58,341 nt of DNA from Actinomycetes bacterium (lineage in GTDB: Bacteria > Actinomycetota > Acidimicrobiia > Acidimicrobiales > JAJZXF01). Positions 1 to 58,341 of the stretch are shown here, in pieces. Location of the stretch: positions 13,638 to 71,978 of the forward strand of contig JAJZXF010000002.1 in the NCBI GenBank assembly GCA_021802485.1. The letters run 5' to 3'. The notes beneath the pieces are model-generated. The model saw nothing but the letters and a program-made list of their open reading frames with translations. It was not told the origin of the DNA and made no database searches. The position numbers and the translations under genes were made by a program. How positions within the stretch are numbered: position 1 is the stretch's first letter; each line of letters begins with the position of its first letter.

Positions 1-16
1 CCCCTAGCGCTCCACA

Positions 17-39
17 CCCCCCCCCCCCCCCCCCCCCCC
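17..39. repeat. Homopolymeric C tract (23 C)
   Basis: An uninterrupted run of 23 cytosines lies about 125 bases upstream of the preferred start of the sigma factor gene. Runs this long are rare in bacterial chromosomes. It may be a slippage-prone tract or an assembly artefact, since it lies close to the edge of the window. Confidence 0.9.
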
Positions 40-57
40 AGCGAGAGCAAGTCAATC

Positions 58-78
58 CGCCACAGAGCGCTTGTGGCG
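58..78. repeat. Inverted repeat upstream of the sigma factor gene
   Basis: CGCCACA and TGTGGCG form a perfect 7-bp stem with a 7-base loop. It could be an operator or a leader hairpin for the sigma factor gene. No function can be assigned from sequence alone. Confidence 0.5.
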
Positions 79-165
79 AAAGATTGAGCGCCAAAGTTGG
101 CCATGCAGATGAGTTCGTACTCAGGCTACGCTCCGATCCTGTCGATACGCTGTAGGGTGCTAGTT

Positions 166-774
166 GTGGCCGATCAGACCAAGTTCGTGGATCAGGCGAT
201 GCAGTACATGCCCGCGCTTTACTCTGCAGGACTGCGTATGACTCGCAATCCATCCGACGCAGAGGATCTGGTGCAGGAGACGTACCTGCGTGCTTACCGC
301 GCGTTCGGCACCTTTCAGGAGGGGACCAACCTCAAGGCCTGGCTGTACAAGATTCTGACTAACGCGTTCATCAACTCCTTCAGAGCTCGCAAGCGCCGGC
401 CGCAAGAGGTGGATGTAGAGGACGTGGAGGTTCTCTACCTGTACAAGCGCCTCAGGGGGACCCAAGGTGGCCCGGCCGCGGGGAGAAGTGCCGAGGACGA
501 GGTGCTGGAGCGCATTACGGACACCGAGGTGAAGGCGGCTGTCGAGTCGCTGCCGGAGTCGTTTCGCATGACGGTCCTGCTCGCCGATGTGGAGGGATTT
601 TCGTACAGCGAGATTGCAGAGGTCATGGATGTTCCGATTGGTACGGTAATGAGTCGCCTGCATCGTGGAAGAAGATCGCTCCAAAAGGCGTTGTTGAAGT
701 TTGTGGCCGAAAACGGGCTTGTGTCCGAAGATGTACTGCTGAAGGTTGGCGAGCGTGCCGGGACGTCCGAGTGA
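166..774 (+). CDS. sigR: ECF RNA polymerase sigma factor, SigR/SigH type
   Basis: This is an extracytoplasmic-function sigma factor that directs RNA polymerase to a stress regulon. In the SigR/SigH group the stress is thiol oxidation. Region 2 is recognised by the stretch around [17 protein letters not shown] and by [18 protein letters not shown]. Region 4 is recognised by [20 protein letters not shown] followed by [14 protein letters not shown], all typical of SigR/SigH. The frame is open from a TTG at 97 with ATGs at 103 and 109. The GTG at 166 is preferred because AGGG at 154-157 sits at good spacing and the product (about 202 residues) fits the family. The zinc anti-sigma gene follows at 916, supporting the assignment. 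Confidence 0.85.
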
Positions 775-798
775 GGGCAAATTGATCAGATCGAATGA

Positions 799-818
799 CT
801 TTCAAGACACGTTGAAAG
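799..818. repeat. Hairpin between sigma and anti-sigma genes
   Basis: CTTTCAA and TTGAAAG form a perfect 7-bp stem around a 6-base loop in the 141-base gap between the sigma and anti-sigma genes. It has no T run. It could set the ratio of the two products by partial termination or RNA processing, but this is inference. Confidence 0.45.
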
Positions 819-915
819 CACTGCCGGGGGTTTGAGGGTGAAGATTTCGTTGGCGTTGGAGATTGGCGAGGCGACGCATCCTTTCAGGGGCGATGCGGGT
901 AGGGCAGTGTGATCG

Positions 916-1173
916 ATGGACTGTCTCGGTAGCGATGCTGATTGCGTAGAGGCGCTTCATCGCCTCTACCACTTTCTGGATGGTGAGCTCACCGATGAGA
1001 CCAGACTCATGATCGAGCTGCACCTCGATGCCTGCGGACCATGCTTGGATGCATTCGACTTTGAGATGGAGCTTCGACGAGTCATCGCGAGCAAGTGCCG
1101 CGATGAAATCCCAGCCGGACTAAGGGAGCGGGTTGCCCAGGCGATCGAGCACGAAGCACTGGAAGGTTCCTGA
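916..1173 (+). CDS. rsrA: Zinc-binding anti-sigma factor, RsrA-like
   Basis: This 85-residue protein belongs to the ZAS family of redox-switched anti-sigma factors. Members bind their sigma factor when reduced and release it when a disulphide forms and zinc is lost. The H-x3-C-x2-C motif is HLDACGPC, with His36, Cys40 and Cys43. A further Cys10 stands where RsrA proteins have their fourth ligand or switch cysteine. The tail with RRVIASKC and AGLRERV is also typical of RsrA. It lies 141 bases after a SigR-type gene on the same strand, so the two are very probably partners. The ATG at 916 gives the normal family length. Confidence 0.88.
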   Translation: MDCLGSDADCVEALHRLYHFLDGELTDETRLMIELHLDACGPCLDAFDFEMELRRVIASKCRDEIPAGLRERVAQAIEHEALEGS

Positions 1174-1215
1174 AGGGGATATCTTGAGTAGAGCCCGTGA
1201 CGGCGGAATATCATC

Positions 1216-1440
1216 ATGGCGGGAGTTGTTGACTTAGTCATGGAACAACGGTCAAGCGAGCGCTCTGTTCAAGCTACGCCCCTGGCTAGCCACGGACGTC
1301 CTCCCCAAACCTTTAGAGAGGGCAGGGTTTGTCGCCACCCGGGTTGCGGGACAAGGCTCTCGATTTACAACTCAAACCAGCATTGCTATCTGCACGAGCC
1401 TATGGTGGCCGTCAGGATCCGTGGCAAGAAGATTGCGTAG
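1216..1440 (+). CDS. Small zinc-ribbon-like protein, conserved in actinobacteria
   Basis: This 74-residue protein has a basic, disordered-looking first half and a compact C-terminal half. The latter carries Cys39, Cys44, Cys57 and His60 (C-x4-C-x12-C-x2-H), with the core CRHPGCGTRLSIYN, so it probably binds one zinc ion. Similar short CxHPGCxTxLSxYN proteins are common in actinobacteria and have no established function. It starts 43 bases after the anti-sigma gene, so it may be transcribed with the stress-response pair. The ATG at 1216 precedes the motif by 38 residues; a later ATG at 1240 is also possible. Confidence 0.7.
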   Translation: MAGVVDLVMEQRSSERSVQATPLASHGRPPQTFREGRVCRHPGCGTRLSIYNSNQHCYLHEPMVAVRIRGKKIA

Positions 1441-1458
1441 GTCAGACTTGACCTGACG

Positions 1459-1476
1459 GCAGGCTCGAGGGCCTGC
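1459..1476. terminator. Weak hairpin after the zinc-ribbon gene
   Basis: GCAGGC and GCCTGC form a 6-bp stem with a 6-base loop, beginning 18 bases after the zinc-ribbon stop codon. There is no T tract. It is a plausible but weak terminator. Confidence 0.35.
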
Positions 1477-1768
1477 AATATCGACGCGGCTGGTTGCGTT
1501 GGCGAGTCTTTGCGAACGCATTCTTGCCTGCTTGTGTAGTCCAAAGGCTGAATGTCTTCTACGATGGGAGAGTGACAAACGTTCCTGCTGCTTTGAACGG
1601 CGGTTTTTCTTTCACGCCAGCGCGTGAGGAAAGCGCGCAGTCGTTGTTCCGAGCGGCTCATTCATGCCGGGCTAGCTCGAACCAATTGAACCAATTGGTG
1701 GTGGCGCTCTGTTCCTTTTCGGGAGAGCTTATTGCGTCTCAAGGCCGCTCACTACCGGCGGTCTCCAA
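1477..1768. other. Intergenic region with a perfect 9-bp tandem duplication
   Basis: No convincing gene is seen here. An open frame at 1494-1772 lacks any family feature. The 9-mer GAACCAATT occurs twice in tandem at 1679-1696, and the same bases can form a 7-bp stem (ACCAATT with AATTGGT). The promoter of the following housekeeping block is likely to lie here. Confidence 0.5.
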
Positions 1769-2872
1769 GTGATCCCAGAGGTCTCCTGGAGCACCGCGGA
1801 GAGGGTGGCCTCCGCTGTAAGTGGAAGGACGCCTCACGAGGGCTCTTATCATTATCGCAGCCTGGAAAGTGACTTCGCGGCCTCGACGGCGCACGCGGAG
1901 GAGATGGTCTGTGCCTACACTCGCATGAGTTCGGGCGGGCATACAGCCAGGTCAGAGGTTCTCGACAGACCGGCTTGGATAAGTGCGAACGTCGAATCGT
2001 TCGATCGGCTGTTTCGTTCCTTGCCCGATTCCTCCAAGGGGTCCGGCCAGGGTATCGCAGATGCATCTGGAGGGAAGGTTCCGATGATCCGCCATGTCCT
2101 GGGAGCTGAGGTAGGCGCGGTCTTGGGTTGGATGTCGAAGAGAGTGCTTGGCCAGTACGACCTGCTGGTGGGGGTAGCTTCACCCGAGGCGGACAAGGAG
2201 TTGACACAGCCCGCGGCGGGAGGGGTCATCTACTATGTCGGACCTAACGTAGTGAGCTTGGAGAAACGTCATGGGTTCCCCCCCAGGCAGTTCAGGCTCT
2301 GGATCGCTCTCCATGAGGTGACTCACTGGCTGCAGTTCTCCAACGCGCCGTGGTTGGTGGACCACCTGATGTCGCTCATCGGGAAAGGGTTGGCATTTCT
2401 CTCTCCAGACCCTGAGCAGCTTGCTACTGCGGCAAGGAGGATTGCAGGAGAAGTGTGGGCGCGAAAGGGTGCGATCGGCGGTGATCTCGGGATCATGGGA
2501 CTCATCGCGGACCCAGATCAACTGGTCGTGATGAAGGAGATCCAGGGGATCATGAGCCTTCTAGAGGGACACGGGAACTTCGTGATGAACCGGGTTGGCT
2601 CCGATCTGGTAAGTGATGCGCCCGAGTTCGACGCCGTGCTGAGGGCGCGGCGGAACGCACCTCCTCCGGTATCAAAGTTCGTGCAGCGTGCCTTGGGGTT
2701 CGACGTGAAGATGCGCCAGTACGAGCAGGGCCAGGCTTTTGTCGAGACTCTGGAACGGGTTGGTGGGCCTGAGTTGTTCGCACGCGTCTGGGATTGCCCC
2801 GAGAACCTTCCGTCGCTCGAGGAAGTGCAAGAACCGCTCCGCTGGGTGACGAGGATCGAGGCTTCGGGATGA
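1769..2872 (+). CDS. DUF2342 / zinc-metalloprotease-like protein (F420-associated family)
   Basis: This 367-residue protein belongs to the DUF2342 family, named 'coenzyme F420 biosynthesis-associated' (TIGR03624/TIGR03883). Its function is unproven. The HExxH zinc motif is HEVTH at residues 182-186, within the conserved context RLWIALHEVTHWLQF. Further family signatures are LDRPAWISANVESF near residue 65 and the alanine-rich C-terminal half ending in a helix-rich zincin fold. It begins with GTG at 1769 and its stop overlaps the tilS start (ATGA at 2869). In mycobacteria a member of this family also stands directly before tilS and hpt, so the neighbourhood is conserved. Proteolytic activity is inferred only from the motif. 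Confidence 0.82.
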   Translation: MIPEVSWSTAERVASAVSGRTPHEGSYHYRSLESDFAASTAHAEEMVCAYTRMSSGGHTARSEVLDRPAWISANVESFDRLFRSLPDSSKGSGQGIADASGGKVPMIRHVLGAEVGAVLGWMSKRVLGQYDLLVGVASPEADKELTQPAAGGVIYYVGPNVVSLEKRHGFPPRQFRLWIALHEVTHWLQFSNAPWLVDHLMSLIGKGLAFLSPDPEQLATAARRIAGEVWARKGAIGGDLGIMGLIADPDQLVVMKEIQGIMSLLEGHGNFVMNRVGSDLVSDAPEFDAVLRARRNAPPPVSKFVQRALGFDVKMRQYEQGQAFVETLERVGGPELFARVWDCPENLPSLEEVQEPLRWVTRIEASG

Positions 2873-3885
2873 ACAAAGGGTTCTCAGGTAGCCTGGTTCA
2901 CCCGGGCAGCAAGGTGGCAGGAGGGAGAGCTTCAGTGGTGGTTGAGGACCTCCTTGACCGCTGCGGGTTTCCTGAGAAGGGATCTGCTATTACATGTGCT
3001 GTATCTGGCGGTGCGGACTCCCTGGCTCTGATGATGCTGGCGCATGCCTGGGGCTGTGAGGTCACCGCTATTCACGTGGATCACTGCTTGCGGGATGGCT
3101 CGAGCGACGAGGCCGACGTGGTAGCGGATGCAGCGAGGGATCTCGGGGTGTGCTTCGTTTCCAGACGCGTTGAAGTCCCTGCGGGCCCGAACCTTGAAGC
3201 CCGCGCCAGAGCGGCGCGGTACTCAGTGCTCCCACCTGACGTTGCGACTGGCCATACTGCTGATGACCAAGCTGAAACTGTTCTGCTGAACTTGCTAAGG
3301 GGGTCGGGGATTGACGGCTTAGCTGCGATGCGTGCTGGGCCACGACATCCCCTTCTTGCTTTGCGCAGGTCTGAGACCGTCGCGTTGTGTGAAAGCATGG
3401 GGTTAGAGCCGGTCCAGGACCCGAGCAACGATGACCCCTCTTGGACCCGCAACAGGGTCCGCCATGAGCTGATGCCGCTATGCGCCTCGATCGCGCGACG
3501 CGATGTCGTGAAAGTAATCGCGAGGCAGTCGTCGGTTCTTGCTGAAGAGGCTGCTTTCCTGGACTCTCAGGCGAGGGCGGTGGATCCGACCGATGCTCGA
3601 GCTGTCGCGCAGGTGCCGCATGTCCTTGCCCGGCGCACAATCAGGATCTGGCTCAGGGACGCGCTGGCGGATGGGCACCCCCCATCGTTGGCAGCCGTCG
3701 AACGTGTGCTCAAGGTGGCACGCGGTGAAGCAAGCGCGGCAGAGGTTTCCTCCGGCATTCGCGTTCGCAGGTCACATTGCCGGTTGTTCCTAGAGCATTC
3801 TCTGCCAGCGGCCAGCCAGGGGGTTGCTCGCGCAACACTCAACAGTTCCGCCAGCGCCGTGGACTCCGAAGCCGTGGCTGGATAG
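2869..3885 (+). CDS. tilS: tRNA(Ile)-lysidine synthase
   Basis: TilS converts cytidine 34 of the CAU-anticodon isoleucine tRNA to lysidine with ATP, letting it read AUA. The ATP-pyrophosphatase P-loop is CAVSGGADSL, with SGGADS at residues 46-51. The family motifs GHTADDQAETVLLNLLRGSG and NDDPSWTRNRVRHELMP follow. The ATG at 2869 overlaps the upstream stop as ATGA and is chosen over the longer frame opening at 2794. The N-terminus still precedes the P-loop by about 45 residues, so a slightly later start is possible. The C-terminal domain is short, as usual in actinobacteria. hpt follows after 10 bases. Confidence 0.9.
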   Translation: MNKGFSGSLVHPGSKVAGGRASVVVEDLLDRCGFPEKGSAITCAVSGGADSLALMMLAHAWGCEVTAIHVDHCLRDGSSDEADVVADAARDLGVCFVSRRVEVPAGPNLEARARAARYSVLPPDVATGHTADDQAETVLLNLLRGSGIDGLAAMRAGPRHPLLALRRSETVALCESMGLEPVQDPSNDDPSWTRNRVRHELMPLCASIARRDVVKVIARQSSVLAEEAAFLDSQARAVDPTDARAVAQVPHVLARRTIRIWLRDALADGHPPSLAAVERVLKVARGEASAAEVSSGIRVRRSHCRLFLEHSLPAASQGVARATLNSSASAVDSEAVAG

Positions 3886-3895
3886 TCTCACCCAG

Positions 3896-4483
3896 ATGTA
3901 CAGCGAAGCGCGGCCACAAGCGGAGGTATCGGACGATCCCCGGTTGGGCGATGTGGTGGTTGGAAGCGATCGTCTCGCTGAGCGGGTTCGTGAGTTGGGC
4001 GCGCAGATCACCGCAGACTACGCAGATCGTCCCCCCCTTCTTGTAGGGGTTTTGAAGGGAGCCTTTGTAGTAATGAGCGATCTCGCTCGGGCTGTGCAGC
4101 TGCCTGTTGAGATCGACTTCATGGCCGTGGCATCGTACGGGACCGCTACGAAGTCAAGTGGCGTCGTGAGGATCGTCAAGGATCTCGACACCGATCTGTC
4201 GAATAGAGATGTGCTCGTCGTCGAGGACATAGTCGATAGCGGCCTGACGCTTTCATATCTTCGGCGTAACCTTCTCGTGCGGAATACGAAGAGTCTTGAA
4301 GTGTGCGCATTGCTGGTGAAAAAGGGCCAGCAGAGGGTGGACTTGGGCATCCGGTACGTGGGCTTCACCATCCCGCCAGCCTTCGTGGTGGGCTACGGTC
4401 TCGACATAGCGGAGCGCTATCGCAACCTGGCTGATATCAGGGTGTACGAGGACTCTGCTAGTGATCGGGCAAAGCGGGCATGA
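3896..4483 (+). CDS. hpt: Hypoxanthine phosphoribosyltransferase
   Basis: This is a purine salvage enzyme transferring phosphoribose from PRPP to hypoxanthine (and guanine). The PRPP-binding motif VVEDIVDSGLT is at residues 108-118. The flexible-loop region (VASYG, KSSGVVRIVKDL) and the C-terminal base-binding part (PAFVVGYGLD) are all present. The ATG at 3896 gives 195 residues, close to the family norm. The longer frame from 3824 would overlap tilS by about 60 bases and adds nothing conserved. It lies between tilS and folE; in many actinobacteria ftsH separates hpt and folE, but here only a 54-base gap remains. Confidence 0.93.
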   Translation: MYSEARPQAEVSDDPRLGDVVVGSDRLAERVRELGAQITADYADRPPLLVGVLKGAFVVMSDLARAVQLPVEIDFMAVASYGTATKSSGVVRIVKDLDTDLSNRDVLVVEDIVDSGLTLSYLRRNLLVRNTKSLEVCALLVKKGQQRVDLGIRYVGFTIPPAFVVGYGLDIAERYRNLADIRVYEDSASDRAKRA

Positions 4484-4537
4484 GCCTCTTCGAGCGCAGG
4501 TGGTGCTGATGTTCAGTGTTGATTCTTGGGTAATGCG

Positions 4538-5107
4538 ATGGCGGTAGACGCCCGACGAATCGAGAGTGCAATCGCAGAAATCTTGGCAGCGATTGGCGAG
4601 GATCCGCACAGGGCTGGTCTCAGGGCGACTCCAAGCAGGGTTGCCGCGATGTATGCGGAGCTGTTTGCGGGTCTCCATGATGATCCGGAGCGCCATCTAG
4701 TCGCTATGTTCGAAGAAGGCCATGACGAGATGGTCATGGTGAAGGACATACCCTTCGCTTCCTTTTGCGAGCATCACCTGATTCCTTTCATGGGAAGGGC
4801 CCATGTCGCCTACATTCCCAATGAAGATGGGCGGATAACGGGCCTGTCCAAGCTTGCGAGGCTCGTCGATGGCTTTGCCAAGAGGCTCCAAGTTCAGGAG
4901 CGCATGACGACGCAGATAGCCGATGCGATAGACAACGCTTTGTCACCAAGGGGGGTGCTCGTAGTCGTGGAGGCTGAGCACCTGTGCATGTCTATGAGGG
5001 GGGTGAAGAAACCTGGAGCACTGACCGTTACGTCGGCAGTGCGCGGTCTATTTCGCTCTGATCAGGCAACTCGGGCTGAGGCGATGCACTTCATCCGCGA
5101 TGTCTGA
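4538..5107 (+). CDS. folE: GTP cyclohydrolase I
   Basis: FolE opens the GTP ring to make 7,8-dihydroneopterin triphosphate, the first step of folate synthesis. The zinc ligands are visible as Cys77 and His80 in FCEHHLIPF and Cys150 in [11 protein letters not shown]. The signature [20 protein letters not shown] is complete. The ATG at 4538 has GGG about 7 bases upstream; an in-frame TTG at 4526 is an alternative. The gene overlaps folP by 8 bases, so the two are translationally linked. Length (189 residues) is normal. Confidence 0.95.
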
Positions 5108-5924
5108 ACGATTCTTGCAACGGCCGTTTGTGATGGGGGTGTTGAACATTACCCCGGATTCATTCTCAGACGGCGGTCGTTATTTTGATCGTGACGTCGC
5201 ACTGGCTCGAGGACTCGAGATCCTTGCTCAGGGAGCAGATGTCGTCGATGTCGGCGGCGAGTCGAGCAGGCCGGGCGCTGAGCCGGTGAGCGAGGAGGAG
5301 GAGCGCCGGCGTGTTGTGCCGGTTATCGCAGAGCTGTCTCGCATCTTGAAGGGCTGCCCGCAGCGGATTTCAATCGACACTATGAAGCCTTCGGTGGCTG
5401 AGGCCGCGGTGGAGGCGGGTGCGTCCATTATCAACGACATCTCTGCCAGCCTTGCGCGCACCGCAGCGTCGCTCGGAGTCGGCTGGGTGGCGATGCATAT
5501 GCAGGGTACGCCTCGTGACATGCAAGAGGATCCTCGCTATAGCGATGTCGTCACGGAGGTCGTCTCGTTCTTGAAGGAAAAGGCCAGTGCAGCGCTTGAC
5601 ATAGGCGTCAAGGAGGTCTGGGTGGATCCTGGTATAGGCTTTGGGAAGCGGGTCGAACACAACCTGGCTCTCCTGTATCACCTCGACGAGCTGGTGGCAC
5701 AGGGGCTGCCCGTTCTTGTGGGGACAAGTCGAAAAAGCTTTATAGGTCTCCTGGCCTCGGCGCCTGGGCAGGCTCCTCCGTCGGTTGAGCACCGTCTGGA
5801 GGGTTCGCTCGCAACCGCGGTCTGGGCTATGGCGCAAGGAGCAGCAATGGTTAGAGTACATGACGTAGCGGCAACGGTCCAGGCAGCGACGCTGGTGAGG
5901 CCGCTGGCGAAGTCGATATGGTGA
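5100..5924 (+). CDS. folP: Dihydropteroate synthase
   Basis: FolP joins p-aminobenzoate to 6-hydroxymethyl-dihydropterin diphosphate and is the sulfonamide target. The first signature [19 protein letters not shown] is at residues 12-30. The second, [17 protein letters not shown], and the pterin-pocket motifs ([20 protein letters not shown]) are all intact. The TIM-barrel length of 274 residues is typical. It starts inside the folE stop region and overlaps the next gene by 7 bases (ATG at 5918). Confidence 0.95.
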
Positions 5925-6445
5925 CCACTCCAAAGGGGAAGTGGGCTGAGGGGATTCCCCCTCGCAATTTCACCTGGGTGCTGAGGGATGGTCTCGCAGT
6001 GAGCGAACGTCCGGGAGGCTACTCCAGGAACCATCGGAAGGTGCGTCGTCACGAGGAGATAATCTGGCTGAAGGTGCAGGGGTTCACTATGGTGATCTCG
6101 CTGTTGGCTTCACCCCATAACCTTCATGCCTATGACGAGCAGGGGTTAGCTTGGTTGCACAGGCCTCTTGGCAGCGGTACGGAGCGAGCCGGCGCGCTTG
6201 TCTCGCTGTACCAGGAGCTCCACGGCTGTATCCTCGGCGGCGGGCAGGTTCTCATCCACGCAGAGGAGATGGACGATGAGGTCGCGGGCGTGGCTGCGGG
6301 TTATCTGCTCTGGTCTCGGAGGGTTCCAGGGCCCGCCCAGGCCATAGTTGCAATCGAGCGTTTGACCCGACGGCAGCTCGGACCGGATGGTCGTGAACTA
6401 GTGGCAATTGCCACAGCAGCGCACGCGTCACGCTCGCAGCGCTAG
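5918..6445 (+). CDS. Dual-specificity-phosphatase-like protein lacking the catalytic P-loop
   Basis: This 175-residue protein sits in the folate operon between folP and folB. Residues 15-62 (PRNFTWVLRDGLAVSERPGG, then the WLKVQGFTMVISLL strand) resemble the start of atypical dual-specificity phosphatases, which read PRNFSWV...LAGSxRP. At the expected HC-x5-R loop the sequence is VLIHAEEMDDE: His114 is kept, but the cysteine position is Ala115 and the arginine position Glu121. Catalysis by the standard mechanism therefore looks impossible. It overlaps folP by 7 bases. It may be a pseudophosphatase with a binding role, or a distant fold relative with another activity. The family reading is by eye and moderately sure; the missing loop is plain in the sequence. 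Confidence 0.6.
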   Translation: MVTTPKGKWAEGIPPRNFTWVLRDGLAVSERPGGYSRNHRKVRRHEEIIWLKVQGFTMVISLLASPHNLHAYDEQGLAWLHRPLGSGTERAGALVSLYQELHGCILGGGQVLIHAEEMDDEVAGVAAGYLLWSRRVPGPAQAIVAIERLTRRQLGPDGRELVAIATAAHASRSQR

Positions 6446-6524
6446 GTGGCGTCGGCACCATAATGTGTTGCACCGAGACCGCGGGTACTGGCCTGCTGCG
6501 GGAAATTGGCGTTGTTCGCGGGTG

Positions 6525-6902
6525 ATGGCCACTTCTGATCGCGTACTTCTGAACGGACTGCGGGTGCTGGGTTGCCACGGGGTCACCGATGAAGAGCGGC
6601 AGCTCGCGCAACCCTTTGAGGTCGACGTAGAGCTGGAGGTAGACCTCACGGATTCAAGCACGCGTGATGACCTCGACTGCACGGTTGATTACGCAGTTGT
6701 TGCGGCCAAGGTGGACCAGGTCGTCTCTTCTAGCAGCTACAGGTTGCTGGAATCTCTCGCTGGAGCCATTGCGAAGGTGGTGCTTGATCTTCCACACGTC
6801 GAGGCCATAACGGTCGAAATTCGAAAGCTCAGGCCACCCATGCCCTATGATGCAAGCTCGGTCGGGGTGCGCCTAAGGCGCGAAGCATGCACAGCGACGT
6901 AG
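6525..6902 (+). CDS. folB: Dihydroneopterin aldolase
   Basis: FolB cleaves 7,8-dihydroneopterin to 6-hydroxymethyl-dihydropterin and glycolaldehyde. The family start DRVLLNGLRVLGCHGVTDEE, the central LDCTVDYAVVAAKV and the end VEIRKLRPPMP are present. The ATG at 6525 gives the normal length of 125 residues. The frame upstream to 6408 is not family-like and overlaps the phosphatase-like gene. folK follows after 22 bases. Confidence 0.93.
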   Translation: MATSDRVLLNGLRVLGCHGVTDEERQLAQPFEVDVELEVDLTDSSTRDDLDCTVDYAVVAAKVDQVVSSSSYRLLESLAGAIAKVVLDLPHVEAITVEIRKLRPPMPYDASSVGVRLRREACTAT

Positions 6903-6924
6903 TCCCGGTGTACGGCCCGCATCA

Positions 6925-7434
6925 ATGAACTCACGTGGTGTCGCGAGCGACACGGTCGAGCATTGCGCTAGTCACAGTGTGAAAAGGTTGGCCTACCTGT
7001 CTATAGGATCGAACTTGGGATGCAGGATGGGCCATCTTCGTCGAGCGGTCCTTGCCATGCCTGACGTGGTGGGCGTTTCGAGGGTCTACGAAACCGAGCC
7101 CGTGGGAGGCCCGCAGGGCCAGCGTGCATACCTAAACGCAGTTATCGCGCTGTTTACGGATCTGTCTGCACGGAGCCTCCTTCAGATCGCACAGGAGCTC
7201 GAGCACGCTGCAGGTCGGGTCCGCACGGTCCGCTGGGGTGCGAGGACTCTGGATGTGGATGTGCTGCTCGTCGGTGCGGAACGTCATAATGACCGGGACC
7301 TCGTGGTGCCTCATCCGAGAATGTGGGAACGCAGGTTTGTTCTCGAACCCCTTTACGAATTGGCTCCTGAACTCGCCTCTGTTGGCCTCGGGGGCAATGT
7401 TGTTGGCAGCGTGCGTGTCGCTGGTAGACTTTAA
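6925..7434 (+). CDS. folK: 6-hydroxymethyl-7,8-dihydropterin pyrophosphokinase
   Basis: FolK transfers diphosphate from ATP to 6-hydroxymethyl-dihydropterin, supplying the FolP substrate. Diagnostic segments are AYLSIGSNLG near the start, VYETEPVGGPQGQRAYLNAV, and the HPPK signature RWGARTLDVDVLL with the metal-binding aspartates. The ATG at 6925 adds about 18 residues before the usual beginning. A GTG at 6979 (VKRLAYLSIG) would give the classical start. With folE, folP and folB it completes the pterin branch. An aminodeoxychorismate branch and folC are not in the window. Confidence 0.93.
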   Translation: MNSRGVASDTVEHCASHSVKRLAYLSIGSNLGCRMGHLRRAVLAMPDVVGVSRVYETEPVGGPQGQRAYLNAVIALFTDLSARSLLQIAQELEHAAGRVRTVRWGARTLDVDVLLVGAERHNDRDLVVPHPRMWERRFVLEPLYELAPELASVGLGGNVVGSVRVAGRL

Positions 7435-7473
7435 GAAAGTAGCGAACGGCACCCTTGCTGGAGGGGCTGGAAC

Positions 7474-8256
7474 GTGGAGAATCAATTGCACTCAGTGCGT
7501 CTGATAGGGCCCGGTCGGGCCGGGAAGTCTCTTGCCACGGCGCTGGAAAGCGTCGGCTGGCCAGTGATCGCCATGTTGTCGCGCGCGGATTCTCTCGCTG
7601 GAGCTGCCTCGGGTGCGGATTTACTGGTGATCGCCACTCCCGACGACTCGCTGTCGAGGGTCGCATCGGCGGTGGACCCGGTAGGCAGCACTGTGGTTGT
7701 GCACCTCTCTGGCTCTCTCGGGCTGGAAGTTCTTTCTCCCCATCAGCGTGTTGCGTCGATGCACCCCCTGGTTCCCCTCCCATCTCCGGGAATTGGTGCA
7801 AAGAGGCTGCTCTCGGGGGTGCGGTTTGCTGTCGCGGGCGACCCCCTTGCAGCAGAGATGGTTGGGGCTCTTGGAGGGAAGGTGATCGAGGTTGCCGACG
7901 CGGACAGGGACGCTTACCATGCAGCGGCCTGCGTGGCTTCGAATCACCTGGTTGCCCTACTTGGGCAGGTCGAGAGGCTGGCCAGCAGGGCGGGCCTACA
8001 CCTGGAGGACTTCTTGGAGCTTGCGTGCGCTTCGCTGGAGGATGTGCAATCCCTTGGCCCTGCTGGTGCGCTTACAGGACCCGCAGCCCGAGGCGATTTC
8101 GAGACCCTCTACCGGCACCGTGAGGTCATGTCTGCGTCCGGGTTCGCCTCGGCTGATCTCGCGGCCTACGATGCCTGTGCGGAGCTAGCCCAGTACTTAG
8201 CAAACGGTTCTCCGGGTGGGTCAGAGGCAGCTGGCGAGGAAATCGCGTGGGGGTGA
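7474..8256 (+). CDS. Rossmann-like DUF2520 protein (putative NAD(P)-dependent reductase)
   Basis: This 260-residue protein has a Rossmann nucleotide-binding motif (LIGPGRAGKSLATAL, residues 10-24). It also has the DUF2520 C-terminal helical domain, recognised by SMHPLVPLP, AACVASNHLVALL and GPAARGDFET. Its architecture matches 6-phosphogluconate-dehydrogenase-like and ketopantoate-reductase-like enzymes. In actinobacteria it regularly stands before panC, so a role in making pantoate is a reasonable guess, but this is inference. GTG at 7474 is preceded by GGAGGGG at good spacing. The stop is 4 bases before the panC ATG. Confidence 0.8.
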   Translation: MENQLHSVRLIGPGRAGKSLATALESVGWPVIAMLSRADSLAGAASGADLLVIATPDDSLSRVASAVDPVGSTVVVHLSGSLGLEVLSPHQRVASMHPLVPLPSPGIGAKRLLSGVRFAVAGDPLAAEMVGALGGKVIEVADADRDAYHAAACVASNHLVALLGQVERLASRAGLHLEDFLELACASLEDVQSLGPAGALTGPAARGDFETLYRHREVMSASGFASADLAAYDACAELAQYLANGSPGGSEAAGEEIAWG

Positions 8257-8260
8257 TCCA

Positions 8261-9307
8261 ATGCAGGTGCTAGAGCGCTCGGATGAGCTCGCTGAGATTG
8301 CCCAGTCGCTGCAACGTTCTGGCAACCGGGTAGGCCTCGTTCCCACTATGGGGTTTCTGCATCGAGGCCACCTGTCGCTGGTTGAGCGCGCTAGGACAGA
8401 ATGCGACTCCGTCGTAGTGACGATATTCGTGAATCCACTGCAGTTTGGCGAGGGTGAGGACTTTGATGTTTATCCTCGTGATGTTCAAGGCGATCTCACG
8501 AAGCTCGAGGATGCAGGAGTTGACTTTGTGTTCGTGCCAACTGTTGAGCAGATGTACCCGGAACCCGTCGCGGCCGGCGTTTCAGGCGCTACGGCCACAA
8601 CCGTTCTTGTGCGTGGGATCTCTGAGTTGTGGGAAGGTGCATCGAGGCCGGGTCACTTTGAAGGTGTCGCGACGGTTGTGGCAAAGCTGTTCGCGCTCGT
8701 CGGGCGTTGCCGTGCCTACTTCGGTGACAAGGATTATCAGCAGCTCCTTCTGATTCGCAGGATGGCCAGAGACCTCCTCTTCCCGGTTGAAGTGGTGGGA
8801 TGCTCAACGATTCGTGAGCCGGACGGGCTCGCGCTCTCTAGTCGGAACGTGAGACTGAGTGGACCTGAGCGAAGGGCCGCATGTGTCTTGAGCCGCGCGC
8901 TCTTGGACGGCGCTCGAGATGTTCAGTCAGGCGAGACTCAGCCGCATAGCGTCGTAGAGAAGATGCAAAGGATCGTTTTGGGCGAACCGCTGGCAAGCCT
9001 TGAATATGCAGCGGCGGTCGATGCTTGGACGCTTGAAGTGCCTGAAAAGCTGGTTGGGGACGTCCGGCTGATCATTGCGGCGCGCGTCGGGTCGGTGCGT
9101 TTGATCGACAATGTTGGCGTGATAGCGCCTACCACTGCGGAAGTGTCCCGCATTCAGCAGGGCACCTTTGGTGTTTGCAGTGTCGAGGATCGCGAACTCG
9201 AGCCTGTGGAAGCCACGGTGCTGGTCGGGGTCGGCCAAGCTGGCGAGCAGGCAAGTGGGGTCGCGGGTGTGAAGTCAAATCATCAAGTTAACAGGCAGGA
9301 GAGATGA
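8261..9307 (+). CDS. panC: Pantothenate synthetase
   Basis: PanC joins pantoate and beta-alanine with ATP to make pantothenate. It carries the nucleotidyltransferase HxGH-type motif in VPTMGFLHRGHLSLVERA, the pantoate-binding region FVNPLQFGEGEDFDVYPRD, and the loop DGLALSSRNVRLS. The ATG at 8261, after GGGGGTGATCC, is preferred over the earlier in-frame start at 8216. The protein has 348 residues. The last 40 or so, after the usual end, are low in conservation and look like an added tail. It lies with panD, which makes its co-substrate. Confidence 0.93.
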   Translation: MQVLERSDELAEIAQSLQRSGNRVGLVPTMGFLHRGHLSLVERARTECDSVVVTIFVNPLQFGEGEDFDVYPRDVQGDLTKLEDAGVDFVFVPTVEQMYPEPVAAGVSGATATTVLVRGISELWEGASRPGHFEGVATVVAKLFALVGRCRAYFGDKDYQQLLLIRRMARDLLFPVEVVGCSTIREPDGLALSSRNVRLSGPERRAACVLSRALLDGARDVQSGETQPHSVVEKMQRIVLGEPLASLEYAAAVDAWTLEVPEKLVGDVRLIIAARVGSVRLIDNVGVIAPTTAEVSRIQQGTFGVCSVEDRELEPVEATVLVGVGQAGEQASGVAGVKSNHQVNRQER

Positions 9308-9338
9308 GAAGAACGAGAGGACTAAGGAGGCGCTGGAG

Positions 9339-9728
9339 ATGAGACGCCGTATGTTGAAGTCGAAGGTTCATCGGGCAACCGTTACTGGTGCGAACATCGC
9401 GTACGTAGGCTCGATCAGCCTGGATCCGAAACTCATGGAGCTAGCAGATATTCGTGAGTACGAGCAGGTCGCCGTGTTGGACATTGACAACGGCGCCCGT
9501 TTCGAGACCTACGCTATACGTGGCGGGGACCACGAGGTGTGTCTGAACGGAGCAGCCGCTCGCCTGGTGCATCAAGGGGACAAGGTGATCGTGCTGACCT
9601 ACGCTGATTACGAGGAAGCAGAGCTGGAGGACTACTCCCTGAGGGTCGTCCACGTCGACTCTTTGAACCGGCCGGTCGACGAGCTTACGGCCCGTCTTGC
9701 TGTCGACGCGGCCGGGCTGTTCTCGTAG
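9339..9728 (+). CDS. panD: Aspartate 1-decarboxylase precursor
   Basis: PanD makes beta-alanine from aspartate with a pyruvoyl cofactor formed by self-cleavage. The cleavage pair Gly24-Ser25 is visible in AYVGSISLD, so the processed alpha chain would start at Ser25. The motif KSKVHRATVTGANI before it and GDKVIVLTYADYEE after it are family-typical. Length is 129 residues. Its TAG stop overlaps the GTG start of nadB (TAGTG). AGGAGGCG about 10 bases upstream of the ATG is a strong ribosome-binding site. Confidence 0.95.
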   Translation: MRRRMLKSKVHRATVTGANIAYVGSISLDPKLMELADIREYEQVAVLDIDNGARFETYAIRGGDHEVCLNGAAARLVHQGDKVIVLTYADYEEAELEDYSLRVVHVDSLNRPVDELTARLAVDAAGLFS

Positions 9729-11533
9729 TGGCTGAGCCAGCTGGTGGGTCCGCCCCTCGTGACCAATTAGTCGATTCCGCGGCTGGCGCAGCGAGCGCTA
9801 CGGCCTCCTTTGATGTGCTCATCGTTGGCTCCGGTGTTGCGGGACTTTCGCTGGCTGTGCAGCTTGGACGCAGGACGGGCGTGCGAGTCGCGCTGGTGAC
9901 CAAGGCGGATCTGTCCGACTCCGCTACCAGGTGGGCACAGGGTGGTGTAGCTGCAGTATTGGACACAGCGTCCGCTTCGCGAGGCGTCGGGGCTCTTGAT
10001 AGCGAGAAGGCAAGTGGTTCGTGTGATCCAAGTGACTCACCGGAACTTCATCTCGCGGACACGCTTGCAGCGGGGGGTGGGCTGTGCGATTTGGATGCGG
10101 TGCGGGTCCTTGTCGAGGAGGGCCCGAAGCGGGTCGAGGAGCTCTTATCGCTTGGGGCGGTGTTTGATCGTGAGGCCGGCGGTGATCTGGAACGGGCACG
10201 TGAAGGTGGCCATTCACGGGCACGCGTGCTACACGCTGGCGGTGTCGCAACCGGTGCGGAGATCGAGCGCGCTCTTATTCAAGCTGCGCATATGACCGGG
10301 ATCACCATACTCGAAGGCTGGTTTGCCCTGGATCTCCTCGTCAGCGAGGGCCGTTGCTCCGGAGCGCTGGTTATGGACGAGCAGTTGCATCGTCGTGTCG
10401 TCAAGGCTCAGCACGTGGTTCTCGCGACCGGTGGAGCTGGGCAGCTGTACTCTGTGACCACCAACCCGTTGGAGTCGACTGGTGACGGGCTTGCAATGGC
10501 CTTGCGAGCGAGGGTGCCGGTAGCAGACATCGAGTTCGTCCAGTTTCACCCCACCGCGCTGCACCATCCGGTGATGCCACGGCCGTTGCTTTCGGAGGCG
10601 CTGAGGGGTCATGGCGCTCTCCTGAAGGATGCCCATGGCGAACGGTTCGTCGACGAGCTATTGCCGAGGGACGTCGTCAGCAGGGCGATAGCGCTTCGCA
10701 TGAGGGAGGAAGAGGTTGAGCACCTCTGGCTGGATGCCACCTGCCTGGATGGTTTTGCGAAGCGCTTCCCGAGCATCAATGCCGTCCTTGTTGATGTCGG
10801 CTTTGATCCCGCGACTGACTGGCTGCCGATAGCACCGGCTGCTCACCACATGTCTGGGGGGGTGTTGACCGATCTGGATGGAGCAACGGCTGTGCACGGG
10901 CTGTGGGCGGTGGGTGAGGTCGCCTGTACTGGAGCTCACGGGGCAAACAGGCTGGCATCCAACTCACTGCTCGAAGGGATGGTATTTGCGGCTAGGGCTG
11001 CTCGTGCGATTGAGGACGGAGTGGACGGCCCATCTTCAACCGGCGTGATGCGGGTACTCCTCGAGGCAACACTGTCTGATGCAATCCCAAGGGAAGGTGC
11101 GCTGGCTTTCTTGACGCTTGAAGAAGCGAGGCACTTGGCTTGCTGGCCTGCAACGAGTACTCCTGTCGTAGGCCCAAGGGATCGCGCATCTGTGGGTGGG
11201 GAGGAGATTGCAGAGTTGCGCCGATCCCTTCAGGCGACAATGACCTTGAATGCGGGGGTGGTGCGTGACGGCCGATCGCTTGAGCGCACGCGTGACCTTT
11301 TGTACGAGTTCGGCCAGCCAGAGCCCGCGGACGTAGCCTCTGCGGAGCTCGCGAACATGGTGACAGTCGCCGGGGCGCTGCTTGACTCTGCTGCTTGCAG
11401 GCAGGAGAGCAGGGGGGCACATTACCGGCGAGACTTTCCCACCGAGGACCCGAAGTGGCGAGTGCGCATAGTGCACGGAGCGCTCGGCGAAACAGCTGCG
11501 CTGCAGCTGCTTGAGCACGAGGAGGCCGGGTGA
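9728..11533 (+). CDS. nadB: L-aspartate oxidase
   Basis: NadB oxidises aspartate to iminoaspartate with FAD in de novo NAD synthesis. The dinucleotide-binding motif VGSGVAGLS is at residues 33-41. It is followed by the family segments SATRWAQGGVAAVL, GGHSRARVLHAGGVATG, EFVQFHPTALHHP and GANRLASNSLLEGMVF. The 601-residue length includes about 28 extra residues at the N-terminus. It overlaps panD by one base at the start and nadC by four at the end. No nadA is seen in the window, so quinolinate synthase must be encoded elsewhere. Confidence 0.94.
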   Translation: MAEPAGGSAPRDQLVDSAAGAASATASFDVLIVGSGVAGLSLAVQLGRRTGVRVALVTKADLSDSATRWAQGGVAAVLDTASASRGVGALDSEKASGSCDPSDSPELHLADTLAAGGGLCDLDAVRVLVEEGPKRVEELLSLGAVFDREAGGDLERAREGGHSRARVLHAGGVATGAEIERALIQAAHMTGITILEGWFALDLLVSEGRCSGALVMDEQLHRRVVKAQHVVLATGGAGQLYSVTTNPLESTGDGLAMALRARVPVADIEFVQFHPTALHHPVMPRPLLSEALRGHGALLKDAHGERFVDELLPRDVVSRAIALRMREEEVEHLWLDATCLDGFAKRFPSINAVLVDVGFDPATDWLPIAPAAHHMSGGVLTDLDGATAVHGLWAVGEVACTGAHGANRLASNSLLEGMVFAARAARAIEDGVDGPSSTGVMRVLLEATLSDAIPREGALAFLTLEEARHLACWPATSTPVVGPRDRASVGGEEIAELRRSLQATMTLNAGVVRDGRSLERTRDLLYEFGQPEPADVASAELANMVTVAGALLDSAACRQESRGAHYRRDFPTEDPKWRVRIVHGALGETAALQLLEHEEAG

Positions 11534-12474
11534 GCGCTGAGGGGTTTGTGAGTGACTTAGGAGTACGTGACGACGTTGATCCGCCGCTCGGAGCGGTGAG
11601 GGAGATCGTAGCGAGAGCGCTGGCTGAAGACATACTGCCGGTCGGGGACCTGACAGCGTCGCTGGTGCCCATCGAGCGGAAAGCGACCGCGGCCATCAAA
11701 GCGCGCGAGCCTGGCGTACTTGCTGGGCGGCTATGCGCGATCGAGACCTTTGCTCAGGTGGATCCGGAGATCACCTCAAAGTGGCGGGTGACGGACGGCG
11801 CGCGCCTCGCTGCTGGAGACGAGGTCGGTGTCGTCAGCGGGCGCTTGCGCTCACTGCTCACTGCTGAACGGACTGCCTTGAACTTCATGTGCCATCTATC
11901 TGGCGTGGCTACTCTTGCGAACAGGTTTGTGGAGGCAGCAACAGGATCGGACGGTACTCGCGAGGTGCGGATCCTAGACACTCGCAAGACGACGCCGGGC
12001 TTGCGTGCGTTGGAGAAGGCAGCGGTGCGGGCCGGTGGCGGCTTCAACCACCGTGGGAGCCTTTCGGAGGCTGTGTTGGTAAAGGACAACCATCGGGGTG
12101 GCCTCACGATAGCCGAGGCAGTCGCCACCGCGCAGTCGAGGTGGCCGGGCCGGATGGTGGAGGTGGAGTGCGACACCCCCGAGCAGGTGGACGAGGCGCT
12201 CCGAGCGGGCGCGACGATGATCCTATTGGACAATATGCTCCCAGCGGAGGCAAGCCACTGCGTGCGCCTCGCGCGTTCTTACAGCTCGGGTACGCAGGGT
12301 GCAGGCCGGGTCATCCTGGAGGCGTCAGGTCGCGTGACCCTCGATACGGTGGCACTCTATGCGGGCGCGGGTGTTGACGCTATATCGGTGGGTGCACTAA
12401 CCCATTCTGCGCCGGCGCTCGACCTTGGCCTCGATATCGATGTTTCGGGCAAAGCCCCGGGTTCGAAGCGCTGA
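11530..12474 (+). CDS. nadC: Nicotinate-nucleotide diphosphorylase (quinolinate phosphoribosyltransferase)
   Basis: NadC decarboxylates quinolinate and joins it to PRPP, giving nicotinate mononucleotide. Typical segments are RALAEDILPVGDLTAS, ERTALNFMCHLSGVATL, RILDTRKTTPGLRALEKAAV and VEVECDTPEQVDEAL. The phosphate-binding end (ILEASGRVT, DAISVGALTHSAPALD) is complete. GTG at 11530 overlaps the nadB stop as GTGA. The product has 314 residues, with a slightly extended N-terminus. Confidence 0.94.
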   Translation: MSAEGFVSDLGVRDDVDPPLGAVREIVARALAEDILPVGDLTASLVPIERKATAAIKAREPGVLAGRLCAIETFAQVDPEITSKWRVTDGARLAAGDEVGVVSGRLRSLLTAERTALNFMCHLSGVATLANRFVEAATGSDGTREVRILDTRKTTPGLRALEKAAVRAGGGFNHRGSLSEAVLVKDNHRGGLTIAEAVATAQSRWPGRMVEVECDTPEQVDEALRAGATMILLDNMLPAEASHCVRLARSYSSGTQGAGRVILEASGRVTLDTVALYAGAGVDAISVGALTHSAPALDLGLDIDVSGKAPGSKR

Positions 12475-12527
12475 TGCAAGAAAACGAGGGGGGCCGATTC
12501 ACGCTGTTGGATGACCGAGGACCAGGC

Positions 12528-13373
12528 ATGCTGCTGGCAATTGACGTTGGCAATACGCAGACGGTGATGGGGCTGTTCGATGGTCATGGATCATCAAACG
12601 ACTTGGCTGGAGGATACCAGCCTGGAGGCGATATGCCTGGCCTGGTCCACCACTGGCGGGTCGCGACGGTCGTCGATCGTACTGCGGACGAACATGCGCT
12701 CTTGATCACGCAACTGCTCGCGCTTGAAGGACTCCAAGCCGCGGATTGTGTTGGGGGTATTGCGGTCGCGTCTTCCGTACCTCGGGTCACGGGGTCGCTC
12801 AGGGAGATGTCACGCAGGAGGTTTCACGTTCCGACCGTGATCGTAGAGCCAGGGGTGCGCACCGGCGTATCGATCCTTTACGACAACCCTAAGGAGGTCG
12901 GCGCGGATCGCATCGCGAACGCAGTGGGAGCGTTCGACCTGTACGGAGGTCCCTGTATCGTCGTCGATCTCGGGACCGCGACAACGCTCGATGCGATCTC
13001 GCCATCGGGAGCGTACCTGGGCGGAGCGATCGTTCCGGGTATCGAGATCAGCCTCGATGCACTTTTCGAGCACGCTGCGGCTCTACGTCGTATCGAACTC
13101 GTTGCTCCGCGCAGTGTAATTGGCAAGTCTACTGTCGAGTCGATGCAGTCTGGCGCGGTATTCGGCTTTACTGCTCAGATAGATGGTCTGTGCGAACGTT
13201 TCGAGAAGGTACTTGGCAAGAGTGTGATCGTGTCGACTGGTGGCCTAGCGGAGCTGGTAACCCCGCTTTCAGAACGCATACAGCATCGCGAGCCTTGGCT
13301 CACCCTGCACGGTCTGAGGTTGATCTACCATCGCAACGTGGGATCGGGACCACCAGAGGCCTGGCCCGCGTGA
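12528..13373 (+). CDS. coaX: Type III pantothenate kinase
   Basis: CoaX phosphorylates pantothenate, the first committed step to coenzyme A. It belongs to the acetate-kinase/actin fold. The phosphate-1 motif is [19 protein letters not shown]. The other motifs are [28 protein letters not shown], and [20 protein letters not shown]. Two starts are possible. ATG 12528 has GAGG seven bases upstream and gives the classical N-terminus, so it is used here. ATG 12474 overlaps the nadC stop and would add 18 residues. Its place after panC/panD suits pathway logic. Confidence 0.92.
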
Positions 13374-13413
13374 CAGGGATCCGAGGCCTGCTCCAGCGAG
13401 AGGTTCTGGGGTC

Positions 13414-14898
13414 TTGAGCGGGATCGCGGACCTTCCCTATCGCTTCGAGGTGACGGCCACCACCGCTGAGATCCGCGAGCGTTTTCCCGCGCTCGGCCCC
13501 GGCGAAGAGACCGGTGTCATGGTGAGCGTTGCAGGTAGGATCATGCTCTCGCGACCGCAGGGTAGGTTCGCATTCATCGAGCTGAGGGACTCCAGCGGGA
13601 CCATCCAGCTCTTCGGGGTGGAGGGGGTGGCTCGTGACCTGAAACAGCTCGGTAGGCTGTCTCTTGGCGATTGGATCGGTGCTAGTGGCGAGGTGGTTTG
13701 CACCAAGAGGGGCGAGCTGAGCGTGAAGGTGCTGGACTGGGTTCTCCTTGCTGAGTCGCGCCGTGGTCTAGGGGACAAGTGGAAGGGGATCTCCGACGTT
13801 GAGCTTCGCTACCGCCATCGCGAGCTTGACCTGTGGGTGAACGAGGCGAGCAGGAGGAAGCTGAGAGCACGTAGCAAGATGGTCAGTTTGCTGCGTACAT
13901 GGCTTGATAAGCGAGGCTTCATCGAGGTGGAGACTCCGATCCTCCATCCTGTTGCAGGCGGAGCTTTGGCTCGGCCCTTTGTCACTTACCACAATGCTCT
14001 TGGTGCTGAGCTTTACCTTCGCGTTGCTCCGGAGCTCTACCTAAAGAGGCTGGTAGTTGGTGGCTTCGAGCGCGTCTTCGAGATCGGTAGGGTGTTTCGC
14101 AACGAAGGCATCTCTCCGCGCCACAACCCGGAATTCACAATGCTCGAGCTCTACCAGGCGTACGCGGACTACCGGGACCTCATGGCACTGACGGAAGAGC
14201 TTGTTGCGTACCTCGCACAAGAGATAACCGGCTCGACGAGGCTCATCTACGCTGACCGGATTGTCGAGGTCGGACCCCCGTGGAGAAGGGCGACGCTGTA
14301 TGAGCTCGTGGCTGAGAATGCTGGCGTCGATGTCTCCGTGAAGATGCCGATCGAGAGGCTCCGTCGGATCGCTGATGACCTCGGCGTGCCGGTGGAGCCG
14401 AGTTGGGGCCCGGGCAAGGTGGTACTGGAGATCTACGAGAAGACGACCGAGGCGAATCTGTGGGATCCGGTGTTTGTCTGTGACTATCCGAAAGAGGTCT
14501 CGCCGCTAGCGCGCCAGCATAGGGATGATCCGGTGCTTGTGGAACGCTTCGAGGCGATCCTAGTGGGGCGGGAACTAGCAAACGCGTTCTCGGAGCTCAC
14601 GGACCCGGATGATCAAAGGACCAGGTTTGAAGCTCAGATGGCGTTGCGTGCAGCGGGGGATGAGGAGGCCATGGTGCTCGACGAGGACTACCTTCGTGCG
14701 CTCGAGGAAGGCCTGCCTCCGACTGCGGGGCTCGGGATCGGATTGGATCGCCTGGCAATGCTCTTAGTGGATGCCCAGAGCATCCGGGAGGTGATCCCTT
14801 TCCCCACCCTCCGGCCTTTCCACAGCTCTCGAAGCTACGGCACTGGAGGCGCGCTTGAGGATCCTTCAGACCGCGACCGGGATGTCTTCGAGAAGTGA
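13414..14898 (+). CDS. lysS: Lysyl-tRNA synthetase, class II
   Basis: This enzyme charges tRNA(Lys). The N-terminal OB-fold anticodon-binding domain ([18 protein letters not shown], about residues 50-67) precedes the class II core. Motif 1 region is [20 protein letters not shown]. Motif 2 is [20 protein letters not shown]. Motif 3 is [13 protein letters not shown]. The start is a TTG at 13414, the only sensible start near the conserved N-terminus. The gene follows coaX by 40 bases, the usual actinobacterial order. Its last 33 bases overlap the convergent polyprenyl synthase gene. Confidence 0.94.
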
Positions 14899-15873
14899 CA
14901 TCGCTATAGCGCTGAGTCCCTGGGTCAGCCCTGGGACTTTAACGCTCGCTGCTGCATCTCTCGCCAGCGCAGCGTAGCGACGCCCGACTGCCATCGTCGA
15001 GGAGATTGCAGTTGACGAGCCGACCATCTCCCTTGCCTTGTCCCGCTCTGGCTGTTCGAGGGGCCTTCCCAGGATGGCCCTCAGTTCGGGTCCGACAGTT
15101 GGGTCTGACAGGGCCCTAAGCACAGGGAGGGTGTAGATGCCTTCAGCAAGGTCCTGTCCAGCCGGCTTACCCAGCTCCTCGGGACTCCCGATCACATCCA
15201 TGATGTCATCGCGAATTTGGAACACCATTCCGAAGTGTCTGCCGAAATTGGTCAACGCGTCGACGTTCGCGCGATCGAGCGATGCGGTGAGTGCCCCGAT
15301 CCGGCAGGCGGTGGCCATGAGTGCGGCGGTCTTGCCCGCGATTGTTGCGAGGTAGGCCTCTTCGGTCCGGTTTGGCTGGAACGCAGTTTGTACCTCGCTG
15401 ATCTGGCCTTGGCAGAGCTGCCCCAGGGTCGCGGCGAGGAGCCCAGCGACCTCAGCGCCGAGTGTGGCGGCTATCTCCGCAGAGCGCGCCAGGAGGAAGT
15501 CTCCTGCGACGATTGCGATCAGGTTGCCCCAGCGAGAGTTGACGCTTTCGACGTTCCTTCGAAGCACCGCCTCGTCCATCACGTCGTCGTGGTAAAGGGA
15601 TGCGAGATGGACGAGTTCGACCGCGACAGCACCCATCAAGGTGTCGTCTGAGGCGGGAGCAGCACCATGGGTGGCTGATGCCACGAGCAACGCAGGCCGG
15701 AGCCGCTTGCCCCCTGCAGATATGAGGTGCGTGGTGACCTCGTCAAGAAATGGGTCTCCTACGCGGACCTCCTCTGCGAGCCTCCTCTCGAGACGAGCCA
15801 GGTCCTCTTCGACATATGCCAAGCCGAGTAGCTTCGTAACATTCACCGATCTTGCAGGATAGGCGATATTCAA
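14866..15873 (-). CDS. Polyprenyl diphosphate synthase (trans, long chain)
   Basis: This 335-residue isoprenoid chain-elongating enzyme probably makes the side chain of menaquinone (heptaprenyl to nonaprenyl range). The two aspartate-rich motifs are DDVMD at residues 96-100 and DDIMD at 222-226. [10 protein letters not shown] and the [14 protein letters not shown] helix are also typical. The residues before the first motif (LVHLASLYH) include small side chains, which favours a long product, but chain length cannot be fixed. The likely start is TTG 15873; a GTG at 15846 is an alternative. It is the only minus-strand gene in this block and its 3' end overlaps lysS by 33 bases. In mycobacteria the place between lysS and clpC is held by lsr2. 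Confidence 0.88.
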
Positions 15874-16185
15874 GGCTGCTGGAAAACCGCGCTACTCGGA
15901 GCTTCGTTCGAGCAGTTTGGCGCTCCGCGGTCGGAGTTTCACAACGGGGCAATAGAATGTGACGTGTCGTGCTATTGAACGCGCTCGCTCGGAGGTAGTC
16001 TGGCATTGGTTGCTGGGGTTTTTCCGAAAGGGGCGAAGATGGTATCGACAGCGCCTCATTCACGGGTAGACTTTCTAGCAAGTGCAAGGCGAAGAAGAGT
16101 AGAGCAACGAGCAAGAGATAGATAAGTATTTAGGATTCAGGTAAGTGACACATACGTACGCAACCAACACGAGTGGCGAGTAGCC
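15874..16185. other. Divergent promoter region of polyprenyl synthase and clpC
   Basis: No gene is seen in this stretch. The part from about 16080 to 16150 is richer in A than its surroundings (GATAGATAAGTATTTAG around 16117-16134) and may hold the clpC promoter. No clear ClgR or HspR/CIRCE operator was recognised by eye. Confidence 0.45.
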
Positions 16186-16192
16186 GGGGAGG
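16186..16192 (+). promoter_or_regulatory. Ribosome-binding site that decides the clpC start
   Basis: GGGGAGG lies exactly seven bases before a TTG at 16200 that begins the canonical ClpC N-terminus [10 protein letters not shown]. The in-frame GTG at 16173 has no such site and would add nine residues not typical of the family. Confidence 0.75.
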
Positions 16193-16199
16193 CTTTGAC

Positions 16200-18707
16200 T
16201 TGTTCGAGCGCTTCACTGATCGGGCCCGTAGGGTCCTGGTGCTGGCTCAAGAGGAAGCGCGCCTGCTGAACCACAGCTTCATCGGGACTGAACACATCCT
16301 GTTGGGGTTGATTCACGAGGGGGAAGGCGTAGCCGCTAAGGCTCTTGAGTCGCTCGGCATCTCGTTGGAGGCGGTCCGCGAGAAGGTTGAGGAGACGATC
16401 GGCCCTGCAAGCATGGCGCCGACGGGCTCACCACCGTTCACGCCCCGAGCGAAGAAGGTCCTCGAGCTGTCGCTGCGCGAGGCTCTCCAGCTCGGTCACA
16501 ACTACATCGGAACCGAGCACATGCTTCTTGGCTTGGTGCGCGAAGGCGAAGGCGTTGCCGCCCAGGTGCTCCAGAGCCTTGGTGCAGATCTCGGCCGGGT
16601 GCGCCAGCAGGTGATACAGCTTCTCTCGGGCTACCAGGGCAAGGAAGCGGTGAGTGCCGGCCCTGGGTCCTCGGTTGGCGACATGCCGCCCGGCTCCCCG
16701 GTTCTCGACCAGTTTGGACGCAACCTCACTGCGTTGGCTCGGGACGGCAAGCTCGATCCCGTCATAGGCCGTGAGCGGGAGATCGAACGGGTGATGCAGG
16801 TGCTCTCCCGGAGGACGAAGAACAACCCGGTTCTCATTGGCGAGCCTGGTGTGGGCAAGACAGCGATTGTCGAAGGGTTGTCCCAGCAGATCGTAAAGGA
16901 CGATGTCCCTGAGACCATCAAGGGAAAGCAGCTTTACACGCTTGACCTTGGAGCACTTGTCGCGGGAAGCCGTTACCGTGGCGATTTCGAGGAGCGCCTC
17001 AAGAAGGTACTGAAGGAGATCCGCACTCGTGGGGACATAATCCTGTTCATCGACGAACTCCATACTCTCGTTGGCGCGGGAGCCGCCGAGGGTGCGATCG
17101 ATGCGGCCTCGATTCTCAAGCCCATGCTGGCCCGCGGTGAGCTCCAGACCATCGGCGCTACGACACTTGACGAGTACCGCAAGCACTTGGAGAAGGACGC
17201 CGCTCTAGAGCGCAGGTTCCAGCCGATCAAGGTGGAGGAGCCGTCGCTCATGCAGACGATTGAGATCCTCAAAGGCCTGCGCGACCGCTACGAGAAGCAC
17301 CATTCGGTGACCATCACCGACCAGGCGTTGATCGCGGCCGCAAACCTTGCGGACAGGTACATCTCCGACCGCTTCCTCCCCGACAAAGCTATTGACCTTG
17401 TCGACGAGGCCGGGAGCCGGCTGCGTATCAAGCGCATGGCCACGCCCCCGGAGTACAAGAAACTCGAAGAGGACTTAGAGCGCGTGCGCAGGGAGAGGAG
17501 TTCGCTTTCCGAGCGCAAGGGTGCCGACCAGGCTGAGGCGCTTGCCGAAAAGGAAAAGGACTACCTCGAGAAAAAGCAAGCGATGGAGAAGGCCTGGCGA
17601 GCGGAGGGCGTCGAGCTGTTCGATGTTGTGGACGAGGATGTCGTAGCTGAGGTCCTTGCCAATTGGACGGGTATACCCGTTTACAAGCTGACGGAAGAGG
17701 AGACAGCGAAGCTCCTGCGTATGGAGGACGAGCTTCACAAGCGTGTCGTTGGCCAGCAGGAGGCGCTGGAGGCGCTCTCGCGCTCGATTCGCCGTACCAG
17801 GGCAGGACTGAAAGACCCGCGGCGGCCGAGTGGCTCGTTCATCTTCCTCGGGCCGACCGGGGTTGGCAAGACAGAGCTTGCGAAGACGCTTGCTGAGTTC
17901 CTCTTCGACGACTCGGATGCGCTCATCCAGCTGGATATGAGCGAGTACATGGAGAAGCACGCAGTGAGCCGGCTGGTCGGCTCGCCCCCAGGGTATGTGG
18001 GCTATGACGAAGGCGGACAGCTCACCGAGGCTGTACGGCGCAAGCCGTTCTCGGTCGTGTTGTTCGACGAGATCGAGAAGGCTCACCCAGACGTGTTTAA
18101 CGCACTCCTGCAGATCCTTGAGGATGGCCGCCTGACCGATGCGCAGGGCCGGTCGGTGGATTTCAAGAACACCGTTCTCATTATGACCTCGAATCTTGGA
18201 ACCGCTGAGCTGGGCAAGACCAGCGTTGGCTTCGCAAAGACCTCGGAGGCGGTCAGCCACGAGAAGATGAAGCAGAAGGTCAATGACGCGCTCAAGGGTC
18301 ACTTCAAGCCTGAGTTCTTGAACCGTATCGACGAGGTGATCGTCTTCCACGAGCTCACCCGCGAAGAGGTTACCGAGATCGTGGATCTCATGATGAAGCG
18401 TGTCTACGGGCAACTCGAGGCTCAGGGGATTACCCTTGAGATGACTCCTGCAGCAAGGGCCTTCCTGGCTGACAAGGGCTACGACCCAGCCCTCGGCGCT
18501 CGTCCACTGCGGCGTGCGATCCAACACCTCGTCGAGGATCCGCTCTCGGAGCGGATCCTCTGGAAGGAGGTCAAGGTGGGTGAGACGGTTGTGGTGGATG
18601 TCGAGAACGGCGAGATCGCGTTCAAGGTGATCGGGAGCTTCGAGCCGCCTGCAGTCGAGATGGCCGGCGCCTCGGGTGTCGCTGGCGGCGCAGACGTCAC
18701 AGACTGA
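16200..18707 (+). CDS. clpC: ATP-dependent Clp protease ATP-binding subunit ClpC
   Basis: ClpC is the Hsp100 unfoldase that feeds substrates to ClpP. The N-terminal double Clp_N repeat is seen as [20 protein letters not shown] and [20 protein letters not shown]. The first AAA+ module has Walker A GEPGVGKT and Walker [15 protein letters not shown]. The middle domain is the short coiled part around [15 protein letters not shown]. The second AAA+ module has [19 protein letters not shown] and ends with [11 protein letters not shown]. The product has 835 residues from TTG 16200, a normal ClpC size, with the ClpP-docking region in the second module. It stands alone between intergenic regions, so it is probably monocistronic. 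Confidence 0.95.
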
Positions 18708-18965
18708 GAGCGATTGGGCCTACGACCCGAGTTGGCTGTTGGTGGGTCGCTTTACGTGTCGTGTGGGGTGTCTTGGTCGATATAGTGTTTCCCACCCTGT
18801 TATTGCTGCTTGAGTGTGTTCCGCTGCGCTTGTAGCGATCCGAGAGGCGTGGTGTAGCTTCCTCCTGAGTTCACCGCCCTTCTCGTCTCAGGTCCAGGGG
18901 CCTATTGATGCGGGCGTTGGTTCACTTTATGGGCGTTTTGGTGGGAGCAGACGAGTTATGCCGGG

Positions 18966-19721
18966 TTATTGCCCGTGTGCAAGCCAGCGCAGGTGCTCGT
19001 CATGTCCCGACAGCTCGAGGCGTCGCCATAGGACTGGATTCTCGCTGGATTGGCTTGCGTGGCATGCAATTGCGGCTCGCTGGCGATTGCGGTTGACCGT
19101 CACCACGATGTCTATCTCCTCAGTTAATCTTCCAACGAAGGTGGTGTTGAACTCTTCGTTCAGCTGGTTGGCGATGTCTGCTGGCACTGTCCAGGCGAGT
19201 ACCGGCAGACGGTGCGAGCTGGCGGCGAGAACTGCTGCAGCGGTCGCGTGGCAATGATCAGGGTGGCCGGTGATGCCGCCTTCGTCGAAGACAACGAGGA
19301 GGTCAGCGCTTCTGGCAGCGTTGTCGACGAGCAGTGCGAGTTCTGCAAGGGGTGATTGAGTGAGGCGGCCATCAGGGTACGAAAAAAGCTTGACATCGTC
19401 TATTCCGAGGACGCCAGCGGCAGCGGAGAGTTCTTCTGCCCGGACCTCGCCAAGTGGGCGGGTGGTCTTGCCAAGGCTTGAGGCTTCGCCGTGGGTGAAG
19501 CACAGGGTGCGTACCCGAGTTCCTTGTGTCGACAGAGCATCCAGTACTCCTCCAAGCCCGAAGGACTCGTCATCGGGATGGGCACAGACCGCAAGTGCCT
19601 CGTTGACGCCGGGAAGCCAGGCCTTTGGGAAATTCCAACTGCCAGGGGGGGCATAGCTCGTGGATCGGAGCGCATGAGAGAGCGCATCCGCATCGCCTGT
19701 GCCGTGAGCGCCGCCCGGCAT
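18966..19721 (-). CDS. PIG-L / LmbE-family deacetylase
   Basis: This is a zinc-dependent N-acetylglucosaminyl deacetylase-like enzyme. The family includes MshB and Mca of mycothiol metabolism. The metal motif AVCAHPDDESFGLGG starts near residue 45. The second zinc histidine lies in DEGGITGHPDHCHAT, and the N-terminal Rossmann-like half is complete. ATG 19721 is used, because the preceding oxidoreductase stops at 19726 and GGGATGG lies upstream; the frame beyond is not family-like. The product has 251 residues. It is the last gene of the minus-strand sulfur-related set. The substrate is unknown; a thiol conjugate or sugar is plausible. Confidence 0.82.
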   Translation of the reverse strand: MPGGAHGTGDADALSHALRSTSYAPPGSWNFPKAWLPGVNEALAVCAHPDDESFGLGGVLDALSTQGTRVRTLCFTHGEASSLGKTTRPLGEVRAEELSAAAGVLGIDDVKLFSYPDGRLTQSPLAELALLVDNAARSADLLVVFDEGGITGHPDHCHATAAAVLAASSHRLPVLAWTVPADIANQLNEEFNTTFVGRLTEEIDIVVTVNRNRQRAAIACHASQSSENPVLWRRLELSGHDEHLRWLAHGQ

Positions 19722-19725
19722 CACA

Positions 19726-20955
19726 TCACCATCCCAGCGAGCTTGGCATCCGCCTGCCCCTGCGGGCGTGCCAGAGGTAGGTCCGTTCGAAGGCACGCTT
19801 TGCGAGCAGCCACTGCCTACCCTCAGAAACGATGGGGATTTTGTTTCGTGGTGGCCGGACCGGATCGACCGCCATATAGGCGCCGCGGTTTCCCATGTCG
19901 AGTATGCAGCGGGCCGACAGATCAGCGGTGGGCCCCTCGTGTCCGTCAAGCGCTGCCATGATGTCCGCGGCGGCGATCTCAGCCATCTGGTCGGTCATAT
20001 GACCAGTCTTTGGAAAATTAATGGGGACCGGCGTCTCGGCGACTGGAGCCATCGCAACCGCGACTCCGACAGCGTAAATGCCGTCAGCGCTTTGGTGCCG
20101 GTAGTGCGCGTCAACTGGGACGAAGCCCTTGGGGTTTGTGAGCCCCGGGCTCTTCGCGACAGCTTCCACGCCAGCGAGCGGTGGGATCACGATTGACAGC
20201 GCTGCTGGGATTGCCGTACCGGCATCCACCTCGACGGAGTCAGCGGTGATCTTCGTGACAGCAGCACAAGTGTGGTAGGTAATGTCACGCTCTTCGAACG
20301 CACCTTCGAGGAGCTGGCGGATCTTGCCGGCGCCGCCCATTCCCATATGGCCGAGGTGCGGCTCAGGCGTGACGAAGCTCATCGGCACAAGGTGGCGCAG
20401 CTTCCGCTGGCGGAGAAGGTGGTCGAGTTCGAACGCGAGCTCGTAAGCCGGCCCGATGCAGCTCGCTCCAGGTGCAGCTCCAATGACGACCGGACTCGGG
20501 TTTGCGATCAAGGCGCGAACCGCGCCAGCAAGCTCTTCTGCTTCTGGGGGAGACATTGGTGAATGACCTGGTCCGTCAAAGGGCCCAAGACCATCGACTG
20601 CCTCGTTCGCGCTGCGGTGGCCGGTTGCGATCACGAGGAAGTCATAGGGATGCTCACCTCGCTCCGTGATCACAGCTTTGCGTTCATGGTCGATCGCGGT
20701 CGCGGTTTCGTGGGCGAACGTTACACCCTTGGCTGCAAGTGGCGCAGCTAGGTCGAACGAGATCCGGTCAACCGTGCGGGAGCCAATTGCGACCCACGTG
20801 AGCGATGGTATGAAGGTGAACCGTCTCTCTTTCGAGATAAGGGTGATGTCAGCTCGCTCTGCAGGCACGTGTCTTCGGAGCGTGTACGCGGTCGTGAGGC
20901 CACCAAACGAGCCGCCGAGTACCACTATCTTCACGCGCTTTGACTGCCTGTTCAT
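19726..20955 (-). CDS. Sulfide:quinone oxidoreductase-like flavoprotein
   Basis: This 409-residue FAD protein belongs to the SQR / NDH-2 superfamily. The first dinucleotide motif VVLGGSFGGLTTAYTL is at residues 11-26. Three cysteines stand at 166 (GASCIGPAYE), 230 and 350 (RCILDMGNRGAYM). Cys166 and Cys350 sit where SQR enzymes have their redox-active pair, and PINFPKTGHMTDQMA matches the SQR quinone-site end. Sulfide oxidation to polysulfide with electrons to menaquinone is therefore likely. No transmembrane helix is seen; the C-terminal basic helix may dock on the membrane. The DsrE-like and ArsR-rhodanese genes upstream support a sulfur role. Confidence 0.78.
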   Translation of the reverse strand: MNRQSKRVKIVVLGGSFGGLTTAYTLRRHVPAERADITLISKERRFTFIPSLTWVAIGSRTVDRISFDLAAPLAAKGVTFAHETATAIDHERKAVITERGEHPYDFLVIATGHRSANEAVDGLGPFDGPGHSPMSPPEAEELAGAVRALIANPSPVVIGAAPGASCIGPAYELAFELDHLLRQRKLRHLVPMSFVTPEPHLGHMGMGGAGKIRQLLEGAFEERDITYHTCAAVTKITADSVEVDAGTAIPAALSIVIPPLAGVEAVAKSPGLTNPKGFVPVDAHYRHQSADGIYAVGVAVAMAPVAETPVPINFPKTGHMTDQMAEIAAADIMAALDGHEGPTADLSARCILDMGNRGAYMAVDPVRPPRNKIPIVSEGRQWLLAKRAFERTYLWHARRGRRMPSSLGW

Positions 20956-21193
20956 CCGGCGCTTCTCGCTACGGGTTTCCTTGCGGGACCGCGGGATGCC
21001 AATGTCGCCGACGCGGGGTATGTGCGTTCCTCGCGAGCTCCAGTGTTGCTCTCATGAGCAGTGAGTGTGGCACCGAGCGTCAATGCTGTGGTCCTTGGCA
21101 GTGTGCGCAAGCCGTGCTGGCTTAGCCTCGTGTTTCGCATGCCTGCGCTACTGCCGCGGTTGCAGGGTATGTAGCGTCGAAAGGGAGAGAGCA

Positions 21194-21544
21194 TTAGAAG
21201 CTTACGATCTTGTCTGCCCAGATTGTCCACTCCGTCACCTCATCCAGGCTCGAGCGTCTCGCACCGCTGACGAGTGCCCCATCTGCAAATGCACGGGCGT
21301 CCATGCAGGTTCCACAGCAGCCAACTTCTCCGCCGTGGCGGATCACCGCGGTCACCATGCGGTCGAGGTGATAGTAGCCGTCGGGCACCTTCTGATTTGC
21401 GAGAGCACAGCCAACCGCGTCGCCGAAGAGGAAAACCCGCAGTTCAGTGTCGTTACGCCGTGCCAGCGATCCCGCAAGGCGAAGTCCGTTAAAGGAGCGC
21501 TCGGTGCCGTAGGGTGGGTCGTTCAAGATGACCAGGATCTTCAT
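21194..21544 (-). CDS. DsrE/DsrF-like sulfur-carrier family protein
   Basis: This 116-residue protein has the DsrE-like fold pattern. An N-terminal strand MKILVILNDPPYG is followed by SFNGLRLAGSLA, then VFLFGDAVGCALANQKVPDG. A cysteine-rich loop (GGEVGCCGTCMDARA) stands near the usual active cysteine of the family. Such proteins bind or pass persulfide sulfur. Its ATG overlaps the stop of the ArsR-rhodanese gene (TGATG at 21546-21542), so translation is probably coupled. GGAG lies just upstream. It is likely to work with the rhodanese and SQR-like proteins. Confidence 0.82.
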   Translation of the reverse strand: MKILVILNDPPYGTERSFNGLRLAGSLARRNDTELRVFLFGDAVGCALANQKVPDGYYHLDRMVTAVIRHGGEVGCCGTCMDARAFADGALVSGARRSSLDEVTEWTIWADKIVSF

Positions 21545-22404
21545 CAGCTACTCCTTTGGCTTACTGCATAGTCACTTGTAGCTGGGGTGCCTGTGCGGTC
21601 CGGGGACTTTCGTGCGGAAGGTTTGAGCCCGTTGATGGGCGAAGATGCCATCTGGGCGGTCTGTCCTCGCGCCAGCTGGTTCGTCGCTTCAACCGTGGGG
21701 TGATTAGCACCTCTCGATCTCGTGACCGGCAGGCCGGCCTGACGCCACTCCGGCATGCCGTCCTCGAGGCAACGCGCGCTCCATCCCCTTTCTCGCAGAG
21801 CGGCCACGGCTTGGGGTGCGAGAAGGCAGAGCGGGCCGCGGCAGTAGGCGACGATCTCCTTGTCTGGGTCGAGATCCGTGAACACGTCTAGCTCGTGCGA
21901 GTCGGCGAAGCGTGCTTCCAGGCGTTCCAGCGGGATCGAGATCGCCTCGGGGATGTGGCCGGCATCGTACTCTTCGGTAGGTCGCACGTCGACGACTACC
22001 ACTTCGCCCGCCCGTACCCGCGCGAGTAGTTCCGCCCGAGTGACGCGTTCAGCCGCGCCGGCTCCGATCTCCCCGAGAATCTGGTTCACTTCGGCTAGGC
22101 GAGCGCGGGCCAGATCTCCAAGCGCGGCAACCAACCGGCATACCTCCTCGCCAGCCGCGCGGTAGTAAACCCGTGTTCCGTCCCTGCGGGTCTCGACAAG
22201 CCGAGCCTGACGCATTACTTGCAGGTGCGCTGAAGCTGTGCCCAGCTTGAGGCCTGTGGCGCCTGCCAAGGCGTCTACGGCCCGTTCTCCCTGGCAAAGC
22301 AGGTCAAGGAGCTCGATCCGCTTGGGGTGCATCACAACCTTGCCGATACGTGCCAGTTGCTCGTAGAGGGTTGTACGTCCTTGATGCATTATCTGCTGTT
22401 CCAC
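21544..22404 (-). CDS. ArsR-family regulator fused to a rhodanese domain
   Basis: This 286-residue two-domain protein has a winged-helix ArsR-type domain at about residues 10-100 (RIELLDLLCQGERAVDALA, then GTASAHLQVMRQARLVETRR). A single rhodanese domain follows at about 120-232, with the active-site loop YCRGPLC (Cys188 and Cys193). The last 55 residues are disordered-looking. The protein probably senses or handles sulfane sulfur and controls its own operon. The start may be GTG 22404 or ATG 22389 (MHQGRTTLYEQL); the latter resembles relatives better. The dsrE-like gene follows with overlap. Fusions of this kind are known in bacteria, but the signal is not established here. Confidence 0.85.
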   Translation of the reverse strand: MEQQIMHQGRTTLYEQLARIGKVVMHPKRIELLDLLCQGERAVDALAGATGLKLGTASAHLQVMRQARLVETRRDGTRVYYRAAGEEVCRLVAALGDLARARLAEVNQILGEIGAGAAERVTRAELLARVRAGEVVVVDVRPTEEYDAGHIPEAISIPLERLEARFADSHELDVFTDLDPDKEIVAYCRGPLCLLAPQAVAALRERGWSARCLEDGMPEWRQAGLPVTRSRGANHPTVEATNQLARGQTAQMASSPINGLKPSARKSPDRTGTPATSDYAVSQRSS

Positions 22405-22406
22405 AG

Positions 22407-22422
22407 ATCTATAGATATCATA
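22407..22422 (-). promoter_or_regulatory. AT-rich palindrome and -10-like element before the ArsR-rhodanese gene
   Basis: ATCTATAGAT (22407-22416) is a perfect palindrome placed right before the GTG start. On the minus strand TATGAT at 22422-22417 resembles a -10 box. ArsR-type repressors often bind such AT-rich dyads, so this may be the autoregulatory operator. Confidence 0.45.
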
Positions 22423-22628
22423 AGGACGCTATTGCCGCAAGCGGTTGCCAACGGCTCCCGCGTCCTTTATTGACACTTGCGCCCCGTCGCTACGCGCAAT
22501 TTTGCCAGCGGATCGAAAGCTGGTTCTGTGCTACATCGGCTGGAAGGAGGGTGCCGGTGCATGCTTGCGGAGCGAGACCACTCCCGGTGCTGTTCGCGGA
22601 CACAGTACGCGCTGGCGTACGTGCTGTG

Positions 22629-23996
22629 TCACAGGGTTGGCAGGTATCGGTCCAGTTCGAACTGGGTGACTTGGCGCGTGTAGGCGGACCACTCGGAGCG
22701 TTTGTTGCGTATGAACCACTCGAAGACGTGCTCGCCTAAGGTTTCGGCGACAAGCTCGGAGCTCTCCATTAGTGCAACTGCCTCTTCGAGGTTTGAGGGA
22801 AGTGGGCGGATGCCTTCAGAAGCCAGTTCCTGGGGGGTCATCGTGTACAGATTGGTTGCTGCCTCAGCCGGTAGGTCGTAGCCGGACGTGACGCCGTCGA
22901 GCCCAGCGGCGAGAATGACCGCGAACGCGAGATATGGGTTGCAGGCTGGATCAGGGGCGCGGTACTCGATGCGTGTGGACTCTACCTTGCCGGGCTTTGC
23001 AACGGGTACGCGTATCAGTGCAGAGCGATTATTGTGCGCCCACGATACGTTGACAGGGGCTTCGTAGCCAGCCACTAGCCGTTTGTAAGAGTTCACCCAC
23101 TGGTTGGTCACCGCGGTAATTTCGCGGGCATGCTGGAGCAGGCCTGCGATGAAGCAGCGGGCGATGTCTGATAGCCCACGCTCGTCGTCGGGGTCGTAAA
23201 AGGCATTCCTATCGCCCTCGAAGAGCGAGAAGTGTGTGTGCATACCCGATCCCTGAACCCCCGCTAAGGGCTTCGGCATGAACGTGGCGTATGCCTTTCG
23301 CTTCTGGGCTATCTCTTTTACGACGAGGCGGACCGTCATGATCGCGTCTGCCATGCTGAGAGCGTCTGTATGGCGCAAGTCAATCTCATGCTGGCTCGGT
23401 GCATCTTCGTGCTGGGCGTACTCGACTGGTATGCCCATGTCCTCCAGCGTGAGGAGCGTTCGTTTTCTTATGTCGGTGGTGAGATCGCCGACCGTGAGTT
23501 CGAAGTACGAGCCTGCATCGAGTGGGCATGGGACGCGGGATGGGTCAGAGTCCGCGAAGTAAAAGTACTCGATCTCCGGTGCTGCATAGAAGCTGTAGCC
23601 TTTCTCGCGAGCCTTGTCGAGTGCTCGGCGAAGGACATTGCGGGGGCATCCCTCGAACGCTGAGCCGTCCAGGTTGGAGATGTCGCAGAACACCCGGGCC
23701 ACCGGGGAGCCGTCGTCGTCGCCGTCGCCGGATTGCAATGGAAGTATCTGGAATGTCTTTGGGTCAGGGCAAGCGAGCACGTCGCTTTCCTGGATGCGGC
23801 TGAAACCGTCGATTGACGAACCGTCGAAAGTTATGCCCTCGTCGAGAGCGCCCTCGAGCTCCGCTGGGGTGATGCTGAACATCTTGGGGATCCCGAGCAC
23901 ATCGGTGAACCAGAGCTGAATGAAGCGGACACCGCGCTCCTCGGCGGTCCGGAGTACGTAGTCACGCTGGTCCTGATCACGCTGGTCCGCAATCAC
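22629..23996 (-). CDS. Type I glutamine synthetase (second copy, probably not adenylylated)
   Basis: This 455-residue enzyme ligates ammonia to glutamate with ATP. The grasp-domain start IQLWFTDVLGIPKMFSI and EGITFDGSSIDGFSRIQESD are typical. The catalytic signatures KPLAGVQGSGMHTHFSLFEG and NSYKRLVAGYEAPVNVSW are intact, as is [17 protein letters not shown]. Around the usual adenylylation tyrosine it reads NLYTMTPQELASEGI rather than the NLYDLPPEE form, so control by adenylylation is less likely. GTG 23996 follows AAGGAGGA. It is divergent from the second glutamine synthetase gene at 24344. Confidence 0.9.
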   Translation of the reverse strand: MIADQRDQDQRDYVLRTAEERGVRFIQLWFTDVLGIPKMFSITPAELEGALDEGITFDGSSIDGFSRIQESDVLACPDPKTFQILPLQSGDGDDDGSPVARVFCDISNLDGSAFEGCPRNVLRRALDKAREKGYSFYAAPEIEYFYFADSDPSRVPCPLDAGSYFELTVGDLTTDIRKRTLLTLEDMGIPVEYAQHEDAPSQHEIDLRHTDALSMADAIMTVRLVVKEIAQKRKAYATFMPKPLAGVQGSGMHTHFSLFEGDRNAFYDPDDERGLSDIARCFIAGLLQHAREITAVTNQWVNSYKRLVAGYEAPVNVSWAHNNRSALIRVPVAKPGKVESTRIEYRAPDPACNPYLAFAVILAAGLDGVTSGYDLPAEAATNLYTMTPQELASEGIRPLPSNLEEAVALMESSELVAETLGEHVFEWFIRNKRSEWSAYTRQVTQFELDRYLPTL

Positions 23997-24174
23997 CTGT
24001 CCTCCTTAGCTATTCTGGTCCGTCCCGACGCAGCAGCGCCCACTACTTCCCTGCATCCCCGGTCAATGCTCGCCTGCTCCCAACCACCCCTACGATGGCA
24101 TCCGAGTCTCGTGAGTTGCGCGTTGGGAACATTATTGCAGCAACGCAGACTCAAGGACTCGCCCGCGCACCTAT

Positions 24175-24196
24175 GTTCACACGGCGTTCACATAGC
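24175..24196. promoter_or_regulatory. PHO-box-like pair of 11-base direct repeats
   Basis: GTTCACACGGC and GTTCACATAGC lie back to back. Two 11-base direct repeats each opening with GTTCA are the core of the PhoP binding site described in Streptomyces. The site lies in the 347-base region between two divergent glutamine synthetase genes. The rest of this region shows no gene. Confidence 0.5.
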
Positions 24197-24292
24197 TGCA
24201 ACGATTGCGAAACTGGACGGCACTACCCTGCCATGTGGCAAGCTTACGCAACACGCGCACGCAGCCGCGTACGTTCGGGCACCTGGACGGTC

Positions 24293-24334
24293 GACCAGGA
24301 TTGAGGTCGAACGAAGACCAGGATTGAAGTCGAA
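24293..24334 (+). repeat. Imperfect 19-base direct repeat in the glnA leader
   Basis: A 19-base unit beginning GACCAGGATTGA occurs at 24293-24311 and again at 24316-24334 with one mismatch. The second copy runs into the AAGGAGGA ribosome-binding site. It could be a small duplication or a regulatory leader element. Confidence 0.7.
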
Positions 24335-24343
24335 GGAGGAGAT

Positions 24344-25768
<1,425 letters not shown>

Positions 25769-25800
25769 CAGCGCGTTCTTGCTCTTAGGCGCCCGCTATG

Positions 25801-25846
25801 TGAGGCCGAGGCAGCGGTAGCGTTGGTTACCGCTGCCTCGGCCTCA
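25801..25846 (+). terminator. Perfect 19-bp hairpin terminator after glnA
   Basis: A perfect 19-bp stem (arms 25801-25819 and 25828-25846) surrounds an 8-base loop. No T run follows, as is common for GC-rich actinobacterial terminators. It separates glnA from the membrane-protein gene at 25864, whose start is only 17 bases beyond the hairpin. Confidence 0.88.
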
Positions 25847-25863
25847 GCAGCTATCGTTCGGAT

Positions 25864-27609
25864 GTGCCAACCGGGATTGTGAAGCGGTCCGCTGTCTTGG
25901 TGGGGTTATTGATCGCCGCGGCTGGTCTGTTCGCGGTCCTGTTCATAGCAGCTGTCCACGCGTACCCCGGCGACTCGGACAGCGCGAGCGTGGTGCTCGA
26001 GGGCCAGGCGATGGCACATGGCAACCTTCTTCTTCATGGCTGGGAACTGTCTCTTGACTCGTTCTGGTCGGTAGACGCGCCGTTCTATCTTGTAGCCACG
26101 GCACTTAGTGGCATTCGAGGCTCGCTCATCTTTGCAGTTCCGGCCGCTATCGCCGTTGTGATCATTTGCATTGGCGTCTTCATGGCATGCGAGAAGCGCC
26201 AAGGCGCAGCTGCTGTAGCAGCTGGGGCAACTGTAGTGGCCATTTTGGGGCTACCTGGCCACGTGCTTTCCATATTCTTTGTTCATGGCGGGTGGCATGT
26301 GACGACTGCCATGCTTGCCCTGATTGCTTTTCTTGGGTTGCGAAAGCGTGTTTTCGGGTGGGCCTGGGTGGTCGCGGTGCTCGTCTTGACCGCCGGACTT
26401 CTTGGCGATCTCATGATCGTGCCGCTCGCTATTGCGCCTATCGTCGGTGCGGGGCTGGTGGCGATGATGCGAACCAGGGATTTGCGAGCTGGGTTGTCCG
26501 CGCTTGCTGCTGCGGGAGCCGCAGTTGTTCTCGCGGTCATCGGACGGGCCGTGGTGGTCGCACTCGGAGGATTCGCTGTTGGTGGTCCGAACAGAAGGCC
26601 ACCGATTGCACAGATCTTCTCCAATGTCGCCCACGGCCTTCATCAAGGGGCCGTTCTGCTCGGAGTCGGCTCCAGCTATCTGGGCCTAGGCGGGGAGCCG
26701 GATCCTCTCAGCTGGGTGCACGTGTTGGCAGTTGCCGTCATATTCGTGGCGGTTGCGGGAGCTTGCGTGGCGTTGTTGATGGGGGCGCTGCGAGGAAGGC
26801 CGACGGTTGTGGGAGCCGGATCTCGTGATGACGCCTGGCACCTTGATGACATGCTCTTGATAGCCTCAACCGCCTCCTTTGTCACGTTTGTCCTGCTTGC
26901 TCTCGCTCCCGACATGAAGTACAGCCGTTACCTGACCGGTGGGGTGATCTTTGGCACGATCCTTGCAGGGCGCATGGTCGGCAGGTTCGTAAAGGCTCTT
27001 CCCGCTACGGGTTGGGCGATCCGGGCATGCATCGCGGTTGGCATGATTGCGGTCACATGCTTTGCCGCGGGGTTGGTCGTGAACATCTCCCAACCAGTTC
27101 CGCAACAACCAGCTTCACGGTTGAGTAGCTTTCTCGAAGCTCATGGTCTCACGCGTGGAATTGGCGACTACTGGTCAGCTTCAATTGTCACTGTCGTGTC
27201 GCACGCTCAGGTCAAGGTGCGCCCGGTCATATCGGCCTACCTGGAGCCTGCGAGTACGAGCAACGCCCGCCCTGTGGGTCATGCGCCCCAGAAGTTCCGT
27301 TCAGGTGTCCGCAAGGCTGCCTTGGGCAGCGCTGCAGGGAACACGCCGAACATCCATCTGGTCAGGTATGCCCGGGAGTCTGCGAATAGCTGGTACGCAA
27401 AGCCGTTCCGCTTCCTCGTGTACAACTACCGCGGTCCGTGGGGGAACGTCACGTCAGCAACCGCGGACGCTACGTTTGGCATTCCGAAGCACGTCTATGT
27501 CGTGGGCCCCTACCAAGTCATGGTCTGGCCGCACAGGCTGATCGTGCCGGCCCATGGTGCAGCGAGTGGTGGTTCCCACCGTGCCAGCGGGCCTAGACGT
27601 CGTCGATAG
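25864..27609 (+). CDS. Polytopic membrane protein, GT-C glycosyltransferase-like
   Basis: This 581-residue protein has about ten to twelve hydrophobic segments. The first, LVGLLIAAAGLFAVLFIAAV, is near residue 15. The first outside loop then reads YPGDSDSASVVLEGQAMAHG. An acidic loop directly after helix 1 followed by LLLHGWELSLDSFW is the layout of lipid-linked-sugar glycosyltransferases of the GT-C class. No donor or acceptor can be named. The C-terminal 150 residues are soluble and basic. GTG 25864 lies immediately after the glnA terminator. The next gene begins 12 bases after the stop, so the two may be co-transcribed. Confidence 0.65.
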   Translation: MPTGIVKRSAVLVGLLIAAAGLFAVLFIAAVHAYPGDSDSASVVLEGQAMAHGNLLLHGWELSLDSFWSVDAPFYLVATALSGIRGSLIFAVPAAIAVVIICIGVFMACEKRQGAAAVAAGATVVAILGLPGHVLSIFFVHGGWHVTTAMLALIAFLGLRKRVFGWAWVVAVLVLTAGLLGDLMIVPLAIAPIVGAGLVAMMRTRDLRAGLSALAAAGAAVVLAVIGRAVVVALGGFAVGGPNRRPPIAQIFSNVAHGLHQGAVLLGVGSSYLGLGGEPDPLSWVHVLAVAVIFVAVAGACVALLMGALRGRPTVVGAGSRDDAWHLDDMLLIASTASFVTFVLLALAPDMKYSRYLTGGVIFGTILAGRMVGRFVKALPATGWAIRACIAVGMIAVTCFAAGLVVNISQPVPQQPASRLSSFLEAHGLTRGIGDYWSASIVTVVSHAQVKVRPVISAYLEPASTSNARPVGHAPQKFRSGVRKAALGSAAGNTPNIHLVRYARESANSWYAKPFRFLVYNYRGPWGNVTSATADATFGIPKHVYVVGPYQVMVWPHRLIVPAHGAASGGSHRASGPRRRR

Positions 27610-27621
27610 GAAGCGTCAGCT

Positions 27622-28905
27622 GTGGAATCGTTTGACGGCACTCGGCCGATCGGGGGGCGATCGGCGACGCTGGAGCCTTTTCAGGTAATAGCGAAGCCAG
27701 CGGGCGCGATATGCAATTTGGGGTGCGAGTACTGCTTCTACCTATCGAAGGAGTCTCTCTATCCAGGTGGTCGCTTCCGGATGTCAGAGGGTGTTCTCGA
27801 TGCGTACTTGCGTCAGATGATTCGCTCTCACAATGGCCGGAAAGTCGCAATCGCGTATCAGGGCGGAGAGCCCACCCTGATGGGCCTTGACTTCTTTCGC
27901 CGCGCCGTGGCTTTGGCCGAGCGATACCGCCAGCCTGGCCAGCAAATCGAGCATGTCCTGCAGACTAATGGGACCCTGCTCACCAAAGAGTGGTGCAGGT
28001 TCTTGAAATCGCACGACTTCCTCGTCGGCCTTAGCGTGGACGGTCCACGCGACCTACACGACGCCTTTCGCCGTGACAAGCGCGGTGGTCCTACGTTTAC
28101 CAAGGTCATGCGGGGGATGAGGCACCTTCAGGACAGCGGCGTACGCTTCAACATCCTCTGCACGGTGAACGCAGCGAATGCGGACAGCCCCGTTGAGGTT
28201 TACCGGTTCTTTCGTGATAGCTGCGGTGCTTGCTTCATCCAGTTCATCCCAATCGTCGAGAAGCGTTTGCTAGCCGCCGACTGTAGCCACGGCGAACAGA
28301 GCGTACGATCAGTCACGCCCGGGAAGTGGGGCCAATTCTTGATCGCTGTGTTTGACGAGTGGCTGCACGGGGATGTTGGCAGGGTATTTGTCCAGATGTT
28401 CGAGACGGCGCTCGCTTCTTGGATGGGGATGCCCCCCACCATGTGCGTGTTTGCCGAGGTATGCGGTCGCGGCGTGGCGCTGGAACACAACGGGGATGTC
28501 TACTCCTGTGATCACTTCGTAGACTGCGATCACCTTCTAGGCAACGTCGGAGCTATTGACCTCGCGGACCTGGTCAGTTCACCGAGCCAACGTAGCTTTG
28601 GCGAGGCGAAGCGCAGAGCGCTTCCGAGGTGCTGTCTGATCTGTGATGTCCGGTTCGCTTGTAATGGAGAGTGCCCGAAGAATCGTTTCGCTCGGACCCA
28701 AGACGGTGAGACGGGCCTCAACTACCTTTGCGCGGGTTATAAGGCGTTTTTTCACCACATTGATGCTCCGATGCGTCTCATGGCGACTCTGGTCAACAGC
28801 GGCCGCCAAGCTCGGGAGATCATGGCGCTCTTCGCCTCAGCGCAACGCAACGAACCGTGTCCATGCGGGAGTGGTCAAAAGGCGAAACGCTGCCATGGTC
28901 GTTGA
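27622..28905 (+). CDS. Radical SAM/SPASM protein, anaerobic sulfatase-maturase-like, with SEC-C tail
   Basis: This 427-residue enzyme resembles anaerobic sulfatase-maturating enzymes, which turn a cysteine or serine of a sulfatase into formylglycine. The radical SAM cluster motif C-x3-C-x2-C is Cys31, Cys35, Cys38 in CNLGCEYCFY. The YQGGEPTLMGLDFF and LQTNGTLL motifs follow. The C-terminal SPASM cysteines lie between CGRGVALEHNGDVYSCDHF and CNGECPKNRF. The last 16 residues form a SEC-C zinc motif (EPCPCGSGQKAKRCHG). GTG 27622 follows AGGAAG. No sulfatase gene is seen in the window, so the substrate is unknown. Confidence 0.85.
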   Translation: MESFDGTRPIGGRSATLEPFQVIAKPAGAICNLGCEYCFYLSKESLYPGGRFRMSEGVLDAYLRQMIRSHNGRKVAIAYQGGEPTLMGLDFFRRAVALAERYRQPGQQIEHVLQTNGTLLTKEWCRFLKSHDFLVGLSVDGPRDLHDAFRRDKRGGPTFTKVMRGMRHLQDSGVRFNILCTVNAANADSPVEVYRFFRDSCGACFIQFIPIVEKRLLAADCSHGEQSVRSVTPGKWGQFLIAVFDEWLHGDVGRVFVQMFETALASWMGMPPTMCVFAEVCGRGVALEHNGDVYSCDHFVDCDHLLGNVGAIDLADLVSSPSQRSFGEAKRRALPRCCLICDVRFACNGECPKNRFARTQDGETGLNYLCAGYKAFFHHIDAPMRLMATLVNSGRQAREIMALFASAQRNEPCPCGSGQKAKRCHGR

Positions 28906-28926
28906 TACGGATCGACTCTTACAGGC

Positions 28927-30225
28927 TCAGTGATGGTCTCGGGCGAGCCAGTCGGTAGCCAAGCGACCCAACTTGGGGTGCGATTGGAGGCTCTGGACTG
29001 CAGGTCTTGCCAAAGCTGGGGGAAGCATAGCGAGTGCCTCAAAGCCAAGTTCCAACATGCGAGGCTGTTTGCAGTGCAGTAGTGTTTCGCACAAATCGTC
29101 GACAGCTTCCTCAGCTGATCGCGAGTCACACCATTCCCGCAGGCACTCGGTGGCTTCTGCGGGGTCCATCTCATCGGAGCAAAGCACGAGGAGAACCTCC
29201 GCGTCCGCGTCGACTAGCTCGACATCCTCGGGTTCGCCGTCTGCGATCATTGCTAGAAGAGCCGCGAGTGTTTCTCCCAATTCGGTGAGAATCAGATCAT
29301 CATCGTCGTCGCGGTAAGCAATTCCCAAACCTGAAAGCTCGCCCACCATTGCTCCGACGAGAGATGCGACGTGACGACGCTCGCGCGTGTCGCTGATCGC
29401 GTAGTCGTAGTTCTCAGCGACCATAGTCCAGGCGTTCTCCTCGATCTCGGCGATAGAAGCCGTACCATCGGCATCGAGGATTGCCTGAAGGAGGCTCGGT
29501 ATTGACATGTCAAGTAGCTCGACGTAGTTCTTACGCCATCCCTTGCGGAAGCCGCCGAGCAATCCGGAACCGAGAAGCGTGGTCACGGCTATGATCCATG
29601 TCGAAAGTGGGTCGAGATCGAGGCCTGACGCGTGCGGTCCTGGAACCACCTTGTTTCCTCGCTGTTCCAGGAATTCTGCCGCCAATGCCCATTGGTAGTC
29701 GTGTGCCGTGTCTGGCAGCTCATCCATGGAGCGGATCTCTTGGTTGATGTTCGTATCGACACCCAACAGCTTTGCTAGTGACGTAGCGTCCATAGCACGC
29801 AGGTTTCCCGCTTTCGTGCACCCACGTCCCTTGCCGACGAACGTGACAATCTCCCGGAGGCGAGTCATCGCAGGTGTTGCGGCTGCCGCGTGGGAAAGCT
29901 CATCCGCGGCCCGGCCCCACCGGTCGAGATCGAACGTCTCGTCGAACTCGTCCTCCTCATCAGAGTCGTCGTCCTCCTCATCGGAGTCGTCTTCGCTTTC
30001 AAGGAAGCCGAACATAGGTGCCTCGATCATGCGCCGCAGATCTTCGAAAATCTCTATAACGTCGGGATCTACCTCAGGAGCCTTGTCCGGGCTTAGCTCA
30101 GGGGCTGCGGACCTTATGCCTTCGGATGCTCGGGTCGTTGATTTGTTGCTTGACTTTCGCGGGCGAGCGGGCGCTGTTGGCTTTTTTTCCCCCGATCGCG
30201 ATTCTCTGGGTTTGTTCGTAGGCAC
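28927..30225 (-). CDS. Acidic protein of unknown function
   Basis: From GTG 30225 (AAGG six bases upstream) this encodes about 432 residues. The first 55 are basic and low in complexity. A strongly acidic patch (EDDSDEEDDDSDEEDEFDE) follows. The next part, with GKGRGCTKAGNLRAMDATSL and DYQWALAAEFLEQRG, resembles an actinobacterial family with a GRxLTxxGNLxLxDAxxL pattern. That family is often found near SEC-C or pRiA4b ORF-3-like proteins. The C-terminal third is helical. The frame runs on upstream to 30474 but there it reads through IS110-like sequence, so the longer start is rejected. It converges with the radical SAM gene; stops are 22 bases apart. Confidence 0.6.
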   Translation of the reverse strand: MPTNKPRESRSGEKKPTAPARPRKSSNKSTTRASEGIRSAAPELSPDKAPEVDPDVIEIFEDLRRMIEAPMFGFLESEDDSDEEDDDSDEEDEFDETFDLDRWGRAADELSHAAAATPAMTRLREIVTFVGKGRGCTKAGNLRAMDATSLAKLLGVDTNINQEIRSMDELPDTAHDYQWALAAEFLEQRGNKVVPGPHASGLDLDPLSTWIIAVTTLLGSGLLGGFRKGWRKNYVELLDMSIPSLLQAILDADGTASIAEIEENAWTMVAENYDYAISDTRERRHVASLVGAMVGELSGLGIAYRDDDDDLILTELGETLAALLAMIADGEPEDVELVDADAEVLLVLCSDEMDPAEATECLREWCDSRSAEEAVDDLCETLLHCKQPRMLELGFEALAMLPPALARPAVQSLQSHPKLGRLATDWLARDHH

Positions 30226-30266
30226 AAGAAACCTTATCAAGTGGGATCTCGTCCTGTCGACCAATT

Positions 30267-30474
30267 TCACGCTGGGCATCGGTCTTGGCCACCTGCGTCG
30301 AGTCGATCTTGCACTGGCACCCCGATGCATGAAGCTGCGGGAAATCTGGGCGCCAGAATCCAGCTCCAAGCCCAGTCGAGCGCTTCTTCTGAACTTCCCG
30401 GCGTGCGCACGCGAGACGTCGGCGATGTCTTTATGAACGTCGAGGCCGCAGAAGCGTTCGACGAGTGTGTTCAT
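30267..30474 (-). pseudogene. Decayed 5' fragment of an IS110-family transposase
   Basis: On the minus strand the frame opens with MNTLVERFCGLDVHKDIADV, the N-terminus of DEDD transposases of the IS110 group, with the first catalytic aspartate in GLDVHKD. After about 20 codons the similarity passes to another frame (RVRTPGSSEEALDW, matching the usual VRTPG part) and soon ends at a stop near 30267. The rest of a transposase of some 400 residues is missing. This is an inactive remnant whose start codon now lies in frame with the acidic protein gene. Confidence 0.65.
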
Positions 30475-30916
30475 GATTGCTTCTATCGGACTCCCCGGTT
30501 CGACGTCGATCGAACTCGAGCTGCCTGCAGGGGCCTCGTGTAGCGGAATCTGACCTTCGTGCTCAATGGCACTAAGTCGATGCGTGCTCTATGGCACTAA
30601 TTCGATGCTCCCGAGGCTCCCGTGTCCTACCAGGGTACGGGTCTGCGCAACACCAGCTCGAGTAACACGAAGGAGGGTGCGACGTCGTCAGGTGGTCTCA
30701 GGCACAGCTTTCACCAGTCGCACAAACGGCTCCGCCAGCTGCAACGAGGACTTGGGCCAAGAGGGAAGAGCTGGTCGGCCCGCAAAGATCTTGTGTGACT
30801 TCAGTTTCAGTGGTCGATCGTGATCTTGTTGTCTACGATTAGCTTGCTGCAAACAGCACCTCGCGGTGGAGTACGGTCGTGAGTTGACTTCGCCCCCCCG
30901 TTGTAGGTTGGCTGTC
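30475..30916. other. Intergenic region with a tandem 25-base repeat
   Basis: No gene is supported in this stretch. It lies between the IS110 remnant and the acetyltransferase gene and contains the repeat at 30558-30607. The sequence 30608-30865 shows no further structure to report. Confidence 0.5.
30558..30607. repeat. Two tandem 25-base repeats beside the IS remnant
   Basis: The unit begins CGTGCT, contains ATGGCACTAA and ends TCGATG. It occurs at 30558-30582 and 30583-30607 with 23 of 25 positions identical. Repeated terminal motifs of this kind occur at the ends of some actinobacterial insertion sequences, so this may be the scar of a second element. Confidence 0.75.
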
Positions 30917-31597
30917 GTGAACGAACTGGGGACCGCAAGCGCTGAGTCAGTTGTGCTCGACGCGTCAGGTGATTGCAGGTCCCCCGTCCCGGTACCGCCC
31001 CAGATGGAGACGCGGCGCCTCAGGCTCCGCCAGCCCTCACAGAACGACCTACCGGCACTCTATGGCATTGTCTGTTCAGGGGAGGTGTTCTGGCGCTGGC
31101 GTTATGGCGGAGCCGTGCCGAGCTACGAGGCCTTCTGCAGTTCGTTTGCGGCCGGCGTCCACACGCAGTTCGTCGTGTGTCGGCGTACCAGTATGACAAA
31201 CCCGATCGGACTGGTGGTCGCTTACAATGCTGACCTTGGCAACCGGATTGCCTATCTGGCAGTCGTGATGCACCCGCGCGAGATGCGCAATGGCCTCAGT
31301 GTCGAAGCGAGCTACCTGTTCATCATGTACCTGCTCAAGACATGGGACTTTCATAAGCTTTACCTTGAGGTGATCGAGTACAACCTTCCGCAGATTCGCA
31401 CAGCCATTCGGCGGTACCTCCATAAGGAAGGACACTTCAGGGACCATGTCTACTATGACGGGCGCCGATGGGACCAGCACGTACTCTGCTTATACCGAGA
31501 CGAATTCCTGTCTCACCGAGCTGTGGTGCGCTATGGAGCGCATCTTGATCGGGAGAAACGGGAGAAAGTTGAGCCGGGACTTACCCGGTCACCGTAG
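30917..31597 (+). CDS. GNAT-family N-acetyltransferase, RimJ/RimL-like
   Basis: This is an acetyl-CoA-dependent acetyltransferase. The segment METRRLRLRQPSQNDLPALY is the classical beginning of RimJ/RimL-type GNAT proteins. RIAYLAVVMHPREMRNGLSV corresponds to the central strand and acetyl-CoA loop. KLYLEVIEYNLPQI and the H-F-R-D-H-V-Y-Y end also fit. The pyrophosphate-binding loop is poorly conserved, as happens in this group. Starts are possible at GTG 30866, GTG 30917 and ATG 31004. 30917 is a compromise, and the domain itself begins at 31004. The target, a protein or small molecule, is unknown. Confidence 0.72.
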   Translation: MNELGTASAESVVLDASGDCRSPVPVPPQMETRRLRLRQPSQNDLPALYGIVCSGEVFWRWRYGGAVPSYEAFCSSFAAGVHTQFVVCRRTSMTNPIGLVVAYNADLGNRIAYLAVVMHPREMRNGLSVEASYLFIMYLLKTWDFHKLYLEVIEYNLPQIRTAIRRYLHKEGHFRDHVYYDGRRWDQHVLCLYRDEFLSHRAVVRYGAHLDREKREKVEPGLTRSP

Positions 31598-31662
31598 GGG
31601 CGAAGATCAGACAGTGGCGTGAGACGGAAACACCAACAGACAAGAATGTGAATGGAGGAGTA

Positions 31663-32931
31663 ATGTCCGCATTGGGGTCAGTGAAGCGCTGGAAGCTGGC
31701 AAGTGTGATCGGGGCGAGCGGCTTTGCAGGGGTGGCTGGCGTCTCGCAGTCCCTGGAGAAGGCATCCCCTGTGCCGTCTACCTCAGTGGTCATGGCCGCA
31801 GTAGCGCCTGTCCCGGGAGCCCGGCACTACGTCTCAAGGAATATAAAGAGCCTGCCCGGTGGGGGAAAGCTCTATGTCTACGACGTGAACGGCATGACGC
31901 TGGAGTATCCTGTGCCGCCGAAGGGTTTTCACCCGCTTAGCGCTAGTGCTGAGCAACTTGCGGAGTACGGCTTCCCACCGAGGCCTACTGATCCAGCAGC
32001 GCTTGCCGAATGGAAGTCAACTTGGTCCGCGTACAGGACCACTCCGGTTCCAGACCTTTGGACCGTGCCGCCTGGCCATGGTATCGGGGGTCAACCGATG
32101 CAACGGGCCAGCTCGGGCGGCATAACCAGCTCGGGCGGCGTAGGCGTAACCGTAGAGCCGATACCGTCAGGTGCGCAGTATACGTCCAACTGGTCGGGAT
32201 ATTATGCTGTTCCGCCGTATGGTGCTACGCGGTATCCGTTCGACTTCGTCCAAGGGACCTTCATGCAACCAGCGGGAACTTCGGGACTAAGTTGTCCAGG
32301 AGCGGAGGAAGCTCAGTGGGCTGGCTTGGGAGGGGAAATGAATAACTCGGGGCTCCTTCAAGCTGGCACCAATATGGACGCCGTCAATCATTCAAACGAT
32401 ACAACAACATACAACTACACGGCCTGGTATGAATACCTGCAGGGGAATGGGAAGGGGCCAAACGAGATTGTTCTTTCAAAGGTGAAGGTCCACGCTCTCG
32501 ACAGCATACAGGTAACCGTTCAGTACCAGAAGTCATCGAAGTCAGCGTTCTTCGCGGTAATCGACCAGAGCGACGGCCAAGCGCAGTCCCTTGACGTTCC
32601 GAACATGGCTCCTTACTTTGCGGGGAATACAGCTGAGTTCGTGAGCGAGAGGCCGCTGGGTCCGAAAGGGTATTATCCCCCCCTCGCCAACTTTGGTAGT
32701 GCAACATGGCTATCGCCATTGATCGCATACTGGAAGAACAACAGCACACCCATGGTCGGACACTATCTCCCGCACTACAAGAACAACGTGCCGCTCGTGA
32801 TGACCCAGAATGGCGGACCGCCCAACGTTGGGCCCACTAATCCTAACTTGGTGCTGGCTGTGCCGGGTCAGGTGTCTGGAAACTCAGCTTCGAGTCTCTT
32901 CACCGACTATTTCGGAGCAGCCTGCCAATGA
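31663..32931 (+). CDS. Secreted peptidase of family G1 (eqolisin-like)
   Basis: This 422-residue protein is probably exported. The first 50 residues contain a modest hydrophobic stretch with small residues, then a propeptide-like region. The catalytic domain opens with YTSNWSGYYA and has EAQWAGLGGEMNNSGLLQAGT, where the glutamine corresponds to the catalytic Gln of glutamic peptidases. NTAEFVSERPLG holds the catalytic Glu (family form AEWIVExP). G1 peptidases act at very acid pH, which suits an acidophile. ATG 31663 has GGAGG four bases upstream and is preferred over GTG 31648. The next gene overlaps by four bases. Confidence 0.75.
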   Translation: MSALGSVKRWKLASVIGASGFAGVAGVSQSLEKASPVPSTSVVMAAVAPVPGARHYVSRNIKSLPGGGKLYVYDVNGMTLEYPVPPKGFHPLSASAEQLAEYGFPPRPTDPAALAEWKSTWSAYRTTPVPDLWTVPPGHGIGGQPMQRASSGGITSSGGVGVTVEPIPSGAQYTSNWSGYYAVPPYGATRYPFDFVQGTFMQPAGTSGLSCPGAEEAQWAGLGGEMNNSGLLQAGTNMDAVNHSNDTTTYNYTAWYEYLQGNGKGPNEIVLSKVKVHALDSIQVTVQYQKSSKSAFFAVIDQSDGQAQSLDVPNMAPYFAGNTAEFVSERPLGPKGYYPPLANFGSATWLSPLIAYWKNNSTPMVGHYLPHYKNNVPLVMTQNGGPPNVGPTNPNLVLAVPGQVSGNSASSLFTDYFGAACQ

Positions 32932-34064
32932 CGATGGGCGTGGTCAACGGTCATTGCAGTCGTCCCCGGAGACCAGTCGTTCCTCTGGTGATCTTGGGAC
33001 TGAGCATTCTGGTTTCGTCGTGCGCGACGAGGACGAACACGCCAAATGTGGGCAACTACTTTCCCGACCAACAAGCGGTTGTCGTTGGAAAAGTAGTCAG
33101 GTATCACGGGCTGGCGTTCACGGTGCCAGCGTCATGGCGCGTACTTCCTGGGCGCCGTTACGGCGACTGCGTAGTCACTGGTCCTGCAATTGTTGTTGGG
33201 AGCCCAGCTACGAACGAGACCTGCAGCGCGTCATTGACTGTAGGCAATCCGTTTGCGCCGACGATCCAGGTACTGCGAATGGGATCGTGGTGGCCTGGTT
33301 CGATGTCGGTCAAGCACACTGAGACAACGACGGTTCATGGTGTATCGATGACTATCGAAGGCGGATGGTCGGTACGTACTGGCCTGGCCGTACTTGGCAG
33401 TACGACCACAACCATTTCTCGCTCAGCGATAATTACGTGGCCGCTCGCGGCAAAGTTTGCTGGTTACGATGTCGCGCTGAGCGCAACAGCTCAAGCTCCT
33501 TTGGACGCGAGCCCGGCTGTTGCGTATCGCACGATCATGGCCATTCTGTTGAGTGTGCGGCCTTCTGGAACACAGACCTCGGCGAGCTTGAAGGCCCGCA
33601 GCCGCAGCGCGATACGTGCGCAGTCGGTACTCCTGAGGGTCCTTACGAGCGCAAAGAGGAGCTTTGCTTTGGCGCACAGTACCTTCAGTGGGGTGAGCCC
33701 AGTCACGTTGCACGCGAGTGATCCAGGACTCAGGTTTGTCCTTGGCGCGAACGGCGCACACAGGTCTTCAGATACACGGATTATCAGTATTGATGCATTT
33801 TCGGGCACTGGGGGCTTGTCGCCTGCACACACGGACGCATTTGCCGCTGCGGTGTGGGATCCGGTGAATAGCAGGTGTTACGGTGTTCTCGACATCGAAA
33901 CGCCGATGTTCGCGTGGTACTCAGGTAAGCACTCCGCGGCCTTGAGCGCTGTTAGCGGAATTCGTGCGATCCAGGGGACCCCCGGCGTTTACAGTTTCAC
34001 AGGAACAAGTAGTAGCAGCTGCTACGCAGATGCGATCATTACGACAGCTATGCGTGCTTGGTGA
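32928..34064 (+). CDS. Predicted lipoprotein of unknown function
   Basis: This 378-residue protein starts with a basic N-terminus and the hydrophobic segment VPLVILGLSILVSSC. The lipobox V-S-S-C has Cys32 as the likely lipidated residue. The mature part is rich in Ser, Thr and Ala. It contains a first domain with paired cysteines (YGDCVVTG, NETCSASL) and a second after a helix around residues 205-245 that recalls a pilin-like stalk. Two more cysteines lie near the end. ATG 32928 overlaps the stop of the G1 peptidase gene (ATGA), so translation is coupled and the two products may cooperate at the cell surface. No known family was recognised. Confidence 0.65.
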   Translation: MTMGVVNGHCSRPRRPVVPLVILGLSILVSSCATRTNTPNVGNYFPDQQAVVVGKVVRYHGLAFTVPASWRVLPGRRYGDCVVTGPAIVVGSPATNETCSASLTVGNPFAPTIQVLRMGSWWPGSMSVKHTETTTVHGVSMTIEGGWSVRTGLAVLGSTTTTISRSAIITWPLAAKFAGYDVALSATAQAPLDASPAVAYRTIMAILLSVRPSGTQTSASLKARSRSAIRAQSVLLRVLTSAKRSFALAHSTFSGVSPVTLHASDPGLRFVLGANGAHRSSDTRIISIDAFSGTGGLSPAHTDAFAAAVWDPVNSRCYGVLDIETPMFAWYSGKHSAALSAVSGIRAIQGTPGVYSFTGTSSSSCYADAIITTAMRAW

Positions 34065-34113
34065 CACAGAGGATCATGGACGGGTCCAACATCCCAATGG
34101 CGCACTTATGCAG

Positions 34114-34140
34114 TTGGGAGATTGCATAATGCTCTCCCAA
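34114..34140 (+). promoter_or_regulatory. Hairpin trapping the ribosome-binding site with the start codon in the loop
   Basis: TTGGGAGA (34114-34121) pairs perfectly with TCTCCCAA (34133-34140). The stem contains the GGGAG ribosome-binding site and the 11-base loop contains the ATG at 34129. Such an arrangement could make translation of the repeat protein dependent on RNA unfolding. Confidence 0.6.
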
Positions 34141-36237
34141 CAAAGAAGCCTATGTCCGCCGTCGACATCCAGACCGCAGGAAGCCGGACCAAATGGCAGT
34201 GGAGCGAGGAGACCGCCCCGGGTGTTCGACCAAGCACTGACACGCTTGATCGCCCTGGGATTGGTCTCGTTGCTTGTAATGTTCCTGGCCACAGGCATCC
34301 CTACCCGCCCTGCTGCGGCTGGGACGGGTAGCTGGACTGTCATGTCGACGCCCAGCACCTCGGCCACGCAAAACAACTACCTCAACAGCATCTCGTGTGC
34401 GAGCCGGACTTTTTGTGTTGCGGTCGGCTACTACCAGAACGCAGCCAACAAAGCCAAGAACCTCATCCTCACCTGGAACGGGACGACCTGGTCGCTCAAT
34501 GACTCACCGTCGCTGTCACCTTCGCAAGGTCAGAACAACTACCTCAATGGCGTCTCGTGTGTGAGCAGGACTTTTTGCGTGGCCGCAGGATACTACTTCA
34601 ACAGTAGCGGCGAGGGGCAGAGCCTGCTCCTCGTCTGGAACGGGACGACCTGGTCGCTCGACGACTCACCGTCGCTGTCCAATTCCAACTCGCAAGATAG
34701 CGGCCTCTATGACGTCTCGTGTGCGAGCGCCTCGTATTGCGTCGCGACTGGCGTTTATTCCAATGCAGCTGATCTCACCCAGGGCCTGCTCCTCACCTGG
34801 AATGGGACGACCTGGTCGCTCGATGACTCACCGTCGCTGTCAGCCTCGTCAACCCAGAACAGCGGGCTCGGTAATGTCTCGTGCGTAACGAGCACCTTCT
34901 GTGTGGTCGGCGGTTCATATGTCAACCCAGCTAATGTCGAGGTGACTCAGAGCCTCTTCCTCACCTGGAATGGGACGACCTGGTCGCTCGATGACTCACC
35001 GTCGCTGTCAGCCTCGTCAATCCAGAACAGCTACGTCGGAAGCGTTGCGTGTACGAGTGTGACCTTCTGCGTGGCAACCGGATTCTATGGGAACCGGAGC
35101 GGCACCGTTGACCACCTTCTAATCCTCACCTGGAACGGGGTGACCTGGTCGCTCGATGACTCGCCGTCGCTGTCCCCTGCCTCCGCGCCGTACAGCATCC
35201 CTGGCTCTGTTTCATGTCTGAGCACGACGTTTTGTGTGGCAGATGGCTACTTCACGTACGACCTTTACACCGACAGCTTCCAGAACCTCATCCTCACCTG
35301 GAACGGGATGACGTGGTCGCTCAATGACTCACCGTCGCTGTCAACTTCGCAAGCTCAGAACAACTACCTCGGCGGCGTCTCGTGTGTTGGCAGCGCCTTC
35401 TGCGTGGCAGCGGGCTGGCATGAGAGCACGAACGGTGCTGATCAAACCCTTGTGCTGTCGTACAGTCGTCCCGTAACCGAGACCGGTTTGGGCTACTGGT
35501 TTGTCGCATCAGACGGTGGCATCTTCAGCTTCGGCAATGCGAAGTTCTTCGGATCCATGGGCGGGAAACGTCTGAACAAACCAATCGTTGGCATGGCAGC
35601 TACCCCGGACGGCGGTGGCTATTGGATGGTCGCATCAGACGGAGGCATCTTCAGCTTCGGTGATGCGCGCTTCTTTGGATCGATGGGCGCCAAGCCTCTA
35701 AACAAGCCGATCGTTGGCATGGCATCTACCCCGGACGGCGGTGGCTACTGGTTCGTCGCATCAGACGGTGGCATCTTCAGCTTCGGTGATGCGCGCTTCT
35801 TTGGATCCATGGGCGCCAAGCCCCTGAACAAGCCGATTGTTGGCATGGCCGCTACCCCGGACGGGAAGGGCTACTGGCTCGTCGCGTCAGACGGCGGCAT
35901 CTTCAGCTTTGGCGATGCCCGCTTCTTCGGATCCATGGGCGCCAAGCCTCTGAACAAACCAATTGTTGGAATGGCCGCTACCCCTGACGGCGGTGGCTAC
36001 TGGGAGGTCGCGTCAGATGGCGGCATCTTCAGCTTTGGCAATGCGAAGTTCTTCGGCTCGATGGGTGCCAAGCCTCTCAACAAGCCGATTGTTGGCATGG
36101 CATCTACCCCGGACGGCAAGGGCTACTGGGAGGTCGCGTCAGATGGCGGCATCTTCAGCTTTGGCGATGCGAAGTTCTTTGGATCGATGGGCGGAAAGCC
36201 TTTGAACAAGCCGATTGTCGGAATGGCCTCTGGCTAG
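34129..36237 (+). CDS. Secreted repeat protein: seven C-x5-C modules plus six C-terminal repeats
   Basis: From ATG 34129 this encodes 702 residues. A long basic N-region and the hydrophobic core LIALGLVSLLVMFLA give a signal peptide with likely cleavage after RPAAA. Part one is seven modules of about 55 residues. Each has a (S/A)C-x4-(F/Y)C pair, then a strand ending LTWNGTTWSLDDSPSLS; seven such units suggest a seven-bladed propeller. Part two is six repeats of 42 residues (GYWFVASDGGIFSFGDARFF then GSMGAKPLNKPIVGMA), the last truncated. Similar repeats are common in secreted actinobacterial proteins and are thought to serve wall or surface binding. No enzyme domain is seen. Confidence 0.75.
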   Translation: MLSQQRSLCPPSTSRPQEAGPNGSGARRPPRVFDQALTRLIALGLVSLLVMFLATGIPTRPAAAGTGSWTVMSTPSTSATQNNYLNSISCASRTFCVAVGYYQNAANKAKNLILTWNGTTWSLNDSPSLSPSQGQNNYLNGVSCVSRTFCVAAGYYFNSSGEGQSLLLVWNGTTWSLDDSPSLSNSNSQDSGLYDVSCASASYCVATGVYSNAADLTQGLLLTWNGTTWSLDDSPSLSASSTQNSGLGNVSCVTSTFCVVGGSYVNPANVEVTQSLFLTWNGTTWSLDDSPSLSASSIQNSYVGSVACTSVTFCVATGFYGNRSGTVDHLLILTWNGVTWSLDDSPSLSPASAPYSIPGSVSCLSTTFCVADGYFTYDLYTDSFQNLILTWNGMTWSLNDSPSLSTSQAQNNYLGGVSCVGSAFCVAAGWHESTNGADQTLVLSYSRPVTETGLGYWFVASDGGIFSFGNAKFFGSMGGKRLNKPIVGMAATPDGGGYWMVASDGGIFSFGDARFFGSMGAKPLNKPIVGMASTPDGGGYWFVASDGGIFSFGDARFFGSMGAKPLNKPIVGMAATPDGKGYWLVASDGGIFSFGDARFFGSMGAKPLNKPIVGMAATPDGGGYWEVASDGGIFSFGNAKFFGSMGAKPLNKPIVGMASTPDGKGYWEVASDGGIFSFGDAKFFGSMGGKPLNKPIVGMASG
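35491..36234 (+). repeat. Six 126-base coding repeats
   Basis: Five full 126-base units and a 114-base last unit encode the 42-residue GYWxVASDGGIFSFG repeats. Units 2 to 4 are nearly identical in the DNA, which suggests recent duplication or gene conversion. Confidence 0.92.
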
Positions 36238-36392
36238 GCAAACCTTTCGGGCTAGCGCTGTGAACAGCTCACATTGGAGATGGACTTGGAAGAGTCCTTG
36301 GCGCAGTGCTTTGATCGGCTTCGTTGTTCCTGAATGAGTTTGGGGGAACTTTCGCAAGCCGTGGTATCGTGCTGGGGGTGGGTGGTCGATTG

Positions 36393-39300
36393 ATGTTCGG
36401 GTTCCGATGGCCGACGTCTTCCTCGCTCGTTCGACGCGGGCGCGCAATTCCGCGATTCGTCTTGACGGTTGGTGCGCTAGGAGGGCTCTTAGTAGTCGCT
36501 GTGCCTGCAAGCGCGCCCGCTATGCTTGCGGGTCGGGCGAGAGCGGGTACTGCATCTCGGCTCTCTGGGACTGGGTTCGCGAGAATCGGGAGAGCGCCAT
36601 CGCTATCGGTCGCGACCGCGATGCGACTTGGTCCGCTGCCTTCCACTCAGCCTCTCCAGATTGAAGTGGCCTTGAATCCGAGGGATCCTGCTGCGCTAGC
36701 TCGCTACGCTTCAGAGGTGTCCACTCCCGGGTCACCCCTGTACCGCAAGTACATAAACAAGGGTGCATTCGCTCGGACGTTCGGGCCTAAGACAAGTGTT
36801 ATCAGGAGCGTGCGCAACCATCTCAGTGCACTTGGCCTGCGACTCGGACCAACGTCTGGGAATGGCCTACTTATCTCCATCAGGACGACTGCGAAGGTCG
36901 CAGAGGCTGCGTTTCGGCTCCACCTGGAGCGCTACAGGCTTGCCAGCTCGCGAATAGCCTTCGCGAACACGACCGCGCCGAGCGTTCCGGAAGCGATCGC
37001 ACCATATGTGATGGGTATAGTGGGGCTCAATAACCTTTCGCGTCTTAGGCCGATGATTGCCTGGCCGAAGCGTTTAGTTACAGGAGCGAGCGGTAAGCAG
37101 GGAGCTGAAGCGGGCGGTGGGTCGATGCCATCCAACTCGTTGTCGTTGCGCCCCAAGCTCGCATTTCCCGTTTCGCATTCATCGGGCCCTGCGCCGTGTC
37201 CGAGCGCCGCCAGCACCGCGAGCAATAACTCGAGCTACACGGCAAATCAGATAGCGTCTGCGTACGGCCTCACAGCCGCCTACGGCAAGGGAAGCTTGGG
37301 AAGCGGAGAGACCATAGCATTGTACGAGCTTGCCCCCTTCTCGGTAAGCGACATACAGCAGTATCAGTCCTGCTATGGGACGAGCACCACGGTGACTCCG
37401 ATACCTGTGGACGGCGGCGGGACGCCCGGCACGGGGGGGTCAGCTGAGGACACGCTCGACATAGAGGACGCTATCGGGCTTGCCCCGCAGGCGAAGATCA
37501 ACGTCTACGAGGCGCCGAACACTGCCGTGGGGTCCGTGGCGGGCTACAACCAGATAGCAATCGATGACTCTGCCCAGGTGGTTTCGTCCAGCTGGGGAAC
37601 CTGCGACGCCCACGCATCCTCATCTGCAGTAAAGGCTGAGAACACGCTGTTCGAACAGATGGCCATCCAGGGCCAGACGGTGCTGGTGGCAGCAGGCGAT
37701 AGCGGATCGGCGGCTTGCAAGACAACCCCCATGACGTCGGTCTCGTGTACAGGCGCAAGCTTTTGTGCAGCGGTGGACGCCTTCGGCGCCTTTCTGACCT
37801 GGAACGGCACATCGTGGTCTCAACCCTCCGTGATTGACCAGGGAGGCGGTGGCCTCACCTCGGTGTCATGTGTTAGCTCGTCATTTTGCATGGCGGTAGA
37901 CAATTCGGGTCGCGTGCTCTTCTACCCTGGTGGCGCCCTTTGGTCAGCGCCGGAGCCGGTCGATCTTGCGGGCGGCGGTCTCACCTCGGTTTCGTGTGCG
38001 TCGACCACGTTCTGCGGCGCTGTCGACGCTTCTGGCAACGCGCTTATTTACAGCATCCAGGCTGGATCCTCCACTGCGACCTGGTCTCAGCCTTATGCGG
38101 CGGACCCGAACGGCGGAGGCCTCACCTCGGTGTCATGTACGAGCTCGTCATTTTGCATGGCGGTGGACATGAAGGGTGACGAGCTCTACTACCTGAACGG
38201 AACATGGTCGCTGCCGGCGAGTATCGATCCAGCGGGGAACCCGTTCTCTGCGGTGTCATGCGTGAGCGAGTACTTCTGTGTCGCGGTGGACTCTGACTTC
38301 ATCGTGTACATGTTCGTGAATGGCTCCGAGTACACTGCGGTGCTGACGGTTGACAGCGGCTCACCCACCTCGGCAACCTGCTCGAGTACGACGTTCTGTG
38401 CGATCGTGGATGCTGCTGGGAACGTCTATACCTATAACGGGAGCTCGTGGGCCGGTCCGAACGCTTTGGACTCGAAGGCTGGGCTCAGCTCCGCGTCGTG
38501 TACCGGATCTGCGCCATTTTGTGCCGCGGTGGACGTCTCTGGAAATGCGATCACAGAGAACGGCACCGGGCCGATCTCCGGCCCGTCGGTTGTGGACGAC
38601 GTCCTCTCCCCAGGCTCGCCTGCAAGCGATCCGTATGTGACCGGAGTCGGCGGTACGAGCATGACTGCGATCGGCCCTCCTCCGACGGAGACCGTTTGGA
38701 ATGACGGCCCTGGAAGTGCAGGCTCGGGTGGCATATCGAGCTCATGGCCGATGCCGACATGGCAGAGCAATAGCGGGGTGACCGGCGTGATCAACAGCTA
38801 TTCGAGCGGAACGCCATGCGTGAAATCCATCGGAACCGCGAAGTACTGCCGACAAGAGCCGGACGTGTCGGCCGCTGCTGATCCGAACCATGGGTACGTG
38901 ATCTACTACAAGGGTGCATGGACCGTGATCGGCGGCACCAGCGCAGCCGCACCAACATGGGCGTCGCTGCTCGCGCTGGTAAACGAGAGCTGTGGAGTGA
39001 AGCTCGGGTTCGCGAACCCTCTGCTTTACCAGGCGGCGAAGAACGACCCGAGCGTGTTCAACGACCTAACGAGTGGCAACAACGACTCGTATGGCAACCA
39101 TGGTGGCAAGTACCCCGCAACGCGCGGCTATGACATGGCGTCTGGTCTCGGTACGCCGAACGGAGCAGCGCTGCAGAGCTATGTGTGCTCTCATGTCCCG
39201 GTGACGCCCCCGCCTACTGGAGTAGCAAGCGGCTATCGCTTCGTAGCCTCCGACGGGGGAATCTTCAGCTTCAAGGCCCCCTTCTACGGATCCATGGGTG

Positions 39301-39962
39301 GAAAGCCTCTCAATGCTCCGATCGTCGGTATGGCGGCAGACCCCGCGACTGGTGGTTACTGGTTCGTAGCCTCCGACGGGGGAATCTTCAGCTTCAAGGC
39401 CCCCTTCTACGGATCCATGGGTGGCAAGCACCTCAATGCTCCGATCGTCGGTATGGCGGCAGACCCCGCGACTGGTGGCTACTGGTTCGTAGCCTCGGAT
39501 GGGGGAATCTTCAGCTTCAAGGCCCCCTTCTACGGATCTATGGGTGGCAAGCATCTCAATGCTCCGATCGTCGGCATGGCATCTACCCCAGATGGCAAAG
39601 GCTACTGGTTTGTGGCCTCTGACGGGGGAATCTTCAGTTTCGGCGACGCTACATTCTACGGATCCATGGGCGGCAAGCACCTCAATGCTCCGATCGTCGG
39701 CATGGCGGCAGACCCCGCGACTGGTGGCTACTGGTTCGTAGCCTCCGACGGGGGAATCTTCAGTTTCAAGGCCCCCTTCTACGGATCCATGGGTGGCAAG
39801 CCTCTCAATGCTCCGATCGTCGGCATGGCGGCAGCCCCCGCGACTGGTGGCTACTGGTTCGTAGCCTCGGATGGGGGAATCTTCAGCTTCAAGGCCCCCT
39901 TCTACGGATCCATGGGTGGAAAGCCTCTCAATGCTCCGATCGTCGGCATGGCGGTAAGCTGA
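36393..39962 (+). CDS. S53 (sedolisin/kumamolisin) peptidase with inserted seven-module domain and C-terminal repeats
   Basis: This very large protein has about 1189 residues from ATG 36393 (GGTGG seven bases upstream). A signal sequence (FVLTVGALGGLLVVAVPASA) and a pro-domain come first. The catalytic Glu and Asp are in AEDTLDIEDA (codons 37446 and 37458), the oxyanion Asp in VAAGDSG (codon 37698) and the nucleophile Ser in GGTSAAAP (codon 38940). Between GDSG and the segment DPYVTGVGGT, about 290 residues (37731-38605) are inserted. They form seven modules with an SC-x4-FC pair followed by a short strand. After the protease come six 41-residue repeats (GYWFVASDGGIFSFKAPFYG). S53 enzymes are acid-active serine-carboxyl peptidases. 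The insertion is unusual and resembles the neighbour at 34129. Confidence 0.85.
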   Translation: MFGFRWPTSSSLVRRGRAIPRFVLTVGALGGLLVVAVPASAPAMLAGRARAGTASRLSGTGFARIGRAPSLSVATAMRLGPLPSTQPLQIEVALNPRDPAALARYASEVSTPGSPLYRKYINKGAFARTFGPKTSVIRSVRNHLSALGLRLGPTSGNGLLISIRTTAKVAEAAFRLHLERYRLASSRIAFANTTAPSVPEAIAPYVMGIVGLNNLSRLRPMIAWPKRLVTGASGKQGAEAGGGSMPSNSLSLRPKLAFPVSHSSGPAPCPSAASTASNNSSYTANQIASAYGLTAAYGKGSLGSGETIALYELAPFSVSDIQQYQSCYGTSTTVTPIPVDGGGTPGTGGSAEDTLDIEDAIGLAPQAKINVYEAPNTAVGSVAGYNQIAIDDSAQVVSSSWGTCDAHASSSAVKAENTLFEQMAIQGQTVLVAAGDSGSAACKTTPMTSVSCTGASFCAAVDAFGAFLTWNGTSWSQPSVIDQGGGGLTSVSCVSSSFCMAVDNSGRVLFYPGGALWSAPEPVDLAGGGLTSVSCASTTFCGAVDASGNALIYSIQAGSSTATWSQPYAADPNGGGLTSVSCTSSSFCMAVDMKGDELYYLNGTWSLPASIDPAGNPFSAVSCVSEYFCVAVDSDFIVYMFVNGSEYTAVLTVDSGSPTSATCSSTTFCAIVDAAGNVYTYNGSSWAGPNALDSKAGLSSASCTGSAPFCAAVDVSGNAITENGTGPISGPSVVDDVLSPGSPASDPYVTGVGGTSMTAIGPPPTETVWNDGPGSAGSGGISSSWPMPTWQSNSGVTGVINSYSSGTPCVKSIGTAKYCRQEPDVSAAADPNHGYVIYYKGAWTVIGGTSAAAPTWASLLALVNESCGVKLGFANPLLYQAAKNDPSVFNDLTSGNNDSYGNHGGKYPATRGYDMASGLGTPNGAALQSYVCSHVPVTPPPTGVASGYRFVASDGGIFSFKAPFYGSMGGKPLNAPIVGMAADPATGGYWFVASDGGIFSFKAPFYGSMGGKHLNAPIVGMAADPATGGYWFVASDGGIFSFKAPFYGSMGGKHLNAPIVGMASTPDGKGYWFVASDGGIFSFGDATFYGSMGGKHLNAPIVGMAADPATGGYWFVASDGGIFSFKAPFYGSMGGKPLNAPIVGMAAAPATGGYWFVASDGGIFSFKAPFYGSMGGKPLNAPIVGMAVS
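39231..39959 (+). repeat. Six 123-126-base coding repeats
   Basis: Six units encode the 41-residue GYWFVASDGGIFSFKAPFYG repeats. The fourth has one extra codon (FGDATFY in place of FKAPFY) and resembles the repeats of the preceding gene, as if exchanged between the two genes. Confidence 0.92.
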
Positions 39963-39990
39963 GCAGGACACGCCCCGCTACTTTGGGGAT

Positions 39991-40335
39991 TTAGGATTCG
40001 GGAGGATGTTGGGCGAGTATGCGCGTCGCGGTGCCAAATCGTGGCCGTAAGTAGGCTAGGACGTCTGGGGGGATGCAGCTGAGGAACGCCCACTCCAGAA
40101 GTTCTGGGTCGTCGCCGGAGAGCTTCTTGGCATGGGACTCGATCACTCCCAGGCAGCGTTCGAGGACTTCTCGGCAGTTTATCTCCGCAAGCGCGGTATC
40201 GGTGACGAAGGCGGCGAGCTCGGTGTAGACGCAGTGGGGCTCCAGGCTGTCATCGTAGGCCTCCGCGAGGTCGAGGAGCCGGTTCGTCATCTCCGGCACC
40301 GCTTGGGCAATCTCCAGTAATACCTCATCTTGCAT
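39991..40335 (-). CDS. Small protein of unknown function
   Basis: From ATG 40335 this gives 114 residues, with AAGGA six bases upstream on the minus strand. It is acidic and appears mostly helical, starting MQDEVLLEIAQAVPEM. It has conserved-looking parts EPHCVYTELAAFV and LLEWAFLSCIPPDVLAYL near the end. There is no signal peptide or membrane segment. The frame extends upstream to 40572 but that part is not protein-like. The pattern recalls small soluble proteins of the immunity or DUF type, but no family was recognised. It converges with the S53 gene; 28 bases separate the stops. Confidence 0.55.
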   Translation of the reverse strand: MQDEVLLEIAQAVPEMTNRLLDLAEAYDDSLEPHCVYTELAAFVTDTALAEINCREVLERCLGVIESHAKKLSGDDPELLEWAFLSCIPPDVLAYLRPRFGTATRILAQHPPES

Positions 40336-40648
40336 CTGACGTCCTTGCTGATGGTCCCGCGTTGCCAAGCTCCTGCCTTTCCCAGATATGTGAAGAGAAT
40401 ACACTGAGACTATAATAGAAATGAGAAAAACACAAGGAAGCTCATGGAGCTCATTAGCACTCGCCGCGTACTCGCTCACCCGTAGCTGAAGTGTTCCTGA
40501 AGAGGCCGGCGAATTCAGCTCTGCTTCAGTCTCGGCTCGTAATGTGCATCTCATCGGGGCTGGCACAAGCACCTGGCGGGCGCATTCTCACCAGGCAGCG
40601 TGTCTGGGACGAATCACAACCGGTGTGGGAGAAGGAGATTAGAGCAGC

Positions 40649-41446
40649 ATGCAGAGCAACAGCTTCAAGAACAGGCTCTCGGGCCGGCTTGCCCGTCTCG
40701 CGATAGGCGGAGCAGTCACTATCGGCATCGCAGCAGGCAGTTACGGAGCGGCATCGGCTACGACCCAGGCCATGCCGGGACCGGGAGGTGGACCCCCCGC
40801 CCGCGGGGTCCCGCCCCGCCCGCCGGCAGCAAAGCCGCCGGGTGCGCAAGCGGTCCCTGTCAAGCCTGCCCCTGGTCCTCCCCCAGGCGGGCTCCTCACT
40901 GCTATAGGCTCATCAAGCATCACGGTTGAGGGGCCAAACGGCAAGGCAACAACTTTTGCCACGATCTCGTCCACGGCGTATGCGGAGGGTGGGCACTCCA
41001 TCTCCCGCAGCGAACTTCATACTGGTGACCCGGTGAGGGTTCTTCCAAAGGGTTCCGGATCGAAGAGTTCGGGTTCATCCCGCCCGACGGCCAGCGCGGT
41101 TGACGTGGTGCGGTCCCACGTGAGCGGCATCGTGGACAGTGTCAGCAACGGCACAATCATGATCACTGACTTCCAGGGGTTCAAGCGGACCATCGTTACT
41201 TCGTCCCGCACTCGGTACCTCAAGGGAACCAGCACCGTTTCACGCTCCGCAGTCACCGATGGCGAGGTGGTTGGCGCACTCGGCTCTCTTGCGAGTGGTG
41301 GCACTGAGCTTGCTGCGCAGCTCGTAGCGATTGGCCAACCCGGACCGGGTGGACCGGGGGGCTTGCAGCCTCTTCACCCGCCGCTATTGAGACCGCCAAG
41401 CTCCATCGCTTCCAAGTCGAGTTCCAGTCGCGGCACCTCCAGGTAG
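40649..41446 (+). CDS. Secreted proline-rich protein with DUF5666-like domains
   Basis: This 265-residue protein has a signal peptide (LARLAIGGAVTIGIAAGSYG, likely cut after ASA). A proline- and glycine-rich linker spans residues 42-80. Two small beta domains of the DUF5666 kind follow: GLLTAIGSSSITVEGPNGKA, then HVSGIVDSVSNGTIMITDFQ. Each ends in a T-x-Y/R-x(5)-S pattern. The C-terminus is again rich in proline and then serine, and may span the wall. AAGGAG lies upstream of ATG 40649. A bipartite hairpin terminator follows. The function is unknown; a cell-envelope role is likely. Confidence 0.65.
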   Translation: MQSNSFKNRLSGRLARLAIGGAVTIGIAAGSYGAASATTQAMPGPGGGPPARGVPPRPPAAKPPGAQAVPVKPAPGPPPGGLLTAIGSSSITVEGPNGKATTFATISSTAYAEGGHSISRSELHTGDPVRVLPKGSGSKSSGSSRPTASAVDVVRSHVSGIVDSVSNGTIMITDFQGFKRTIVTSSRTRYLKGTSTVSRSAVTDGEVVGALGSLASGGTELAAQLVAIGQPGPGGPGGLQPLHPPLLRPPSSIASKSSSSRGTSR

Positions 41447-41478
41447 GCGCCCGATCTGGCCAGATAGAGGCTGGTGGC

Positions 41479-41522
41479 CACCCAGGCGCTTGGTGGCGAG
41501 TACTTCGCCGGGTGCCTGGGTG
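41479..41522 (+). terminator. Two-part hairpin terminator
   Basis: CACCCAGGC (41479-41487) pairs with GCCTGGGTG (41514-41522). Inside it GGCGA and TCGCC form a second stem with a 5-base loop. It lies between the DUF5666-like gene and the response-regulator gene. No T run follows. Confidence 0.7.
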
Positions 41523-41556
41523 GGCCGCTGTTTGACGTCGCGGGGATAATGGACAG

Positions 41557-42285
41557 GTGAGCAGCGCGCTCTCACCACCACGGATCCTGCTCGTCGAGGA
41601 CGAGCCGGTACTGCGCGATACGTTGGACGGCGCACTCCGGTCTGTGGGCTATGAGGTGAGAAGCTTTGCCGACGCGAACGACCTTGGGGAAATTCTTGCC
41701 TTTGTAGCGGATCTCGCGTTACTCGATGTGGCGCTGCCGGGCCGGGATGGCTTCGCACTTGCTCGATTGCTGTGCGAGCGAGGTGACGTTGCCTTGATCT
41801 TTCTAACAGCGCGCGACGCTCTAGATGACCGGCTGCGGGGTTTCGGACATGGTGCAGATGACTACATTACGAAGCCTGTGGCGATTGAGGAGCTACTGGC
41901 GCGGGTGCGGGCAGTATTGCGCCGGAACAACAGGCTTGTTTCGGAAGCGGTGAGCGTAGGGGATCTTGTCCTCGACGAGGGATCCGGCGAAGTGATGCGG
42001 TGTGGTAAGAGACTTGACCTGACTGCGACGGAGTACAGATTGCTCGTCTTCCTCGTGCACCATCGAGGCCGGACTCTGTCGAAGCTCCAGCTTCTTACTC
42101 AGGTCTGGGGATACGATGCCTACGATCCGAACGTGGTGGAGGTTCATGTGAGCGCGCTTCGCAGGAAGCTGGAAGCTCACGGGCCCCGCATCATCCACAC
42201 CATCCGAGGCCTCGGATACCGCCTCGCCCAACCATTGGAACGCCCCGATGGCGCTGGCGAGAAGATCCTGCGGTCGAGTCCGTGA
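41557..42285 (+). CDS. OmpR/PhoB-family response regulator
   Basis: This 242-residue protein is the DNA-binding half of a two-component system. The receiver domain has the acidic pair in LLVEDEP (residues 11-17), the phospho-acceptor Asp57 in ALLDVALPG, and the conserved lysine in DDYITKPVA. The C-terminal winged helix is recognised by LTATEYRLLVFLVHH, TLSKLQLLTQVWGYD and VEVHVSALRRKLE, ending in IHTIRGLGYRL. GTG 41557 is the start. The kinase gene overlaps by four bases (GTGA at 42282). Confidence 0.92.
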   Translation: MSSALSPPRILLVEDEPVLRDTLDGALRSVGYEVRSFADANDLGEILAFVADLALLDVALPGRDGFALARLLCERGDVALIFLTARDALDDRLRGFGHGADDYITKPVAIEELLARVRAVLRRNNRLVSEAVSVGDLVLDEGSGEVMRCGKRLDLTATEYRLLVFLVHHRGRTLSKLQLLTQVWGYDAYDPNVVEVHVSALRRKLEAHGPRIIHTIRGLGYRLAQPLERPDGAGEKILRSSP

Positions 42286-43799
42286 AGCCGTCCGGCTCAG
42301 CGGCCACAGAAGTCACGAGGGGAACTGCTTCGCGGCAGGTGCGTATGTCCCAACCCAGCAAGTCCCGATCCGACGCTCCGTTCTCAGGAGTGTCGCTTGA
42401 TCGTCGCGTCACCTGGCTTGTGCTGGCGTTTCTTGCTGTCGTGTTGGCGTTGCTGGACGTGGTGCTCGCGGTTAACCTACGTTCTCGCCTTCAGGACGGG
42501 CTGGTTCAACGGCTTGACGAGCGAGCTCGTCTCGCACTTGCGCTTCCACCAGGCCCCCCGTCCCAGCAGCTTGCGAACCGTCTCAGTGGTGGTGGCATAG
42601 AGGCCGAGATCCTCGACTCGAGTGCGCACTACCTCGGCGTGCCAGCGGTTCCCCCGCCGCCGCGCGCCGTAGGGTCACCGAGGAGACCACCAAAGCCGGG
42701 CGTGCCGCAGCGAGAGCGCGTGGCAGCGACTCATCAAGTGAATGGCATGATGACGTTACGCCAGAGTCTCGGCCATGGCCAGCAGGTGCTCTTGAGCACG
42801 AGTGACGCGAGTGTTGGGCGGACTATCGATTTGCTTCTCCTCGCTGAGGTTGTAGCGTCGCTTGGTCTTTTGGCACTAGCCGCGCTGGTTCTTGGCCGGG
42901 TGGTGCGGTTCGCACTCTCGCCTCTTGAACGGGTAGTGACGGTGGCAACTCGCCTGGCCCAGGGGCATCGGGGCGAGCGTCTCGCACCATCGGACACCAC
43001 CACGGAGCTTGGCAGGATGGCGGCCGCAATCGACATGATGGTCGATTCGCTCGAGCGAAGCGCGATCCGAGCTGAGGCCTCGGAGGCCGCCATGCGCCGT
43101 TTTCTCACTGACGCGTCCCATGAGCTGCGGACTCCTGTGGCTGGCATCCAGGCTTCGACGGAGACTCTTCTACGTGACAATCCGCCGCGAGCGCGGCGCG
43201 AGGAACTCCAGGTAGCTCTGGTACGTGAGGTGCGTAGGCTGGGCCGTCTGGTGGACGATCTCCTTGACTTGGCGCGCCTCGATCCGGCCAATGCGGGCGG
43301 GAGCTCGCCATTGCGGGTGGTACCGGTTGACCTGGCGGAGTTGGTCAGGGCTGAGGCGACCCGGGCTCAGAGTCTTCGTGATGACATCGTCGTTGATGCC
43401 TTGGTTGAAGTCAGCGCGATTGTGTGCGGTGACGAGCTTGCTTTGGCAAGAACCCTTTCGAACCTAATGGACAATGCGGTCCGGATGACCTCATCGCCTG
43501 GCAGGATCACGGTGAGCCTCGTGTTGGAGGCTCACCGTGCAGTTGTGGAGGTAAGCGATACAGGCCCCGGCGTCCCTGTGGAGGAGCGCGAGCGGGTGTT
43601 CGAGCGCTTTGTGCGGCTGGCATCGCCGGACGTCGCGGAGTCGGGGTTATCTCGCGTTGCTCAGGCCGGAAGCGGCCTCGGGCTTTCCATTGCCCGGGCC
43701 AGTGCTCGTGCTCATGGCGGCGACGTCGTGTGCCGTGATGGGACGAGCGGGGTTGGGGCGTCATTCGTCCTGACCCTTCCGCTGATGGAGTCTTGCTAA
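42282..43799 (+). CDS. Membrane sensor histidine kinase
   Basis: This 505-residue partner of the response regulator has two membrane helices, VTWLVLAFLAVVLALLDVVL at about residue 44 and LLLAEVVASLGLLALAALVL near 190. They enclose a proline-rich external domain of about 120 residues. A HAMP linker follows. The HisKA motif FLTDASHELRTPVAGIQ has phospho-His280, and the HATPase boxes are N (LSNLMDNAVRMT), G1 (VSDTGPGVP) and G2 (GSGLGLSIARA). The external domain lacks a recognised ligand fold. It is translationally coupled to the regulator. Its input signal is unknown, although the secreted-protein island next door makes an envelope signal plausible. Confidence 0.9.
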   Translation: MKPSGSAATEVTRGTASRQVRMSQPSKSRSDAPFSGVSLDRRVTWLVLAFLAVVLALLDVVLAVNLRSRLQDGLVQRLDERARLALALPPGPPSQQLANRLSGGGIEAEILDSSAHYLGVPAVPPPPRAVGSPRRPPKPGVPQRERVAATHQVNGMMTLRQSLGHGQQVLLSTSDASVGRTIDLLLLAEVVASLGLLALAALVLGRVVRFALSPLERVVTVATRLAQGHRGERLAPSDTTTELGRMAAAIDMMVDSLERSAIRAEASEAAMRRFLTDASHELRTPVAGIQASTETLLRDNPPRARREELQVALVREVRRLGRLVDDLLDLARLDPANAGGSSPLRVVPVDLAELVRAEATRAQSLRDDIVVDALVEVSAIVCGDELALARTLSNLMDNAVRMTSSPGRITVSLVLEAHRAVVEVSDTGPGVPVEERERVFERFVRLASPDVAESGLSRVAQAGSGLGLSIARASARAHGGDVVCRDGTSGVGASFVLTLPLMESC

Positions 43800-43868
43800 G
43801 GCTTCTCGGGTCGCATAGGTCTTAGATCGTGGTCGAGGTGAAGTTTTCCCGGTCGTTGGCAGGGGCGA

Positions 43869-43898
43869 CCGGGTGGTCGAATTCGCCGGGTGGTCGAA
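43869..43898. repeat. 13-base direct repeat with 17-base period
   Basis: CCGGGTGGTCGAA occurs at 43869-43881 and 43886-43898, each followed by a TTCG element. It lies in the gap after the histidine kinase gene. It may be a small duplication or the trace of a lost mobile element. Confidence 0.7.
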
Positions 43899-44011
43899 AT
43901 TCGATGTGCAGCTGTAACGCTTTGGCAATGCCGGTCGCGTTCTCCTGCGGGTTCGCCAGTCGGCTTAGGGCTCTGGATGCCAGCCACATGTGACTGCGCC
44001 ACAGAGCTTTC

Positions 44012-44587
44012 TTGGAAGCTGATACGCTTTCAGCCGTGTCCGAAGTTCACGAACGATATGGTCGCGTTGCCGACGGCTTCGGCGCCCGACTGAGCGGTGT
44101 GGGTCAGGACCAGTGGACAGCCCAGACGCCGTGCACTGACTGGGATGTGCGCGAGCTCGTGGTCCATGTGATTACAACTCACCGCCGTGTAGTCGCTTCA
44201 GCGAGCAAGACCGATCCCGTCCCTGTTGACCCTGGCGGTGACCTCTTCGCGCAGTGGAGGCTTGCAACAGAGGCGGTCGCCGACCGTTTGCGCGATCCAG
44301 AGCAGTCCTCAATGATGGTGTCCGGGATGTTTGGCGAGCAAACCTTCGAGTTGCTCGTGAGTCGCCTACTCTGTTCCGACACGCTGTTTCATACCTGGGA
44401 TCTCGCTCGTGCGACGGGCCAGAGCGAGGCGCTCGATGCTGGGGCAGTTGTAATGGCCCTGGCCTTCCTTGAGCCGCTCGACGAGGCTATTCGCCGTCCT
44501 GGCGGCTTTGCCCCGAAGATCACTCCGTTGCCAGGCGCCGACGACCAGACCAGACTGCTTAATTTCGGCGGACGCTCAGTCCAGTAG
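44012..44587 (+). CDS. TIGR03086-family (mycothiol-dependent maleylpyruvate isomerase-like) protein
   Basis: This 191-residue protein belongs to the DinB/MDMPI superfamily. Typical features are the N-terminal helix, the WTAQTPCTDWDVRELVVHVI segment (with the tryptophan-aspartate-valine-histidine pattern), and LLCSDTLFHTWDLARATGQ with a likely metal-binding histidine. Members use mycothiol or bind a metal, but most have no tested role. TTG 44012 and GTG 44036 are both possible starts; the GTG form begins SEVHERYGRVADGF. It stands alone between the sensor kinase and the arginine operon. Its presence suits an organism that makes mycothiol. Confidence 0.78.
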   Translation: MEADTLSAVSEVHERYGRVADGFGARLSGVGQDQWTAQTPCTDWDVRELVVHVITTHRRVVASASKTDPVPVDPGGDLFAQWRLATEAVADRLRDPEQSSMMVSGMFGEQTFELLVSRLLCSDTLFHTWDLARATGQSEALDAGAVVMALAFLEPLDEAIRRPGGFAPKITPLPGADDQTRLLNFGGRSVQ

Positions 44588-44769
44588 CGAGCCCGTCGAC
44601 GTGTGCGCCGATCCACGGTGTGCAGCCCGCGTTCGGCTGGCGGTGTCCAGGCCACCTTCAGCTCGCTCACGGCGAAGCCACGGTGCGAGCCACTCCAGAT
44701 TCTGGCCTTGCGGGGGTGGGCCAGTGCCGCGAATGATCTCAAGAATTCTGGCTATTGGTCAGCCGCGTT

Positions 44770-44783
44770 TGCATAAGCATGCA
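44770..44783 (+). promoter_or_regulatory. ARG-box-like palindrome before argC
   Basis: TGCAT-AAGC-ATGCA is a perfect 5-4-5 palindrome that resembles ArgR binding sites of actinobacteria, which carry TGCAT/ATGCA half sites. It ends only 5 bases before the GTG start at 44789. Repression by the operon's own ArgR is therefore likely. Confidence 0.6.
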
Positions 44784-44788
44784 GAGAT

Positions 44789-45820
44789 GTGAGTAAGATT
44801 GCAACTATGGTCAGCGTAGGAGTAGTTGGCGCATCTGGTTATACCGGTGCAGAGCTGATGCGGCTTTGCGCGCTTCACCCGGAGTTCGAGGTTTCGGTCG
44901 CGACCGCGCGCAGCTACGAGGGCGATGAGGTCTCGTCGGTGTATCCGAGTCTCGCTCCGCTGTATCCGCGGACGCGTTATCAGAGCACGAACACCACCGA
45001 CCTAGAGGGGTTGGACGTGCTTTTTCTGGCACTCCCACATGGGGAGTCGCACCGCGTTGCAGCAGGTATTCGCAGTTCCGTCGGGGTGATTGTTGATTTA
45101 TCAGCGGACTTTCGCCTCAAAGACCCAGAAAGCTACGTGCAGTGGTATGGCTGGGAGCATTCTGCGCCTGACCTGCTCGACGAGGCCGTCTACGGCTTGC
45201 CAGAGCTGTTCAGGCCCGAGATTCAGCGAGCGCGGCTCATTGCTTCACCTGGGTGCTACCCGACGGCCGTAGGGCTTGCGCTGGTACCGTTCGTGCGATC
45301 TGGGATTGTCGCGGGAGATGTGGTGATCGATGCTGCGAGTGGGATTTCGGGAGCGGGTCGCTTGCTCCAGGAGGGAACGCAGTTCTGTGCAGTGGATGGC
45401 GGCATGAGTGCCTACGGGACTGGCGTGCACAGGCATACACCCGAGATGGAGCAGCTCATCGGAGCGAAGGTGCTCTTCTCGCCTCATCTGGTCCCTATGA
45501 CAAGAGGGATCCTGGCGACCTGCTACGTGCGCAGTGCGATAGAACTCACTACGCAAGAGGCTCTCGAGGTTCTGGTAACTCAGTTTGAGGATGAGCCGTT
45601 CGTCACTGTGAGCGAGAGGCTTCCGTCCACGAAAGCAGCGCTTGGCTCGAACTGCGCTCACCTGAGCGCGCACTCTGATCCCCGGACTGGCTGGCTCGTA
45701 GTGTTTTGTGCACTCGACAATTTGCTCAAGGGGGCGTCTGGCCAGGCTGTCCAGTGTGCGAATTTGGCGCTCGGGATCGATGAGTGTACGGGTCTATCCG
45801 CTGCGGGGCTGTATCCATGA
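44789..45820 (+). CDS. argC: N-acetyl-gamma-glutamyl-phosphate reductase
   Basis: ArgC reduces N-acetylglutamyl phosphate to the semialdehyde with NADPH. The Rossmann start VGVVGASGYTGAELMRL is at residues 9-25. The catalytic cysteine lies in ASPGCYPTAVGLAL. The substrate part is ASGISGAGR followed by HRHTPEMEQL, and the end contains the family segment DNLLKGASGQAVQCANL. GTG 44789 is used; ATG 44807 (MVSVGVVGASG) is equally credible and would leave more room behind the ARG box. It is the first gene of argCJBDFRGH. Its TGA overlaps an ATG at 45817. Confidence 0.95.
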   Translation: MSKIATMVSVGVVGASGYTGAELMRLCALHPEFEVSVATARSYEGDEVSSVYPSLAPLYPRTRYQSTNTTDLEGLDVLFLALPHGESHRVAAGIRSSVGVIVDLSADFRLKDPESYVQWYGWEHSAPDLLDEAVYGLPELFRPEIQRARLIASPGCYPTAVGLALVPFVRSGIVAGDVVIDAASGISGAGRLLQEGTQFCAVDGGMSAYGTGVHRHTPEMEQLIGAKVLFSPHLVPMTRGILATCYVRSAIELTTQEALEVLVTQFEDEPFVTVSERLPSTKAALGSNCAHLSAHSDPRTGWLVVFCALDNLLKGASGQAVQCANLALGIDECTGLSAAGLYP

Positions 45821-45909
45821 AGAGCGCCGCGGTGGAGAACGGCGCTTCGAGCACGGACAGCTGCCGGGTTCACGATCAGGCAGCAGTCCAGCGGAGCGTT
45901 TCGAAATGA
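45817..45909 (+). CDS. 30-codon ORF bridging argC and argJ
   Basis: An ATG overlaps the argC stop (ATGA at 45817-45820). Thirty codons later a TGA overlaps the argJ ATG (ATGA at 45906-45909). The peptide starts MKSAAVENGASS and ends QRSVSK; it is hydrophilic with one cysteine and has no recognised family. It would carry ribosomes across the 85-base gap without release of the message, so a translational-coupling role is possible. Whether it is made is unknown, and chance is a real alternative. Confidence 0.4.
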   Translation: MKSAAVENGASSTDSCRVHDQAAVQRSVSK

Positions 45910-47114
45910 CCGGGACGACGGTTGCGGGATTTGCGGCGAGCGCGGTCTCCTCCGGGGTTTGCGGCGATGGGGTTCTCGACCTAGCTCTGGTAGCGAGCGT
46001 GAGGAACCAACCGGGGGATCGGCGAGGGCGCTTGGTGGTCTCGGGTGTGCCGTGTGCGGGTGTCTTTACCTCGAACCGGGCTGCTGCTGCGCCGGTGCAA
46101 GTCTCGAGGGCTCATCTGGCTGCGACGCGGGGCCGCATCGCAGCAGTGGTGCTCAACAGCGGGAATGCGAACGCTGCCACAGGCCGAAAGGGCAGGGAGG
46201 ATGCAGAGCGAACCTGCGAGCAAGTCGCGCGCTGCCTTGGCGTTGCACCAGAGGAGGTTCTCGTCTGCTCGACCGGGATCATCGGAATCCCGCTGGATAT
46301 CGGCCGCATCTTAGGGGCCGTGCCGGCGCTGTCGGCTGCGCTAACACAAGAGCCCGGAGCATTAGATGATGCAGCGACGGCTATTATGACCACTGATACC
46401 GTCGCAAAGAAGGTACGCATCGAGGCCGATGGCTTTGCCGTGGCCGGAATTGGCAAAGGGGCGGCAATGCTGGCTCCGAACATGGCGACGATGCTCGCGG
46501 TTCTCACCACCGACGCGCTTGTTGAACCACCGCAGCTGTCTGCGGCGCTTGCTGACGCGGTTGGGCGCTCGTTCAATCACTTGAGCATCGACGGGTGCAC
46601 TTCGACCAATGACACCGTGATCGCGATGGCGAGTGGCATGGCATCGGGACGGGCCGTGGGAGTGGGCGAGCTCGCAGATGCGTTTGGTGCCGCGTGCGCG
46701 AGCCTTGCCCGTCAGATGGCGTTTGATGCCGAGGGAGCGACGAAGCTTGTTGATGTGAAGGTGATTGGAGCGCTTTCTTCGTCGGAAGCGCTGGTTGCTG
46801 CGCGAAGGGTGGCGGACAGCTTGCTGGTAAAGTGCTCGCTGAATGGCGAAGACCCTTACTGGGGGCGTGTCGTGAGCGAGCTTGGGTCTGCGGGGGTGGC
46901 CTTCGACATTGACCGGGTGAGCGTGTCCTACGGCGGTGTTGTCGTATGTGCCGGGGGTGTCGCAGTAGATCACGATCGTGGAGCTGTGAGGCTCCACATG
47001 TCGGGTCGCGAGGTGGAGATCCTATGCGACCTCGGCCTTGGGGACGGCGACGCAGCGGTCGTATCTTGTGATCTCGGGCACGGATACATAGACGAGAATA
47101 GGGGCACCTCGTGA
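45906..47114 (+). CDS. argJ: Bifunctional glutamate N-acetyltransferase / ornithine acetyltransferase
   Basis: ArgJ moves the acetyl group from N-acetylornithine to glutamate, closing the cyclic arginine pathway. It cleaves itself before a conserved threonine. Here the site is in GKGAAMLAPNMATMLAVLTT, with the threonine in NMATM the new N-terminal residue of the beta chain. Other family parts are AAVVLNSGNANAATG, VCSTGIIGIPL, HLSIDGCTSTNDTV and the end SCDLGHGYIDENRGTS. ATG 45906 is the first start after argC; the frame opened at 45708 overlaps argC and is not family-like. The length of 402 residues is normal. It overlaps argB by four bases. Confidence 0.95.
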   Translation: MTGTTVAGFAASAVSSGVCGDGVLDLALVASVRNQPGDRRGRLVVSGVPCAGVFTSNRAAAAPVQVSRAHLAATRGRIAAVVLNSGNANAATGRKGREDAERTCEQVARCLGVAPEEVLVCSTGIIGIPLDIGRILGAVPALSAALTQEPGALDDAATAIMTTDTVAKKVRIEADGFAVAGIGKGAAMLAPNMATMLAVLTTDALVEPPQLSAALADAVGRSFNHLSIDGCTSTNDTVIAMASGMASGRAVGVGELADAFGAACASLARQMAFDAEGATKLVDVKVIGALSSSEALVAARRVADSLLVKCSLNGEDPYWGRVVSELGSAGVAFDIDRVSVSYGGVVVCAGGVAVDHDRGAVRLHMSGREVEILCDLGLGDGDAAVVSCDLGHGYIDENRGTS

Positions 47115-48028
47115 TCCAAAGGAGCACCGGCGGTTTTTCGGCCGGGCAGGAAGGCCCCGCTGGCCTGGACGCTGCAGCGAAGGCAGGCATCCTTGTCGAG
47201 GCGCTGCCGTATATCAGGAGGTTCTGGCACAAGGTCGTGGTGGTGAAGTATGGGGGCAATGCGATGCGCCGAGACCTGGCATCTCCTGGCGGGGATCTCG
47301 CCTGCTTTGCCGAGGACATTGTCTTGATGCGCTCTGTTGGAATGCTGCCGGTGGTCGTGCATGGCGGTGGCCCCCAGATCGGCGACATGCTGAGCCGATT
47401 AGGCAAGGAGGCTCGTTTCGATGATGGTCAGCGGGTCACCGATGCCGAGACGTTGGAGATAGTGCGGATGGTCCTCGTCGGCAAGGTGAATCGTGACATA
47501 GTCGGAGCGATCAACGTTCACGGGCCGCTTGCAGTAGGGCTGTCGGGAGAGGATGCGGGGTTGATAAACGCGAGTGCTCACCGTGGCGATCTGGGGTTTG
47601 TAGGAACGGTCGATGCCGTGAACCCGGAGATCCTGGAACATCTCCTTGCGCAAGTGTTGATTCCCGTGGTCGCAACCATTGGCTCTGATGCCGCGGGGCA
47701 GGCTTACAACATCAACGCCGACACGGTTGCGGGTGCACTCGCTGTTGCGCTCAAGGCGGAAAAGCTCGTCTACTTGACCGATGTGGAGGGAATCAGGCGG
47801 GTGCCGGATGACCCGGCGACCCTCTTGAGCAGGCTCACGGTGGACCAGCTCGAAGACTTGGTCTCTGATGGCACTGTCACCGCCGGGATGATACCGAAGG
47901 CATCAGCGTGTGTGAGCGCGGTCAGGGGAGGGGTGGGCCATGCTCATGTTCTCGACGGGACGGTGCCCCATGCGCTCCTGCTCGAGGTGTTCACCCGTGA
48001 GGGCGCAGGAACGATGGTTGGTCTATGA
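47111..48028 (+). CDS. argB: Acetylglutamate kinase
   Basis: ArgB phosphorylates N-acetylglutamate and is the usual point of arginine feedback. The amino-acid-kinase motifs are VVVKYGGNAM, PVVVHGGGPQIGDML and the nucleotide end KLVYLTDVEGIRRVPDD. The substrate-binding VTAGMIPKASACVSAVRGGV is complete. The N-terminal helix typical of arginine-sensitive enzymes (AAAKAGILVEALPYIRRFW) is present, so feedback inhibition is likely. GTG 47111 overlaps the argJ stop as GTGA, and the stop overlaps the argD ATG. Confidence 0.95.
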   Translation: MIQRSTGGFSAGQEGPAGLDAAAKAGILVEALPYIRRFWHKVVVVKYGGNAMRRDLASPGGDLACFAEDIVLMRSVGMLPVVVHGGGPQIGDMLSRLGKEARFDDGQRVTDAETLEIVRMVLVGKVNRDIVGAINVHGPLAVGLSGEDAGLINASAHRGDLGFVGTVDAVNPEILEHLLAQVLIPVVATIGSDAAGQAYNINADTVAGALAVALKAEKLVYLTDVEGIRRVPDDPATLLSRLTVDQLEDLVSDGTVTAGMIPKASACVSAVRGGVGHAHVLDGTVPHALLLEVFTREGAGTMVGL

Positions 48029-49218
48029 CCAACGTGACCCCTTTGGTGGATCGGAGCCATCTCATGCGCACCTACCCCGACCCACCCGTGACCTTTGTTC
48101 GTGGGCAAGGTTGCAGGCTCATGGACACATCAGGTCGTTGGTACCTCGACTTCCTTTCGGGGCTCGGTGTGTGCTCGCTGGGCCATGCCCATCCGCGCGT
48201 GACACAGGCGGTCTCGAACCAGGCTTCACAGCTGGTTCATGTGTCGAACCTCTTCGGGAATCTAGTGGCTCCTGAAGTTGCCGCAACGCTGGATCGCCTG
48301 ATCACCGCTGGCGCAGCAGGCGTTGAAGGCAGGATCTTCTTTGCCAACTCGGGTGCGGAGGCGAACGAGTGCGCTATCAAGCTCGCACGCCGTTGGGGGG
48401 CCCCAGAGCGCCATGTGGTCCTATCCGCCTACGGTTCTTTCCACGGTCGTACCCTCGCCACCCTTGCAGCAACTGGCCAGCCGTCAAAACAGGAACCTTT
48501 CCAACCCCTGCCGCAAGGCTTTCGACACGTAGCCTTCGACGATCTAGCGGCACTGGAGGCAGCGATGGACCCAGATGTGGTAGCGGCCGTCATCTTGGAG
48601 CCGCTACAGGGGGAGGGAGGGGTGGTGTGCGCATCGGAGGGGTATCTTGCAGCGGTGAGGCAGCTCTGTGACGATCGGGGAATCCTGATGATCCTCGACG
48701 AGGTCCAGTCCGGGTTGGCTAGGACGGGTGAGTGGTTCGGCTTCCAGCACAGCCGCATAATTCCAGACATCGTAACCATGGCAAAGGCGCTTGGGAACGG
48801 TTTTCCTATCGGCGCTTGCTGGGCGAGGGATGAGGTGGCCCAAGCCTTCCGTCAAGGTGACCATGCGAGCACCTTTGGGGGCCAGCCGCTTGCGACCGCG
48901 GCCGCGAGGGAGACGCTAGCGGTCATGGAGGAGGTAAAGGCGCCTGAACGTGCGGCCTCAGCCGGCGCTCTTCTACGAGATAGCCTCAAAGGGCTTCCGT
49001 ACGTGACGCTCGTGCGGGGAGAGGGGTTGCTGCTCGCTATGGTCTTGGAGCGCGACAGGGCGCGTGAGGTTACCGCGGCCGCGCTGGCAAGGGGTCTCGT
49101 GGTGAACGCGGTTACTCCTGACGCGGTACGCCTTGCCCCCCCGCTTATCGTTTCGGATGCGGAGATTGCAGAGGCGATTGACTTGCTCCGTGACTCGATC
49201 GGGGAGGCCTTCTCTTGA
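48025..49218 (+). CDS. argD: Acetylornithine aminotransferase
   Basis: ArgD is a class III PLP aminotransferase that makes N-acetylornithine. The family motifs are LDFLSGLGVCSLGHAHPRV, FFANSGAEANECAIKLAR and SFHGRTLATLAATGQ. The PLP-aspartate is in ILMILDEVQSGLARTG and the Schiff-base lysine in VTMAKALGNGFPIGA. STFGGQPLATAAARETL follows. The product has 397 residues. The start overlaps argB (ATGA) and the stop overlaps argF (TTGA at 49215). Confidence 0.95.
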   Translation: MTNVTPLVDRSHLMRTYPDPPVTFVRGQGCRLMDTSGRWYLDFLSGLGVCSLGHAHPRVTQAVSNQASQLVHVSNLFGNLVAPEVAATLDRLITAGAAGVEGRIFFANSGAEANECAIKLARRWGAPERHVVLSAYGSFHGRTLATLAATGQPSKQEPFQPLPQGFRHVAFDDLAALEAAMDPDVVAAVILEPLQGEGGVVCASEGYLAAVRQLCDDRGILMILDEVQSGLARTGEWFGFQHSRIIPDIVTMAKALGNGFPIGACWARDEVAQAFRQGDHASTFGGQPLATAAARETLAVMEEVKAPERAASAGALLRDSLKGLPYVTLVRGEGLLLAMVLERDRAREVTAAALARGLVVNAVTPDAVRLAPPLIVSDAEIAEAIDLLRDSIGEAFS

Positions 49219-50171
49219 GCCGGGAATGCGGCCACTTCCTGGAGCTGGTTGATATCGACCGAGTCGCCTTGGAGGAGATTCTGGGGCTGTCGCGCATGGC
49301 GAACCTGCCTCGGCTGCTTGAAGGCAAAGGTGTTGCGATGATGTTCGAGAAGCCATCAAACCGCACCCGCAATGCGACCGAGATGGCCGTGGTAGCGCTG
49401 GGTGGCCATCCTGTCTACATAGCCGGCCACGAAGTGGGGCTCGACTTTCGCGAGACCGCTGAGGATGTCGCTCGGACGCTCGCGTGCTATCACTCAATCG
49501 TGTGTGTGCGTGTGGTCTCCCATGCCACGCTGGTGAGGATGGCCGCAGCACTCGATGCCGCCTCGAGTAGTACCCGAATTGTGAACTTGCTCTCCGATCT
49601 CGCTCATCCATGCCAGGCGCTGGCGGATATGCTCACGCTCCAAGAGCACTTTGGAACGGTCCACGGGCGCCATCTCGCTTACGTGGGAGACTCCAACAAT
49701 GTCTGTCGGTCTGTAGCAAGTGCCGCTGTGATGCTTGGCATGAAGGTCGCGGTTGCGTCCCCGCAGGGGTACTGGCTCAGCGATTCCGAGATCGACGCCG
49801 TTAGGCGTCTTGGTGAGTTGGCAGGTGGAGAGCTCGTGGTCACGCTCGATCCGAGAGAGGCTGTGTCGGGGGCCGATGCCGTCTATACCGATGTTTGGGT
49901 TTCCATGGGTCAAGAAGACGAGGAGCGTGAGCGCCGGGCAGCATTTTCTGGCTTCACGGTCAACGAGGATCTCATGTCAGTAGCTTCTGCGAACGCGGCG
50001 GTACTGCATTGCCTCCCAGCGCACCGCGGCGAGGAGATCTCGGCCGGGGTGCTTGATGGGGCTTCGAGCCTCGTGTGGAAGCAGGCAGAGAACAGGATGC
50101 ATGCCATGAGGGGGTTGCTCGCATGGATGTGCGGGGCGCGGCTTGCCACTATCAATGGTCAGCACCCATGA
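49215..50171 (+). CDS. argF: Ornithine carbamoyltransferase
   Basis: ArgF makes citrulline from ornithine and carbamoyl phosphate. The carbamoyl-phosphate loop reads [14 protein letters not shown], where most enzymes have STRTR; the Ser, Arg and Thr that bind phosphate are kept. [35 protein letters not shown] and the ornithine-binding [12 protein letters not shown] are intact. The product has 318 residues. It begins with the rare codon TTG at 49215, overlapping the argD stop, and its own stop overlaps the argR ATG at 50168. Confidence 0.94.
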
Positions 50172-50674
50172 AGACTGAGGGCCGTCCCGTGCGAGAGAAG
50201 GCGAAGCCGCTTACCAAGCAGCAACGCCAGCATAGGATTTCCATGGTCTTACAGACGCGGTCCGTCGGGAGCCAGGCTCATCTGGTCGAACTCTTGGCGG
50301 CTGAGGGGATCGTCGCCACGCAGACTACGGTTTCGAGGGATCTCGAGGAGATGGGCGCTCTGAAGGTGCGCCTGCCGGGTGGCGACACAGCCTACGCGAT
50401 ACCGGAGCTGCCGAAGGACCAGGTGGCTCCAGCAGATCACCTTCGAAGGGTCCTCGGCGAGTGGGTTGTCGAGGTGGGAAGTTCGCAGAACCTGGTGGTG
50501 TTGAGAACGCCTCCGGGCTCGGCTCATGTGGTCGCATCTGCGATAGACAGAGCGAGGCTTAATGGCGTTCTTGGAAGTGTGGCGGGTGACGACACGGTGA
50601 TCGTGGTTGCAGCCGAGGAGATCGGTGGTCCAGCTATTGAACAGCGGATAGCGAGCCTTGCAGGTCTTGCGTGA
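50168..50674 (+). CDS. argR: Arginine repressor
   Basis: ArgR is a hexameric regulator that represses arginine genes when arginine is bound. The N-terminal winged helix includes [18 protein letters not shown] and the recognition part [19 protein letters not shown]. The C-terminal oligomerisation and arginine-binding part has [16 protein letters not shown] and the acidic [13 protein letters not shown] end. ATG 50168 overlaps the argF stop; the frame opened at 50075 lies within argF. The product has 168 residues. Its probable target is the palindrome at 44770. Confidence 0.94.
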
Positions 50675-50677
50675 GAT

Positions 50678-50703
50678 GAACGGAATGAAAGGAACGGAAT
50701 GAA
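50678..50703 (+). repeat. 12-base direct repeat between argR and argG
   Basis: GAACGGAATGAA occurs at 50678-50689 and 50692-50703. It fills most of the only sizeable gap inside the arg operon. It may be a leader element or a simple duplication. Confidence 0.65.
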
Positions 50704-50730
50704 CGCTTCGAAAAGGGACGAGGTCGAGCT

Positions 50731-51969
50731 GTGAGCAGAGCTAGCTCAGGAATTGCGAATACAGATGTAGTGGTCCTCGCGTACAGCGGAGGGCTAGACA
50801 CTTCGGTGGCGGTGCGCTGGCTGATCGAAGAGATGTCGGTCGATGTGGTCGCGGTGGCCGTCGATGTCGGCCAGGGCGGTGACTGGGACGCTCTTCGAGC
50901 AAGGGCACTTGCAGCGGGAGCCGCGAGCTGTGTCGTGATTGACGCGAAGGACGAGATGGCAAGTGACTATGCGTTTACCGCTTTGAAGGCGAACGCTCTC
51001 TATGAGGGCAAGTATCCTCTTGTCTCTGCGTTGTCGAGACCGGTCATTTCCAAGCATCTTGTCGCCCAGGCGAGGGAGCACGGTGCGGGAGCGGTCGCCC
51101 ATGGCTGCACAGGCAAGGGCAATGACCAGGTGCGCTTTGAGGTTTCGGTACGAGCGCTTGCCCCAGATCTGGGGATCATTGCTCCAGTGAGGGTTTGGGG
51201 GATGACACGTGAGCAGTCGCTCGAGTACGCGCGCCAGCACGATATTCCCCTTGCGCCGAAGAAGGCCGCTGGCGGTGACCTCTACTCTATCGATCAGAAC
51301 CTCTGGGGAAGAGCGATCGAGTGCGGCGTGCTCGAGGATCCCTGGCAGGCGCCGCCGCAGGATGTCTACGAGCTCACCGTGCCAATGGTGACCGAGCCTC
51401 GTGAGGTGGTCATCTCTTTCGAGAAGGGTTTGCCTGTGGCGATTGACGCAAAGGAGTTGCCACCTAGAGAATTGATCGAGGAGGTGTCGCGCATCGTCGG
51501 CTCCTACGGATGGGGGCGCTTGGACATGGTTGAGAACCGCAGGGTCGGGATCAAGAGCCGGGAGGTCTATGAATGCCCGGGGTCCCTCGCGCTCATCATG
51601 GCACACTCGGATCTGGAGGACCTCACGCTCGAGCGGGATCTTGCCCACGAGAAGGCCCGGCTGGAGCCTCGCTGGGCGGAGCTCGTCTATGACGGGCTCT
51701 GGTTTTCTCCGTTGAAAGAGGCGCTCGACTCGTTCATGGCCTCAAGCCAGCGCCATGTGAGTGGGGATGTGAGACTGATGTGTGAGCCGGGAAGGTGCTA
51801 CGTCGTGGGCAGGCGGAGTCCTGAGGCTCTTTATGATTGGGAGCTTGCAACCTACGACGCCGCTGATTCGTTTCGCCACTCGGACGCTGAGGGTTTCGTT
51901 CGCTTGTGGGGCCTCGGCGTAGAAACCTGGGCGGCACGCCAGGTGCGGCCGGCGCGCGATGAAGGCTAG
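50731..51969 (+). CDS. argG: Argininosuccinate synthase
   Basis: ArgG joins citrulline and aspartate with ATP. The PP-loop-type motif is VVLAYSGGLDTSVAVRWL near residue 11. GAGAVAHGCTGKGNDQVRFE, the SIDQNLWGRAIECG segment and GRLDMVENRRVGIKSREVYE are all family-typical. GTG 50731 follows GAGG. The product has 412 residues. It is separated from argR by 56 bases, the largest gap in the operon, and from argH by 6. Confidence 0.95.
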   Translation: MSRASSGIANTDVVVLAYSGGLDTSVAVRWLIEEMSVDVVAVAVDVGQGGDWDALRARALAAGAASCVVIDAKDEMASDYAFTALKANALYEGKYPLVSALSRPVISKHLVAQAREHGAGAVAHGCTGKGNDQVRFEVSVRALAPDLGIIAPVRVWGMTREQSLEYARQHDIPLAPKKAAGGDLYSIDQNLWGRAIECGVLEDPWQAPPQDVYELTVPMVTEPREVVISFEKGLPVAIDAKELPPRELIEEVSRIVGSYGWGRLDMVENRRVGIKSREVYECPGSLALIMAHSDLEDLTLERDLAHEKARLEPRWAELVYDGLWFSPLKEALDSFMASSQRHVSGDVRLMCEPGRCYVVGRRSPEALYDWELATYDAADSFRHSDAEGFVRLWGLGVETWAARQVRPARDEG

Positions 51970-51975
51970 CGCGCG

Positions 51976-53421
51976 ATGACGCTGTGGGAGGGACGCCTTG
52001 GCAGCGATCAGGCGCGAGCACTGATGGAGCTGAGTGAGAGCCTCTCGTTCGACCGCCGACTCGCCCCCGACGACTTGAGGGCATCACGAGCCCATGTACG
52101 CGGACTCGAGCGGGGTGGAATCATCACCAGCGACGAGACAGCGGAGATCATCCAGGCGCTGGATCAGGTGGAGAGGGAGTTGGGCGAGGGGAGCTTTGCC
52201 TTTGCCGAGGGCGATGAGGACATCCACACCGCTGTAGAGCGTAGGGTCAGCGAGATCGCACCCGTAACGGGGGCCAAGTTGCACACCGGGCGCAGCCGTA
52301 ACGATCAGGTCGCTACAGACCTGAGGCTGTTCACGAGAAGGGAGCTTTCCTCAGTGGCTGGCCTCGTGATAGATCTTTCGGAAGCGCTACTTGTACAGGC
52401 GCAGAAGGCAGGCGGCGCCTACCTTCCTGGGTACACTCACCTCCAGAGAGCGCAGTGCGTCCTCCTCTCCCACCATCTGCTGGCCCACGGATGGGCGCTT
52501 TCACGGGACGTGGATCGCATTATCCATACGGTTGTCCGTCTGAATGTCTCCCCGCTCGGGGCTGGCGCCCTCGCGGGTTCCTCGCTTCCCCTTGATCCCG
52601 AAGGGGTGGCTTGTGAGCTTGGTTTCGAGTCGTGCTTCGAGAACTCGATGGATGCAGTCGGCGATCGCGACTTTGTCGCGGAGGCGCTCTTTGACCTCGC
52701 GTTGCTTGGCGTTCATCTGTCCAGGTTTGCTGAGGAGATTGTGATCTGGTCCACCCAGGAGGTTGGTTTCATCTCCATTGCCGACGCCTACGCAACCGGC
52801 AGCTCGATGCTTCCCCAGAAGAAGAACCCCGACATAGCGGAGCTGGTCCGCGGGAAGGCGGGCCGTCTCATTGGCGACCTTACCGGGTTTCTCGCCACGC
52901 TGAAGGGACTGCCACTTGCGTACAACCGTGACCTTCAAGAGGATAAGGACCCCCTTTTCGACTCACTTGACAACATGCGCCGCGAGCTCGTCGCTCTGAA
53001 GGGTCTGATCGAGACAGCGACCTTCCAGTTGGACCGCATGCGCGATGCTGCCCACGACGAGGGCTCGGCAGCTACGGACCTTGCAGAGCTTCTTGTGTCT
53101 AACGGCGTTCCCTTTCGCGAGGCGCACCGGGTCGTAGGCTCGCTGGTCAGGCAGGCAGCAGCGCAAGGGCGCTCTTTGTTTCCTGAGGTCTTCGCCGAGC
53201 TCGTTAGCGCCCATCCACTTCTTGGCCCAGAGGCCCTGCAGCTTCTCGATCCAGGTGTCGGGGTTACAAGGCGCACCTCACCGGGCGCCGCGGGTCCTGT
53301 TGCGGTGGCAAGGCAGATGGAGAGGTTCCGCGAGCGTCTCGACGTCGACCGCAACCGACTCGAGACATTGGCCGCGCTTGACGTCGAGGTTGGCGCCTGT
53401 GGCGGGTCCGGACGCGGGTGA
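51976..53421 (+). CDS. argH: Argininosuccinate lyase
   Basis: ArgH splits argininosuccinate into arginine and fumarate. The fumarase/aspartase superfamily signature GSSMLPQKKNPD starts near residue 275. The segments KLHTGRSRNDQVATDLRLF, GYTHLQRAQCVLLSHHLLA and the LPLAYNRDLQEDKDPLFDSL part are intact. The product is 481 residues, with a slightly extended end. Its stop overlaps the GTG of the DNA glycosylase gene at 53418, so this repair gene is a translational passenger of the arginine operon. Confidence 0.95.
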   Translation: MTLWEGRLGSDQARALMELSESLSFDRRLAPDDLRASRAHVRGLERGGIITSDETAEIIQALDQVERELGEGSFAFAEGDEDIHTAVERRVSEIAPVTGAKLHTGRSRNDQVATDLRLFTRRELSSVAGLVIDLSEALLVQAQKAGGAYLPGYTHLQRAQCVLLSHHLLAHGWALSRDVDRIIHTVVRLNVSPLGAGALAGSSLPLDPEGVACELGFESCFENSMDAVGDRDFVAEALFDLALLGVHLSRFAEEIVIWSTQEVGFISIADAYATGSSMLPQKKNPDIAELVRGKAGRLIGDLTGFLATLKGLPLAYNRDLQEDKDPLFDSLDNMRRELVALKGLIETATFQLDRMRDAAHDEGSAATDLAELLVSNGVPFREAHRVVGSLVRQAAAQGRSLFPEVFAELVSAHPLLGPEALQLLDPGVGVTRRTSPGAAGPVAVARQMERFRERLDVDRNRLETLAALDVEVGACGGSGRG

Positions 53422-54071
53422 TCAACGCAAGTCCGAAGAGGCAAGGTGGCAGTGAACTCACAGTTCTGCCGCGGGCGTTTTACGATCGGGACCCGCTTGT
53501 CGTGGCGCCTGAACTCTTGGGAAAGCTACTTGTTCGAGGTCGAAGGTCGGCGCGAATCGTAGAGGTGGAGGCTTACCGGGGGAGCGAGGACCCCGCTTCG
53601 CATGCGTACAGGGGCATGACACGTAGGAACGCGACGATGTTCGGCCCCCCAGGGCACCTCTATGTCTACTTCACCTACGGGATGCACTGGTGTGCGAATG
53701 CGGTGTGCTGGCCGGCGCAACGTGCTGGTGCTGTCCTGCTCAGGGCGCTCGCCCCCCAACAGGGCCTCGATGAGATGTGGGAGTCCCGCCCGCGTGCTCG
53801 CATCGAGAGGGACCTTTGCAGCGGCCCTGCGAAGCTCTGCCAGGCGTTCGGACTGGATGGTTCCTTTGACGGTGCTGATCTGGTCACAGGTGAGCGTGGG
53901 GTCGTGATTGCTGACAATGCTGAGGTTGTCCTCGAGGCACCCAGCCAGGGAGAGAGGATCGGCATTACTCCCGCGACAGGCGCAGCGTGGCGGTGGTGGG
54001 TTTCCGGCGATCCCAACGTGTCGAGGCCTGGCGGCAACGCTGTGCGGGGTTTGCGGCGGGATGAGGTCTGA
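53418..54071 (+). CDS. mpg: 3-methyladenine DNA glycosylase (AAG/Mpg family)
   Basis: This 217-residue enzyme removes alkylated purines from DNA. It has the AAG-family core. The active-site part is RIVEVEAYRGSEDPASHAY, followed by RNATMFGPPGHLYVYFTYGM. The closing part is RDLCSGPAKLCQAFGL with RIGITPATGAAWRWWV. The glutamate in VEVEAY is the catalytic base. It starts with GTG 53418, overlapping argH by four bases. An mpg gene directly after argH also occurs in other actinobacteria. Confidence 0.92.
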   Translation: MINASPKRQGGSELTVLPRAFYDRDPLVVAPELLGKLLVRGRRSARIVEVEAYRGSEDPASHAYRGMTRRNATMFGPPGHLYVYFTYGMHWCANAVCWPAQRAGAVLLRALAPQQGLDEMWESRPRARIERDLCSGPAKLCQAFGLDGSFDGADLVTGERGVVIADNAEVVLEAPSQGERIGITPATGAAWRWWVSGDPNVSRPGGNAVRGLRRDEV

Positions 54072-54147
54072 CGTTCCAGGCCCATGTCCAAGAGGTCCCG
54101 GGACATACGCACATGCCGAGGTGCGTGGCGCTGACTCCGGTAGTCTG

Positions 54148-55212
54148 GTGAGCGTGCATCCTGGCGTTCTCCCTACTTGCTTGAGCGGAGCCCCACGGTC
54201 TCCGACCAGCGCCACGCCATTGCTGCCCGCGGGTTGGGTTCGCAGGACCACCCACCTGGAGATGCTCTGGGATGGTGCGTCATTGATGCTGAGTGGGGCT
54301 GCGAGGGACGTGCGCGCATCGCAGGATCGTATGGAGGTGTTGCGACGTGCGTCAGTGAAGGCATACGTGGACTCTGGCAAGCGCCTGCGTGAGTTAGAAC
54401 TTGATCCTAAGTCTGCGGGTTCAATGGAGCTGTGTGGCTCAGAGATAGCTTCTGGATTTCGGGCACGGGCACATGAGTGTTGTCCAGAGCTTGCGGGAAC
54501 ACCAGCTGGACTGCTCCTTGATGATCTGCCTGGCGTGGTGCTGATAGCACCGTACATGCACCTGCGTGATATGGCCCTGCGGGGCGAGCCGCCGGGGAAA
54601 AACATACCGCCGGAGGCGGTGTCGATGCTCGCTGACGTTTGCGCGGGCTGGCGGGCGGGTGGAACAGCGATGGATAGCGTTGCTCGCGGCGACGGCATTC
54701 CGCTTCAGGATTGTCCGCCAGCTGAGCCGCTTGAAGCCCCTGGCGACGCTGGCGCATGGCACGCGATCGCGCCTTTGGAACCTGGAAGAATGCGGAGACG
54801 CCGTAGGCTAGACGTCGGCATCACGCCCGGGCCGTCGCCGACGAGCGTGGAGCCATCCGCTGTTGTGGTGGATGCGATGTTTCGCGACAGCCATGGTGAA
54901 CCCGATGGGACGGAGGTGGTCCTGCACGAGTACTCTCTCACGGTTGAGGTGAGCCGCAGCGACAGCTCCATCCTTGAAGTCCAGCCGGTTGCAAGGGTCC
55001 TACCATTCCCGGAGTGCCCGCTCGCGATTGCCTACGTCGCTGAGCTGAAGGGCAAATCCGTTGGTGAACTTCGCGAGCTGGTACCTGCGATGTTGCGGGG
55101 AACCAAGGGCTGCACCCACCTCAATGACCTCTTACGGGTGCTAGCGGATGTTCCTCGCCTCGCAAGTAGCCTGCTGCTCGGCGATGCTCCTCTTACGTGG
55201 GCCGTGGCCTAG
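54148..55212 (+). CDS. DUF2889-domain protein
   Basis: From GTG 54148 this encodes about 354 residues; GTG 54154 is an equal alternative. The C-terminal part carries the DUF2889 pattern: LPFPECPLAIAYVAELKGKS, then VGELRELVPAMLRGTKGCTH and LNDLLRVLADVP. Before it lies a beta-rich half with TEVVLHEYSLTVEVSRSDSS. The N-terminal 130 residues (HLEMLWDGASLMLSGAARDV) are of unknown type. The family has no firm function. The frame continues upstream to 53908 within mpg, but that part is out of the mpg frame and not family-like. It may be transcribed separately from the arg operon. Confidence 0.72.
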   Translation: MSVHPGVLPTCLSGAPRSPTSATPLLPAGWVRRTTHLEMLWDGASLMLSGAARDVRASQDRMEVLRRASVKAYVDSGKRLRELELDPKSAGSMELCGSEIASGFRARAHECCPELAGTPAGLLLDDLPGVVLIAPYMHLRDMALRGEPPGKNIPPEAVSMLADVCAGWRAGGTAMDSVARGDGIPLQDCPPAEPLEAPGDAGAWHAIAPLEPGRMRRRRRLDVGITPGPSPTSVEPSAVVVDAMFRDSHGEPDGTEVVLHEYSLTVEVSRSDSSILEVQPVARVLPFPECPLAIAYVAELKGKSVGELRELVPAMLRGTKGCTHLNDLLRVLADVPRLASSLLLGDAPLTWAVA

Positions 55213-55251
55213 ACTGAGGCGCCCGCCCTGTGACCTGCTGAGCCCAATAAC

Positions 55252-55782
55252 TCACTGCGCGGCTGCCGACAGTGACCGTGCGTAGCCCACGCGGGCGTTG
55301 ATGTCTGCGACCTGTGATAGTGCCGTGACTGGGATCTGGGTGGTGTGGACGAAGCCATGTCCCTGGACGGTGACCTGAACGTGCCCGACCGTGCGGGTCT
55401 CCTTTACCAAGAGAAAGAGGAGCCCGAGTAGGCAGAACAAGAAGAATACGATCGCGCACACCATTGCCCACGTGGGAATGGACTGGGTGGTGTTCGACAT
55501 GTCCGTGAAGGTCCAGCTCACCTGGCCGATCGGTCGCATCCCGCTCGGGGTGATCACCGTCGATTGGGTGACGGCGATATCCCCGATGGTCACCAGTGTG
55601 GGCTCCACTCCGATCTCGGAGGTCCTGTAGGAACCCCCTGGTTGCTCCCGTGGACCTGTTGGCGGTGAGAGCTGTCGTGCGGGGTATAGGTCTTGCCCTG
55701 GTGGTTGGGACGAGCTCTCTGGCGGATACCACATCCCGTCCGAAGCCTGCCACCACCCTTGCCCTCCAGGTACAGTGCTCAT
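55252..55782 (-). CDS. Small membrane protein with GWWQASDGxWYPPE N-terminus
   Basis: This 176-residue protein opens with MSTVPGGQGWWQASDGMWYP, a short tryptophan-rich motif (related to DUF2510) that is widespread in Acidimicrobiia membrane proteins. A proline-rich linker follows. One strong membrane helix (WAMVCAIVFFLFCLLGLLFL) spans about residues 105-127. Before it lies a beta-like segment LVTIGDIAVTQSTVITPSG, and after it a soluble C-terminal domain with HVQVTVQGHGFVHTTQIPV. The function is unknown. It is convergent with the DUF2889 gene. Confidence 0.7.
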   Translation of the reverse strand: MSTVPGGQGWWQASDGMWYPPESSSQPPGQDLYPARQLSPPTGPREQPGGSYRTSEIGVEPTLVTIGDIAVTQSTVITPSGMRPIGQVSWTFTDMSNTTQSIPTWAMVCAIVFFLFCLLGLLFLLVKETRTVGHVQVTVQGHGFVHTTQIPVTALSQVADINARVGYARSLSAAAQ

Positions 55783-55865
55783 CTCGCCTCTTTCGTTTGT
55801 CCTTACCGGCCACCGTCAGGCCGATACGCCATCACCGCCACACACATTTTCATATGGTACAGGCC

Positions 55866-56246
55866 TTATACAGCGTCGTGCTTGGGCGCATCGGACTTGG
55901 TGGCGGCGATCAGCTCTCGTGCGATCCAACCGCCAGCTGCAGCGAAGAGAAAAATGCCCAGCGGGTGGGCCCGTTGCGCGTCTTTCAAGCGACCTCTGCT
56001 TAGCTTGCCAATGGCGGTTGTCATCCCGCAGAAAGGGCAGCGATGCCCTGTGAGCAGGCGCCACGGGCAGATCGATGGAGGCTGTCGTGACTCCAAGAGA
56101 GCAGCAGCGATGGCATAGAGTGTCCAGAGAAGCCCAAGGCGGACCGCTCTTGCGAGGCGCTCTTGTTGTAAAGGCGGGTCCCCCCACTGGCGGCATCGAG
56201 CGCTTGTTGTCCTCGGCTCCATGTGAAGCTCCATCTGTAGCCGCAT
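55866..56246 (-). CDS. DUF2752-family membrane protein
   Basis: This 126-residue protein has two hydrophobic segments, VRLGLLWTLYAIAAALL and GIFLFAAAGGWIARELI. They flank the DUF2752 core CPWRLLTGHRCPFCGMTTAI with its C-P-x-C-G-x-T pattern. The family is widespread and uncharacterised. ATG 56246 is used. It is upstream of the GWWQASDG gene on the same strand, 83 bases apart, so the two may be co-transcribed. Confidence 0.75.
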   Translation of the reverse strand: MRLQMELHMEPRTTSARCRQWGDPPLQQERLARAVRLGLLWTLYAIAAALLESRQPPSICPWRLLTGHRCPFCGMTTAIGKLSRGRLKDAQRAHPLGIFLFAAAGGWIARELIAATKSDAPKHDAV

Positions 56247-56410
56247 CCTAGCGACTTCTTGGTCCTTGCGAGGACGGCAGCGCTTTATCGAAGCAAATGA
56301 CCCGGTTAAGGCGCAATGCTTGCAAGTCTGTTATCATCTTGGCCAGGTAGCTTGAGGGTTTGGATCGGCTCGCCACGATCAGTGAGGGCCGGCTGAAATG
56401 GAGGTGGGTT

Positions 56411-56965
56411 ATGATAGGTGAAGAAAGCGGTCTTCAGCCAGTGCCAGGGGAGCCGCCGACCGGTAGTGGTGCATCCCCGTCACAGGAGGTGGCCCCGGCT
56501 GCAGTCGGCTCATCCTTACCAGATGGTCTTCAGGGTCAGCCAGCGGACCTCGCCAGAACCGTGCCAGGAAGTTTTTCAAGTGCGACGGTTGGCGTCGTTG
56601 GAGCGACTCGTGAGCCGGTTGTGGTGTGGCTTCTTGGCATGACCTTGATCTATCCGTACATCTGGTATTTCAAGATCAACAAAGAGCTGGGGAACTTCTC
56701 GAGCGACATCAAAGTGAGTCCTGGCGTCTCGGTGCTTGCTATCACGCTCGGAGCCGTTGTGTTGATTCCGGCGATCGTGTCGTGGCTTCGCACCGCCGGT
56801 CGAATCAAGAAAGCGCAACAGATTGCCGGAGCGAAGCCCAGTTGCTCCGGTGTGGTGAGCCTGCTGTGCCTGTGGTTCTCGAGCATTTATATTCAGCACC
56901 AGCTGAACAAGGTCTGGATGCAGTATGGCAGTCCTCCCGCAGGAACCCCAGCTCGAAGAGGCTGA
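56411..56965 (+). CDS. DUF4234-like membrane protein
   Basis: This 184-residue protein has a disordered N-terminal 65 residues rich in Pro, Ser and Gly. Two to three membrane segments follow, starting with VVWLLGMTLIYPYIWYFKIN, the typical opening of DUF4234 proteins. SVLAITLGAVVLIPAIVSWL comes next and then VSLLCLWFSSIYIQHQLNKV near the end. ATG 56411 has GGAGG six bases upstream and is chosen over TTG 56360. The function is unknown. Confidence 0.75.
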   Translation: MIGEESGLQPVPGEPPTGSGASPSQEVAPAAVGSSLPDGLQGQPADLARTVPGSFSSATVGVVGATREPVVVWLLGMTLIYPYIWYFKINKELGNFSSDIKVSPGVSVLAITLGAVVLIPAIVSWLRTAGRIKKAQQIAGAKPSCSGVVSLLCLWFSSIYIQHQLNKVWMQYGSPPAGTPARRG

Positions 56966-56992
56966 CAGCTCGTTGATCTCGTTGTCTGTGAG

Positions 56993-57024
56993 CGCTATCT
57001 CGGCCACCCAGGGCCGGGATAGCG
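56993..57024. terminator. 13-bp hairpin between DUF4234 gene and tnpA
   Basis: CGCTATCTCGGCC (56993-57005) pairs with GGCCGGGATAGCG (57012-57024), allowing one G-T pair, around a 6-base loop. It could be a two-way terminator for the convergent genes. It could also be the left-end hairpin that IS200/IS605 transposases recognise. Confidence 0.55.
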
Positions 57025-57069
57025 AACACCGGACTCGGATGGTAAACGGTGGCGACGCGTGCCGCGTGG

Positions 57070-57504
57070 TCACTGCGGGATCTTCTGGCGAGCGATGTAC
57101 TCGGAGATGACCGACAGAGGTGCACCGCCACAGGACCCTGCGAAGTACGACGGCGACCAGAGGTGTCCTTTACACAGGAACTTCGAGATGTGGCGGGGGA
57201 ACTCTTTGCGCAGGATGCGTGCCGACACACCCTTCAGGCTGTTCACGAGGATCGAGATCTGCACGGTGGGTGGATACTCGACAAGCAGAGGCACGTGGTC
57301 TTCCTCGCCGTTGAACTCGGTGAGAGTTGCACCAGAGTCCTCGCAGGTTTCCGACATGACCTGGCGACAACGAGCCAGGATTGGCTTCGTCAGCGCCCCT
57401 CGTCGATACTTGGTCACAAAGACCAAGTGGACATGGAGATTCGATACCTGCGACCGACCTCTGCGGATATTAGGGTCCGGTATCCAGCGTGGTGACACAT
57501 GCAT
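57070..57504 (-). CDS. tnpA: IS200/IS605 TnpA transposase (Y1 type) with altered HUH motif
   Basis: This 144-residue protein is a single-strand DNA transposase of the IS200/IS605 family. The opening NLHVHLVFVTKYRRGALTKP, the central ISILVNSLKGVSARILRKEF and LWSPSYFAGSCGGAPL are typical. The catalytic tyrosine is in VISEYIARQ. The metal-binding HUH motif should read DHVHLL, but here it is DHVPLL. The codon is CCT where CAT or CAC is expected, so one base change would remove a catalytic histidine. The enzyme is therefore probably inactive. It is divergent from tnpB with 8 bases between the start codons. Confidence 0.88.
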   Translation of the reverse strand: MHVSPRWIPDPNIRRGRSQVSNLHVHLVFVTKYRRGALTKPILARCRQVMSETCEDSGATLTEFNGEEDHVPLLVEYPPTVQISILVNSLKGVSARILRKEFPRHISKFLCKGHLWSPSYFAGSCGGAPLSVISEYIARQKIPQ

Positions 57505-57512
57505 ATGGCACT

Positions 57513-58341
57513 ATGTGGCGAGTGAGCAAGTCCCCCACTTCCGTGGCTGCGAAGCGCAAGCGCCACCCTCGCAATCGCCAAAGGAACACGCACACCCACG
57601 TCGTCAACCAGGCACTGCGCCCGACATTGGCGCATTTGGCCACGGTAAACAAGAGACTGGATGCAGGTCGGCGTGTCTACAACGCCTGCCTCGGAGAATC
57701 ACTTGCTCGCTGCAATCACATGCGAGCAGACCCAGCCTTCGATGCTGCGAAGGCGTTGCCCAAAGGCCCGCCCAAGTCGAAGTCGGCTGCCGCCAGGAAC
57801 AGGGCATTCAACGAGGTGGCAGGCACCCACGGCTTCACTGCCGACGCCATGAGGACCTTCGGCTCCAGCTTGCGCCAGGCATGGGTAAGAGAGCACGTCG
57901 GTGCCCAAGAGGCCCAGCGTCTTGCCACGCGGGCCTTCGACGCAATGAACCGCTGGAGCCTGCGTCTTGGCGGAAAGCCCCGGTTCAAGAACGCATCCAG
58001 AGGATTGCGTTCACTGGAGTGTTCCGACAAATGCGGAGACATACAACCAGTCCTCGACAACGGGCACCTGGTAGCTGTGCGTTGGTCGAAGGTCGTGATC
58101 CCCGTCGAAGCGTTACCAAAGCACCCGACCAAGAGACACGATAGGGAGCTGGCAGTTGAGCGAGGTCGCCTGGAGTCCCTGATCGCTTCTGGCGGACTGA
58201 TCCAGACCCGAATCGTGCGCAATATGATCCGGGGACGGCCGAGCTTGCGTGCACAGTTCGTTGTCGACGGGTGTTCGCCAATACGTCACGAAACTGGCAC
58301 CGGGACCGTGAGCGCCGACGTAGGGCCGTCGATCATGTCGG
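57513..58341 (+). CDS. tnpB: TnpB-like RNA-guided nuclease, N-terminal part
   Basis: From ATG 57513 the frame is open without a stop to the end of the window (276 codons), so the gene is cut by the window edge. The N-terminal basic part and AGRRVYNACLGESLARCN resemble the wedge/REC region of TnpB proteins, as does GGKPRFKNASRGLRSLE. Near the end TGTVSADVGPS matches the first RuvC motif, with the catalytic aspartate at residue 269 (codon 58317). The other RuvC motifs and the zinc finger would lie beyond the window. TnpB proteins are RNA-guided DNA nucleases that help IS605-type elements persist. Confidence 0.8.
   Translation, partial: MWRVSKSPTSVAAKRKRHPRNRQRNTHTHVVNQALRPTLAHLATVNKRLDAGRRVYNACLGESLARCNHMRADPAFDAAKALPKGPPKSKSAAARNRAFNEVAGTHGFTADAMRTFGSSLRQAWVREHVGAQEAQRLATRAFDAMNRWSLRLGGKPRFKNASRGLRSLECSDKCGDIQPVLDNGHLVAVRWSKVVIPVEALPKHPTKRHDRELAVERGRLESLIASGGLIQTRIVRNMIRGRPSLRAQFVVDGCSPIRHETGTGTVSADVGPSIMS

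Follow-up and report, generated by a model that had tools for sequence, protein, structure and literature searches.

The two repeats at 24175-24196 of the window (the whole 58,341-nt stretch of Acidimicrobiales DNA analysed here) make up the first two of four units in an array with an 11-nt phase, which occupies 24175-24218. This array is most probably a GlnR-type nitrogen operator that acts as an activator site for the rightward glnA gene, and we put the probability of this reading at roughly 0.84. The preliminary description had reported two adjacent 11-base direct repeats, likened to PhoP binding sites of Streptomyces, between two divergent glutamine synthetase genes. The two repeats were confirmed letter for letter, and the array of 11-nt direct repeats, a type of site used by OmpR-type regulators, proved to be real, regulatory, and conserved in relatives. 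On the + strand, unit 1 (GTTCACACGGC, 24175..24185) carries the pentamer TTCAC at 24176-24180, and unit 2 (GTTCACATAGC, 24186..24196) carries the same pentamer at 24187-24191. They are followed by two units that had been missed, namely unit 3 (TGCAACGATTG, 24197..24207) with GCAAC at 24198-24202 and unit 4 (CGAAACTGGAC, 24208..24218) with GAAAC at 24209-24213. The units were defined from the sequence and from an alignment with 29 relatives. Thus, four 5-nt sites at 6-nt spacing, equivalent to two 22-bp boxes, span 24176-24213, and the same phase is kept in 30 aligned sites. All four window pentamers have A at the fourth position, and in the first pentamer this A is invariant in the alignment with the 29 relatives.

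The position of the array between two glutamine synthetase genes was also borne out. The leftward gene (22629..23996, - strand) encodes 455 aa and the rightward gene (24344..25768, + strand) encodes 474 aa, and both products exceed the TIGR00653 cut-off of 429.15 bits, with 471 and 669.9 bits, respectively. We take the former to be of the GSI-alpha type and the latter, glnA, to be of the GSI-beta type; glnA would be the target of the array. The named relatives of the GSI-beta protein belong to Acidimicrobiaceae and Acidimicrobiales, the best of them at 86%. In the window, the pattern GTTCAN6GTTCA with at most one mismatch has 4 matches against 2.54 expected, a number that 24 of 100 shuffles reach, and the site at 24175-24196 is the sole exact match. 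Genome-wide, there are three exact occurrences compared with one for the reversed control. We consider the repeats to be above chance because they are conserved in the congener and continue into a four-unit array conserved across the order. An RNA element at the site was rejected, as the Rfam scan of the window found no family at gathering score.

Conservation of the site, which had been named as a check on its function, was found across Acidimicrobiales. A DNA search with the whole intergenic region matched 2 of 59 genomes, the genome itself and the only congener available for comparison (G001). In the congener, the alignable part of the region corresponds only to window 24175-24248 (76%) and begins exactly at the first repeat; the same four units are present, with TAACGT 49 nt from the start of the array (offset 49). 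For wider sampling, a position weight matrix was built from 18 sites, and up to 350 nt upstream of the gene was scanned in the 29 of 30 GSI-beta orthologue loci of the order that have upstream sequence, the training sites being scored leave-one-out. The null distribution came from 545 Markov-shuffled sequences, whose 99% level gave the threshold of 5.0 and whose largest score was 7.8. The array was found above this level in 21 of the 29 loci, three of which (L010, L012, and L032) lie outside the training set, and the locus studied here scored 40.2. It was not found within 350 nt upstream in the other eight loci, two of which (G031 and G065) have it further upstream. In 20 named loci (L042-L061), the array was present in 17, where L043 has the same site as training locus L007 and probably represents the same contig. 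In Micromonospora, Allorhizocola, and Knoellia, the best-scoring stretch reached 9.6, 3.6, and 4.8, respectively, so that only Micromonospora passes the threshold; this stretch lies 95-121 nt before the gene, keeps the same phase, and opens with GTAAC-n6-GAAAC like the textbook GlnR box. Separately, the glnA promoter of one family (f10; L006, L008, and L010) has both GTTCAC units and, at an unchanged offset (read by eye), a -10, while the GCAAC and GAAAC units are missing.

The genes behind the array are predominantly nitrogen genes. A sequence-only covariance model, R1, was built from 30 glnA-type sites, and copies before GSII, amtB, and nirB were absent from its training set. On the genome under study (2.86 Mb, 152 contigs), R1 gave two matches at E<=10, the 24175 site (E 4.3e-7) and a copy at C130:1209-1246 (E 4.6e-4) in the amtB-glnK promoter. 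Behind this second copy, which has its TAACCT at offset 49, come the genes for an ammonium transporter (PF00909) and then for a P-II protein (PF00543). In 116 genomes of the order, R1 gave 100 matches in 78 genomes at E<=0.05, compared with about 6 expected by chance (the E-values being rough), and 38 genomes had no match at this level. Among the 100 matches, 33 lie before GSI-beta (up to 600 nt upstream), 40 before GSII, 8 before amtB (including the one described above), 2 before nirB, and 2 before ABC-transport genes, with 15 unclassified; 83 of them thus precede glnA, glnII, amtB, or nirB. No phosphate gene was recognised before or beside the array copies read in these genomes.

Of the unclassified matches, one (L170) precedes a small winged-helix gene in the vicinity of amtB-glnK, two adjoin a divergent GSI-alpha gene, and one (G075) is situated 1229 nt upstream of GSI-beta; the remainder look like chance matches or matches of obscure meaning. 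The ORFs around 12 of the 15 were read by eye and ten neighbours were scanned with Pfam, and no phosphate gene was recognised among them. Separately, in family f7 (L183 2643-3035 and L170 7172-7684), a small winged-helix protein is encoded just behind a GlnR-type array and adjoins amtB. It is a stand-alone Trans_reg_C protein without a receiver domain, the L170 member being below the Pfam cut-off, and might regulate nitrogen genes locally. In family f29 (L165, L177, and L181), a weaker array, GTTCAT/GTTCAC with GGCAAT behind it, recurs in three genomes of one family, and no nitrogen gene was recognised near these arrays. In L167 (2059-4706), a full array at 3223-3261 lies between genes for an NMT1-like substrate-binding protein and a divergent amidohydrolase, possibly a nitrogen-scavenging locus.

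The array has a fixed direction and a fixed distance to a promoter aimed at the rightward gene. In the window, a -10-like hexamer, TACCCT (24224..24229, + strand), likewise starts at offset 49, and this assignment is backed by the offsets at which nAnnnT occurs in other array copies. These were counted in 45 non-training copies (46 listed copies minus L172, which ended at a contig edge), and the hexamer lies outside model R1. The motif nAnnnT occurs at offset 49 in 30 of the 45 copies and at offset 50 in 10, while any other offset between 40 and 61 has it in 0-4 copies. In the same copies, the fourth bases of the four pentamers (offsets 4, 15, 26, and 37) are A in 45, 42, 41, and 43 cases, respectively. 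Activators of the PhoB/OmpR type can replace the -35 element, and the geometry of the array would suit an activator in that place, with transcription of glnA predicted to start near 24236. The preliminary description had suggested that the site would allow phosphate status to affect both glutamine synthetases. An effect on both is not needed, and the array is better assigned to the rightward gene because it accompanies that gene also in loci with no GSI-alpha gene found opposite (e.g., L159, L172, L175, and L186), including several where it precedes GSII.

The regulator that would bind such an operator is widely encoded in the order. GlnR of Knoellia and Dactylosporangium served as references, and the best solved-chain matches of the Knoellia protein were 8hih, 8hig, and 4o1h, of which 4o1h carries the name GlnR in its record and the other two are presumably GlnR as well. 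The search matched 110 of 116 genomes at E<=1e-25, some of the matches being paralogues, and the 98 best matches (E<=4.2e-32) were taken as the GlnR-like set. GSI-alpha positions were at hand for 80 of these 98 genomes, and in 78 of the 80, among the GSI-alpha matches listed, the GlnR-like gene lies directly downstream of GSI-alpha on the same strand. In the tree, 18 sampled orthologues and a fragment from the congener form a 100/100 clade with the Knoellia and Dactylosporangium GlnR, and PhoP, MtrA, and the nine OmpR-type regulators of the genome under study all fall outside it. As a separate observation, in our window, the place where most relatives in the order carry glnR is occupied by a gene for an ArsR-type regulator with a rhodanese domain (21544-22404), near a sulfide-quinone-reductase-like gene (19726-20955).

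In the draft assembly under study, the GlnR search gave no match at E<=1e-25, and none of the nine OmpR-type regulators falls within the GlnR clade. This includes the regulator at 41557, which had been described as not obviously PhoP; the tree bears this out and places it with neither GlnR, PhoP, nor MtrA. In the congener, whose glnA is 95% identical, the DNA-binding half of GlnR was found at a contig edge (L241 6925-7263; G001:C142). The simplest reading is that the missing glnR is an assembly gap, which we consider likely. The congener glnR lies away from the GSI-alpha locus, beside ErpA-like and Mrp-like genes (names given by eye). When glnR was sought in the present genome through these neighbours, the Mrp-like ATPase and the ErpA-like protein gave only weak matches, of 41% and partial 39%, in keeping with such a gap. 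Matches to a repeat family dominated a DNA search with the congener contig. This family is spread across the genome, with 57 places on about 30 contigs matching one congener stretch, and is also found in the window at approximately 35491-36101 and 39231-39954 (G000:C53:49128-49738 and 52868-53591), with at least two places in large ORFs.

We propose that GlnR, an orphan OmpR-type regulator, would sit as two head-to-tail dimers on the pentamers TTCAC, TTCAC, GCAAC, and GAAAC, which are 11 bp apart and would face one side of the helix. The dimers would cover approximately -60 to -24 relative to the start near 24236 and occupy the place of the -35 element. Under nitrogen limitation, GlnR would then recruit RNA polymerase to TACCCT. 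The same switch would operate in this genome at amtB-glnK and, in relatives, upstream of glnII and nirB.

The reading of the site as PHO-box-like stands in part. Its GTTCAC units do resemble the PHO box, the first two matching 6 of the 7 conserved letters of GTTCACC as given in the available part of PMC6988585. PHO identity is not supported, since the full array has four units and its copies precede mainly nitrogen genes. Were the site a true PHO box, units 1-2 would be bound by the PhoP/RegX3 orthologue alone, which would convey phosphate status to both glutamine synthetases. Such an orthologue is indeed encoded (L035); it forms a 100/99 clade with L199 and L203, and its best solved match is RegX3 (2oqr, 259 bits). 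The retention of units 1-2 alone in family f10 would also suit this explanation. However, both units have A instead of C at the seventh letter, conservation extends to units 3-4 and to the 11-nt phase shared by the whole array, and the copies in relatives precede nitrogen genes. The enrichment near pho genes that had been suggested as a check was not seen as far as tested. The three exact GTTCAN6GTTCA sites of the genome are the 24175 site, one around the start of an ORF of unrelated kind (L256), and one inside an MFS-like coding sequence (L258), and no phosphate gene was found near any of them; the PstS profile PF12849 had no match in the genome, while 13 of 14 controls were positive for it. 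The original PHO reading is therefore unlikely, and we regard a true PHO box with PhoP/RegX3 as the sole binder as very improbable. Phosphate control through PhoP competing at the site is possible, as a tentative addition that is compatible with the GlnR reading. GlnR would be the main activator, and PhoP/RegX3 (or MtrA) would compete for units 1-2, so that phosphate modulates glnA in the manner of glnA, glnII, and amtB of S. coelicolor. The PHO-like units 1-2 next to a GlnR-like unit 4 and the presence of PhoP/RegX3 are consistent with such sharing, and the glnA promoter of Streptomyces has documented overlapping sites for PhoP, GlnR, and MtrA (PMC6988585 and PMC10704036, in the parts available). 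Nevertheless, a DNA site alone cannot discriminate between binders. A bolder version, which we find rather doubtful, is that the GlnR operator has drifted in Acidimicrobiia into an upstream PHO-like half (GTTCACA twice) and a downstream GlnR-like half (GCAAC and GAAAC). The result would be a single 44-bp site integrating phosphate and nitrogen signals, with PhoP/RegX3 and GlnR on opposite halves, before glnA, glnII, or amtB throughout the order.

Two further explanations concern the array as a whole. As glnR was not found in the assembly, another OmpR-type regulator, for example the MtrA/CseB-like L033, might have taken over the array in this genus, and MtrA is described as binding GlnR boxes in Streptomyces in the accessible text of PMC6988585. 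However, the congener with its 95% identical glnA has the GlnR DNA-binding domain, and L033 groups in the tree with L209 and not with MtrA, which makes a takeover quite improbable. That the repeats arose by chance and have no function would be allowed by the two-unit pattern, which on its own is not significant in the window, but conservation across families, the fixed -10 spacing, and the independent second match at amtB-glnK leave this a negligible prospect.

We found no work on GlnR in Acidimicrobiia in the literature searched, where the string GlnR appeared together with this class only in a paper on GlnRS, nor anything joining this class with nitrogen regulation, glutamine synthetase, and the ammonium transporter, and the GlnR review PMC10704036 makes no mention of Acidimicrobiia. 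The present analysis offers an initial outline, drawn from sequence, of how nitrogen is controlled in Acidimicrobiia. Directly testable elements of it are the operator with its -10 geometry, the target genes, and the conserved locus of glnR, GSI-alpha, operator, and glnA or glnII. It also illustrates that an observer who sees only two of the four units can easily mistake a GlnR-type operator for a PHO box.

The closest known system is the GlnR box of Streptomyces and other Actinomycetes, gTnAc-n6-GaAAc in two 22-bp boxes (PMC5826061 and PMC10704036, available in part), for which the fourth adenine of the pentamer is reported to be irreplaceable (PMC10704036, same part). Operators of this kind are known in Actinomycetes before glnA, glnII, amtB, and nirB, according to the same portions of both papers. 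The array shares with it the four pentamers at n6 spacing, the A at the fourth position, an identical fourth pentamer (GAAAC), and copies upstream of the same four genes in an order that encodes GlnR orthologues. However, TTCAC takes the place of GTnAC/GAAAC in pentamers 1 and 2, and pentamer 3 reads GCAAC. Only pentamer 4 fits the strict gTnAc/GaAAc letters; thus, we file the site as a GlnR-type variant and not as a strict Streptomyces box. In contrast to the Streptomyces system, glnR in this order sits beside its target, behind GSI-alpha, and it was not found in the assembly under study. With the Streptomyces PHO box, which consists of 11-nt direct repeat units of GTTCACC (PMC6988585, in the section available), the array has in common the 11-nt direct repeats and the GTTCAC match of units 1-2, but it differs in its seventh letter A, in the misfit of units 3-4, and in having nitrogen genes as targets. 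At the glnA promoter of S. coelicolor, competition between PhoP and GlnR is documented, as far as the available parts of PMC6988585 and PMC10704036 go. Like that promoter with its overlapping PhoP, GlnR, and MtrA sites, the array appears, by its letters alone, to be a nitrogen operator that partly resembles a PHO box.
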